Shown here piece by piece: positions 1 through 64,000 of a stretch of 64,000 bases of DNA (position 1 is the stretch's first letter; the number at the start of each line of letters is the position of its first letter). The stretch lies in NCBI GenBank assembly GCA_023053545.1, contig JAKZAN010000004.1, forward strand, positions 12,313,235-12,377,234, in the 5' to 3' direction. This DNA comes from Lepidurus packardi. Its lineage: Eukaryota > Arthropoda > Branchiopoda > Notostraca > Triopsidae. Position numbers and translations under genes: made by a program. The notes under the pieces were generated by a model, which did no database searches, was not told the origin of the DNA, and saw only the letters and a program-made list of their open reading frames with translations.

Positions 1-807
1 AAAAGAAAAAAAAATAAATAAATAAAATAAGAAAGAAAGGAAAAGGAAGAAAACGAAAGAGTAAAAGAAGGGAGAAAAGTTCGTAAGACCCTCTACAGAT
101 GAAAGGATTATTTTACGTATTTCGTATCATATTTATCATAGTTAAGAAGATCTGGGATGCAGATCGTGATTCTCTTACAAGTTTGGCTGAGCTATACATA
201 CTTTTTCCACGTTCTTCTAGGTTCTGTAATGAGTTCCGAAAGTAAAGTATCTTATCTTACAGAAAGCTTTTTTTTCTGACATTTTTTCGGGGTAAAAATG
301 ATTCTCTCTTTTTCCATGCGTTTAATTCTTTGACCCAATTAAGCTTAGGGAGGATTCTCAATCCGAGGCAAAGAGATGGCTTAATTATTTTTTCTTTTTT
401 AGAGGGATTTTCTGGCCTTCCCAAAGTGGAAGAAAGCTATTGATTTCTTCTTTCAGGATCTTGTTTAGCTTTCCCCTCGCTTTTGTCGTTTGTTCTGGGG
501 ATTCCTTGGGAAAGCATCTCCCAGCAGGAGTTAAGTGGAACTATTCAGTGTGCGTAATGGGGAATGATGATAAGACTTGAAGAGAGTGGAGATACAGGCT
601 TAGATAGATAGAAAGGTTAAGAGACGCCACAGCATGTGCTTGGGAAACTAGAAAATAGCGTTTACACCATGTACTCATTACGCGTTTTACTTTTATTCTA
701 GCGGGACACGGATCGTAATCAAGGAATTTGAAAGAGCGAGGACCACGAAATGTCGAAAGAAATACAGTAATCAAAAGACAAGGGAAAATCTAGTTTCTAG
801 GATTGAT
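1..807. other. Gene-poor flank, nothing recognised
   Basis: I see no coding exon, RNA gene or repeat array here on either strand. The sequence opens with a purine-rich A/G tract at about 1-80 and is otherwise unremarkable AT-rich DNA. Open frames in it are short and resemble no family I know. Small exons cannot be excluded by reading alone. Confidence 0.4.
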
Positions 808-861
808 TTTCCTTTCTATAAACATCAAATAGTACTATTTGATGTATGATAGAAAGGAAAG
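808..861. repeat. Near-perfect 54-bp hairpin
   Basis: The arm TTTCCTTTCTAT plus ATCAAATAG is followed, after a two-base centre at 833-834, by its reverse complement CTATTTGAT plus ATAGAAAGGAAA. Only a few bases in the middle of the stem are mismatched. It could be a MITE remnant or a transcribed hairpin. The tiny loop argues against a standard microRNA precursor. Confidence 0.6.
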
Positions 862-1574
862 AAAACTGAATTTGGAAAATAGGATCGTCTGGTTGGGTGA
901 CGTCACAGAGGTGCTAGCTATCCACTAGAGCCGCTAGACCTTTGGTTTAGGACAAGAGACAAAAAAGCTCTGCTGGATGGAAGCATGATTAACCGTGCAA
1001 GAAGCCAGTAACCGTGATACCAAGTGCCTGTCAAGCCACGGCACGTCACTCATGTGACGTCACGAGCCAAAAGTTGAAATCTGCACAACTCGTGAACGGA
1101 AATTAGAAACAAAGTTAATCGTTCTTAGTGTATTCTTAGTCATCCGTCCGAAAATCTCGGTATATGATGTTTGGAACCTAATCGACCTTTTTAAGAATTT
1201 CAACATGTCTTTCTGGCCTGTGCAAACCATAACAAACATCCGCGCCATCTATGATTTGTTCGCATCAATAAGCTAACCGATATGGGAGCCTTAACTGCCT
1301 GAATAGCATGGAATGCCTATATAAGAACCACGCAAGGAATAAATTAATACTTTTTTCTTGAATGTTGAGAGGAAACCAAATTGAAAGGAAAGAATGTTAA
1401 GAGGAAACCCCCACAAAGAGTATTGGTATATTACATTACCTGGAAGCTGACAACTCCGTCATGTCTGTTTTTGAACGTGTTGAATACAAAGTGAGCGTAC
1501 TGAGTTGCATCTGTAAATAAAGTGAAAGGATTAAGCAAACAGCCCTCCTCTCCTTCCATGACAAAAACCTTTGC

Positions 1575-1885
1575 TAGCGGAGAGCATATAGCCAAAACCT
1601 AACCTGTACAAACCACAGCGTTGCCAGATCGTGACAAAATAAGTTGAGGTCTATGGAAAAAGCGGGGAAATTAAAAGAGTTAGGTTAGGTTCTACTTGTT
1701 TTCGTGGTCAGAAAAGCATAATTATCTTAGCACACTAAAGGCTATTATTTATTATTTTATTATGAGTATTTATTCTGATTTTGTCATCAAGTGGCAACGC
1801 TGTAAGAACTTTCCCCATGCTCTTTCCCCTATCCTGGTTTGTACAGGTTGGGTTTTGGCTATATGCTATCGGAGAATCAATGCAA
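1575..1885. mobile_element. Small inverted-repeat (MITE-like) element
   Basis: The segment around 1585-1640 (AGCATATAGCCAAAACC, then CTGTACAAACCA, then CAGCGTTGCCA) reappears in reverse complement around 1785-1880, in the order expected of two inverted arms. The arms are interrupted by small insertions and enclose about 130 bp without a gene. The structure suggests a decayed non-autonomous DNA transposon. No target-site duplication was identified. Confidence 0.5.
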
Positions 1886-1984
1886 TTGGGAAAAGAATTC
1901 TAATTATTCCTACTCGTTGTAACTAAAAAAGACAAAAAGTCCCCCAACATATTTTTATTTATTGTGATTAGCAATATAATTCTA

Positions 1985-2275
1985 ATCGTATTCTTACTAT
2001 TCTTCTCATTATTATTAAAATTAGTCAATTTTAGAATTACTAAAAATTAGTCCATTTTAGAATTACTAAGAATTAGCCCATTTTTTTCCAATTTAATAGG
2101 GGCTTGAGCATAGCTCGTTGCCTCTTCTTTATTGACTATTTCTTATTGTGTTAAAATAAAAAAAAAAAAATTAAAAAAAATAGCCCATTTTAGAATTACT
2201 AAAAATGAGTCCATTTTAGAATTAGTAAGAATTAGTCCATTTTAGAATTACTAAAAATTAGTCCATTATCTCTTG
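1985..2275. repeat. Degenerate 24-28-bp tandem repeat
   Basis: Several copies of a unit built on TTAGTCCATTTTAGAATTAC lie at 2015-2100 and again at 2180-2270. They are split by an A-rich stretch and a short unrelated segment. The repeat is intergenic and no gene overlaps it. Confidence 0.65.
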
Positions 2276-2283
2276 TTATTTTT

Positions 2284-3743
2284 ATGAAGTTTCTTAGTAA
2301 GAGTATTACCTCCTTGCGGGAAGAACTGAGCAAAGATTTCTTTGAAGGAGTCCTCATCCACCGTTCCCGTAGGACACTCCTACAACGAGGGGAGAAAAAA
2401 CAAAGGAATCAGAGACCAGCACAACGTGTATTGACATACCCAGTCAGACCGTGCCTATCCATGATGGACGAGTGTGCAATGCAACCATAATTAAACCTTT
2501 CTTATCATTAACTTTTCCTTTTTTTTTTTCTTTTTTTTTGGGAGGGGGTGGGGAAAGAGAGCAAACTGCAGCTTGGATGGTATATTTCTGTAACATCTTT
2601 TTTTCTCTCTTTCCTCTTAGAACCACTATACTCTTCCATTGTATTTCCCCCCTTTCTTCGTGACAGCAGGAGGAATTATAATTGAGCAGCATCCAAGAAA
2701 TGTACCCAACTTGGCATGTGACGGTTAAGGGTTGAGTTGAGTAAAAAGGAGAAAGGCAGCATGGATGTCTCACGTGATATGGTTATGGTGGTATATCTCG
2801 TGAGAAAATTAGCTTTTTTGGCCCTTTTCTTCAAAAAGGGGGGGAAAAATCAGGAAAATCGGCCGGGTTTCCCTTGTCTAGAGAGCAAGAACGCCCCAAA
2901 AAAGTGTTTTTTTTTTTGGCATTTTTTACAATTTTTTGGGGGTTGTATTTTGACTTTCCTAAGATTGAAGACATGCAGGCAAGTGGCAGTACCAACAGGC
3001 GACCGCCTGGAGAAATTTTGGACCCGGTGGCATGGTTATCAAGTTGGAGGGATCCATCTTTATTAACTGGATTTCTTTTTTTTGTCCCGGCCGTATTAAA
3101 CAAAAATTGGGGTTCCCGGCTCTTGAATAACGGTGCAGGCTATTATAGATTTATTGGTGTAGGGAACTGGAATCTCTGTGAGTTTTCGAGATGTCTTTTC
3201 GGTGTTGTGTGCTTTCTCCGTTCCGTGTTGAGTGTGAGAGGGTATTGATTCTCGGTTGTGGTGTTTTGGGGGAAAGAACTGGGGGTGTTGTATAGCCCAG
3301 CAGGTTTCTGGTGGCAAGCAGGGTATAAACGGTAAAAGTTCTGCATACTCCTTATTGCTGCCCCGAACAGCACCAGTACATTGCTGTTTGTTCGCTGACT
3401 GTTCTTTGGCAGAACTTGGGAGCTTTGGCCTGGATCGATCAACAGTGACTCCTTGACCTTTGTCTTCCTATTTTTCACCTTTTTGTTCCACCTTTGGTCG
3501 GATAAATCTTCCGTTTTTTTGCTCCCTTTTGCATAGCTGCAGTTTTTTAGGTTGCCGTGCTGCATTTAGTGTATTTTTTATTGATATTTTGGGGGGGTTG
3601 GCTCTTCGAATATGCTGCGAACCGTGCAGCAATAGCTAGGCATAGAAAGAGTGATAAAGCACTTGGACTGGTGTTCACGAGATCTTCTCCCGACATCTTT
3701 ATGGGGGAGCCTTTTTTTTCTTTTTTTTTACGTTTTTCATTCG
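2284..3743. other. Intergenic DNA, no gene recognised
   Basis: Short open frames occur on both strands, including overlapping ones around 2440-3560, but they resemble no known family and overlap each other. Homopolymer T runs at 2518-2540 and 2908-2918 and a G run at 2542-2551 are present. I see no splice-bounded exon and no RNA gene. Confidence 0.4.
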
Positions 3744-4568
3744 TTTTGACTCAAAGTGCAATCTAAACCTAGATTCTGGGACCATTTAGCCCTTGAGCCA
3801 TTTCTGCAGCAATACAACCTAAATTGAATAATGTACACATGGCTGTTGCTGAAGAAGAAGAGGGGAAGCTATACACATTGCTGCAGCTGAAGAAGAGGAG
3901 AGTAAGGGCTAGGAACGCTATTGCTGCAGCTGAAGCAGCAGAGGTAGGGGCTAAAAGGCGGGGAAGTAATAAGATGCAGGTTAACATAAAAAACAGTGAG
4001 CGTATTTTTGTCATTTTTTTTACGTTTTGACTCAAAGTGCAATCTAAACCTAGATTCTGGGACCATTTAGCCCTTGAGCCATTTCTGCAGCAATACAACC
4101 TAAATTGAATAATGTACACATGGCTGTTGCTGAAGAAGAAGAGGGGAAGCAATACACATTGCTGCAGCTGAAGAAGAGGGGAGTAAGGGCTAGGAACGCT
4201 ATTGCTGCAGCTGAAGAAGCAGAGGTAAGGGCTAAAAGGCGGGGAAGTAATAAGATGCAGGTTAACATAAAAAACAGTGAGCGTATTTTTTTAATTTTTT
4301 TTTACGTTTTGACTCAAAGTGCAATCTAAACCTAGATTCTGGGACCATTTAGCCCTTGAGCCATTTCTGCAGCAATACAACCTAAATTGAATAATGTACA
4401 CATGGCTGTTGCTGAAGAAGAAGAGGGGAAGCAATACACATTGCTGCAGCTGAAGAAGAGGGGAGTAAGGGCTAGGAACGCTATTGCTGCAGCTGAAGAA
4501 GCAGAGGTAAGGGCTAAAAGGCGGGGAAGTAATAAGATGCAGGTTAACATAAAAAACAGTGAGCGTAG
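3744..4568. repeat. Tandem triplication, period 281-282 bp
   Basis: A unit beginning near TTTTGACTCAAAGTGCAATC starts at about 3744, 4025 and 4307. The copies are nearly identical. Each includes a purine-rich GAAGAAGAAGAGG stretch and CTGCAGCTGAAG sub-repeats, which make Ala/Glu-rich open frames on one strand and Ser/Ala-rich frames on the other. Those frames repeat with the DNA and look like a by-product of composition, not genes. Confidence 0.85.
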
Positions 4569-4909
4569 GATAGAAGGGGAAGTGGCTCGTTATTGTTATC
4601 CATGTGAGGAAGGGTTCTTATCGTTAGGACGGTTGTGACGCCACAAAGGAGGTTTGGGATGGGAGCTTCCATGTCGTCTCTAATTGTTCTTCCGCCAGCG
4701 AGCAAGCGGAGTGAAAGGAAGTGCGGAGAAATGGAAACTCATTAGGGTGTGTTTCTCTCACCCCTTTCCTTCCCTCCATGTGTAATTAGTAGGAACAATT
4801 AGCGATAGCTAACAGGAGGAATCTGGGAGAAGGCCGAAAGTCAGGAAAGGAAAGCTTTTTTTATTTTAAAGTATTTCATAGGGGGGAAAGTAGAATGCAC
4901 ACGACTTAC

Positions 4910-5034
4910 TTGCTTGAAACCGCGGTAAATGAGCTGAATTTCTTTGCGATTAAATTTGGTGACTTTAATCAGTTTCTCCAATTCCTCGGGCCGGTACCGG
5001 GTGACGTGAAGCACACTTTCGTCGAGCTCGTCGT
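4910..5034 (-). CDS. KChIP/neuronal calcium sensor-like exon (partial gene)
   Basis: One internal exon of a Kv-channel-interacting-protein-type calcium sensor. The translation contains ELDESVLHVTRYRPEELEKL and then TKFNRKEIQLIYRGFKQ. This is the region just before EF-hand 1 of KChIPs, where the family reads roughly RPE-x-L-E-x-L, TKFT-x-K-E-L-Q and YRGFK. The exon is bounded by TTACAG at the 5' side and CAA|GTAAGT at the 3' side, with entering phase 1. These proteins bind calcium through EF-hands and regulate Kv4 channels or transcription. The EF-hand exons should lie to the left on this strand, but I found none before the window edge, so introns may be long or the exon stranded. An NCS-1/frequenin-type protein is less likely because the YRGFK context fits KChIP better. 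Confidence 0.7.
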
Positions 5035-5191
5035 CTGTAACCATAGAACGGAAAGAAATAAGTCCATTTCGGGGCAGAAGGTGTTAGCGAAACCGGCCAA
5101 GTAGAAGTCAGACCATAAAGCTCAAATAATCCGATAAATAACTCGGTATTCATGAAATAAAAATAAGAAATCCAATATAAAGAGTCAGAAT

Positions 5192-5310
5192 TCAATACAA
5201 AATAAATACACATAATTAAATACAAAATAAGTACACGTAATTAAATACAAAATAAGTACACGTAATTAAATACAAAATAAGTACACGTAATTAAATACAA
5301 AATAAATAGA
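5192..5310. repeat. 24-bp tandem repeat
   Basis: About four and a half copies of a unit around AAATAAGTACACGTAATTAA run head to tail. If the neighbouring KChIP-like exon belongs to a real gene, this array lies in the intron just upstream of that exon. Confidence 0.8.
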
Positions 5311-5351
5311 AACAATAAAGTAAAATTGGAAGAAAAAGAACAAACCAACCC

Positions 5352-5526
5352 ATGACTGCGACTTTATTGTTGGAGACGGTTTTGCGCGGTGTATTTTCGT
5401 TTCGTAGCTGCTCTTTTCGTCTCCAAATGAACAAGTGCCTGAGTAGTCTCACTCGTATGTTTTCACTAATGTGTTCTGCATCGGCTGGAGTACTGGATCG
5501 CTGCTGGACCGCGTTAGTAGTGCTCA
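5352..5526 (-). other. Possible upstream (N-terminal) exon of the KChIP-like gene
   Basis: From an ATG at 5526 on the minus strand an open frame encodes a basic segment (SENIRVRLLRHLFIWRRKEQ). It could be a KChIP N-terminal exon, since those variable N-termini are often basic or hydrophobic. It sits about 320 bp upstream of the recognised exon in the correct order. No strong donor joins in the phase needed; GG|GTTGGT near 5347 is the only phase-compatible one I see. This is a weak inference, recorded only because of position and composition. Confidence 0.2.
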
Positions 5527-5535
5527 TTATCTCAA

Positions 5536-6228
5536 CTTGGGCACAAACCGGAAACTTGGTATCAATCACGAACTCGAAAAGTTGTTCTAGGTTTCCTGTC
5601 TCCTTTAATTCCCTGCCAATGTTCTATTTGGTACTTGACGCATTCAAAGCTTCAAATTACTTGGCAGCAATAAGGGTAGAACTAATCCTTTGGCTAGGTT
5701 TTTGGGACAAGTTTCTGTACAAGAAACGGTGATATTGTTTGAAAGATTTATGGCAGTAATATGTCTGAACGAGGGGGCCAAATGTGGCCGTGTGTTGGTT
5801 GGGTTGGAAGACTGGAAGACTGGGCCAAATCCAAGGTGGGTAGTTGTACGTTTTGGTGTGCAGAGTAAGTTGTGCGGCGAAGAAGCACACATGCGTTGCC
5901 TTTGGGGGGTTCTAGGCTTCTCCTGGTGGTGCTGCAGTAATGCTGCAACAGCACGGAAATTAGACTCCCCTTTCGATGAGGAGAAGGAGGAGCGAGGAGC
6001 GAAAACGCAGTGTGAGGAAAGCAGATGCTTTTAAGAAGAGAGAAAAAGGGGGGCTTTTCCCTCCTAGCGGTAGCTGTAGGTGATATATACCTGGCAGAAA
6101 TCGATCATGACTGATGATGGCTTTTCCTCGTTTTCTTTGAGAGCCAGTTCTATTTTTGGGTTATTTTACTTATTTTTTCGGAATTTTTCGTGGTTCAAGT
6201 TCTATTTCATCGAACCTAAGGGAGCAAC
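5536..6228. other. No gene recognised
   Basis: Open frames on both strands around 5640-6030 overlap one another and resemble no known protein. No repeat array or RNA gene is seen. It may be intron of the KChIP-like gene or intergenic. Confidence 0.35.
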
Positions 6229-6870
6229 GCGACTCAAGGACGACGGACCCCAACACAAGGACGACAGCTCCATAATATTTTAATAAACCAATCGTATTTC
6301 GACTTCAAAATGTCCCTGCTCTTTGGGTAAGCGCCAAACGAGAGGAAACGGTGCTTAAGCCGTACTACAAATTACGTCATAAGGACGACGGAACCCGACA
6401 CAAGGACGACGGCTCCATAATATTTTAAGAGACCAATCGTATTTCGACTTCAAAAAGCCCCTGATCTGTGGTTAAGCGGCAAACGAGATGAAACGGTGCT
6501 TAAGCCGTACTACAAATTACGTCATAAGGACGACGGACGCCGACACAAGGACGACAGCCCCATAATATTTGAAGAGACCAATCATATTTCGACTTCGAAA
6601 AGTCCCTGCTCTTTGGGTAAGCGCCAAACGAGATGAAACGGTGCTTAAGCCGTACTACGAATTACGTCACAAGGACGACGAACACCGACACAAGGACGAC
6701 AGTTCCATAATATTTTAATAAACCAATCGTATTTCGACTTCAAAAAGTCCCTGCTCTTTGGGTAAGCGCCAAACGAGATGAAACGGTGCTTAAGCCGTAC
6801 TACAAATTACGTCATAAGGACGACGGACGCCGACACTAGGGCGACGGACCCTGACATTAGGACGACAATG
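6229..6870. repeat. 145-bp satellite, about 4.4 copies
   Basis: The motif AAGGACGACGG recurs at 6236, 6381, 6526, 6671 and 6816, an exact 145-bp period. Each unit contains CCATAATATTTT, then CGTATTTCGACTTC, then a GGTAAGCGCCAAACGAGATG stretch, and ends with ATTACGTCAT. The AAGGACGAC motif occurs twice per unit boundary. Related sequence reappears at the right edge of the window. Confidence 0.92.
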
Positions 6871-7641
6871 AAATTTGTATAATTTATTATTTTTATTTTA
6901 TTATTTTAATAAGCTAATTGTTTGGGAAATTTTGATTGACTCATTACTTCCAGCGTTTTTTATGTAGTTCCTTGTTTTATTTATTTTATTTTATTAATTT
7001 AGTTTATTATTTGTAAAAGCTAATTTTGTTGGGAAATTTTGGTTGAGTCTTCCAGAGTCCCTAATATAATTGAAGGAACTTCATCTGCCAAAGAAATTTC
7101 AGTGGGAATTTTAAGATGCTGATTAGACGAAAGGGAATGGGATAAAAACCGGACTTTATTTGTAATTTCGAAGTATTATCAGGCTACTTTTTGAAGTTTA
7201 TACAAGGCTTTGTGTATGTTCAAAATTGAATTCTTCGTCAAGTGGAATGGATATACACCGCAAAAGAAAATGGAAAGGGAATGGGCAGGAAAGCTCTATA
7301 GGCTTAGGGGCAAAGGATTTAAACTCACCACGAGTTGAAAGGCTTCGCCAGTGTGTAGAGAAGATTTATTCCCGTTTGTTTATGGGATGGGACCAAGTAT
7401 GGCCAGTTTGTTGATAGAGTTCTTCGTTGGCACCCAGTCCAAACATTGTGTAGTGACGTCAGTCTTTTCCAAACAAATGGCAACCGATCTTCGCTTATAC
7501 ATTATTCCCTAACGACGTTTGGCACTGCCTTATGTGTGTTGAGTGTGTATGCATGGTTATGTGAGTGGACTTTGGCATAGGCCTAAGGCTTGTTCATGAT
7601 GTGCCACACGACGAGAAATAAGAAAAGCTTCTTCATACTCG
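6871..7641. other. No gene recognised
   Basis: AT-rich spacer between two satellite arrays. A pair of similar segments at about 6895-6935 and 7010-7045 (AAGCTAATT followed by GGGAAATTTTG) is a weak local duplication. Nothing else is visible. Confidence 0.4.
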
Positions 7642-9390
7642 ACCATTCTATCCCAAATAAAAACTACCGAGATTCCCCAAAAGTCAAGCCCAGACGCTTA
7701 GCGTTACTCCGGCTTGCCTTACCAATGGTGTTCGTAAGACAATAATGAATAATACCATGAGCTATGACGCAGTAATGAATCTGGAACAGCAGTCAAAGTC
7801 AAGCTTGTAGTACCGTTCACTTATCTGGATGATGGAAATACGAAAATCTTAGGTACTGGACAGTATTCTACCATTCTATACCAAATAAAAACTACCGACG
7901 TTTCCCCTAAAGTCAAGCCGAGACGCCTAGCGTTACTCCGGCTTGCCTTACCAATGGTGTTCGTAAGACAATAATGAATAATACCATGAGCTATGACGCA
8001 GTAATGAATCTGGAACAGCAGTCAAAGTCAAGCTTGTAGTACCGTTCACTTATCTGGATGATGGAAATACGAAAATCTTAGGTATTGGACAGTATTCTAC
8101 CATTCTATCCCAAATAAAAACTACCGACGTTTCCCCTAAAGTCAAGCCCAGACGCTTAGCGTTACTCCGGCTTGCCTTACCAATGGTGTTCGTAAGACAA
8201 TAATGAATAATACCATGAGCTATGACGCAGTAATGAATCTGGAACAGCAGTCAAAGTCAAGCTTGTAGTACCGTTCACTTATCCGGATGATGGAAATACG
8301 AAAATCTTATGTACTGTACAGTATTCTACCATTCTATCCCAAATAAAAACTACCGACGTTTCCCCTAAAGTCAAGCCGAGACGCCTAGCGTTACTCCGGC
8401 TTGCCTTATCAATTGTGTTCGTAAGGCAATAATGAATAATACCATGAGCTATGACGCAGTAATGAATCTGGAACGGCTGTCAAAGTCAAGTTTGTACTAC
8501 CAATTCACTTACCGGATGATGGAAATACGAAAATCTTAGGTACTGGACAGTATTCTACCATTCTATCCCAAATAAAAACTACCGACGTTTCCCCTAAAGT
8601 CAAGCCGAGACGCTTAGCGTTACTCCGGCTTGCCTTATCAATGGTGTTCGTAAGACAATAATGAATAATACCATGAGCTATGACGCAGTAATGAATCTGG
8701 AACAGCAGTCAAAGTCAAGCTTGTAGTACCGTTCACTTATCCGGATGATGGAAATACGAAAATCTTATGTACTGTACTCTTACCATTCTATCCCAAATAA
8801 AGCTACCGACGTTTCTCATAAAGTCAAGCCGAGACGCTTAGCGTTACTTCGGCTAGCCTTACCAATGGTGATCGTATCACACTAATGAATAATGCCATGA
8901 GCTATGACGCAATAATGAATCTTGAAGGGCAGCCAAACTTGTACTACTGTTCACTTACCGTATGATAGATATAAGAAAATCTTACGTACTGTATTTTTAC
9001 CCTTATATCTCAAATAAAAGCTACCGACGTTTCTCATAAAGTTAACCCGCGACGCTTAGCGTTACTTCGGCTTGCCTTATCAATGGTGGTCGTATCACAA
9101 TAATGAATAATGCCATGAGCTATGACGCAATACTGAATCTTGAAGGGCAGCCAAGCTTGTACTACTGTTCACTTACCGTATGATAGATAGAAGAAAATCT
9201 TACGTACTGTATTCTTACCATTCTATCCCCAATAAAAGCTACCGACGTTTCCCCTAAAGTCAAGCCGAGACGCTTAGCGTAACTTCGGCTTGCTTTACCA
9301 ATGGTGTCCGTGATTCAATAATGAATACTGCCATGAGCTAGGCTGCTTGTAACGACTGTTCACTTACCGGGACTCGTACCCTTACTTCGG
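7642..9390. repeat. 228-bp satellite with a nested hairpin in each unit
   Basis: Units start with ACCATTCTAT at about 7642, 7870, 8098, 8328, 8556, 8782, 9000 and 9218. The first five are near-identical and the last three are more diverged and slightly shorter. Each carries a conserved inverted repeat, CAAGCCG to CGGCTTG, enclosing a second one, ACGCT to AGCGT. A CCATGAGCTATGACGCAGTA block follows. No coding frame is shared across the units. Confidence 0.92.
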
Positions 9391-12256
9391 CTTCTTCATA
9401 CTTCGTTCGGTAGTTTTGTTTCTATGTGGGCTATTTTATACACAGTACCTGGGAACTTTATTGAAACGTTCGTGATACAATTTTCGTCGTTTTTCAACGA
9501 GCCTTTCAGCATTTCCATAAATGAGCAGCATGTTATCGCTAGGCAGTCAAAGTAGATTTGCTGCAGCAATTTTCCCCCTGACAATTGCTGCCGTAATAGT
9601 CCGTAAATTTTAACGTTCCGTGGACTAAATTAGACTTCATAGCACAGTTTACCAGCAGCTGGCTTTAAGAACTTTGAAAGTTATGTAAAATTCGTATCCC
9701 AAACTTCCCCTAAAACTCACCTCCTGTTCATACCGGCACGACTTTTATTTCTTAAGCATGCACAGACATTTCCAACGACTGAATGTAAGTAATTTAATTT
9801 TTTACCTTTTTTCTTGGATCTTCTAAACATTTTGCGAAGCGAATAAAAGGCGTGAAAATCTTTCAGAGTTCTGTGAAATAACGTGTCACATGATTCAGCT
9901 TCTGAGAGGGCTCAAAACGATGGAGTAAATCAAACTTTGACCGCACGATTCAATCGGATGTGATCTCGGTCGACTACTCGTTCCAAGATCCCGAGTTCGA
10001 TTAACAAACGCCGAAACTCGGTTAGCATCACCAGGCGGTGCTTCGACTTCGGGCGGTTCTGTGTATTTTTTGTCCTTCTGTTTTTCTCTCCCCCCCCCCC
10101 CCCCCTGGAGGGTGAAGTAGGGAGCAAGGCACGAGATCAGCTTAAACGAGAATCGGGGGCGTCTTCTCGATTGGACCCTCATTTGCGACGTCACTGAGCT
10201 GATTACTCCCATTTCTCCATGTCTTCAGAGGAAGGAGACCACAGCCTCTCCCTTACCAAGCTCAACCTCTCGAATCCCATTCCATCTTTCAACTTTGCTT
10301 TGTTGACCGTCAAGTGTTGCCAGGTTGCACGTTATGGTGTTGACACAAACCCGGTTAACTAAGCAAAGTGAAGTGAATTAGGTTGAAAGAAGTGCACTCG
10401 CTCTGTTTCAAGCGTCTCGTAAATTTCCAGGGCTGATTTGGCACGCTTCCCAACACCAGAAGCATCCTGCATAGTTGACGCGCGCGTGCAACACGTGGTT
10501 CCGCTTTACTTAAAAGGGCGCCATATTGGCGGTGACAGGCGTCCCCTCTCCCTTCTGGCTTGGGATTCCTCCCTGTTTTCTTTTTTTCTTCACTTTTATT
10601 AACTCTCGTATATTGTCGAGGCGACATAACGATAGCTTGAATATGCAATTTGGAACGTCAGGAGCTCACGCAACTGTCCTCATCTATCACAATGAAAAAA
10701 TAGTATAACGGACTTTGGGTTGTTTATATTCTCTCTAAAGCTCGCCAGTCAGTCCGGTTCTGTAACTCTCTCAGCGCCATCTGTGGCTGTATTGGAAAAC
10801 GGATCGTTGCCCAATCTTTTTTTTTTTATTAGTATTCTCGCCTGCCTGTGCCTTAAATACTTTAAATAATTATCTTTCCAGCACTTTTTGGCTTAGCTAT
10901 AGCGAAGCCCACTGGGAAACTCCGTGTCTATGATCCTTTGCACAGTTAAGCGAGGAAGGAAGGCAAAAAGAGGTGTTCATATTCGTAGCGACTTTGAGCT
11001 CCATCCATCACGCTGGATTTTGACATGAAATATTACTTTATAGCCCAGCAGAGAGGGATTTATTTTCGTTTTATTTTTTTAATCCATGCTTACTCACTGA
11101 GGTTAAAGGATGGACAAAAAGCTGCGAGGTGACGCCAGGTTTGTCGAAATCAATAAGAAACCCATTAACTTTTTGCCGTCTTGGGTGGTTCATTGTTTTC
11201 CCAACCGGAAGTGAAATAGGTTCGATTGTATCGGAATTTAGCTTATGGGGTATTGAGTTTGTTTTGGATATTGAAAAAAGCATTTCTAAGATAAGCAAAG
11301 TATCATGTATTTACTGAGGGCTAACAACATGCACGTACACAGAAAAGAATTCTTCGGAGAATCATAAAATTCTGAAAGTGTTAGCAATTAAAGTAATGTT
11401 ACTATTACAAAATGTTGGTGATGTTTGTAGGTTATTTGGGACTGAAGAACCTAACCTATTCTTAGAACTATTGTAGATTACTTGGGAATTCCTTTGCATT
11501 GAAAACTTAGGCTTAGGCATTCTTTTAATGTTTTAAACTTTTTTTTCTTTGCTGAGATAAAAAAAACATTTCGCTAACCAAGATTATTTCCTGGAGATAC
11601 GTAATTAGATTAGCGAGCTTGGGTCCTGGGGGGTTCCAGTTCACGGGAGAAATCTCGTTACTGGCTGAGAAATGGCTTTGAACAGCTATATTGGCAGTTA
11701 TAATGTCGTTCTAGGTTTTAAGAAAGTTTGGGAGAAGAACTGATCTTACCAAGCTAAGTTTTAACTTCTCTGTTAAGATTTACCAGCCTTCTTTAAGTAA
11801 TACCCTTTGGCCTTGCGAATTCCTTCCTATTTGTATTTCTCCTGCGGCATTTCTTCTCTGACAAAAACGGGAGCTTATTACTTCGTTCTTGTTAAGAAAA
11901 ATATATAAAAACACATTTTTGCTTATTGATACTGTCAACATTTAATTAAGAAATAAAAAAGGGGAAGTATGCAGAAATATCTGCCCTAATTTCTACAAAA
12001 TTGCTATCTAAACATGAAGATTTCTTAAAAAAAAAAAAATCATTTCATGTAGGTAAACCTAAACAGTGGATACGATTTGAACCTAACGGAACCAAATGTC
12101 ACTCGCGGTTCATCTTTTCGTTGGACGGGCAACATTCAAAAATCCCGCCCGTCCACGCGTTGCACTTTTTACCTTGTTTTGAACTGGTCGAACAAATTGA
12201 GTTCCTGGATTTCATACTTCTTTTAAACGAGGTGTATTTTTTGTAGTAATTCAAGA
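9391..12256. other. Long stretch with no recognised gene
   Basis: I found no family match on either strand. A C homopolymer run of about 17 lies at 10089-10106. A weak tRNA-like region at about 9955-10010 has a B-box-like GAGTTCGATT but lacks the final CC. The last few hundred bases should contain the promoter and 5' UTR of the CIP2A-like gene, but no TATA element stands out. Confidence 0.4.
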
Positions 12257-15200
12257 ATGAGTTCTGCAGTGAAAAACGAAGGCAGGCTCTCCTTAATTGA
12301 TGTTTGGATCCAGGATAGTACCAATTATTTACACGAGCCCAACGACGCTAATCTCCTTACTCTTTTGCGTCAATTTAAAGTAATGCTTATTATTAAAAAC
12401 TAAACCCAAAACAGTAACACTTGTTTTGCTTTTATTACAGATTTTGCGCCATTCCAATCTCGCAGAAGTTCTTGCCAAAGACCCGTATACCAGCGTTACT
12501 TTCATGAACAATTTACGCGAACTTCTCAGTTTACCACCAAACCAAGCCTCAGTCATGGTTGGCAGCTTAGAACTCCTTCGCTCACTCTTTGATCAATCTA
12601 CAGGGGTAGCAAGTTACAGCTCCATGTTTTTCCCTCCGTTGCTCGACTTACTAAAGTCCCAAAAGCTGAACAAAGAGCAGACCAAATTGGTCCTGGAAGT
12701 GATTGTCAACCTCAGTGCAGCCTTATCCATAACCGGCATCTTCGAGCCTTGGATGCCCAAGCTGATTAACTTCATCTTGTCCGAATTGGTCCCAGCCGAA
12801 AGTCGTTCGGAAGAAAATCCGTTTCTTGATCCTGTTTTTCAACATCTATGCTTAAATATCTTGGCCAATTTGTCACTGGAGAAGTCCAAACAAGCATTAG
12901 AACTGATTTCGTGCTCTCCGTCTTTTAAAGCCTTTACAAGTAAGCATTTTCCAAGGTTTTTCACCGATTTTCTAACGTTTTTACTCTTTTTTTCTAGAGT
13001 TTTGCTATCTTTCCGAGGTCGGGCAAGCATCCGGGCTGTTTGTCGTGGAGATTTTTGGCAATGCCATGTTCTCCGAGTTCTTCTCACCCGATTCTTTACT
13101 GCCATTTTTGGTCACGGACCTTAATACATCGCTCAAGAAACAAAATGCTGCTCAGCTGCGCCGTTTCTTAGCCTTATTTGAGGATTTGCTCAGGTTGGAA
13201 TCGTGGAAACTGGTATTCCTGCAAAACACTGAACTAAAAACGTTTATGGGTATTTTTACTCCATTTCTTCACACTTTCTTTATCTTCATGTTCTCCAGGA
13301 ATTGAATTTTTCCGTTTTTTTAGATGAATTACTGTCGCATTTATTAACGTATCCACCTGAACTGATGGAAGCAGGCTCGGACATTGTTTGTCTGGCCGCC
13401 GAGACGGAGCTTTTGGACCAAGTTACTATTAGCAAGGTTCTGAGTGACCTTTGGGAGCACTTGGATAACACCTGGGCTCTTAAATTGCTTGACGCCTTTT
13501 TCAGAAATGGACAAACGACGCTTGAAGGCTTCACCCAGACGCAGAATCGTCTGCTGAGCCAACTTGCGATTTTAACGGATAATTATACGGCCACCTCCTT
13601 TGAAGACTGCGTGCTGTCTAAGTTGATGCTTATCTTACGAATCTTACGCGGTAAGTTCCGTATAGTATTCAATATTACAATTAATACTTGAATTTATTTC
13701 ATCATTTTTAAAAAACATTTTTTGGTTTCTTCCTTTTAGTGTTGTCAGAAAAGGATCCCGGCTCTGCCTTAGGTGTTGATCCTGAGCTTTGGCACAACTG
13801 GTGCCTGCAAATCCTTCTCGGTTCGGCTAAACCCCTTCCAGCTTCTTCGAAAACCATTTCAGATTTTACGCTGATGACGCTAGACTTATTGTTGCTCTAC
13901 GCAACGCTTTCCACGTTGAACGTGGATTACACGCCGGGCTATACGGAGATTATTGGAAAAACTCAGGTCAATCAAGCCCTGGCCAATGTCCTGCTGATTG
14001 GGGAAGCTCAATGGAAGAAGAAGGCCTTGCAATTGATCCGCTTGACCGGTTTTGGCGACGCCAAGTAAAGTTTAACTGCCATTATTCACGTTAAAAAATG
14101 AATAACTAGCTAAATTGAGTCAATTGAGCTCAATTTTCGTTCTTTTTCGTCTTGGACAGTTTGGATGCCATTAGTCAGATGCTCGGCAGCAAAACAACGA
14201 AAGAGCAGATTAAATCTCCATCCTGCTTATGGCCCACCGACTTCTATGCCCGTACTTTCTGCGACGCGGAAAGACTGGTGACAACCGAGAGCAAAAACTC
14301 TTCGGCAGCTTCTCTTGCACGACTAGCCAAGAACGTGTTTTCCGTATCCCAAGTGTACATGGAAACCCAGCGCCGAGAACTAGAGCACCAGCTGGCAATG
14401 ACGAGTATTCAGGCAAGGCATTACGAAGTTTCTAATTCTTTTTTTTAATTTGGGATATATTTCTAGACGGTGGAAGCGTTGAGCAGCTTAATGACCTACA
14501 CGGAGAAGTGCGAGCAACTGGAAACCAAGCTGCAGGAATATAAGACGAAATTAAAGGATAACGTTCAAGTCGCCCAGCAAACCGTTTTGGAGCATCGACA
14601 GATCATCAAAGACCTACAAGTAAAAATCAGAAAATTCACCATCTTAATTATTGATTTTTAATTAATGTTTTTTTTTTTAGATTTTTTTTTGCTTACCTTA
14701 ATATCTTAAATATACATCTGGCTTAATTATTGATTTTTAATTAATGTTTTTTTTAGATTTTTTTTGCTTACCTTAATATCTTAAATATACATCTGGCTTA
14801 AGTATTGATTTTTAATGAATGATAATTTCCGTCTAATTATATTTCTTATTTAATTTTTCTAAAATTATTTGATGGATTTTTGAGATTTTTTGATATTTTT
14901 ATTGTTTTTCTGATTGAGTTTTTCTCTTTTCTTTGTTATGTCTAATTATCATTTTGAGATTTCAAATTTTTTTTAAATTAGTATCTTGAAAATATGTCTT
15001 CATTGGTTGTATTTATTTATGAATATGATTGTGTTTAGGAGCAATTGGCAAATGGCGATAAGAGGAATGCGGAGTTCAGAGCGCGAGAGGAAGTTATGCT
15101 CCAACGCTATGAGAAAATGAAGCTTAGCCATGAGAAACTCAAATCGGAAATTAGCGAGTTGCAAGAGAACTTACGAAGTAACATCATGAAATGGATTCAA

Positions 15201-16292
15201 AGTTCTGAACTAAGAACTTATGCTAATTGGATTTTGTGTAGTTTCGGAGAATCGTGGGGTGGATTTGGGAGCTGAAGTAGCTCAGTTGAAAGAAGAACTT
15301 TCCAACGAGGAGACGGCCAAACTAGAACAAGTAGCTTTGTATAAAAACCTGGCGAAGGTAATTAGTCCATTAATATTCATATTTTTTTTATTGCGTTTTA
15401 GATTCTAATTATTAATTCATATTTTTATTACGTTTTAGATTCTAACTATTAATTCATATTTTTTTTACTGCATTTTAGATTCTAATTATTAATTCATATT
15501 TTTTTATTGCATTTTAGATTCTAACTATTAATTCATATTTTTATTACATTTTAGATTCTAATTATTAATTCATATTTTTATTACATTTTAGATTCTAACT
15601 ATTAATTCATATTTTTTTATTGCATTTTAGATTCTAATAATTAATTCGTATTTTTTTATTGCATTTTAGATTCTAACTATTAATTCATATTTTGTATTGT
15701 ATTTTAGATTATAATTATTAATTCATATTTTTTTTACTGCATTTTAGATTCTAATTATTAATTCATATTTTTTTATTGCATTTTAGATTCTAACTATTAA
15801 TTCATATTTTTATTACATTTTAGATTCTAATTATTAATTCATATTTTTATTACATTTTAGATTCTAACTATTAATTCATATTTTTTTATTGCATTTTAGA
15901 TTCTAATAATTAATTCGTATTTTTTTATTGCATTTTAGATTCTAACTATTAATTCATATTTTTATTACATTTTAGATTCTAACTATTAATTCATATTTTG
16001 TATTGTATTTTAGATTATAATTATTAATTCATATTTTTGTATTGCATTTTAGATTCTAATTATTAATTCATATTAAAAAAAAAACAGTTTGACTCGTTAT
16101 TTCCCAAACATTTTACTTAACTGTCTGTAATATTGCCGTCCGTTATAGGAAATGGAGAGGAAGGAGGAAGCTGTCGAGAAGTTAAAATTGAACGTGGAAT
16201 TGCAAGAACAGAAGTTGAAAGACGCAGAGCAAGAACGACAAAGATTGCAAAAGTTGTGCGATTTTATTAAAGATCTCACGTCCAAAAAGTAA
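12257..16292 (+). CDS. CIP2A: CIP2A-like protein (cancerous inhibitor of PP2A family)
   Basis: Exons: 12257-12379, 12441-12939, 12998-13249, 13324-13650, 13740-14064, 14160-14412, 14467-14619, 15039-15177, 15242-15357, 16149-16292. Phases agree throughout and give 776 residues (human CIP2A is 905). Residues 1 to about 530 form a leucine-rich helical-repeat (ARM-like) region, with LCLNILANLSLEKSKQAL matching the family's LLANL segment. A heptad-rich coiled coil fills about 565-776. This order and length fit CIP2A, a cytoplasmic PP2A-B56-binding protein. The p115/Uso1 tethering factor has a similar plan but ends in an acidic tail, absent here. The start ATG opens exon 1 directly, with no obvious upstream exon. 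Intron 6 uses a GC donor. Introns 7 and 9 hold tandem repeats. Confidence 0.65.
14643..14815 (+). repeat. Intronic tandem duplication (period about 78 bp)
   Basis: Two full copies and one partial copy begin at about 14643, 14722 and 14798 inside intron 7 of the CIP2A-like gene. Each contains a long T tract ending in TAG, resembling a 3' splice site. The real acceptor is downstream at 15037-15038. Confidence 0.8.
15392..16075 (+). repeat. Intronic 37-39-bp array of splice-acceptor-like units
   Basis: About 18 tandem copies fill most of intron 9 of the CIP2A-like gene. The unit is approximately TTCTAACTATTAATTCATAT followed by a T tract and GCATTTTAG. Each copy thus has a branch-point-like CTAAC, a pyrimidine tract and a terminal TTTTAG. 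Variants (TTACATTTTAG, TGCATTTTAG, TGTATTTTAG) occur in the same order twice, showing a higher-order repeat of roughly 265 bp. Confidence 0.92.
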
Positions 16293-16769
16293 CATTCACC
16301 TCATTCTTTTTAATTGTGGACTGTCTATAACACATAAATCTCCTTGAAATCGTTCCAAAAGTAAGTAATTGGCATACATCTATTTGAAATTATGTAATAA
16401 TGGCATGAAAGTTTTTTTTAAAGATTTATTTAAAATCTCTGTATATTTTGTAAAAACGCTCAGTATGGTGCCTCTTAATGAAACATATTTTTTGCCATTT
16501 TTAATGAAATGGACTAGAGTTTAATCTGAGCGATGTTTCGAAATCGTACTATTTTCTTCGATATTTCTTTGTTAAATTCAAAACTTCCGAATAGCAAAAG
16601 AAAGCCATTTCTTTCAAAAGCAGAAATTTCCCAATATTTCCATTCAATTTCAGTATAGCACAGAAATACATCAAGCGCACTCTATCTAAGCAAGGTAAAT
16701 AGAGCTTCGAGCTCCAAAAACATCTTTTTTGCTGTCTTCAACAGCAAAAAACATTCAGTAAGAAGGTTT
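16293..16769. other. Tail-to-tail intergenic spacer
   Basis: This lies between the stop codons of two convergent genes, the CIP2A-like gene (plus) and the DEG/ENaC gene (minus), and should hold both 3' UTRs. I see no other gene or array in it. Confidence 0.5.
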
Positions 16770-19700
16770 TCAACTCCCTATTTCCCAGATTTTTACATTC
16801 CTGCTCGGTTTCCCTCGCTTGATTGTCGAGCACGGACAAAGCTTGTTGCTAACAATGAATATACGCTCTTGCTCTTTGGGTAGGGACTGACTAATGTCCG
16901 CTTTGCACGCAAATCGCTTCACCACGCAGAAATAGAACATCTCCACAGCGCTCAACAAGCTAAAACCAAAGCCCAATCCAAGAAGCCCACCTGTAGCAGC
17001 TGTGAACCATAAAAAGTAAACAAAAAAATTCATTATAGCTACAAGAGCAGCTATGAATAGTAAAAAAAAGTTCATTACTACGTAAAAAAAAAGTCATAAT
17101 AATTATCTAAATTATAATAAAAATTATAGCTATAATAGCAGCTATGACTAGTAAAAAAAAGTTCATTACTAAGTAAAAAAAAAAAGTCATTATAAATCTC
17201 TAAATTATAATAAAAATTATAGCTACAATAGCAGCTATGAGTAGTAAAACAAAAATTCATTACTAAGTAAAAAAAAGTCATAATAATTATCTAAATTATA
17301 ATAAAAATTATAGCTACAATAGCAGTTATGAATAGTAAAAAAAAGTTCATTACTAAGAAAAAAAAGTCCTAATAGTTATCTAAATTATAATAAAAAATTA
17401 TAGCTACAATAGCAGCTATGACTAGTAAAAAAAAGTTCATTACTAAGTAAAAAAAATGTCATAATTATTATCTAAATGATAATAAAAATTATAGCTATAA
17501 TAGCAGTTATGAATAGTAAAAAAAAGTTCATTACTAAGTAAAAAAAAATCATAATAATTATCTAAATTATAATAAAAATTATAGCTACAATAGCAGCTAT
17601 GAGTAGTAAAACAAAAGTTCATTACTAAGTAAAGGCTGTTAAAAGTCATAATTATCTAAAATAAGTAAATTAGTAGAACAGAAATAGAATTTTTAAAAAA
17701 AAAACTTACAGATAAAGTCTTCCCATCGATAGCGCGTATCTTTCTTGTATCTTGTGATACGTTCATCTCGGAAATAGACGCGAAGCACAGCAATATTTTC
17801 CCTAAAAAAATTTACAAAAATGAAATTAAGTAAGGATTGTTGTAATGAACAGAATTGATTTACCTTATGTCGGTTAAATTGGTGTAAAAGGGGGTATATT
17901 TGCGTTGGTTTTTAATTTCGCGGAGTTTGAATCCTTTCCCAGGGTACGGAGTATTGATAACTTCGACTCCGTAGAAGATTTCGTCACAGGAAGGCAAACA
18001 TTCACAGATAGACGAGTTCTTCAAGCTAAATGACACATTGGCCAAGCATTCGTACTTTGCAATATCGCAACTCTCTGCCAACGTCCACTCTAAATCATCG
18101 AACTTCAATAAATTAACCGACTTAACGAATGAATTGAATTCAATGTAATGAATTGAATTGAATTTAATGAAATTGAATTTGAATTGAATTTTATTGAATT
18201 ATTGAATTTGATTATTGAATTTTAATTGAATTTTAATGAAATTGAATTTTAATGAAATTGAATTTGAATGAATTGAATTCAATGTAATGAATTGAATTCA
18301 TTTGAATTCAATTGCATTTAATGAAATTGAATTTGAATTGAATTTTATTGAATTATTGAATTTTATTATTGAATTGAATTTTATTATTGAATTGAATTCG
18401 AATGAAATTGAATTTGAATGAATTGAATTGAATGTAATGAATTGAATTCATTCATTGTTTAGCTTAATTGGACCTTAAAAAGTGAACTTACACAAACAGA
18501 ACATGCAGAAACTTTAAAAAAGTGAAAAATGGTTGAAACGAGGTACTATGTACTGTACTTGCAAAGTAATATGGCTGACATTGGCATTCCTCTTGCATTT
18601 GTTTAGCGGTACACATGGTATTGCATACGCTGTGGCTGTAATTCCCCATTTTGTCCGAAGGTTCTTTTTCGTCGAAGAATTTGCACCGTCGCGAACTGAT
18701 GGGCAGATTACGAACCGACGGGGTACTCGATACCTCACTACCCCCTATAGCTAGCAGAGTCTGGTGGCCTGGATGAGCAAGGAATGCGCGGTCCAATACT
18801 TGGGGGAAAATATCCGGTCTGTTAAGCGATACCTAAAAGAACGTGGAAACGCAATTCAGTTCAATTACGGATTTGTATTAATTTAATATAGTATAAAATT
18901 CATATATTTAATAATGTTATTTAATATAATAATAATAATAATATATACTATAAATACTAATATATAATATATACTAATATAAGAATATATTCTATAACAA
19001 GTTACTATTATTATATATTATGAGCATGTTTAATAATAAATATGTAATTATATAATGTAGTGAAATTGAATGAAGGTTAACTTATTTAATTTAGTTAGCT
19101 TTAATTATGTAGCATGTTATATATTATTAGCATGTTTAATAATAAATATGTAATTATATAAGGTAACCAAATTGAATGAAGGTGAACTTATTTAATTTAG
19201 TTAGAGTTAGTTTTATTAAAAGTTTACTTTAAATCCATTGGTACTGCTGGCAATTACTCCGTAGTCATCCAGCTGGGCATCGAGTATTACGCGTAACCCT
19301 CTGCTGGTACCCGCTCCGGCGGTATAGATCGCAGGATACGCATTACTCAAGGCGAACGAATTGAAAACGCAGCAAAAGCCTCTGGGAGTGGGCAACAGTT
19401 CGAACTTGTCATTGCAAACTTCTATGCCTTGCCAGGAGCAATCCACAATTATGTCGTCACAAGAGGGCGAGAACTGAATAGAAACACAATCCAAAACTTG
19501 GCTTTAGGATACATTACTAGCCAAAATATTACTTCTTGGAGAAGCTGAGCAAAGATTGCTCCAGTCAAATTAAACAATTTGAAGATCGACTTCATATCAT
19601 CCATATTAGTCTTTCTACCCATTGCTACGTCCAAATTGGTTCCAGTTCGAATTAATCGTTGGAATTCTTTCCCTCTGCTCAGCAATCTAAGGATAGTTTA

Positions 19701-20322
19701 TGTTTACAATCTTTGAATCATTATTGCATTATTTCTGCGACCGAAGAATCATTCGATACTATTTTTGTAATATTTAAAACCATATTTGCGTGGTCATTTG
19801 ATAGTATGTTTGCAATCTTAAAGTAATTTAAAAATTCTTAAAGTAATTATTATTAAAGTTTAAAATTTTAAAATTTTGAATCTTAAAATTTTAAATAAAT
19901 CCTTTACCCATGCTTTGCTAAATACGCCTGCAGTTTGCGGTTCGAGGCTTGGTTGACGTTGCAGATGGTAACGGTAGGGAAAGGAACGTTAGCAATGGAA
20001 TGACTCGTAGAATCAATAGTTGTTAGGATTGGATTCAGGGACCATTCTCTCCATACTTTCCAGCAGAGAAAGCCAGAAATTCCAAAGCCCAAACCGAAAG
20101 TAATACACCACATCCACCTTCCCCCCCCAAAAATAAATAAAAATAAAATAACCACAGCCAAAAGCTAATTTCCCTGATATAATAAGTGAATAATTAGGAT
20201 TTATTTTTGTACTTTTCCCAATTCCGCGAATCTTTGGATGCGATATACTTTAAGCCGTGCATAGAACTATTGCTTAGAAACTGGGCGAGTAGCAATTGCT
20301 GTCGACTGCGCTTCTTCGGCAT
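16770..20322 (-). CDS. DEG/ENaC (pickpocket-like) sodium channel
   Basis: Exons on the minus strand: 20322-20213, 20117-19908, 19686-19533, 19473-19228, 18832-18559, 18089-17864, 17801-17710, 16999-16770. This gives about 513 residues, normal for the family. Visible in order: the pre-TM1 HGLKYI segment, TM1 (WMWCITFGLGFGISGFLCW), the post-TM1 motif PFPTVTICN, a Cys-rich extracellular domain, and TM2 with the filter region GGLLGLGFGFSLLSAVE, which holds the G-x-S selectivity triplet. These trimeric channels pass sodium at the plasma membrane, gated by ligands or mechanical force; the stimulus cannot be read from sequence. The exon 5/6 junction is uncertain: 18554 joined to 18102 is also in phase. 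The start is the first ATG before HG; an extra 5' exon is possible. Introns 4, 5 and 7 hold repeats. Confidence 0.88.
17030..17640 (-). repeat. Intronic array derived from the exon 8 acceptor region
   Basis: About six units of roughly 100 bp lie in intron 7 of the DEG/ENaC gene. Each contains, on the coding strand, a T tract, then a TTCATAGCTGCTAT-like block and an AT-rich tail. That block resembles the genuine acceptor and start of exon 8 at 17010-16990 (TTCACAG|CTGCTAC). The whole array is immediately upstream of the true acceptor. Confidence 0.88.
18120..18455. repeat. GAATT/TTGAATT low-complexity array
   Basis: Irregular tandem array of TGAATTGAATT and related variants inside intron 5 of the DEG/ENaC gene. 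The array starts just beyond the uncertain exon 6 acceptor, so it may have disturbed or duplicated splice signals there. Confidence 0.88.
18880..19205. repeat. AT-rich intron segment with a 97-bp duplication
   Basis: A block containing GAGCATGTTTAATAATAAAT at about 19021 is repeated as TTAGCATGTTTAATAATAAA near 19128, with matching flanks (GAATGAAGGT, then ACTTATTTAATTTAG). It lies in intron 4 of the DEG/ENaC gene. The preceding 18880-19010 is a TA/TAA-rich tract. Confidence 0.75.
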
Positions 20323-20759
20323 TCCTGCAGTCGCCCAAAAGAATTTCTGCAGAGAAGTTAATTGCAACGATGACACTAGTACATCCACCTTTACTTTGAA
20401 ACTGCTCCGAGGACAATGGATTAATCAAGTAACACTACCAGTACCCTATATGCCTTTTATACGGCGAGAACGTTGACGGATATAGTTTTGTTTTTATATT
20501 CATATTGAGTGTTTTTTTTAGTGTTGTCATTCATGAATGTCCTCAACTGGCACACCTTGTTTCCGTGAGCGTAATTGAAGTCGATATTGTTAAGTGGTGT
20601 TTGTTTCTCTCTTGGAAAGGAGAATTGAATGACTAGATAAACAGCACGATGGATGGCCTTAGTCCTAATCACAAAAAGCCACGCATTCCAACTGAATTCG
20701 GTTGGTACAAGTAAATAATCAAGAAAATATACGTCTTGTAATTGAAATCTCTCTTTTTA
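20323..20759. other. Spacer between channel gene and DUF4832 cluster
   Basis: No coding segment is recognised. It probably contains the promoter and 5' UTR of the minus-strand DEG/ENaC gene. No TATA element or initiator is convincing. Confidence 0.4.
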
Positions 20760-20990
20760 GTCAATTTACCCTATGCGCGAATCTTGATCGGGGTATTTAC
20801 AAAGATGCGGAAACCATTCCTCAACCGTCACTAGATGGCAGCACTAGCTGGACCCCAGTGGCGGCAAACGCTCTTCCGGTCACGCTCATCCTAGCGACTT
20901 GACACGTGGGAGCTACAAAGTTATGCTATCTATCTTTCACGGGTTTCACTTTCACGTGCATCAGCCAAGGTTAAAAAGGTAATAAGGGGA
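20760..20990 (+). pseudogene. Broken DUF4874/DUF4832 copy
   Basis: The frame reads NLDRGIYKDAET, matching the N-terminal motif of the intact genes (for example NPDRGIYRHTET). It continues directly into IPQPSLDG, matching their C-terminal exon (SIPQPSIDA). Everything between, some 300 codons and three introns, is missing. A stop follows at about 20899, and a recognisable GSYKVMLSI block then continues in another frame, so the copy is also frameshifted. It is the first member of the tandem cluster and shows a fourth duplication that decayed by internal deletion. Confidence 0.75.
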
Positions 20991-21269
20991 AATTATGCTG
21001 GTAACAAGCTTTGGAGCCTACGCCCGCTATTTGAAAAACAAAGGGAAATTAAGTCTATAGTATACTGTTTTCGTCAGACCAGATACACAGGCAAGAAACC
21101 AAACAACAACAAACACAATAGTGCTAAAGATACTCCATTTACAGGGGGAACTGCTGACCATATAGGGAAGAGTTTGATGAGTCATGCACTTGATGATTTT
21201 TCAGGATTCTTCCTACACAAGGAAACTAGAGTTGAACCCGCCTTCCAATTTGTCTTAAAAAATAATGAT

Positions 21270-21790
21270 CGTCCTGCATGAACTTCAAAACACGCTGTTT
21301 ACCTGGGACTTGGGGAAAATTCGGTAACTACTTCCTTATTGCTCTAGAACAATGTGGTAATGATTCAGATTCGTCTATTTTACCTACGTTTTCTCAAACC
21401 ATTGATAAAAGTGGTCGGAACATACGGCGCAGTCAATTTGAACACCGAACACGCGTTAATTTTGAAACGAATCATTAAGTAGTCATTGTAAACTCAGAAG
21501 GTAGTTATACAACATGACTGACAAGCTGAATGAACTTCAAAACACGCTGTTTACCACGTTAAACACGTTCTTTATGCGTGTTTTGAACTTCAAAACACGC
21601 TGTTTGGGACTTGGGGAAAATTCATGACTACTTATTGCTGTAGAACAATGTGGTAATGATTCAGAGTCGTCTATTTTACCTACGTTTTCTCAAACCAGTG
21701 ATAAAAGTGGTCGGAACATACGGCGCAATCAATTTGAACACCGAACACGCGTTAATTTTGAAACGTAATAATTAAGTGCAGTCATTGTTA
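21270..21790. repeat. Tandem duplication upstream of DUF4832 gene A
   Basis: A segment starting GAACTTCAAAACACGCTGTT at about 21279 recurs at about 21531 and again partially at 21584. The blocks TGGTAATGATTCAGA, GATAAAAGTGGTCGGAACAT and GAACACCGAACACGCG are shared by the long copies. The duplication ends about 100 bp before the TATA box of gene A. Confidence 0.85.
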
Positions 21791-21884
21791 ACACAGAAGG
21801 TGCGATACAACATGACTGACAAGAACAGTGGAGGGAGTGACGTGGCAGAAATATGAACTCGAGCGTTTTTCCTGGTTTGAGGCG

Positions 21885-21916
21885 TATATAAGGGAGTTAT
21901 ACCAGGAAAAATCAGT
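21885..21916 (+). promoter_or_regulatory. Core promoter of DUF4832 gene A (TATA + Inr)
   Basis: TATATAAG at 21885-21892 is followed by ATCAGTA at 21911-21917. TCAGT is the classic arthropod initiator and the spacing, about 29 bp, is what TFIID expects. The predicted 5' UTR to the ATG at 21963 would be about 50 nt. A TATA promoter suggests strongly regulated or tissue-specific expression. Confidence 0.7.
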
Positions 21917-21962
21917 ATTAATAGGTTTAAACCTCCCTTGTGTTGCATACAAAGTATCCATA

Positions 21963-24083
21963 ATGCTTTTCACGGTTTTATTTGCGTTTCTTGTTGTAGA
22001 TAATCACGCCCTTGAAGCAAGTTCAACTGACAGAGGTAAATAAGACAGAAATGAACAAAAAATGAAAGAAATTAACCAGCATAATCTCACATTACTAATC
22101 CCCGATGTATTGTTTTGATTTCTGAATATATTTCTTTGTATTTCTAGCGAATTTGGCGGACGTTTTCAACCCTGATAGAGGCATTTACAGACATACCGAA
22201 ACCCGATCGAGTGCATACGAACCTTTATACCCGTCCGATCTTCAGAATTGGCGAGACAATGAAGCTATTTCTTTAGTCTTTCGTAATTTTGTACTGGACA
22301 CCTTCACCTCTAAAGATATCACTGCAAGTCATCTAACCACGATCAGAAATGATCTGGAAGTCATCAAAAGCGCCTCCTTGAAAGCCATTGTGCGCTTCTG
22401 CTATTCTTTGGAGAGCAGCAAAGATGCAAACCGAACTCAAGCGCTACGCCACATCGTACAACTCACACCCATTCTAAAAGTACGTAATATTGTACTCGGG
22501 TGAGTACAATAACACAATAATAACCGGAGGTACATCTATAGGATTACGCGAGCGTTATAAGCGTGGTCCAAGCCGGCATCATTGGCAAATTTGGTGAATG
22601 GTTTTATACCGATAAAATGAAAACGTCCGGAGATCGTATTGCAATTTTGAACGCTTTGATCGCTGCTGTTCCGCAGGAAATTATGGTCCAAGTCCGAACT
22701 CCTGCTTATAAACAAGTACGCCTTGAAGTTTTTCTTTAATTTCCTGGACAGTAATGTAAGTAATACCAATATGCAGAGGGTTGACACTTAATCTTTTTAC
22801 ATTTTTGCCTGGAGTAATTTAAAAAATACAAATTAACATCTCACTTATGCAAAAACTAGCAAGATGGTCGATTTGGAAATTGGCATGATTTTATTGCATA
22901 TTTATTGCATATTATTGATTATATTATTGATATTATTGATTATATTATTGATTATATTATTGATATTATTGATATATATTGATATTGATTATTGATATCG
23001 ATATCTTATTGATATCTTATTGGTATTTTATTGATATCAATATTGATATTGATTGATATATATTGATATTATTGATTGATAAGGTTATTCTGCTTGCCGT
23101 TTTATTGCGCAGAAGCCATGCGCGTTCATATACTCTCTACCAAACACTGCGCGCCACCTAGCGATAGCTTGGGTGTAATAAGCAAAGCTATGCATATACT
23201 ACTACCATTACTAAATAATAATTCTTTTGTCATTGTTATTGTAATTATGAAATATTGTTTAGTTACTGTACACGGTTTTTTTCAGGAAAAATGCGGTACA
23301 ACCACACTGACAACCCAAACGGCTCTCACTGGTGCCACTTGTGCACGTATTGGTTTGTATAATGATTGTTTCTTGGCCAAGGATAACGATCAAGGGACTT
23401 TCCGGTCGACTAGTGTTGCAGCAGACCAGGCATACTTCGCTACCGAATCGCTGTACACCGTAGTAGGTGGAGAGACATGTTCGGTTAACGCACCGAGGAC
23501 GGATTGCTCTAACGCCTTGGTCGAAATTAAGAAGTACCATTATACATTCTTGAACAAGGACTGGAACACGGCAGTCGTAAATGGATGGATCAGTGCGGGT
23601 TGCTATACGAACCTCAAATCAACACTAGGTTACCGATACCAAATGGGCTCCGTCAGTGTACCAACTACTGTAACCAGAGGTCGAACGGCAACTTTTACAG
23701 TTAGCATAACGAATACTGGAGCTGCCTCTTTGTTCAACGCTTACGCTGCTCAAGTAAAAACAAACTTTTAACATTATAAATGGTTATTGACGTGAGTTAT
23801 TCGTAAATGTATATCCATATAGGTGATCCTCAAAAGTACCACCACGTCTCGAAGCATTCCTCAACCATCGATTGACGCTCGAAAATGGGCTGCAGGGGCG
23901 ACAAACGTTGTTTCGGCTACCATAACTGTCCCTACGGACTTGCCAGTCGGAAGCTACGAAGTTCTGCTAAATATCTACGATGCCAAGCGCCCTACGACCA
24001 GATACGCTCGAATTGTTGTCATCAACTCCGGGGTAGCTACCTCCGACCGTTACAACAAGCTGGGTACCACGACTGTAGCCTAA
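21963..24083 (+). CDS. Secreted DUF4874/DUF4832 protein, gene A
   Basis: Exons 21963-22035, 22148-22479, 22542-22715, 23286-23753 and 23823-24083 give 435 residues. Exon 1 encodes a signal peptide (MLFTVLFAFLVV). The mature N-terminal half is DUF4874-like: NPDRGIYR, then RFCYSL. GKFGEWFYT follows, and then a DUF4832-like C-terminal half with ATCARIGLYNDCF, GGETC and GYRYQMGS, ending in a beta-rich GSYEVLL region. The family is known mainly from bacterial extracellular proteins and has no established reaction. A glycosidase-like barrel is plausible but is inference from the invariant Glu after GxxG. Intron positions and phases (1,0,0,0) are identical in genes B and C. Intron 3 (570 nt) holds an AT-rich array. 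Confidence 0.85.
22905..23080. repeat. ATTGATAT-type array in intron 3 of gene A
   Basis: Irregular tandem TATTGATTATATTATTGAT and ATTGATATCGATATC variants. The orthologous intron of gene C carries a different array, while in gene B it is only 70 nt. Confidence 0.85.
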
Positions 24084-24797
24084 AACTACGGTCAACTCGA
24101 CACCAGAAAGAGGGATTGAATTCCTTATGTGTGAAGTTTTCTCAGCTTTAGTGGGTGACTGGGGTTAATTTATATCTTAGTGTTTAAGGATATGTAATTT
24201 CCATTCAAAACATACAATGTATAACGACAAGAAATCTCTACACACATTTTGTAGCGGTTCGCTAGTTTAACCGGGCTAACGGCGGTCGTTGAGAAGGGTT
24301 GTCGTATAGCAAGTGAGGAGCGAACAGACTTGAGGTGTGGAGGCGTGGCCAAACCGCACCCGACAACATTCAGATTACTTAATTAAATTTAATTCATTCT
24401 GCACCTTGATATGATAGCTTTGCCTTTTCTATGCAAGAATACCATGTTTATATCTGAAAGGCAACATCTTATGAAATAATTGTAATATTTTTCATAGTAG
24501 AAAGAAGAAAAATATGGGTATTACGTAGTAGTTTTCTTTCCAGGTTCTAAACAATGTGCGCAATAAGCTTGGGCTAAGCTAATAAATAACCTTTCTCAAT
24601 AAGATTAGGACGAGATAACGACTACTTCCTAGTCACTAAACTAGTTACTGTTATCAGTCATGGAGTCTTATTTAAAGAATATTTTTACACTAACATAACA
24701 AGCCATTCAAGCTATCATAACTTATCATCAGCGTTAGAGCATTTCAGTGCATGTCTACAAGTAGAAATACGCAGTAAAAAGTTGAATAAAATCTAAA
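24084..24797. other. Intergenic spacer between genes A and B
   Basis: No gene is seen. A TATTTAAAG at 24669-24677, about 130 bp before the gene B ATG, could be a TATA-like element, but there is no good initiator at the right distance, so I do not call a promoter. Confidence 0.4.
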
Positions 24798-26530
24798 ATG
24801 GTACAGTTTGTGTTGTTGGGCATGCTATTCATGGTGCATGCAAGTAAAGCCCCTCCTCCCGAAGGTGAGCAACAATGAATACAAAAATAAACAAAGTATT
24901 TAAAATGAACTACGTTTTAAGATAGTTTAAAAAAAGCTTTAACTATGTTATATAATAATGCTATTATTATTTAACGCACTTCCAAAAAATCATGCAAGTT
25001 TTGACGACTGATTTTTTTCTTTTTTATTATTATTTTCAGCTGCAGAAATCTTGAATCCTGAACGTGGTTTCTACCATTTCGCGGAAACTCTTTCCAGTTC
25101 CCATGAACCGCTTATCTTGGAAGATTTGCTCGCCGCACGTGACAATGAAGCCAACAGTCTTGTTTTTCGTAACTTTGTATTGGACGACTTTGTTTTCGAT
25201 GACATCTCATCCAACTTCCTCAATCTGATAAAGGCCGACTTTGAAACTGTACGAAAAGCCGAAATGAAAGCTATTGTGCGCTTTTGCTACTCTTTAGAAA
25301 ACTCCCAAGATGCCGAATTGCCCCAATTACTGCGTCACATTGACCAGCTATCTTCCATTTTCGGGGTATATGAACAGTTTTAATTGTCAAGTTTTAAGTT
25401 TTTCAATTGTCAGAATTAATCTCAATTTCACGCAATTACTCTTAAACTATTTTCCAGGAATATGAAGATAGTATTAACGTTTTGCAAGCTGGATTTATCG
25501 GCCAATGGGGAGAATGGTACTACTCTGATAACTACAACAGTGACGTTCATGTTCCCACGCCTGCGCAGCAACAAGATCGGGAAACTATTGTTTTAGCCCT
25601 TCTTTCAGCATTACCTGTCTCCCGAATGGTTCAGCTCAGGACTCCAGACATGAAGCAGGTCAAATTATTCTAAGATGTGTTGGTGTAAAAGCTGGATAAA
25701 CTTAAAGGTAATGGATGTTAATTTTTAGAAAATATGTGGAGTTCAAAATCTTATAGCGGACGATGCGTTCTCGGGGGAGCCTTGCGCCCGATTAGGACTA
25801 CATAATGATTGTTTCCTTGCAAGTGGCAATGACATGGGCACCTTTGAAGACGATTCCGAGAAAACGTATTTCGCCCAGGAAACTGCGTTTGTCATGTCTG
25901 GTGGCGAGACATGCCAAGTGAACGCACCTCGCTCTGACTGCGACAATACCAAATCCGAGTTGACTCGCTATCACTACTCCAACATGAACCAAGATTACCA
26001 CCCGAATGTCATTCAAGGCTGGAAAGACGGCGGCTGCTTTACCACCATTAAACACATGATGGGCTATCGATTGGTTTTCAATGGAGCGTCAATTCCTGCA
26101 ACTATACAACGCGGGGAAACGTTTCCTGTAAGCTTCACCATAGGAAATACCGGGACTGCCTCGCTTTACAATCCACGCGGAGTTGAAGTAATTCGACATT
26201 AGTGGACTGTGAATTCTTTTTGAATTGAGTTTCATTTACTTAAATATGGTTCTCTGTTCTTAGATATTGCTAAGGCATCAAGACAGTCAAGACGTGACTG
26301 CATTCCCGCAACCTAATGTGGATCTAAGAAGATGGGGTCATGCAACGAATAACACGATTAAAGCTACCTTAAATCTGCCATCAGCGGCAAACACGGGCAG
26401 TTATGATGTTTTGCTCAGTCTGTTCGATCCGCTCCAGAAGTCTAGTGAGTTAAATCGTATAGTGCTCGTTTCGAGCGGGATTGCTACCACAGAGCGTTAC
26501 AATTTAATGGGAACTCTACGCGTAAGTTGA
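24798..26530 (+). CDS. Secreted DUF4874/DUF4832 protein, gene B
   Basis: Exons 24798-24864, 25040-25365, 25458-25658, 25729-26187 and 26264-26530 give 439 residues. Exon 1 is a short signal peptide (MVQFVLLGMLFMVHA). Family motifs in order: NPERGFYHFAET, FRNFVLDDF, RFCYSLENS, GFIGQWGEWYYSDNYN, PCARLGLHNDCFL, GGETCQVNAPRSDC, GYRLVFNGA and GSYDVLLSLFDPLQKSS. This copy is closest to the bacterial pattern at GxWGEW. It lies head to tail with genes A and C and shares their intron positions, so the array arose by duplication after the introns were present. Its introns are all short (70-175 nt). Substrate and biological role are unknown; extracellular location follows from the signal peptide. Confidence 0.87.
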
Positions 26531-26946
26531 GCTGGATTAATATAACTAACGGTTTGTTATTGGAGTAAAAAGGCGTGGCGTAATTTTAATAGTACAAGCA
26601 TTATTAAAATAATTAATGCGATTTTAAACATGATTTGGACCGCATAATTGCTTTGTCTTAATGTACTGTTAAACCGAAATTACATTTTTAAATTAAATTT
26701 ACATTACAATTACATTTTCTAATTCAAATTACATTTCTAATTCAACATAGCCTCAATTTTACTTGGAAAAAGTTAAATATCACAGCTGTTGTAAAGTATT
26801 TCTGCTGCTAATCTTTACTGTATGCATTACCAATTTCGATTCCTTTTCAAACGATATAAATTTAGTTTTTTGTTAAGCTTCATTCTTAAAGTATGTTGTC
26901 TCCAAGACCGCCATCTATCTACAAGTTTGAGCTTTTCTTCATTTTC
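26531..26946. other. Intergenic spacer after gene B
   Basis: AT-rich. A short run of AAATTACATTT-like repeats lies at 26680-26735. No coding sequence is recognised. Confidence 0.45.
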
Positions 26947-27345
26947 TTTTAGTATCGAGTATCGCAATAACTTCCGTAAAGTCATCCAAATCGTGAACAA
27001 AACTGATTAACACGATTAACACAAAACTGATTGTTTACGATACTCGATACTAAAAGAAAATGTTCTTTTAGTATCGAGAAAATGTTCAAGAAAATGGTTT
27101 TGCTTTGCTTGCTTTTAGTATCAAGAAAATGTTCTTTTAGTATCGAGTATCGCAATAATTTTCGCAAAGTCATCCAAATCGTGAACAAAACTGATTAACA
27201 CGATTAACACAAAACTGATTGTTTACGATACTCGATACTAAAAGAAAATGTTCTTTTAGTATCGAGTATCGCAATACCTTTCGCAAAGTCATCCAAATCG
27301 TGAACAGAACTGATTAACACGATTAACACAAAACTGATTGTTTGC
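26947..27345. repeat. Palindrome-bounded tandem units upstream of gene C
   Basis: Units of about 110 bp begin with TTTTAGTATCGAGTATCG and end with its inverted copy, CGATACTCGATACTAAAA. Complete units lie at about 26949-27056 and 27135-27244. A third begins at 27254 but loses its right end. Between the first two, a shorter piece repeats AGTATCGAGAAAATG. The internal part includes two GATTAACAC words. The structure looks like a small MITE that became tandem. Confidence 0.82.
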
Positions 27346-27394
27346 GTACGTACACGTACGATGACGTTTACGTACTTACGTTTCGTGGGAAGAA

Positions 27395-27402
27395 TATATA
27401 AG
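27395..27402 (+). promoter_or_regulatory. Putative TATA box of DUF4832 gene C
   Basis: TATATAAG at 27395-27402 has the same octamer as the gene A promoter. It follows a CGTACGTACACGTACG near-palindrome at 27345-27360. No TCAGT initiator is seen at +30, and the ATG is about 230 bp downstream, so this is weaker than the gene A promoter. Confidence 0.45.
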
Positions 27403-27628
27403 GAGAACAAAGAAAGATTTCTTTATATAAGAATTGACACGGGAGAAAATTCAGGAGGTTCTGTTTGGTCGTTTTATTGTATATTTTGTCATTTGTCATA
27501 GCGTTTTGTCTCCCAAAGAAAAACAAGCGTGCCAGGTCATAAGCAGGCCTAAGTAATAAAACCAGAGCGACTCGAAAGTTGTAACTAGTTCTTTAACAAA
27601 CTCCCAACGACGACAAAGTGCTGCTGCC

Positions 27629-30515
27629 ATGATCGTGCTACTTTTCTTGCTCGTAAGTGTAAACCAACTGTTATTAACCGAATCCATAGAATGTCGAAAA
27701 GCAGAATTGCCTAAAGGTAAGTGATCCCAACTTTAAAACTTACCAAATTAAAAAAAATAATAATGTAAAAATAATATAAAATAATATAAAAATAATAATG
27801 TTAATACATAGTAATAAAAATAATTTGCTTAAAAATTATCACTGTTTACGCCAACAGACTTTAACCCTGAACGAGGCTTTGCGCGCTACACGCAAGGTAT
27901 TGCCTCGGACATGACGCCATTAACTGCCGACTTAATAAGCGCATGGAGAGATGAAGGAAGTTCTTTAGTTTCTCGCATCTTTGTCTTGGATCAATTCATG
28001 GAAGGCGACATAAGCGAAGGATTCTTGGGGCAAATAGGAACCGATTTGAATACCGTGCGTACCGCGGAGCTGAAAGTCAACCTCCGTTTTTGTTACAGCC
28101 TAGTTAATTCCATGGATGCTCCCTCGGATCAGGTCTTGAAACATATTGCCCAACTGAAACCTGTTTTGCAAGTAAGATGAATACGAAGGGTGGATAGTTT
28201 ATAATTGCTGGAAAATGGATTCCTAGACGTACGCGGACACAATTAATGTCCTCGAAGCCGGATTCATAGGCCAATTTGGGGAATGGTACTACTCCAACAA
28301 CTTCAACACAGCGCCTAAGTATATCCCAACTGTCGAGCAACTCCAAAAACGGAAAGAAGTACTATGGGCCTTGTTGGACGCCTTACCGTCGTCTAGAATG
28401 ATCGCCGTTCGTTCTCCGGCCATCAAAAAAGTATCACAACACTGCCAAAACAAACTTGACCAGACTGGTCTGATCAATAAATCGAACCTTTTAATCATTA
28501 AATATTTATTTTGAATGCATTGCATACATTTAGTTGGAAAATTATACTATCAACAGATGATTTGTGATGTCAACATATGACTTGAATCATCTGATATCAC
28601 CTGAATCATGCATTTGAATCATCCATTTGAATCATCTGATTTGTTCATATCAGATGATTTGAATGCATTGCATACATTTAATTGAAAAATTATACTATCA
28701 ACTATCAACAGATGATTTGTGATATCAACATATGACTTGAATCATCTGATATCATCTGAATCATCTGATTTGAATCATGCATTTGAATCATCCATTTGAA
28801 TCATATGATTTGTTCATATCAGATGATTTGGTATCATCTGATATCAACAGATGATTTGAATGCATTGCATACATTATATTGAAAAATTATACTATCAACT
28901 ATCAACAGATGATTTGTGATATCAACATATGACTTGAATCATCTGATATCATCTGAATCATGCATTTGAATCATCCATTTGAATCATCTGATTTGTTCAT
29001 ATCAGATGATTTGAATGCATTGCATACATTTAATTGAAAATTATACTATCAACTATCAACAGATGATTTGTGATATCAACATATGGCTTGAATCATCTGA
29101 TATCATCTGAATCATCTGATCTGAATCATCCATTTGAATCATCTGATTTGTTGATATTTGATGATTTGATATCATCTGGTATCAACAGATGATTTGAATG
29201 CATTGCATACATTTAATTGAAAAAGTATACTATCAACTATCAACAGATATGTGATATCAACATATGACTTGAATCATCTGATTTGAATCATGCATTTGAA
29301 TCATCAATTTGAATCATATGATTTGTTGAAATCAGATGATTTGATATCATCTGATATCAACAGATGATTTGTGATATCAACATATGACTTGAATCATCTG
29401 ATATCACCTGAATCATCTGATGTGAATCATGCATTTGAATCATCAATTTGAATCATCTGATATCAACAGATTTGAATGCATTGCATACATTTAATTGAAA
29501 AATTATATTATCAACTATCAACAGATGATTTCTGATATCACATATGACTTGAATCATCTGATATCACCTGAATCATCTGATTTGAATCATGCATTTGAAT
29601 CATCTGATATGAACAGATGATTTGAATGCATTGCATACATTTAATGGAAAAATTATATTATCAACAGATGATTTGTGGAACTCAAAATCTGCGCGCCAAT
29701 GAATCCTTCAAGGGCACTAACTGCTCTCGCATCGGTTTCCATAATGAATGCTTCCTGGCTGATAACTGCGATCAAGAAGCTTTTGCTAATTCGACGGAAA
29801 AGAATTACTACGCGAAAGAAGGCCTGTTGGTCGTAAGCGGGGGAGAGGTTTCTGAACGAAACTCACGCACGGACAACTGTGGCAACGTCGAACAAGAAAT
29901 CCTCAGGAACCATATATCCTACCTGAACCACGACTATAACCCCGACACGATTAATTATTGGACTGGAAGGCGTTGCTATGACTCAATCGAACGCAATTTG
30001 GGCTACCGATTCATCCTGAAGGATGCCAGAGTTTCCCCAGCCGCTGTTAAACGAAATAAGAATGTAACAGTCAGTTTTACCATCAGCAATGTTGGCTCCG
30101 CCCCTTTGTACAACCCACGCGGAATGGAAGTAAACACAACCTTCAAACCTTCAATCTTAGCAATCTAAAATTTAAAAATAAAAATAAGAGTTAGTAAAAT
30201 GTCTTACGTTTTGTCCAGGTTATACTGCGACACCTCAAAACGGGTAATAACGTTACGTTCCCCCATGAAATGGATCCTCGCAACTGGGCACCCGGCACTA
30301 GCCAAAACATAAACTTGCAACTGAGGTTGGAGTCTTACGTACTGGCGACTGGAAATTATGAAGTCTTACTCAGCCTGTACGATCCGTTGCAGAAAAGTAG
30401 CCGGTTAAACCGCATTGCGTTGTTCCCAGCTAATGTTGTTACCTCCGAGCGCTATAATGTGTTGGGGAAGGTGTCAGTATTGTTTGCTGAGATGCCGGAA
30501 CGAATTTTAGCCTAA
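27629..30515 (+). CDS. Secreted DUF4874/DUF4832 protein, gene C
   Basis: Exons 27629-27716, 27858-28171, 28227-28430, 29668-30129 and 30219-30515 give 454 residues. The signal peptide is MIVLLFLLVSVNQLLL. Motifs: NPERGFARYTQG, RIFVLDQF, RFCYSLVNS, GFIGQFGEWYYSNN, NCSRIGFHNECFL, GYRFILKDA and GNYEVLLSLYDPLQKSS. It differs from A and B where they have GGETC-x-VN: here the stretch is GGEVSERNSRTDNC. The first Cys is lost and the second shifted by one residue, so a disulfide or binding loop may be altered. The C-terminus is about ten residues longer. Intron 3 (1237 nt) is filled by a tandem array that includes the exon 4 acceptor. No frameshift or stop is seen. Confidence 0.85.
28510..29667 (+). 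repeat. Intron 3 array of gene C containing its own splice acceptor
   Basis: About seven units of 145-190 bp begin around TTTGAATGCATTGCATACAT at about 28513, 28669, 28855, 29010, 29194, 29469 and 29612. They include the block TATCAACAG, then ATGATTTGTG, and then many CATCTGATATCA and AATCATGCATTTGAATCAT words. The last unit runs into the genuine acceptor TATCAACAG|ATGATTTGTGGAACTC of exon 4, so every unit carries a copy of the acceptor and the first ten exon bases. Confidence 0.93.
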
Positions 30516-30863
30516 TTATCCCTATTAACATCGGTTTTTATCGCCAAATGTGGGGAGTTTTAGACAAAGTAGCAGACGTGCAATCTGTTCCGATTGGAGC
30601 ATGTAGAAACACTATAAAAACGTAATCAAAGTTAACAAAACGTAAAACCATTTTAAAAAACACGATCAAACGGGATATATAGTGTTTATTGTGATGGTTA
30701 CATGGAAAATTACACTATAACAACCTGGCGGTTTCACATATCTAAAGTTAAAAGCCCCACATTTGGGAAATTCTAACAACTGAAAACTACAAGCACCCTC
30801 CAATCACCAGTTGGTCAAGAAAACACTGGGAATAATCCCCCCCCCCCCAAGAGGAATAATCGT
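30516..30863. other. Convergent intergenic spacer
   Basis: Short spacer between DUF4832 gene C (plus) and the CISD gene (minus); it should contain both 3' ends. It includes a run of about ten C at 30839-30848. No other feature is seen. Confidence 0.5.
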
Positions 30864-31476
30864 TCAGGCAGTTTTCTTCTTGGTAATCACTACAGGTCCC
30901 ACGTTGTCGCCGGTATCTTTATTGTGCTTTCCATGCGATCCATCACAATAAGGAAACTAAAGAGATTATATCAAAAACACAAAATTATATCAATCTAAGT
31001 TTCTTAAGTGAGTAATTTACCTTAGTACTTTTCCAGCACCGACAAAGACATGTTTTTTCACCCAAATCCTCTACATCAAATGAGTCGACGACTTTAGGCA
31101 CATCTTTCTTAATATTAGGATTGCATGGCGTTCCCTGATGAAAAATTACAAGGTAACAAATTAATTCCATTCAGTTTTACACATAGTTATGTATATACTT
31201 TGAGCGTCTGTTGTACTTTCTCGTAAGTATAATACGACGCGCCAGCTAATACTGCAGCAAAGGGCAAAAGAGCGGCCCAATCCCGGACTATGGAGAGGAA
31301 AAATAAAAAAAAAGGAAAATGAGCTGGCTGACAAATATGCAAGTCAGAAGTGAAAGAAGAGAACAAATTCAAGACGTACCTCCTAAATGGAACCAACCAC
31401 CAATTGAAGTAGGAATGGGTAAACTGGCCAGATAATTCGGAAAAGATACACGAACGAGGTTTGAAAGTGATTCCAT
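30864..31476 (-). CDS. Cisd2: CDGSH iron-sulfur domain protein (CISD1/2 family)
   Basis: Exons on the minus strand: 31476-31380, 31287-31199, 31134-31021 and 30956-30864 give 130 residues, typical of CISD2 (135). The N-terminus reads [20 protein letters not shown], as in CISD2. A membrane helix follows ([18 protein letters not shown]), then [20 protein letters not shown]. The cluster-binding motif [16 protein letters not shown] has the three Cys and one His that hold a 2Fe-2S cluster in this family. These proteins sit in the outer mitochondrial or ER membrane with the cluster facing the cytosol, and act in iron, redox and calcium balance. The N-terminus favours CISD2 over CISD1. The C-terminus is Lys-rich (VITKKKTA). 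The gene ends about 350 bp from the convergent DUF4832 gene C. Confidence 0.93.
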
Positions 31477-32414
31477 ATTATAGTTTTACAATAAAAACCG
31501 GAATTAAGCACGCCTTTTTCTCCCACTCGAAATTAGGACAAGCAACAATGAACTTTTGACCACCTGATTCGATTGTAATTGTCTGCATTCGCCGTACGGG
31601 CTCCGCTTTAGAGTATTAAACGTCCCCAACCTAAGCGTCACTTTCTACATGGAGGCGTAGCGAAAACCTTGCTAGCCGTAACTCTTTGCCCACTGGTTTG
31701 GTTCGAGATTCTGCACTGAGGAAGTATTATTTGCGGTTTGTTTCGCCATGCACGCCAGTGTTTCCAGTCTAGTCCCGTTGGTTAAAACCAGAAAAACATG
31801 CATGTAAGCTCCTTCAAAAGTTTTCTGTTATAAAATCGTGAAATTAGCATATTTTGCATGAACTCCAAAACGAGTCCGGACAAGTTCAGGCGAACGAATT
31901 CTTGTTTCTTTTTTTTCTTTGCCACTGAACGGAAATCAAGCCCGAAGCAACGCTATTAGCGCCAGTTGCTTCCAAGCAAGCACTCAGTGCGGTCGGTCTT
32001 TTCTTCAGCGGCGTTCTTTAAGCTAATAATGAAGCTTTATAACATACTGAATTAAACATTACCAATCGGATTAAGTATTATCTTCGAAAACCTCCAAAGA
32101 ATTCAAGTGCGCGTTTAAAGTGTTAAGTGTGGTGTTTGGCAAAAGCCTGGTCAGTAAAGAAAACGCCAGTAAAAAAGAAAGTATGTGTGTTAAGTGTGCA
32201 GTCTACTTCATCCCTGCTTTACATCATCCTTGCGGTTTGTTTCGCCATGTACACCAGTGTTTCCAGGTTTGTGCAATAAATTCAGTTTAGTCGATAAGAT
32301 TTGCAACTTTAATCTGCAAAGCTAATACTTGTGTTTGTTTATATTGTATTAGTTACATGATGCTGATATTTTTTCTCTCTTTTCTTCTAGTACTCAGCCA
32401 AAATAAAGCTAAAA
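31477..32414. repeat. CISD upstream region with pieces of the neighbouring element
   Basis: No gene is recognised. The word TTGCGGTTTGTTTCGCCATG occurs at about 31731 and again at about 32231, followed both times by CCAGTGTTTCCAG. The segment 31900-32235 (including GTGTTAAGTGTGGTGTTTGG) matches the reverse complement of about 40045-40400. It is therefore an outlying piece of the large inverted-repeat element. The CISD promoter should lie near 31480-31700. Confidence 0.65.
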
Positions 32415-35400
32415 GTGAACAGACGCCACTTCCCTCTGTACGCACTAGCCGTCACTTTGCGTAGCGGACGGAATTAATCCCGTCAGCCATTTTGTGAACA
32501 GACGCCAGGCCGACTCCACGTCAGGTAATTTGCTCCCGTTTTATTCAAATTTTTCGACTCCCATCCGACTTTTATCAAACTGAAAGGCAAACAGACCTAA
32601 GTACTATGCAATCAGCTTGCATATTATCACATTTTGTTAATTAAAAGTAACAATTTTGATAATGTTCGACATTATTCCCAGGGGTAAGCGTCAGTAGATT
32701 TCGAACACTTTTTCGAACGTTTTCAAGTTTATTCGCTCCCATTGGCTACATATTGCCATTAATTCAATTAACAACGTTTCCTCTAGTTAGGCGAAGATTT
32801 TGTTTATCCTATTTTTTCACGAAAATGTTCAAAATCCGATTTGAGCAATTTCAAGATTTCCCTTAATTCATCAATCCTCATGACTACCAACAAAGATACA
32901 CCCCTAGAGGGTAATCCCGTTTTTGGATTTAAAAAAATATCAATGCAAACAAATTTAGCAATTTTCCGGCTAAAAAACGTAATATTAAATTCCCGCATAG
33001 CCGCCATGGTCGGTCCCGGCCAAATCTCTAGCGAACGTTTTTGTCCCCGCCCTGTTCCGCCATCTTGATTTTTCTAGTCGGGTGGGATGACGTACTTTTT
33101 TCGAGACTCAAATTCAACTTGTCAAAGCGTAAACGCGTGTTAAGTTGTGTTTAACGATGAACAGTATTACTAAGAGTTGTCCCTTTTCTATTTATTAGGT
33201 GGTGACAAATTTCACAAACAGTTCTATCGTTACAAAGTGTTAAGTGTGTGGTCCTTTCCCTCCTCCCGTTCCGCTCAGCCAACTTTATCCCCCTGCCTTT
33301 TGCCATCCTTTGGGAGAAGAAAAAGAGAACCGCCACTTTTTTGTCTGCTAAGCTGAGGATGCGTGGAGACAGCCATTATTTCATCTTCTGTGGGAGCTGC
33401 CAGGAGAACCAGAAGAAAGGGTATGCCAGGAGTTGAAAAGTGTTGTGGCCGGTTAGGTCTTTAGCTGCAACATTTTAACTTCCTGGGGGACAGAAAAGTC
33501 TTCGCTGTGCCATACAATAGGTCTTAAATGGCAAAAACAGCGAAAACTTTTCTGGGGTCAGGGGTCAAACGGCTGGTGGAAGCCTCGACTGAAGAACGCG
33601 AAGACGCCGCCAGGCAGGGGGGAAAAAGTTTCGTCTGTGGACATTTCTGGCTGAGTACGTTCTTTTCTATTGAATTTAAATATTGATAACATTGTTAGTA
33701 ACGAACTTCCATCTCGTTTACAGGCTTTCACTCCCTTTGGGTCCCTTAGTGCTCCGGCTGGGATTTTGCCGTGTTATCAAGATTGTTGCTGTTTTTTTGG
33801 GGATCCACGTGTTCGCTCAGTCGAGGTAAGAACTTGTTTGAATTTTTTCCAAAGTGGCTTTCTGGTTTCTTTCCCTAAACCAAGAGTCCCTTTTATGTTT
33901 GAACATGTTGGTTAACATGGGGCCATAGAAGATGGATTGCTTTGAAAGTGTTTCATATAGCTCAGTTTTACCATTTTTATTTTTATTTTAGAGTTTTTAT
34001 TCTTTTTCTTTTTTCCTAGGCCGTTGACGAGAACGCGAGAAAAGGGAGGGCGAAGTCTCGGAAGGTTATTGGTCGTAGGAAAGCTAAGCAAAAGGGGAGC
34101 AGAACCTGCACCTGGTCGACTTTGGGCAAAACTCTGGCTTTCCCACACTTGCTATGTCTCCAGCCGGCGAAAATGGATACATTTGAGTCTTTTCAAAAAG
34201 GGAAGTACATTTCGGGTGTTTCTCTCTGCTTTCGTCTGCGTTTTTCTTTGTTGGGCAATTCAAACTTTAAAAAAAAAAAAAAAGTTTGGTAGTTTCTTGA
34301 GTTTGTGCAGAGAAAGCTTCGCTAATGCTAGCCACGCGAAGCTTTTCTGTTTGGAAGAATGAAACAATTCTTGGCCAGAAGTGTTTTATTTGTTTTCTTT
34401 CTTAAAAGTGTATACTAATTTTGTTGCTTTTATTCACATAGGCTATCTATGGGATCTCCTGCGTTATTACTTAACAACTTCTCCATGACATTGTGCCATT
34501 ATGTCGTTAAAAATTCCGTCCATTAGAAGAAAGCGAAGAGTCTTGTGAGCTGCAGTTATCCAATTCACCAGTTTCGCCCTTGGTGTTCACTACTGGAGGT
34601 AAAGTATTTTCATTGGAATGAACTCGATTTTTTTTAAATTAATGTTTGCTTGGTCCTAGGCTCTTGTGTGCTTCAGACGGAAACTTTCTTCAATTCCGCG
34701 GTGTTTTCAAGATTCCCGTACTCGTCTAATGTCCCGAAGGCAAAAGGAAGATGTAAATAAGTCGACTTGGGCAACGTCGCAATCGTCTGGAGCTCAAGTT
34801 AGTACTGTGCTTTGTGTTACTTCCATAATACTGATGCTTGTCTCTTTTGTTCTAGAAATCTCAGCGAAAATTAAGCTCAAGAGGGCACTTCTAGATTCTT
34901 ATAAGCTGCAGTTGTCAAGTTCACCAGTTTCGTCCATGGCGTTCATAACTGGTAAACCATTTTAAAATTAAATGAACTCATTTTCGAAAATTAACATCCC
35001 CTTGATCCATACGCTATTGTAAGCTTGAGATAGAGGTCTGTTGCGCTAACATTCCGTATCGAAACATTGTGTGAGCTGGTCCTATCATTGGGAATGTTCT
35101 TTGAAGGGTAAGTTGTTCCCTTGATAATTTCTCTCCAAAAAGAGTTTTCCGTAATGGAAATTTACGGAAATGTTTTTTCTCTTTTCTCTAGGCTTCCTCT
35201 TTTGAGCCTCTAGTCCTCTTTCCTCGCTATTTAGTAGCGCAGGCATTCCTAAAGAAGATTATCCGTGCAATACCGCAATAGCTGCAATACCGAAGATCAT
35301 CGTCATCATCAGCTCTTCTCTCAACCCTTGCCTTGCCTTTGAGCGCCGCCGTAGCTGATCCCGTTGATGTTCTTCACGTCGCCGGATTCGGATTTCGGAT

Positions 35401-35670
35401 TCGCCCTTTCTTGTGATGGAACTGGAGACCCAGAGGGCATAAGGTATGCTAGGAGGTTTGGCTGCGGTAAATCGCTTAAAGATTTGCTGGAATCCAACTT
35501 TCTGGGGGCAGAAAAGTTTCCGTTGCTGCATGATTCGTTAGGTTTTTAATTGGTAGCAACGGAGCTTCTCTGTTTTTTGGGGGGCGTGGTTTAGGTGGGT
35601 TTTGGATCCCACTGGAATTCAGGCAGGCCAGTGTTGAGTTCGACTGTGGGTTGAAAATGCAAAGTAAGTT
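32415..35670 (+). repeat. Left arm of the large inverted repeat
   Basis: Matches the reverse complement of 41425-44704. On the plus strand it contains exon-like blocks bounded by good splice signals. Examples are GTCGAG|GTAAGAAC at 33825 to TTTCCTAG at 34019, GGAG|GTAAAG at 34600 to GGTCCTAG at 34660, and CTCAA|GTTAGT at 34798 to GTTCTAG at 34856. Frames such as the 62-codon one at 33248-33436 and the 99-codon one at 34666-34965 have counterparts in the other arm. None resembles a known family. Confidence 0.8.
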
Positions 35671-37500
35671 CTCAAAGTACAGTGAGCTGGTCCGCTCATT
35701 TGTAATGGTTCGTCATCCTGCGTCACGCGCGTCGCCAGCTGGAAGATTTGAAAGCACCCAGAGGGATTCAAGTGTAGGTGGTGGGCTCGTAATTCTAAAA
35801 TTATACAAATGAGAGGTTTTGCTTCGCCCGGAATTTCTTTTTTGCTTATTTGTTACACCCACATTTGTTACACCCGCAATTTATTTGTTTCACCCACAAA
35901 ATCTAATTTCCGAAATTTCATTTTTGTTGTACGATTTGCAATTTTTTAAATAAAAGCGAAAATTCTGGAAATTTTTGTGTGATTGTTCGTAAAATCCGCT
36001 AAAAGGGGTGTGGCCTCCACAAAAAGGACGAATCCTATTGGTGGATTGGACCAAAAAGTGGGCGTGGCTCCTTTTCGAGCTGGGAAAGCGTTTTCTGGGC
36101 TTTTTTCCATAAGGATCCCTGCACGATCAAGGGGGTCCCCTTGAAAAATCGTCAAAAATTGAAAGCCTCGCCCCTTTCCCTGTTCCCAACTCCCTCCCCT
36201 GCTCGGTTTCCTATCCTCGATATTCGAGCTCGTAATGCCGAAGCATCGCAATTTCGAATATGGGAATAGGAACCTTGCCGGGAAGGCATTTGGTACAGGG
36301 AAAGGGAGCCAATTAATATTTCGTATTTTCGACGAAATAAACTGCCACGACCGGGAATCGAACCGAGGACCTTTGGGTCCCCAGTCGTGCGTGTTATCCA
36401 CGCGGTCATGGGCTTATATATAATAATCGTTGAAACATCTATAAATACAACTATGAACTGAACCAGTGTACAGTGTGAGGGTAGGGTGTGGTGGTGGTGA
36501 GGGTGTGAGGGCATCCATCTTTTTTTCGATTTATATATATTTGACGGTTTGCCCATTGCCATGACTTGTATTCTCTAAAAGTTTGCATTGTATCTATTCC
36601 TTTGTATTGTATTGAAAAGTGTAATAAAAAAAGCCTTCCTTAATTTTGGATTGTGAGTCAAAATCGTTCGAAATAATTACAAGGCCGTATGTTTGCTTTA
36701 CAGTATTTTTATTAAAAGCTCACAAATACAAGTTCGCATACATTATTGTTACCGTAGTTTGAAACACTAAAAAAATGGAAAAAAATGGTCTTGAATTTTC
36801 TTCGATTTCAAAGAGTGTAGGAAATAAATAAACATTGAAGAGGAACATCAGGGCAAAGGAGTTTCGACTCTGTTGATGTTGGACAGCACTCGCTCAGGTT
36901 GGGATGGACGTATGCATCTTTACGGAGTTCTACTTCTCTTTTTAAAGGGGAATCCGTCTTCAAAATGTCTGCAAACTATATAGATTATAAAACGATTCAG
37001 GTTTGTGAAGCAGAATAATTAATTTACTTGTGTTAGTAAAAAGTCAATTGTTTTAAGTTCTCAGAGCTGACAATTTATTTACTCCAGCAAAATAACAAGG
37101 CGCTCAGTGCTCAATAACAATAGCTCAACTAACTCTAACTGGTAATTTCCCGAAATTTAACTTAACTCGTCGCAATTGTGCCTTGATGGCTAAGAAAAAC
37201 GGACAAGAATAAAATACAGCTTTTCCGTTAAGGTTTACGCTCTTGAATCTTGAGCTCTTGATCTGGTAGCCGAAAGCGTATAGTTTAATCGGCGTAAATC
37301 TGGAATCCATCGGAGTGACGATCTTCAAAGTAGATTCTTGAGGCTTTTCCGTGATGATCCGGGACTTGCAGGAACTTCAAAGATGGCAGGAACTTCAAAG
37401 ATGGAACTTCAAAAATCCTTCTTGGGTAGGAGTTCTTCAGGCTTGAACATGTAGATGTAGAGCTCTGGTGACCATGTTCCATTTCCTTGGTTTGAACAGG
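35671..37500. other. Spacer of the inverted-repeat element, left part
   Basis: No protein gene is recognised. Short local repeats TTTGTTACACCCACA occur near 35850-35900. The tRNA-like SINE head at 36345-36416 is listed separately. A purine-rich GTGTGGTGGTGGTGAGGGTG tract lies at about 36487. Confidence 0.4.
36345..36416 (-). mobile_element. tRNA-derived SINE head or tRNA pseudogene
   Basis: On the minus strand TGACCGCGTGG at 36409-36399 resembles the RNA polymerase III A box, and GGTTCGATTCC at 36364-36354 matches the B box consensus. Their spacing is that of a tRNA gene. The acceptor stem does not pair and the T stem is imperfect, so it is not a working tRNA. A SINE head is the likeliest reading. 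Confidence 0.5.
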
Positions 37501-37503
37501 TCG

Positions 37504-38750
37504 TAGCCACTGCTGTCTATGGTTAGCCACCGCCCTAATGAAAACCTCCAACGATGTTTTCAAAAGGAATTGCCCGCCAAAGACCGCCACAACTGTCTAT
37601 GGTTGGCCACCGCCCTAATGAAAACCTCCAACGATGTTTTCAAAAGGAATTGCCCGCCAAAGACCGCCACTGCTGTCTTAAGTTAGCCACCGCCCTAATG
37701 AAAACCTCCAACGATGTTTTCACAAGGAATTGCCCGCCAAAGACCGCCACTGCTGTCTTAAGTTAGCCACCGCCCTAATGAAAACCTCCAACGATGTTTT
37801 CAATAGGAATTGCCCGCCAAAGACCGCCACAACTGTCTATGGTTGGCCACCGCCCTAATGAAAACCTCCAACGATGTTTTCAAAAGGAATTGCCCGCCAA
37901 AGACCGCCACTGCTGTCTTAAGTTAGCCACCGCCCTAATGAAAACCTCCAACGATGCTTTCAATAGGAATTGCCCGCCAAAGACCGCCACTGCTGTCTTA
38001 AGTTAGCCACCGCCCTAATGAAAACCTCCAACGATGTTTTCACAAGGAATTGCCCGCCAAAGACCGCCACTGCTGTCTTAAGTTAGCCACCGCCCTAATG
38101 AAAACCTCCAACGATGCTTTCAATAGGAATTGCCCGCCAAAGACCGCCACTGCTGTCTTAAGTTAGCCACCGCCCTAATGAAAACCTCCAACGATGTTTT
38201 CAAAAGGAATTGCCCGCCAAAGACCGCCACTGCTGTCTTAAGTTAGCCACCGCCCTAATGAAAACCTCCAACGATGCTTTCAATAGGAATTGCCCGCCAA
38301 AGACCGCCACTGCTGTCTTAAGTTAGCCACCGCCCTAATGAAAACCTCCAACGATGTTTTCACAAGGAATTGCCCGCCAAAGACCGCCACTGCTGTCTTA
38401 AGTTAGCCACCGCCCTAATGAAAACCTCCAACGATGTTTTCACAAGGAATTGCCCGCCAAAGACCGCCACTGCTGTCTTAAGTTAGCCACCGCCCTAATG
38501 AAAACCTCCAACGATGCTTTCAATAGGAATTGCCCGCCAAAGACCGCCACTGCTGTCTTAAGTTAGCCACCGCCCTAATGAAAACCTCCAACGATGTTTT
38601 CAAAAGGAATTGCCCGCCAAAGACCGCCACTGCTGTCTTAAGTTAGCCACCGCCCTAATGAAAACCTCCAACGATGTTTTCAAAAGGAATTGCCCGCCAA
38701 AGACCGCCACTGCTGTCTAAGGTTAGCCACCGCCATAGTGAAGACCTCAA
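37504..38750. repeat. 80-bp minisatellite, about 15.5 copies
   Basis: Head-to-tail units contain AGCCACCGCCCTAATGAAAA, CCTCCAACGATG and GGAATTGCCCGCCAAAGACC. Units differ at few sites (TGTTTTCAAAAGG, TGTTTTCACAAGG, TGCTTTCAATAGG), and these variants alternate in blocks, a sign of recent multi-unit duplication. The first units read CTGTCTATGG where later ones read CTGTCTTAAG. It lies in the spacer of the large inverted repeat. Open frames through it are periodic artefacts. Confidence 0.95.
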
Positions 38751-39420
38751 CGATGCTCGCCTGAAAGAAACAATGAATAGTAAAAACTTTTAAATGTAAA
38801 TTAAAGTGTCAGAACCATCACTCCGAAGCTCCCCATGACCTTTAAACTGAAATCGGATTCGTTAGATGTTGACCTCTTGGCACAGGATTACATCCTCTTC
38901 CCCTTCATTTCGCCACCGAAAACTAGAAGAAAAGAGAAAAATATCAGTACGCATGAAATCAATTCATAAACAAAATGTCTAAAACTTACAAATATGTGTG
39001 AACAAACACATCCGCAGAGGAAGGCTCCCGAAACGAGTGAAAATGCAAAACGTATGAAAAGGATCCAACTTGTCCTGATTCGCGTTTGTAGACTTCCGAT
39101 AACACATAAAAAAAACAACACAAGTTGCATAAAACATGTGAAAAGGAGAAGGACTTTGGAGAAGTAGAAAACTTGCCGAGTTTTGTGTTTGTAGACTTTC
39201 GATGGACAAATAAAAAACAACACAAGTTGCACACGTTTGAGACGTTCGTCAAGTCGACCTCACTTCTGCATTTCCGGTTCAGGACATCGTATGAACGTCG
39301 CAACACCCAGTGGTCCTCCCCCTTTCGCCACCTTCCACCCACTTTAGTCGATTAACGTTACCAAAGATCCTGCAACGAAACGTTAAGTAGAAAAAAGTAA
39401 GTTCCAAATGTTTACAAACG
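38751..39420. other. Spacer of the inverted-repeat element, right part
   Basis: Contains a short internal duplication: CAACACAAGTTGCA occurs near 39117 and 39219, together with TTGTAGACTT. Overlapping minus-strand frames exist but match no family. No gene is called. Confidence 0.4.
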
Positions 39421-41424
39421 AATCAAAATCTAAATGACATGGGAAAGACAAAGATTATCTTTTACCTCGACCTCGCGAACACTCCGACTTGCAAAAGTTG
39501 ACTTAGGCTTCGCAGGCAATCTTGGAAACACCGCTGAATGTGAAGAAAGCTCACCAAGGGACCAACCCGAAGAACGGTTTATCGCGGCACTTTTCACTCT
39601 TGGAAACACGGGGATTTGAAGAAGGGGCATGAAGGAATCCCGAAGATCAGGCAAATGGGTGAAACTTCCATCTGCACTTTTCGCTCTTGAATACACCGGG
39701 ATTTGAAGAAAGGGGAATGAAGGAATCCCAGGGATCAGACAAATGGGCGAAACTTCCATCCCTGCCAGGGCTGCGTTCTTCAGTAGAGGCTCCCCAAATC
39801 CGTTGACCACGCGTTAACCATAGAAAAGCTTCGTTGTTACCATTAAAGACCTAATGAACGGCAACAACCAAGACTTTTCGCCGCCCAGGAAATTAAAAGT
39901 TGCGGCAAAAGACCTAATCGGCCAACAACACTTTAACTCCTGGCATACCTGTTCCTTCTGGTTCTCCTGATTCCCACAGAAGGTAAGTAGCTACCTCCAA
40001 GTAGCAGAAGTATCAGCTTAGCAGATTAAAGTTGTAAATTGTGTCGACTGCGAAGGATGATGTAAGGCAGGGATGAAGTAGGCTGGGATGAAGTAGACAG
40101 GAGGGATGAATGGGAGGGATGAGAGCACACTTAACACCAACACATTTTGTTTTACTGGCATAGGCCTGGCCAGCCTTTTGCCAAACACCACACTTAACAC
40201 TTTAAACACGCACTTGAATTGACTCCAGGTATTCGAAGATCCAATTGGTAATGTTTTCGAATATAACACTTAATAGGATTGTTAATGTTCAACACGCTTG
40301 GTAATGTTTAACTATAAACTCACTACTAGCTTTCACAACATCGCTGGAGAAAAGCAAGTCTGCACTGACTGCTTGCTAGAGAGCAACTGACGTTATAGGG
40401 GTTCTTCAGGGTTTTCGAAGATCCAATTGGTAATGTTTTCAAAAATAACGCTTAAGCGGATTGTTAATGTTCAACATGCTTGGTAATGTTTAACTATAAA
40501 CTCACTACTAGCTTTCACAACATCGCTGGAGAAAAGCAAGTCTGCACTGATTGCTTGCTAGGGAGCAACTGATGTTATAGGAGTTCTTCAGGATGCACAT
40601 CCGTTCAAAGGCAACACACTTGTGGATTCGTTCTCTTGAACCTATCCGGACACGGTTTGATGTTGATACGAAAGCACAGCTTTCACAGCAACGAAAGTAC
40701 TGCGCAGCTTTGGTTCGGGTTCGTCAATCCATGGTAGCGAATCAGAGAACGGCTTGCCAAACCGAAACTTCTGCCGAATTCTACTACGACGTGGGTCGAA
40801 GGCCAGAATCGAGCCACTTCTTATGTCTTTGCTTTCTTCGAATGGACGGCATTTAACAACATAAAGGCACAATGTCATTGAGATGCTGTTAAGTAATAAT
40901 GCAGGAGATCCAATGGATAGCCTATTTGAATAAAAACAACAACACTAGTATAGAGAATTACAAAAATTAAAATCCAAAACTTACTCCGCCTCTTCATCAT
41001 CACACAGCCCCACAATGCACCCGAACCACGCCCACCAAAACCCAGAGAAGCTCCGTTGCTACCGTTTGAGACTTAACACACTGAAAATGAACGGGCCTGC
41101 TCGCGGTATTTCCCAATACGGAATAGTAGCCAAACGGAGCTCTATCTCAAGCCTATTAGACAATGACAAGGCAGATATTAATAAAAAAAGATCGAGTTCA
41201 TTCAAATCCAAAAATTTACCTTGGGTAATGAACATCAAAGATGAATCTGGTGAATCGGCTAACTGCAGCTCACAAGAATCATCGTTTTCTTCTAAAGTGG
41301 ACGGAGTTTAGCCTCACAAAGGCTTCAAATGAAGAGAATCTTGGGTAGTAACGCAGGGAATCCGGTTGAGAAGCCTTTTTGAATTACAAATAAAAATATT
41401 AATATTCAATAAACACAAAATAAG
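39421..41424 (-). repeat. Extra diverged copies of right-arm modules
   Basis: Segments here repeat parts of the right arm in the same orientation. About 39820-39990 resembles 43560-43740 (GACCTAA, CTGGCATACCT, CTTCTGGTTCTCCTG). About 40840-40945 resembles 42596-42700 (GCACAATGTCATGGAGA-like, GCAGGAGATCC). About 41020-41345 resembles 42160-42600 and 41500-41560. Within it, a block of about 185 bp at 40215-40395 is tandemly repeated at 40410-40595 (CCAATTGGTAATGTTTTC, TAAACTCACTACTAGC). The right side is therefore a small family of modules. Confidence 0.75.
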
Positions 41425-44400
41425 ATAAAAACTTACTCCACTTCTTCGATCAACAGACGAACTCAACCCTGGCCTGCCTGCCTGACTTCCATCGGTATCC
41501 GAAATCCACCTAAACCACGCCCCCCCAAAAAACAGAGAAGCTCCGTTGCTACCATTAAAGACCTAACGAATCATGCAGCAACGGAAACTTTTCTGCCCCC
41601 TAGAAAGTTGGATTGCAACAAATCTTTAAGCGATTTACCGCAACCAAACCTCCTAGCATACCTTATGCCCTCTGGGTCTCCGGTTCCATCACAAGAAAGG
41701 GCGAATCCGAAATCCAAATCAAAGGCGACGTGAAGAACATCAACGGGATCAGCTACGGCGGCGCTCAAAGGCAAGGCAAGGGTTGAGAGAAGAGTTGATG
41801 ATGACGATGATCTTCGGTATTGTAGCTGGAAGAATCGCCATTGATGCACGGATAATCTTCTTTAGGAATACCTGCGCTACTAAATAGCGAGGAAAGAGCA
41901 CTAGGGGCTCAAAAGAGGAAGCCTAGAGCAAAGAGGAATGAGAAAAACATTAATACATTCAAAAAAAATTTCCACTACGGAAAACTCTTTTTGGAGCGAA
42001 ATTATCAAAGGAACAACTTACCCTTCAAAGAACATTCCCAATGATAGGACCAGCTCACACAATGTTGCGATACGGAATGTTAGCGCAACAGACCTCTATC
42101 TCAAGCTTACAATAGCCTATGGATCAAGGGGATGTTAATTTTCGAAAATGAGTTCACTTAATTTTAAAATGGTTTACCAGTTATGAACGCCATGGACGAA
42201 ACTGGTGAATTTGACAACTGCAGCTTATAAGAATCTAGAAGTGTCCTCTTGAGCTTAATTTTCGCTGAGATTTCTAGAACAAAGGAGACAAGCATCAGTA
42301 TTATGTAACTAACACAAAGCACAGTACTAACTTGAGCTCCAGACGATTGCGACGTTGCCCAAGTCGACTTATTTACATCTTCCTTTTGCCTTCGGGACAT
42401 TAGACGAGTACGGGAATCTTGAAAACACCGCGGAATTGAAGAAAGTTTCCGTCTGAAGCACACAAGAGCCTAGGACCAAGCAAACATTAATTTTAAAAAA
42501 ATCGAGTTCATTCCAATGAAAATACTTTACCTCCAGTAGTGAACACCAAGGGCGAAACTGGTGAATTGGATAACTGCAGCTCACAAGACTCTTCGCTTTC
42601 TTCTAATGGACGGAATTTTTAACGACATAATGGCACAATGTCATGGAGAAGTTGTTAAGTAATAACGCAGGAGATCCCATAGATAGCCTATGTGAATAAA
42701 AGCAACAAAATTAGTATACACTTTTAAAAAAGAAAACAAATAAAACACTTCTGGCCAAGAATTGTTTCATTCTTCCAAACAGAAAAGCTTCGCGTGGCTA
42801 GCATTAGCGAAGCTTTCTCTGCACAAACTCAAGAAACTACCAAACTTTTTTTTTACAAAAAAGTTTGAATTGCCCAACAAAGAAGAACGCAGACGAAAGC
42901 AGAGAGAAACACCCGAAATGTACTTCCCTTTTTGAAAAGACTCAAATGTATCCATTTTCGCCGGCTGGAGACATAGCAAGTGTGGGAAAGCCAGAGTTTT
43001 GCCCTAAGTCGACCAGGTGCAGGTTCTGCTCCCCTTTTGCTTAGCTTTCGTACGTCCAATAACCTCCCGAGACTTCGCCCTCCCTTTTCTCGCGTTCTCG
43101 TCAACGTCCTAGGAAAAAAGACAAAGAATAAAAACTCTAAAATAAAAATTGTAAAACTGAGCTATATGAAACACTTTCAAAGCAATCCATCTTCTATGGC
43201 CATGTTAACCAACATGTTCAAACATAAAATGGACTCTTGGTTTAGGGAAAGAACCAGAAAGCCACTTTGGAAAAAATTCAAACAAGTTCTTACCTCGACT
43301 GAGCGAACACGTGGGTCCCCATAAAACAGCAACAATCTTGATAACACGGCAAAATCCCAGCCGGAGCACTAAGGGACCCAAAGGGAGTGAAAGCCTGTAA
43401 ACGAGATGGAAGTTCGTTACTAACAATGTTATCAATATTTAAATTCAATAGAAAAGAACGTACTCGGCCAGAAATGTCCACAGACGAAACTTTTTCCCCC
43501 GTGCCTGGCGGCGTCTTCGCGTTCTTCAGTCGAGGCTTCCACCAGCCGTTTGACCCCTGACCCCAGAAAAGTTTTCGCTGTTTTTGCCATTTAAGACCTA
43601 TTGTATGGCACAGCGAAGACTTTTCTGTCCCCCCAGGAAGTTAAAATGTTGCAGCTAAAGACCTAACCGGCCACAACACTTTTCAACCCCTGGCATACCT
43701 TTTCTTCTGGTTCTCCTGGCAGCTCCCACAGAAGATGAAATAATAGCTGTCTCCACGCATCCTCAGCTTAGCAGACAAAAAAGTGGCGGTTCTCTTTTTC
43801 TTCTCCAAAAGGATGGCAAAAGGCAGGGGGATAAAGTTGGCTGAGCGGAACGGGAGGAGGGAAAGGACCACACACTTAACACTTTGTAACGATAGAACTG
43901 TTTGTGAAATTTGTCACCACCTAATAAATAGAAAAGGGACAACTCTTAGTAATACTGTTCATCGTTAAACACAACTTAACACGCGTTTACGCTTTGACAA
44001 GTTGAATTTGAGTCTCGAAAAAAGTACGTCATCCCACCCGACTAGAAAAATCAAGATGGCGGAACAGGGCGGGGACAAAAACGTTCGCTAGAGCTTTGGC
44101 CGGGACCGACCATGGCGGCTATGCGGGAATTTTTAATATTACGTTTTTTAGCCGGAAAATTGCTAAATTTGTTTGCATTGATATTTTTTAAATCCAAAAA
44201 CGGGATTACCCTCCAGGGGTGTATCTTTGTTGGTAGTCATGAGGATTGATGAATTAAGGGAAATCTTGAAATTGCTCAAATCGGATTTTGAACATTTTCG
44301 TGAAAAAATAGGATAAACAAAATCTTCGCCTAACTAGAGGAAACTTTGTTAATTGAATTAATGGCAATATGTATATAGTAGCCAATGGGAGCGAATAAAC

Positions 44401-44704
44401 TTGAAAACGTTCGAAAAATTATTACTGACGCTTACCCCTGGGAATAATGTCGAACATTATCAAAATTGTTACTTTTAATTAACAAAATATGATAATATGC
44501 ACGCTGATTGCATAGTACTTAGGTCTGTTTGCCTTTCAGTTTGATAATAGTCGGATGGGAGTCGAAAAATTTGAATAAAACGGGAGCAAATTACCTGACG
44601 TGGAGTCGGCTTGGCGTCTGTTCACAAAATGGCTGACGGGATTAATTCCGTCCGCTACGCAAAGTGGCGCCGAGTGCGTACAAAGGGAACTGGCGTCTGT
44701 TCAC
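41425..44704 (-). repeat. Right arm of the large inverted repeat
   Basis: Reverse-complement copy of the left arm. It keeps the 99-codon frame (42463-42164), the 62-codon frame (43871-43683) and the splice-like signals around them. Its outer end differs by a 76-bp duplication: GGCGTCTGTTCACAAAATGG near 44624 recurs as GGCGTCTGTTCACACAATGG near 44692. Confidence 0.8.
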
Positions 44705-46298
44705 ACAATGGCTGGCGGGATTAATTCCGTCGACTGCGCAAAGTGGAGGCGAGTGCCTCCAGAGGTTTGTATCATTCGCCAGAGGCCATAGCAACGTTAG
44801 CAACGAGCAAAGTGATTGGGCACTGCGTTGGATAGATTTTTTTAAATTTCGGCATTCTGTGCTCTGGCATTCTGCGTTCTAGCAATACAATTCCCCCTAA
44901 AAAATAAAGAAAATGGCAATGAATAACTGTACAAAACAAATAAGTGCACAAATAACTACACAACGAATGGATAGGAACGAAAATTGTGGAAAGTCCACGT
45001 CTCCTAGCCACACTTGGGGATAAAGCAAAGAAGCTTCCAATTGCTTACGACGAAGTATGATTGGAGAAATATAAGCATTCGTTTATATGTATAAATAACT
45101 AACTAATAAGCCGTTATTCATAAGAACGAAAGCTGCAACGAAAGGAGAACGGACCTATTATATTCCTTTTATTATTACGGATCTATTGCAGTATATTAAA
45201 CTATTTAATACGTTTTAAAATTTCTTTCCTTAATCTCACACATAACTCTCCCACGTGCATGCTGTTTTCACTCAGCTTCATTGGCATAACAGGCGGAAAA
45301 AATAAGGATGTCACTCCTAGAAAATTCAAATAATAATTACCAACTGGAGTAGGCAAAAGGTGAAAAAGAATAACCCAGCGGCAGCTAGTTTGAGCTTGTC
45401 CAGCCCAATTTGACAAAATCGTCCGTTTTAGACGTTATAAAACGCCTACACGCCCAAACGTTTCAGTGAAACTTGGCACTTAAACTACAAAACACTGAAG
45501 ACACTTTGCACAAAATTCACAAATGAAGCTAAATTAATGCTTATACATTAACACGAATGTTGTTCGTAACGGCAGAAAGAGTAAGTTACGCAAATTCAGC
45601 TAAAAAAAAACAACTATTCTGTAAGTTATGCATAACAACAGGTTCTTTCTGAAGATGCAACTTGTTCGGCTTTGCGAGCGCGACTGCCAGTTGGACAAAG
45701 TTGGGCAAGTTGCAACGGCTGCACAGTTGGGTAAAGCCCCCCATGCAGCCATTCCAGTAACGCGCGCTATTTGGATGGAATTCTCAAGTGTTGCATTATT
45801 TAATAATTAAGTTTGCATTATTATATTGTATTTCTTGTATGTATTTCAAAATATAATAAAAACTTTTCACTTATTTTTGTTGGCGAGCCAAAATCATTCA
45901 AATGGTAGGTGAATTGATTTGTAAATTGTCATCTCTAGAGCTGTTCGGCATGACCATTTTTTGAAATGCCATTGTGTTTATTTACATAGATTTACTGAAA
46001 GACGAATACAATGAACGAAATGAATGAATGAATGAATGAACGAATGTACGAAAACAATGACAAGACAGCTTAAAATAATCTACAAATTTCCATACAAATT
46101 TCATAATGCAAACTACGCGCCCAGTAACGCTTGCGTAATCCTAACATGTAAAGCCCGAATACCAAATGGAACCGCGACCAGCATTCTTCTGATGGTGCGC
46201 TCTAACAGCGAATTAACTTGACTCTCGATCAGGTGACAGCTCGAATCCCGTGACCAAAACATAAGAAAAATCTTCTATTTTGTACTGGCGAAATTAAA
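44705..46298. other. Intergenic DNA between the element and the V-ATPase gene
   Basis: No coding exon is recognised. A GAAT microsatellite lies at about 46017-46046. The frame at 45628-45810 is unlike any family I know. A possible tRNA-derived segment at 46187-46258 is listed separately. Confidence 0.4.
46187..46258 (+). mobile_element. Degenerate tRNA-derived SINE-like segment
   Basis: GATGGTGCGCTCTAACA at 46191-46207 recalls a tRNA A-box region, and AGCTCGAATCCCG at 46238-46250 is close to the B box consensus, at tRNA-like spacing. Stems do not close. It sits just upstream of the V-ATPase subunit e gene. The call is weak. Confidence 0.3.
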
Positions 46299-46795
46299 AT
46301 GGGTGCCAGTGCCATTCCAATTATCGTTGTCACCGTTTTCTGGGCTATCATTGGAGGTGTCCTGCCATGGTTTGTTCCTAAAGGACCTAACCGAGGGTAA
46401 ATCTTAACAAACTAAAAATGAACCTAAGCTAACTCGATCTTTCAATGAAATTCCTTAATTACAGTGTAACGCAAACGGTTCTAGTCATCACTGGCTGCTC
46501 TTGTTGGCTCTTGTAAGTATAACTAATAAGTATACTATAAACAATCATCCAATACTATAAGTATACTATAACAATAAGTATACTATAAACAAACGAAACT
46601 TACTCCGAATTTTGTTGATTTGTAGTTGGCTCCTCTGTTACATGTGTCAGATGAACCCTTTGATTGGCCCTGAAATTAGAAACACGACTATTTTCGTCAT
46701 GAGAGACGGATGGGTAAACTTAAAAAAGCCATTTTCTAATCAAAGCCCATCTCTAAACTTGTTTATTCACTATTTTCTAGGGAACCTTTTCGTAA
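46299..46795 (+). CDS. ATP6V0E1: V-ATPase subunit e (V0, ATP6V0E family)
   Basis: Exons 46299-46396, 46465-46512, 46626-46713 and 46781-46795 give 82 residues, the usual length (about 81-85). The start [15 protein letters not shown], the hairpin segment [15 protein letters not shown], the second helix ([18 protein letters not shown]) and QMNPLIGP are diagnostic of subunit e, a two-helix protein of the membrane V0 sector. The V-ATPase pumps protons into lysosomes, endosomes and secretory vesicles. The last intron (46714-46780) leaves a tiny fourth exon encoding GTFS and stop; reading through it instead would add about 47 unrelated residues. Start choice is firm because the family begins at this Met. 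Confidence 0.93.
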
Positions 46796-47423
46796 AGCAT
46801 AGGAAACGACTAAAAAATCACCTATATTCCTTAGGATTGTATCAAGTCATTGTGTAGTGTGTTTAATTTCCGTGCATTCTCTGTTGTAAAAGCTGTTAAT
46901 ACATTCCTTTCGGGTTTCTTGTTAACATGCTACTCAGATTCAGCTTATTCGTGTTTACGTATTCACTTCCCTTTTACCTGCCTAATTATATCCTCTTATG
47001 CGCCCTCGCTCCGGCTGTGGCTATTTTTGGTGCGCGGGAGTGGACAGCCGCAGTGCGGATTTGCAGGCAACTAAAGACGAGTATATGCCATCTCCTCTTC
47101 CACACAAAAAGTCAACTTGCCCCCCAGTCTGGCCAACAAATTTGCACAAGGTAAAACCGATTTGTGTTCCGCATCCGGATCGCCTCTTCTTTTCGTTCCT
47201 CAGGGTATTTATTCCTCATTATTCACTATTCCTCAGGCTATTTCGAAGCCCTATCAAGGTGAAACAGTCCATTCTAAACCCAAAAGTGAACTCTTCCTTT
47301 CAGTTTATTGAAAAGCCCTTACGTTCTTTACTATTCCTAACGAGTTAAATGTATGTTTAACGAGTTAAATGTATGTTTTAGAAGGCAGATCAATACATTG
47401 CCAAGTGACCCACACTCGAAGAC
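46796..47423. other. Spacer between V-ATPase e and the K2P channel
   Basis: Holds the V-ATPase 3' UTR and the K2P 5' region. Overlapping plus-strand frames at 46850-47350 match no family. GTTAAATGTATGTTT is duplicated at about 47344 and 47364. A TTTTAG acceptor-like site at 47376-47381 suggests a possible non-coding first exon of the K2P gene upstream. Confidence 0.4.
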
Positions 47424-48784
47424 ATGGCAGACGTGGAGCCTCAACGGCTTTCTACGTTCCGTTTGGTTCGCGAATTGATTACAGATGTGCGACAGACATG
47501 GCGAGTACACGTCACCGAGTTAGCCGACTCTTGGCATCGCATCAAATCCGGGCTCATTTGGACGAGTTTCCTGCTCACCCTTAACTTCACCTACTGCATT
47601 TTCGGTGGGTTGCTCTTCGCCTCGCTGGAAGGCTGGCACGAAAGTCGCTACAAGTGCGGGGCACTCAAAATCCGGCGCCAGTTTATCGAAGAACTGTACG
47701 AGAAAGCAGGCCAGTTGCATGAAGATGACTGGCGAGAATTAGCCCGCGAGAAACTCGTGGATTTCGAAGACCAGCTCCATGAAGCGTTTCGACAAGGTCT
47801 CAATTCCTACTCGGGAAAGCGAACGTGGGGCTTCTGGGACGCTGTAGTTTTCAGTTTGACGACAGTAAGCACCATTGGTTATGGCCACATTACGCCAGTG
47901 ACCATCCTAGGCCGCCTCACGACCATTGGCTACTCCGTCATTGGCATCCCGTTGTTCTTGATCTTGCTAGCTGATTCAGGTCAGCTGCTCACGCGGATTC
48001 TCAAGTTTCTTTGGGTGTATTCCCTCCGCTTTTCATGCACTGCATCCGGGCAACGCTTCCTCCGTTCCGGTTTAGTAACAGTAAGGCTTTATACATTCTT
48101 TATACATTTTAATAGACTTTCTCAAATGTATCATCTTAACCAAATTAATAGAAATCCACAGCCAATGCTCAAGCCATAAGGGACAAAATGGCGCTGCGCT
48201 TGGCTCGGTTCCCTTCTTTGCAAGCCTTGTTGTACGCCAACTCGCTCAGTGCTGATTCGGACAAGGTCGTCATTGACGCTAACTTTGATTTCCCCGCCCC
48301 CTTGGCGTTCCTCATGCTTTTCATGTACACAAGCTTTGGTGCACTTCTATTTTACGTGGGAGAAGATTGGTCGCCTTTAGAAGCGTTTTACTTTGTTTTC
48401 ATCAGCATTACCACCATTGGTTTTGGCGACTACGTCCCCCAGGTATGCTCCTATAATCTTCTATGTTAATATAGTTATCAATCAAGAATAACTCTCTTAC
48501 TGGTCCTTCCATGTAGCATCCTATGGCTTTAATTACAGCCATTGTTTACCTCGTGTTTGGCCTAGCATTGACTGGGTTGTGTCTCAACTCAATTCAAGTA
48601 AACATTTCTGGAATTCTCCATTAGTTCACTATAGTACGGCCAAAATGAATTGAACTCTCTTTTTCAGTCGGAGATTCTTAATATTTCTGCAAGAGCACGG
48701 AGCAAATTGTCCGATAAATTGGGCCTAACACTTCAAGGGTCTGAAGAAGTATCTTTGGCAATGGCGAAGGATAAAGACAGTTAA
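47424..48784 (+). CDS. Two-pore-domain potassium channel (K2P/TWIK family)
   Basis: Exons 47424-48080, 48152-48442, 48517-48597 and 48668-48784 give about 381 residues. Order: cytoplasmic N-terminus, M1 (about 46-70), a long extracellular cap loop with Cys78, pore 1 ([13 protein letters not shown]), M2 ([20 protein letters not shown]), a cytoplasmic loop, M3, pore 2 ([15 protein letters not shown]), M4 and a short C-tail. Two TIGYG/TIGFG filters in one chain define K2P channels, dimers that carry background potassium current at the plasma membrane. The exon 1 donor may be 48074 instead of 48080, which drops two residues. The exon 2 acceptor at 48152 is the one that keeps frame. The AATAAA at 48785-48800 overlaps the region just after the stop. 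I cannot assign it to a K2P subtype. Confidence 0.92.
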
Positions 48785-49024
48785 AATAAATAAGTTCGCC
48801 GTCTTTGGAAACGAAGCGTGATGTATTTACAAGCAATACGTTTTGCAGAGCCGTGTTTTGACCATAAAATAAAACCTACGTTGCTTTGTACAGAATCCCA
48901 TGCAATATGCCCAAATCCGACAACTTTTGCATACGATTTTCCTACCATCTTTCTTCCTCCGTTCTTGTTTTACCTCCTTTGAAGTATTCTTGTTCCTTTG
49001 AAGTCAATACTGCCTGCCGTCTTT
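48785..49024. other. Short convergent spacer
   Basis: Only about 240 bp separate the K2P stop (plus) from the Knickkopf stop (minus). AAAATAAAACC at 48866 is a candidate poly(A) signal for the K2P gene. The 3' UTRs may overlap. Confidence 0.5.
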
Positions 49025-52000
49025 TCAACAATGCCAAAACAACAATACACTGGAAGTAATTAGCAATACAGACCAAGTTACCGGTATTGAGTTGGCATAA
49101 GAACCCACATGATGATCATGGTCATGATCACGATCGTCGTGATCGTGATCATGATCATGATCCTCGTCATCTCCTCGATGTTCCAACGGCAGTTTACTGG
49201 AATCTATTTCTACTTCATTGCCACTCGTTTCGCGCTTGCTTAGCGACAACTTGCGTTCGCTTCGGTCGACTATATGGAAATCCTCTGCATCAGGCAATCC
49301 TTCCCGTTTGGCGATCTTGTCGCCGCCCACCTTCATATTGGACCAGACATCTTTCAAGATCACCAGATCCGTGGAATTCTGCGGGGTACTGCCCGCTTCA
49401 AAACCCACACTCGGGTAATGCGAAAAGACTAATCCCGGCTGCAATGACTCTTCTGGCACGGAATCGTCCGAGCGTCGCATGGGTCCAAACAAATAGTCCT
49501 CCAACTCCTTGCGTTCGTCTTTGGAGATGGTCGTGCGGGTACCGGAAAGGGCCAAGAGCGGCTTGGCGGAATTGGGGGGCAATCGAACGTTGGGTCGCTG
49601 GGAACGTGGCGGCTGCTGTTGTTGGAATTGCGGGAGGTTCGAAGGAACATTCTCGGGTACCGGCGGGGGTAATTCGCCTTGGAAAGACCCAAACTGCGGT
49701 CGTTGTTGCAATACACTTAGGGTCGGCGTGGGTCGGGTGGAAAGGTTCGGTACCGGCGGTCGACTCTGCGCATTCCCTTGATTGCTGGCCAGTTGCGAGG
49801 GGGACGGTCTCGGCGGCCGGTTTGAGGGGAAAGAAGGGAGTTGGGGTGGTACATTCGCCGTTTGCGCGGACGCTTCACCTTGTTGGTCAATCCGATCCAA
49901 CGGGCGGTTCCCGGGTACCGGTGCGCGCTGAGAATCCCTGGGCGCGTACCTAAAAATCGGCTTCCGACCGCCATCGAGGCGGTTCAAGAAAGGGTTCAAG
50001 TTCGCTGACGACTGGAGTGGCCCTGAACCTGGAAAGCGACCACTATTTGGCTGCCGATTGTTACCTAACTGAGGAGGTGGCCCTGGACGACGCTGCGGTT
50101 GATTTGGTTGGAAAACACTGGAAGTGAATTCGGACTGCGGCGCGGTAGGTGGCGGGGTTTGTTGGCGTCTCAACTGATTGAAGAAGGCGGGGAGTCTAAA
50201 AAACGGAGCGGAAGTAGGCTTCCGGATCGGTTGAGGTCGCTGTTGTTGTTGGAAGTGGACAGTCGGTGGATTGCCTTGTTGTTGTGGACTGGGAGGGATG
50301 TTGTGCTGCTGTGGTTCATTGAAGTTCGGGTTGAAATCCAGTCGCTGCGAGTTGAAATCCTGGTTGTAATTAGGCCGCTCGGGTTGCCTGTTGGATTGCG
50401 CGGACTGAGGAGACTGAGGAGGTTGAGGAGGTTGAGGAGACGGGGGTCGCTGGGACTGTTTAGGTAGAATGCCTTGGGGTACAACGGGTACAACCGCCAC
50501 GGGAATTTGGATAGGAATGGGGTCGTTGGGTCCAATGGACGCGTTTCTGAACTCGAATCCATGGGGTAGACCCTGCTGAGGGTAATAAGCTTGACTTTGC
50601 TGACTTTGATGGTGTTGTTGCTCGTCTAGGTCAGTTTGAGAGGGGAAGAACATGGGATCAAGGTTCACAAAGTGATTCGGCGTTGGAGTGACGTTATTCT
50701 GGAAAGATGGCGGCTTGTTATGATGATTTTTATTATTGTTGTTTGTATTAAACGTCTGGAAGGTCTGCGAAGGAGCAGCTTCGGCTTCTACTTCGAACCC
50801 TAGAGGTGGAATAGGACCGTCCGCCGATTTGATAGGTTTAAACCCACTTTCCATGATAATGGCAGTTGGATTGAAGCTCGCTACATTAGGTTTCAGTTCC
50901 GATGCTTGATAGATCTGGCGCGGAGGGTAGTTGGTCGTCTTCCGTTCAGGAGTAGTGGGGTAGGGCGTGGTATAGTAATCTGGACGGTATACAGAGGTCG
51001 TGCTGACCACTGGCCGCTCGTTAGATGGCGTGCTGGTCGTATGAAGGTGGAAAGGTGAGGAGTGAGTTGGGGGCGTGGCAGTTGAAGGTGGATTCGTTGG
51101 GTTATCTTGGTAAACAGGTCGTGGCTGTTGTTCCGGTTGATAGTTTTGCTGCACGCGTGGTGGCGCTGGCTCGTAAACCGGGCGATTGGGGCGATTTGGA
51201 GTCTGAATCGGGTAATTAGCTCTGGGAGGCTCTTGGGGATGATCTCGAATGAAGGAATTGGAATTCTGAGGAGGCGGTGGCCGAACGCTCGGTGTATCTA
51301 GAGTAGGTCGCTGGACAAAGGATACTTTGTCTCGTTCGATAGTACTGTATTGCGGTCTGTTACTTGGAGCGCGTACAGTCGTGTCGCCGAAGAAGGGTTT
51401 CCCTTCGTATAATTCAGTGAAGCTGGACGGGAGCTTAGGGAAAGTGGGGAAACTGTCAAAGGAAGGGTTTGGGTGGTTCAATGCGGGTTCTCGGTAAGGT
51501 TTACCATCTTGGAATTCGCCGGGCTTGAACTGGGAAGAAGGATACTTGGCGTGGACGGGGATGTTCTGACTCGAGCCAATAACCTGCTCGGGACCATTAC
51601 TCGCCTGGAAATCATCTTCGTAATCGTATTCCAAAAAATCGTTCAGGCCAATCCCGTCTTTAGTTGGTTGGGCAGCGGTGGTAGTCGTTGGAGTAGTAGT
51701 AGTGGTTCTAGCCGGAGGCTGGGGTACGGTAATTTCATTGTTGGCTTTCACGTCACAACTGTCCACAACGTTGATTTTCCAGCCCAGGAACCGATGGGTG
51801 TAACACTATTCAATTGCACAATAAAAAAACAAAACTTGCTTCTCAGACTGTGTCCGTTCCAGCAACAATGAACATTACAAGAGCGTAGAGTAGCAGGCTA
51901 ATAATGAAATTTCAGATGTGCGAGAAAGAAAAGTTAAATCAACAGTGAAACTCGGCAGAGAACAAGATTCAGATCAACAATGAAACTTGGCAGAGAACAA

Positions 52001-55000
52001 GATTCAAATCAACAATGAAACTTGAGACGACATATCTGGGCAACTCCAAAACTTGACAAGTTAAAGCCAGTTCACACTAAATTACGGCTCAATTTCTTAA
52101 GAAATATTACACTATGTAAAAAAAGATAGGAAAGAAGTCTCTTACCTGATAAAAGACAGTATCAGGCGTATTCTCATCCGGGGTCCATCGTACTATGCCA
52201 GGTTGACCTTCTTCGCAGTTGAGTTTCAAAGTTCTTTGATAGGCGCCAAAGGATTTCAGGGCTTGCGCAGGGTGGGCGTGGTCTTCCACCCATTCGCACA
52301 ATCTGCCCGTACCAGCAGGTGCAGGATTGCCTTCACGGTCATAGGTCACCCCAGCAAATACTCGTACGTTCTAAAATAAAAATCAAGAAAATTCCATCAA
52401 GTCTGATTTCCATCAAATCCGGCAGATTTCGCTCTTTTACTTTTCTCTCAGCGGGTGTTTTGTGGGCGTAGCCTCCTTCAGGATCATCCGTAATGTAAAA
52501 CGGGTGATATCGAGCAGAACGATCCGGATTATCGCCTCCTTCTACCACGAAAGTGTACGTCTGGCCCCGTACGACGTTGATTTCCGGAATCAGCAATCCA
52601 TTGATGTACCACGCAATACCCCATCCCACGTGTCCTAAAATGAAACATATACATTAGAATTTAACTTTTATTGTAATTTTGTGCAACTTTTATTGTAATT
52701 TTTACTTTATTTCTAATGTATTCTCTAAGAATACAAAACTTCAGTTTTTTGTCATTTTTTTAACGATTGATTCTCTCAGAATACCCAATTTTTTCGAACA
52801 TTTCATGATTTTACGGCTAGTTTCTTACCTGTGATGGCGTTGTACCCGTGATCCCCACCAGTGGGCCCAATGTGTACGTAATAAAGACGATTTTCAGGTT
52901 CATAGCACTCGATAGGAGGAATAGTCCAGGCTTTCACTGCTACAGCTGACTTGTCAACAGCGCGAGGAGCAGAAGGCGTAACCGCAACAACAGCATTCCC
53001 GTTAGAACCCACTTCTTCAGCCGCCACGGTCGTTTCTTCTGGTGCTGGACAATTCCACTGAGGCATTCGACCAAAGTCGATAAACATGTCCCCTACAAAG
53101 ACGTCAAAAACACCCGAAAAGTCATGAAAACCTTGGTCGGCAAGGAACTTTTGGTAAGGAATCTTCTGTTTTACCTCGCGTTCGTAGAGTATGGTACGCT
53201 GGCAAGCCTTGGCTGTTGATTTTACCCACTGCCCAGACAATGGGCTGACTAGTGTTGGTCAACAGCGGTCTGTCATGCTCGTCTGATGCTTTGAGAGGGC
53301 GTTGGTAGGTTAACATGACGTAGTCATTAATCAAGGCGGCATTGAGGAGTCGTACGTTGTTTGCGCCACCCTATCAAGTTGCACCGTTCAAGTTACATTA
53401 CAAGAAACCCAAAATCCCGTGAACTGGAAAGTGTTTATAGGACGCACTTACCCGTAGATTCACATCCGGACACACTCCTTGCGTTCCAGTACACAAACTC
53501 TTGGAGTTCATGATGTAATCCGTGACTTGACCTTTCCCCGTTGCTTTATCCAGATACGCCACAGCCACATCAGCGCCATCCATGCGCGATCTTAACGGAT
53601 CCCCACTGGGTCCAAAGGCAATGTACTGCTTCGAGTCCAATTTCCCCACCAATTGCAAAACAATCGTTTCGCCCGCAACGGCCCAGCGAATTTCCAACGC
53701 CAAATCATCCCATAAAACTTCGCAGTTCAACTTAGCCTATAAATAAATGATACATAAATGGAACATGAAACAAAAACGAAACGAAACCAAATCGAAATCG
53801 CATAAGGATGAGAAAGATTAAAGGTTAAGAGCATACTTGGGGTGTAACGCCCAACATTTTGAGCGACGGAGGTACATTCAAGCCTTTGGGAAGCTTCACG
53901 TTGCCAAAATCCACGTAAAAGGCTTTACACCATATGGAAATCCAGTCTATATCGAACACGGTCAAGTGGCCGGGTAGCGTCAATACTAATGTCTTGGCAT
54001 CGTAGCGTTTTAACGGTTCCAATCCTCCGTTTTCGTCCGGAACTCGAACGCCGTCCTTATTAGGCGTTAATCCTCTTCCCACCCAAAAGAACGCATCTGC
54101 AAAGAAACATACCAATAAGTAATAATAGTAATAAAGAATAACAATAATAAAGAAAGAAAGAAAGAATAATAATAATAAATAAAGAAATAAAGAATAATAC
54201 TAATAAATAATAAATAAATAAATAATAATAATAATAAATAATAAGAAAGAAAGAATATAAATAATACATGAAGAAGAAGAAGAAAAAGCAGAGTTAATAG
54301 AAACTAAAGAATTAGAACAAAGAAAAGGGTTAAAATGAAAAATAAAAAAAATCGAGACGAGATTGGAAAGCAGTTTAGCTAAACTCACCTGGGGCTAGTC
54401 CGTCATAGGTGAAATTGGGGATGAGGAACGTCTGCGCATCCACAACGAAAATACGGTCGGATGAAACTTGATGTTCGCCAGCTAAAACGCCCAGTTTTTG
54501 AGGACGAGGATAGTCGAAACCTGCTGCGATGCTCACTTCGCCGAGTACCACCTTGAAAGGAGGAAGAAATGATCCAATGAAACAAGAATGACAATCAACA
54601 GTCATGAACAGTCATGAACAGTCATGAACAGTCAGCCATTTTGGCAACCGAGAATCACACCTAACAGAAAGTTAGAAATAAGACCAAAGAGGAAGACGAC
54701 AACGAAACCTTACCCTACTTTGCAAAGCTGAAAGTTAGAAACAAGACAAAAAGTAAAGGAAAACCTGATTGTACCGAGTATGTTCGACTCCATACTGCGA
54801 CCCAACGCAATTCTTTGAAAGTTTTCCCTTCAGGAAGCGTCAACGTAAGATGCTGATTATCATACTTTCCCAGACTCGCCGTCCTACAAACATAAGAAGA
54901 AAGAAAAAACAGTGCGTGAGGATAAGATTGCACATTCGCCGCTTGAAAAAGAAAGTTTAGAGTCATAAAAGTAGTTGCAAACTCACAAGCCTTTCTCGTT

Positions 55001-57939
55001 GGGGATGACAAATCCGTTAGGACCCGGTTTCGCCGTGCTTCCTCCAAAGAAAACCGCATCTATTAAGGACCAAAAGATTCGTTAGAAGAGTCTAGAAGAA
55101 CGCCTATTCGTCAACTTGTCAAGACAGTTTGAAAGATAAGTTAATGAGACGTTTCTTACCAGGTCCTTGGCCGTCGAAAGTGAATCCTCGGATGTACAAG
55201 GTGCGAGCATCTACAGCGTAAACATCGCCCGCGACGCCATGATGCAGAGCGTCTAGTTTGCCAATTAACTTGCCGTAATACGCCACCGCAGCAGAGGCAT
55301 CTGTAAACAATGAAATCCAGGAAAGTCCCATAGTAAAAAGTGAAGGTTTTCAATGATCTGAAAGGAATAGTGAGTCGTTGTCCTTTGTATATTGGCCTAG
55401 CATATGGTACTTTCTTTCACACGATGTTACCACCAAAATGAAGAACGTGAACGCACATGGCGTCTACGGAAAATCCCAGGAAGTACACTACTTTCTAACA
55501 TCACGTACGCCGTACATACGTCACTGTGTACCGGTAGCAGCCTTTTTTGGCTCCATTGGAGGAAATGAAATGAAACCTGGTTCACCTAACCCGTTTTTAG
55601 CGAGTAAGAACAATCAAAGTCATTTGGAACCATTTCAGCAAGTGTGTTTTTGCATTCTGGCCCATCCATGCATTAAAAAAGCTTGAAAAAGTCCAGGAAA
55701 GCTTGTCATGATGCCAAAAGGAATACTTCCTGCAACATCTCATTTGTCTATCTGCCCATTCCAGAGATCCAACGGTAAAAAATGGGACTCGAATGAAAGC
55801 AGCTCTATGCGGAGGCTTTGAAAAACAAGTTAACGGTTTTTCTACATTTTTCAAAAAAACTGGTCACGTGGTCCACGCATTTGACCCTAGAGCGATTCTT
55901 ACCGTTTTTACACAGTTTATCTTATTCGTTTCCCTTTTTCGCCGTTGTAAACCCGGAATTCTTAAGAAGGTCGCTGAGCTTTTCACTACCATCCCATGCA
56001 GACAAATTTCTTGAAGATTTCTTATCCGCCATCAAACAGTGAACCCAAACCTGGCCGTTTGCTCCTACATAACGGGTCTTTTTTTTCAACAAGTTCCGGA
56101 ATTGTAAGCTTTTCCTTGCTCAATAACGCTTAGCTTCCCATCCACATCCACCCACTTGTTAAGCAATCCAAATTTCCTTAGTCTGGTACAAGAATCCGTT
56201 TGAATTAAGTCGGTTACCAAACCAAGAATCCCCAACCCATGAAAAACAGCCAAACTTTTGACTTCCAAAGCTTAAAGTTCACGTCACTGACATCACAGCG
56301 ATCCATGTGTACCCTACCCATGATCCATAGAACAAGGGCGGAATACTAGCAACTCTTACAAATCGCTTAGGTACAAGAGAGAACGGGTCATTTGCATATA
56401 CCGATTCGGTTAAGTTATTCACGCGGTTGCCAGGCAATGATCCTTGTTTCGATCCTTCGTTGACCTCTTTAAACGACTCTTCCGGTTAAAGTCCTTTTGT
56501 CGTCGCCATTTTGTTTCCGATCAAAGTAGAACCTTCTTCCATTCGATTTCGGTTTCAAAAGTATCCTTTTGAAACCGAAATCCTTCATTTGTTCACCAGT
56601 TCAATAAACTATGTCAAAACGATTCTATTCTCTCAACTAAAAAGGTTCTATTCTCAACTAATTTTCCTCCGTTGTCATTTCAATAGGGAGAAAAGAAAGG
56701 AGAATGGAATGGAAATGGAGAAACAGAATGGAATTCCAGTTGAAATAACACAGTTTTTAAAGTTTCGTTGGGAAAGAACATCCGGACCATTCGACCTAAA
56801 TTCGAAACCTGTTTGCTGTCGCTCCAAAACCGGACTCGAGAAATTAGTCACTTATAACACCTGATATGGGTTACAGCAAATTGCATTAAACCACTTTTGA
56901 CCATGAATCTTTCCTCATTGGTGCTCGTTGCCCAAGAAGGTTCATGGTCTGCGTCGAAAAGTTCGAAAAGCAAATGGACACGAAATGACGCCAAAGTTAT
57001 GGAGCGATAAACGAGACGCGGAAGCTTAGGAACAACAAAGAAAGGTGAACGGAGAGTCTTTGATCCCAAGAATCTTGCAAGACTTACCACTCTCGGACGA
57101 CCACGACTTTAGGCAGAACGGCTCAAAGTAATAAGTCCCGTTAGGCCAAAACAGATGCCGGATGATGCGCTAAAGGGAAAAACAGGTAGACCCACCACCA
57201 AAAAATTTCACGGTCAAGGATGAGTATAACCAGAGAAGGCTATGAACTTGACAATACACTTCCAGATGTCTTGGAAAATCGAAACCAAAAAAAAAATCGG
57301 TCCTTTTCGGTTTTTAAACGGCTCTTTGTACCGTTAAAACCTAACATTCTTCGCTTTGAATCTTTTCTTTCCTTTCCATGAATCTATTTTGTAATTTCCT
57401 TTAACTTTAACCTCTAAACTTTAACTTTAAACTCTAAACTTTAACTTTAAACTTTCAACTTCTAACTTTAACTTTCAACTCTATACTTTAACTTTAACTT
57501 TCAACTTTCAACTTCTAACTTTAACTTAATTCTTCTGTAACTTTCTTTTTTTCGACATAACATCTGCTATTGCCCTTTAGCTGGAATTTAAGTTCTTCCT
57601 TTGCTTATGCGATTTTCTTAATTAAATTTGATTTTATTTCTTATCTAAATTTGATTTTCTTATTTAAATTCGAGAACTGAACCAAAAATTTGACAACTTT
57701 AGTCCTTATGGAGGATTAGCTGAATTAACTTGTTCGTTTAAAGGGGAATTTGTTAGTTTGAAGGGGAATTTAGTCCTCGATTAAGCTTTTCTTTGATGTC
57801 GTTTTAATGAACGAAGAACTAGCAAGTTATGGGGATGAAATCGTGGGAATGGAACAGTTTAAACGAGTCATTTCCAGAAGAACTTACGGTAAATGCGGCA
57901 GAAAAGCAACAAAACCCCTATGAATTCAAGGGGCTTCAT
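49025..57939 (-). CDS. knk: Knickkopf (DM13-DM13-DOMON) with giant C-terminal extension
   Basis: Exons on the minus strand: 57939-57888, 55300-55160, 55059-54987, 54883-54775, 54551-54389, 54096-53837, 53736-53452, 53370-53175, 53092-52829, 52634-52441, 52370-52146, 51805-49025. Phases agree and give 1580 residues. Signal peptide MKPLEFIGVLLLFC; DM13 domains at about 19-130 and 131-255; DOMON at about 265-435; plastocyanin-like region about 480-670, including YHPFYITDDPEGG and HRFLGWKINVVDSCD. Knickkopf protects and organises cuticular chitin at the apical epidermal surface. Drosophila Knk has 689 residues; here the last exon adds about 880 disordered residues rich in Pro, Gln, Asn and Ser, then an HD-repeat tract and a hydrophobic GPI-type tail (SVLLITSSVLLFWHC). 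Exon 1 is a 52-bp inference 2.6 kb upstream, supported by phase and signal peptide. Confidence 0.92.
57400..57540. repeat. ACTTTAACTTTAAACT low-complexity tract
   Basis: Irregular repeats of AACTTTAACTTTCAACTT type lie in intron 1 of knk. The rest of that 2.6-kb intron (55301-57887) holds no exon I can recognise, despite open frames at 55600-56040 and 56850-57090. Confidence 0.8.
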
Positions 57940-59590
57940 TCCAAAGAGCGGAGAACTGGAGAATTCCGACTTGGGGAGTAATAGTTTGTGGAATAAAGTT
58001 GGTAAGCACAGATGAGGTAAAGAGTACAGCAGGGAGATGATGCACGGTGATGTTGCACGAAAGGATACTGGCACAGAACTGAACCGTTAGCTAGCAATTG
58101 CAGGTAATTTTATACGCGAGGCGACAGGGGTTGTTTGGAAAGAAGATGGAAAAAGGGGCAGGATTTCCGGGTTTCTGGATGCCACAGTGTGCAGTCAATA
58201 GTAGAGACAGTGTATATACACACAGCTCTGGGTTAGAGTACAGGTAAAACTAGGAGAAGGATCGCCAAAGCAAGAAAGTAATAAGCGGGCGGTTCATGTT
58301 GGCTGCAAAAGCGTGGATAGTGTTATAAACTGTCCGCCAAGTTGGGAAGCAACAGTGCAGTCACCTGAATGCAATGTGTCCGAAAAAGGGGGAAAATAAT
58401 GAATGCCGGAGTCATCGTTTGGATGATAGAAGAATACAAGTCAGAGGTGTGGGAGTCAACTAGTGTGGGAAACTCCCAGTAGGGGAAAACGGAGCTCAGG
58501 AATGATCCAATTGGTCATTAATGGCAATCAAGGATCACTTAACAGCTTAAGAGACTAGAGAGTTATGTATATAGGTATGCAGCTGCAAAACATTGAGCTT
58601 AAAGGGATTTGTAGAACCTTCCTCCTTTGTCAATACTCTTCTCTGAATTCAAGGGTGTTTGCATTTCCTCATGGACTATTTTTTCGTAACTGAATAGATG
58701 TTGTTAACGTATTCTTAAAGTAAATAAGATAGTCTTACCATTCGGCAACTTCAGTGAAAATATGGCGTTTTGTTATTGAATGACGTTCCCTCATAAGTGC
58801 AACAATGAATGCTCCGCAGACAGCTACTGAGTGCACTTCGGAGGAGACTTGGCTCGTGGCGCTGCCATTCACCTCCACATGTGGCGCTGCTGTTACCCTG
58901 CAACAACAAAAGCTTCTTAGGAAATCTTTGAACGTAATTTAACCTAGCCTAACTTAATCTAACCTAGCCTAACCTAACCTAACTTACCGACTACCAGCCG
59001 TAACACTAAAAGAACATGAAGTTGCACTTTGAAGGTACGGAAATACCAATAATAACTCCACTCCTATTATTCACATTTTCCACCGAAGATATATTTCCGT
59101 TTGCTGGATGAACAGAATAAGTACATCCAGCGCCATCTAAGAACAGTGGATGGCAATTTAGTTATCTGTTTGAAAAAAGCGCGTATAGGAATTGCGCGTT
59201 TAGAAATAGAAAATTAGTTAGTCTAAAAATGCTTTCTTTTTTGGAGTTTTCGTTTCCAGTAGATCCATTTACTCATTCTGACTAAGACAATAGTAGCGTT
59301 AGCTTGGTACACTTTTGCCTGTAGCCAGTAGCGTAATACCCATCGCGGAATCCGGAGCACCAAAGGTAAAGCCTATAAAAGGGAGGTCTTTAAGAACAAA
59401 TTGGGTCGGCTAAACATATGTTTAATACAATTTCTTTACGGTACGTGTTGCCCATATCAAACTTTTCGACGCCGAATCTTCTAGGTACTTTTGTTTTTGT
59501 TTATTTTTCGCCAAAATATCTTACAGATGTAACTCTCTCCAATGTGCACTTGATCCGATTTATTAAATGAAACTGGTCCGATAAACCTTG
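57940..59590. other. Intergenic spacer upstream of knk
   Basis: No gene is recognised. A TGTATATACACA palindrome at about 58209-58220 could be a TATA element for knk on the minus strand. A degenerate telomere-like tract at about 58940-58986 (CCTAACCTAACCTAACTT) is noted in the findings. Otherwise nothing stands out. Confidence 0.4.
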
Positions 59591-61130
<1,540 letters not shown>

Positions 61131-61504
61131 CCCTTTCCTTCGACTAGGAACCGCTCTTGCAACGCAGTAACCCAGCAAATGTGGCAAAGCGAATGACGCG
61201 AATCCGTTACCCTTCTTTTAACGCCCAGCAGAAATGTTAAGACCCTTCCCAAAATAAAAACGTTCGATCGACTTCCTCCAATAGGCACGCCGCATCAAAA
61301 GGGCTTGTCGCCGCCTCTCTTTGGCAGAGCATTGGGTTGAATGTGATGCTTATTTTAAACTCCCAGTCCGCGTCAGCAATATAACTGCCAGCCTTTGAAC
61401 ACCCGACCTACTTTCCCCCTAACCCAAACTCTTCCACTGCTTAAAAATAGCTTTTTCGTCCAAAAAACTACCAAACAATCCTTCTTTTTACAGTAAAAAC
61501 ATCA
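61131..61504. other. TDH upstream region
   Basis: Likely promoter and 5' UTR of TDH on the minus strand. No TATA element is convincing and no other gene is recognised. Confidence 0.4.
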
Positions 61505-62240
61505 TAAATAAACGCTTTAAATCAATTAAAGAATCGTGATGTAAACAAACGCTTTAAATCAATTAAACGCTTTAAATCAATAAACGCTTTAAATCAATTA
61601 AAGAATCAATAAACGCTTTAAATCAATTAAAGATTAAATAAACGCTTTTAATCAATTAAAGATTAAATAAACGCTTTAAATCAATTAAAGATTAAATAAA
61701 CGCTTTAAATCAATTAAAGATTAAATAAACGTTTTTAATCAATTAAAGAATAAATAAACGCTTTAAATCAATTAAAGATTAAATAAACGCTTTAAATCAA
61801 TTAAAGATTAAATAAACGCTTTTAATCAATTAAAGATTAAATAAACGCTTTAAATCAATTAAAGAATCAATAAACGCTTTAAATCAATTAAAGATTAAAT
61901 AAACGCTTTTAATCAATTAAAGATTAAATAAACGCTTTAAATCAATTAAAGATTAAATAAACGCTTTTAATCAATTAAAGATTAAATAAACGCTTTAAAT
62001 CAATTAAAGAATAAATAAACGCTTTAAATCAATTAAAGAATAAATAAACGCTTTAAATCAATTAAAGATTAAATAAACGCTTTAAATCAATTAAAGATTA
62101 AATAAACGCTTTAAATCAATTAAAGATTAAATAAACGCTTTAAATCAATTAAAGAATAAATAAACGCTTTAAATCAATTAAAGATTAAATAAACGCTTTA
62201 AATCAATTAAAGATTAAATAAACGCTTTAAATCAATTAAA
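61505..62240. repeat. 29-30-bp tandem array with near-palindromic core
   Basis: About 24 copies of AATAAACGCTTTAAATCAAT plus TAAAGATT run head to tail. The core CTTTAAATCAATTAAAG is almost self-complementary. Variants (AAAGAATC, AAAGATT, AAAGAAT; CTTTAAATC or CTTTTAATC) are interspersed. It lies between the TDH 5' end and the CC2D1 3' end. Confidence 0.95.
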
Positions 62241-62339
62241 GAATCGCGATATTGTGTATTGTAAACATGACATGTGTTGTTGATGGAGTACTGGAGTTGA
62301 CGGAAACTTTCAGTAGCATATCACAGCTAAAAGTCATTG

Positions 62340-63709
62340 CTATTCCATCAAAACGGTCCATTTCTCCTGAACTTGCTCCACTTCTTTAGCCAGTAAAGGT
62401 TCTCGCAAGCGTATTTTAACTTCCAGTTTACCTCCAACAGCTTTGCGTCCATCCATCAACTATTCAATGTAAACCAAAAAGAGATGAATCGCAGTTCCGA
62501 AGATTGAATTAGGGTTAATTAGGGTGTTTGTACCTCGACAGCTTCGTGCAAAACGCTATGGGTTTGCAAATGCGCTAATTTGACTTGCGCAGTTCCTATC
62601 AAAGAGTCACTTCTCAAAAAGCCTCTGTAAAAGAACGAGTTTAAGCCTTCCACGCACCCAAAGCGATACTTGAATCCCCGTGAGCATGCTCTTTTCCCCT
62701 AGAAATTCATGTCAAATCCAAAAACTTACCCTTTGGCCCAGACTTCAAATTTCACAGCTTTGTTCTTAAAAATCCGGGGTAAGGCCCTCGATGTCCGCGC
62801 AATGGGAACAACAAAATTTTGGTTATATTCAGGACTATTGGTGTCTTTCACTAGACTAGTTTTGGCCCCGTATGGATTATCCTGAAAACACCAGCAGCAA
62901 ATGAGATCCCGCCACGTCCACTCGGATGGGCCTTTTACTGTTGAAAGGGGTACTTCGAATTTGACGTAGGTATCAATGGTTTTCGGGTTGGGAACGGCGA
63001 AACTCAAGCCTCGTACGATCACAATATCCATTTCGTCTTCCTTTAAATCGGTGCAGCACCTGAATTTAACACGAAATAAAATAAAATCAATAAAATACAA
63101 ATTTAAATACAATAAAAACCATAAGAATAAAATTCAAAAATAATACAAACATAAATAAAGACAATCCATAAATAATACAATAATAAATCAATAATATAAA
63201 AAATAATAATAAATAAAACACTAAATTTAAACAAAAAAAAAACATTAAAATTAAACAAAAAATTTAAACATTAAAAAGTAAAATTTAAACATGAAAATGA
63301 AACAAAAAAAGGAAAATAATAAACAAAATTTTTTTTAAAAAAATTTAGTTGAAATTTTTTTTTTGGTTTAAAAAAATTTTTCAGATTTTTTTTTTTACAC
63401 AATTTAGTCTAGTTAGAAAATTTAGTTTAGTTAGAACATTTAGTTAGAAAATAATAAAAAAATTTTTTAAAAAAAAAATTTAGTTTATTATTTTCCTTTT
63501 TTTTTGTCTTGGAATTGGGGTTAAGTAAGTTACCTAACGACAGCAAACGTTTTGATTTCATGTTTGAAACGAGGGACAGGATCGCCTCGTCTGGCCGCGT
63601 GACGGATACGGTCCAGGTCCTTTTTGGTAAATTGAGCGAGCTGATCAAACCGATTGGCATTAGCCACGTCTCCCAAGGCTGTGTACATGGCTCGGTTATC
63701 GGTACAAAG
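62340..63709 (-). CDS. CC2D1A: CC2D1/Lgd C-terminal part (gene continues past right edge)
   Basis: Exons on the minus strand: 63709-63534, 63059-62939, 62881-62730, 62624-62534 and 62459-62340 encode about 220 residues. The first contains RFDQLAQFTKKDLDRI and ARRGDPVPRF, the linker before the C2 domain in CC2D1A/B. Then come the C2 strands (MDIVIVRGLS, DTYVKFEVPL, KDTNSPEYNQNF, KFEVWAKGGFLRSDSLIGTA) and the conserved end MDGRKAVGGKLEVKIRLREP. Drosophila Lgd and vertebrate CC2D1 proteins bind ESCRT-III CHMP4/Shrub and control endosomal sorting of Notch. The DM14 repeats should be encoded upstream, outside the window. The 57-nt interval 62938-62882 is treated as an intron because removing it restores the C2 alignment, although it is in frame. 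Which paralogue (A or B) cannot be told; arthropods usually have one gene. Confidence 0.88.
63060..63533. other. A/T-rich CC2D1 intron
   Basis: Almost entirely A- and T-runs (AATAAATAATAC-like, AAACATTAAA-like, long A and T homopolymers). No coding content. It separates two CC2D1 exons with matching phase (2 + 1). Confidence 0.7.
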
Positions 63710-63734
63710 CTACAATTGAGACAATTATTCAGGG

Positions 63735-64000
63735 ATTTCTTGAGTGTGAATAAATTTGAGTGGAAAATTGGCAACGTAGCACAAGGACGACTCGACAAAA
63801 GGACGCCAAGCCCCGACAGAAAGACGCCAGGTCCATCATCTTTTAAGGAACCAGTAGAATTTCGAGTTTCAAAAGTCATTGATTAAGCACCAACAAGATT
63901 AGAAAGTACTTAAGTCGTACTAAAAAATACGTCATAAGGTTCGGCGTCCTTGTGTTGGGGTCCAGCGTCCTTGTGTCGGGGGTCCAGCGTCCTTATGTCG
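63735..64000. repeat. Diverged copy of the 145-bp satellite, with inverted end
   Basis: The block AGTAGAATTTCGAGTTTCAA, then GTACTTAAGTCGTACTA and ATACGTCATAAGG, corresponds to the 145-bp satellite at 6229-6870. After 63940 the GGACGCC/GGACGAC words appear in reverse complement (GGCGTCCTTGTGT, three times). It lies inside the CC2D1 gene, upstream of the first visible exon, and continues past the window edge. Confidence 0.8.

Follow-up and report, generated by a model that had tools for sequence, protein, structure and literature searches.

We report a tandem cluster of three genes (A, B, and C) in Lepidurus packardi whose predicted products belong, by their domain matches, to the DUF4874-DUF4832 family. 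Judging from sequence and from bacterial relatives, A, B, and C would be paralogous secreted glycosidases that cut a GalNAc-rich (Pel-kind) microbial matrix, a reading to which we give an even chance. The glycosidase class itself is quite probable, and an amino-sugar substrate is held at somewhat below even. The DUF4874-DUF4832 family is already catalogued, and an animal tandem cluster was not found in the literature searched; searches by domain names and family accessions returned no named animal member, and the available text of PMC13389597 names no DUF.

The window, meaning the whole 64,000-nt stretch that was analysed, corresponds to positions 12313235-12377234 of contig C3, the 12.9 Mb contig of a 108.6 Mb assembly that carries the cluster. 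Three intact five-exon genes and a small decayed fragment stand head to tail on the plus strand, and the genes are as follows:

21963 to 24083, plus strand: gene A, exons 21963-22035, 22148-22479, 22542-22715, 23286-23753, and 23823-24083; 435 aa
24798 to 26530, plus strand: gene B, exons 24798-24864, 25040-25365, 25458-25658, 25729-26187, and 26264-26530; 439 aa
27629 to 30515, plus strand: gene C, exons 27629-27716, 27858-28171, 28227-28430, 29668-30129, and 30219-30515; 454 aa

The exons, joined by script, contain no internal stops in A, B, or C, and the intron borders are GT-AG in 12 of 12 cases. The NP(D/E)RG, RFCYSL, and GxxGEW motifs are present in all three proteins, and their N-termini are hydrophobic, judged by eye (putative signal peptides). 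A first-pass annotation made from the letters of the window had described three intact five-exon genes in tandem, these motifs, and a secreted-looking family, and our results agree with it on each point. It had also described identical intron positions and phases. This is correct for introns 2, 3, and 4, which lie at alignment columns 137, 205, and 362 in phase 0 in each gene, and for the phase of intron 1 (phase 1 throughout), but not for the position of intron 1, which falls at columns 26, 28, and 31 inside a poorly alignable leader. That introns 2-4 predate the duplications of A, B, and C is thus supported. A and C each share 46% identity with B, and pairwise pN (0.37-0.41) is well below a saturated pS (0.76-0.83), so the three frames look to be under purifying selection and the duplications look old. 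In the assembly, the cuticle chitin-binding domain gives 150 scored matches, which mark the genome as that of an arthropod. On contig C3, globin domains come in pairs with about 0.6 kb between the members; three such pairs lie at 8.69-8.70 Mb and a fourth at 8.58 Mb, an arrangement that we take to resemble the two-domain haemoglobins of Daphnia-like branchiopods.

The region ahead of gene A contains candidate promoter signals, recognized by sequence only:

21885 to 21916, plus strand: TATA box (21885) and TCAGT initiator-like site (21912), upstream of gene A

The TATATAAG TATA box of gene A stands 27 bases ahead of TCAGT; such TATA boxes are expected by chance at 0.16 per 400 bases. Two TATA boxes without a TCAGT-type initiator lie upstream of gene C, and gene B has TCAG(T/C) sites only, without a TATA box. 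The support for the earlier description of the family as promoter-bearing is weak. A scan for bacterial promoters ahead of gene A found nothing, although its bacterial model says little for this genome.

A decayed fourth copy is probably real but weak:

about 20757 to 20985 (about 230 bases), plus strand: decayed fragment of a fourth copy, an exon-2-like start beside exon-5-like sequence, frame lost, in two frames

Its start, NLDRGIYKDAET, is exon-2-like as judged by eye. Positions 20774-20899 resemble A's exon 5 with a score of 54, which none of 2000 shuffles reached, by a narrow margin (best shuffle 52); against B and C, 19 and 1118 of 2000 shuffles scored as high. At 20893-20985 the resemblance to exon 5 goes on in a different frame, with a score of 50 to A, and shuffles scored as high in 0 of 2000 cases against A, 0 of 2000 against B, and 4 of 2000 against C. 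The broken copy of the first-pass annotation thus survives as a short remnant whose exon-5 pieces beat shuffles against A, but it is absent from the tblastn matches obtained with A, B, and C as queries at E 0.01.

All three proteins match DUF4874 (E 4.3e-45 to 1.7e-39) and DUF4832 (E 1e-54 to 2.6e-48) of Pfam in tandem and at nearly full length, far above the gathering scores. At E 0.001 they match no other Pfam family, including GH5, GH14, and GH114 (PF03537). A PDB sequence search gave no credible relative (best E 0.98 with protein B and 0.69 with a 78-row bacterial profile), and an NCBIfam search with protein B gave no match. For a bacterial relative, structure prediction (pLDDT 95.9) gives a (beta/alpha)8 barrel with a C-terminal beta domain, and the nearest folds are GH5 and GH14 glycosidases, mostly GH5 endoglucanases and xyloglucanases. 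The comparison with glycoside hydrolase barrels that the first-pass annotation had proposed comes out, for this bacterial relative, in favour of such a barrel, at low Foldseek TM-scores (0.15-0.53 over 50 rows) that place no solved structure close. The C-terminal domain folded alone (52 of 78 rows; pLDDT 85.7) gave weak fold matches, many of them GH3 beta-glucosidases, with a best E of 1.2e-3 and nothing at 0.001 or below.

Two glutamates, one in GEW and one in GGE, occur in every one of the 78 bacterial rows, and A, B, and C retain both. In the model of the bacterial relative they follow barrel strands 4 (GEW) and 7 (GGE); E147 and E255 were assigned to the ends of these strands by predicted secondary structure and conservation. 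The corresponding codons are as follows:

22596 to 22598, plus strand: Glu154 codon of A (GEW), a residue predicted to follow barrel strand 4 and to be catalytic
23472 to 23474, plus strand: Glu256 codon of A (GGE), a residue predicted to follow barrel strand 7 and to be catalytic
25512 to 25514, plus strand: Glu150 codon of B (GEW)
25906 to 25908, plus strand: Glu258 codon of B (GGE)
28281 to 28283, plus strand: Glu153 codon of C (GEW)
29845 to 29847, plus strand: Glu262 codon of C (GGE)

Among the other residues invariant in the 78 bacterial rows, B retains nearly all, and A and C depart at several. C differs from the bacterial consensus at D221 (to E), G231 (to E), T232 (to A), and C257 (to S), several of these being invariant columns, including D221 and C257; A differs at R87 (to K), G90 (to S), W145 (to F), and Y285 (to W). 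These changes, together with the long end branch of C (1.08), would fit the loss of catalysis in one or more copies, C above all, with glycan binding or another role in its place. We consider such a loss improbable, since both predicted catalytic glutamates are retained in A, B, and C and pN is well below pS in all three pairs.

Searches of the assembly with DUF4874, DUF4832, and protein B matched only the cluster and contigs C333 and C42 (counts are lower bounds). The copy on C42 and C333 is a Flavobacterium-like contaminant, a single intronless gene split over two contig ends (overlap judged by eye). Its part on C333 ends in a sorting-domain-like tail, also by eye; in the tree, the gene groups with 22 Bacteroidota rows, most of them from Flavobacterium (100/99), and the genes beside it correspond to those beside the Flavobacterium agri gene (64% identity for the DUF294 protein and 49% over 261 residues for the DUF2194 protein). 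A contaminant with such a gene in the same assembly raises the suspicion that A, B, and C are themselves bacterial contamination or an assembly error. This has next to no probability, because A, B, and C carry 12 GT-AG introns, sit on a 12.9 Mb contig, and are flanked on both sides by intron-bearing animal-looking genes (by eye), and because B is just 38% identical to the contaminant protein. Contamination was rejected for A, B, and C, being ruled out by the intron structure.

Relatives of A, B, and C are widespread in bacteria, as the first-pass annotation had supposed, with at least 541 confirmed loci among 596 candidates listed (genome_contigs, 84,980 species). The best 80 of these at least 541 loci were retained for comparison; in the best segment they share 36-43% identity with B, and they come from Bacteroidota, Actinomycetota, Chloroflexota, Myxococcota, Pseudomonadota, Planctomycetota, and Verrucomicrobiota. 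A viral_contigs scan with protein B matched three stretches, none of them a relative, and the plasmid collection gave five records. In a tree of 84 rows (A, B, C, and 81 bacterial rows; midpoint root only), A, B, and C form a single clade (100/100) in which B groups with C (99/89), the end branch of C being the longest and that of B the shortest of the three. The clade sits on a long stem (0.68) without a close bacterial group. This tree, which covers the bacterial part of the one that the first-pass annotation had called for, unites A, B, and C but picks out no donor group. In AU tests, tying the animal clade to the Flavobacterium-type clade (p 0.114) or to Chloroflexota (p 0.426) was not rejected, and tying it to the Actinomycetota/Pseudomonadota group gave p 0.042.

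This separate placement beside the 81 bacterial rows, with its stem, midpoint root, lack of a donor, and AU values, is also what an ancient eukaryotic family retained in few lineages might show. We regard such sparse retention, rather than bacterial transfer, as a doubtful but serious possibility; the at least 541 bacterial loci and the lack of a named animal member in the literature searched speak weakly against it, as the comparison covers bacteria only. The fullest history that we consider, in which a crustacean lineage would have taken over a bacterial Pel-locus-type hydrolase, equipped it with introns and a leader, and multiplied it into a small set of secreted biofilm-dispersing or matrix-digesting enzymes against amino-sugar polysaccharide, is speculative and rather unlikely as a whole.

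The amino-sugar substrate is suggested by bacterial gene context. GH114 and GH166 are families of galactosaminidases (Ega3, PelA). The contaminant contig has PelF (the Pel synthase; 118.8 bits, cut-off 100), GH114, and DUF2194 close to its DUF4874-DUF4832 gene. We searched for PelF in 49 genomes (for 50 of the best 80 loci, chosen for spread) and 14 control genomes. At E 0.001 the profile matches 49 of 49 and 14 of 14, as it catches other glycosyltransferases too; above the cut-off, it matches 24 of the 49 (25 without) versus 1 of the 14 controls. The linkage set comprised these 24 genomes and one near miss. In 19 of these 25 genomes, picked for their PelF matches, DUF4874 is on PelF's contig, 3.0-9.8 kb apart; 18 of the 19 have GH114 on that contig as well, no more than 15 kb away, and DUF2194 is present in 19 of the 25. 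The six unlinked cases are two metagenome bins and three actinomycetes with the genes on different contigs, and one gene on a 4.6 kb contig. Because 17 of the 19 linkages are one syntenic Flavobacterium-type block, there are just three independent lineages, namely this block, a Myxococcales bin (4.1 kb), and Winogradskya (3.0 kb), whose copy adjoining PelF differs from the copy best matching the window. DUF4832 genes also occur in Gram-positive Pel loci according to the available text of PMC7112168 and PMC12345266, and the Bacillota loci published there add to the three linked lineages. The Flavobacterium-type linkage of pelF, GH114, DUF2194, and DUF4874/DUF4832 was not found in the literature searched, and it extends the link described, in the accessible parts of these sources, for Gram-positive Pel loci.

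Other relatives occur in different surroundings. A GH3 fusion lies beside GH16 and SusC/SusD genes, and GH43 and further sugar genes accompany other relatives; the gene context in B. finegoldii would point to a glucan. SusD and PKD genes neighbour loci L034 and L093, a sodium-solute symporter and a ROK protein neighbour L072, and the neighbours of L019 and L074 are without evident tie. The available text of PMC7480376 lists a DUF4874-DUF4832-dockerin protein for rumen Ruminococcus. A, B, and C may thus be secreted glycosidases that digest beta-glucans of plants, algae, or fungi rather than an amino-sugar matrix, as the GH5 endoglucanase and xyloglucanase folds, the GH3 fusion in a GH16/SusCD locus, and the dockerin-bearing relative in a rumen consortium would suggest. 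We hold this to be unlikely: barrels of the GH5 type are widespread and similarity of fold does not reveal the substrate, the sole family activity that we found reported is against Pel-dependent aggregates (PMC12345266, as far as its available text goes), and pelF is linked in 19 of the 25 chosen genomes.

For the preferred reading, Pel-kind matrix cleavage, we propose that DUF4874 and DUF4832 together would fold as a single (beta/alpha)8 barrel and, C-terminal to it, a beta-sandwich. The Glu after strand 4 (GEW) and the Glu after strand 7 (GGE) may act as acid/base and as nucleophile or base, and the two would cut a polysaccharide outside the cell. This would most likely be a Pel-like microbial matrix polysaccharide of amino sugars (GalNAc/GalN), which a water-dwelling filter feeder might encounter in its gut or on its body surface. 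That A, B, and C are expressed as active, secreted proteins and share the bacterial fold and substrate is our inference, as is the filter-feeding life. The proposal turns a domain pair of "unknown function" into an enzyme prediction with two named residues per gene. If A, B, and C do act on a Pel-like polymer, an animal owns an enzyme against a common biofilm matrix, which would bear on filter feeding and host-microbe relations.

Among the known systems compared is SIR_1591 of Streptococcus intermedius, a DUF4832 protein reported as an active Pel-targeting glycoside hydrolase that breaks Pel-dependent aggregates; its deletion gave no aggregation phenotype (PMC12345266, available text). By its description there, it resembles the family in being extracellular and in having a barrel and a beta domain with the N-terminal strand joined; unlike the case of A, B, and C, its host makes the polymer itself. 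The first-pass annotation had stated that the domains have no assigned reaction and had called the cluster the best candidate for an undescribed system. This is not supported in view of SIR_1591 and the listed dockerin relative, as given in the accessible parts of their sources, and of the fold and gene context, which point to a glycosidase. GH5 (clan GH-A) and GH14 enzymes are the nearest in fold to the model of the bacterial relative, but A, B, and C lack a Pfam match to them at E 0.001, and identity in the fold-match rows is 5-12%. Galactosaminidases of GH114 and GH166 may act on a related substrate class, and GH114 neighbours the family genes in the same bacterial loci; A, B, and C themselves have no GH114 match, the sole match in the assembly being on contaminant contig C333. 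The bacterial DUF4874 (PF16173) and DUF4832 (PF16116) proteins are a further comparison: like them, A, B, and C match both models near full length and keep both glutamates, and unlike them, they have introns, an animal-looking leader, and a tandem arrangement, and lack the T9SS tail or extra N-terminal region found in many bacterial relatives.

Intron 3 differs greatly in length among the three intact five-exon DUF4874-DUF4832 genes (A, B and C), being just 70 bases long in gene B, compared with 570 bases in gene A (22716-23285) and 1237 bases in gene C (28431-29667), and in both A and C it is occupied by tandem repeats throughout. Between genes B and C, a further tandem repeat (26941-27349) has a unit of 119 bases with 97% matches, contains inverted stretches and resembles a mobile or satellite element of small size. 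Immediately 5' of gene A lies a direct duplication of about 250 bases (21279-21525 and 21584-21823), the two copies of which are 90% identical. On the upstream side of the cluster, exons were identified by eye that look like those of a DEG/ENaC channel gene:

17860-20164, minus strand, exons of a DEG/ENaC channel-like gene

The assembly containing these genes (G000) includes bacterial contigs, and the source of two of them, C42 and C333, which share one split intronless DUF4874-DUF4832 gene at their ends, is a Flavobacterium-like bacterium. COX1-type frames free of stops are found on three further putatively bacterial contigs, C52, C43 and C214. The large contigs C1, C2, C4, C5 and C6 carry many COX1 stretches with in-frame TGA, which are likely mitochondrial insertions.

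Among bacterial relatives, DUF4874-DUF4832 in Bacteroides finegoldii (locus L105, 7887-11981) is fused to a GH3 enzyme and an Fn3-like domain, and this fusion is set in a GH16/SusCD locus.
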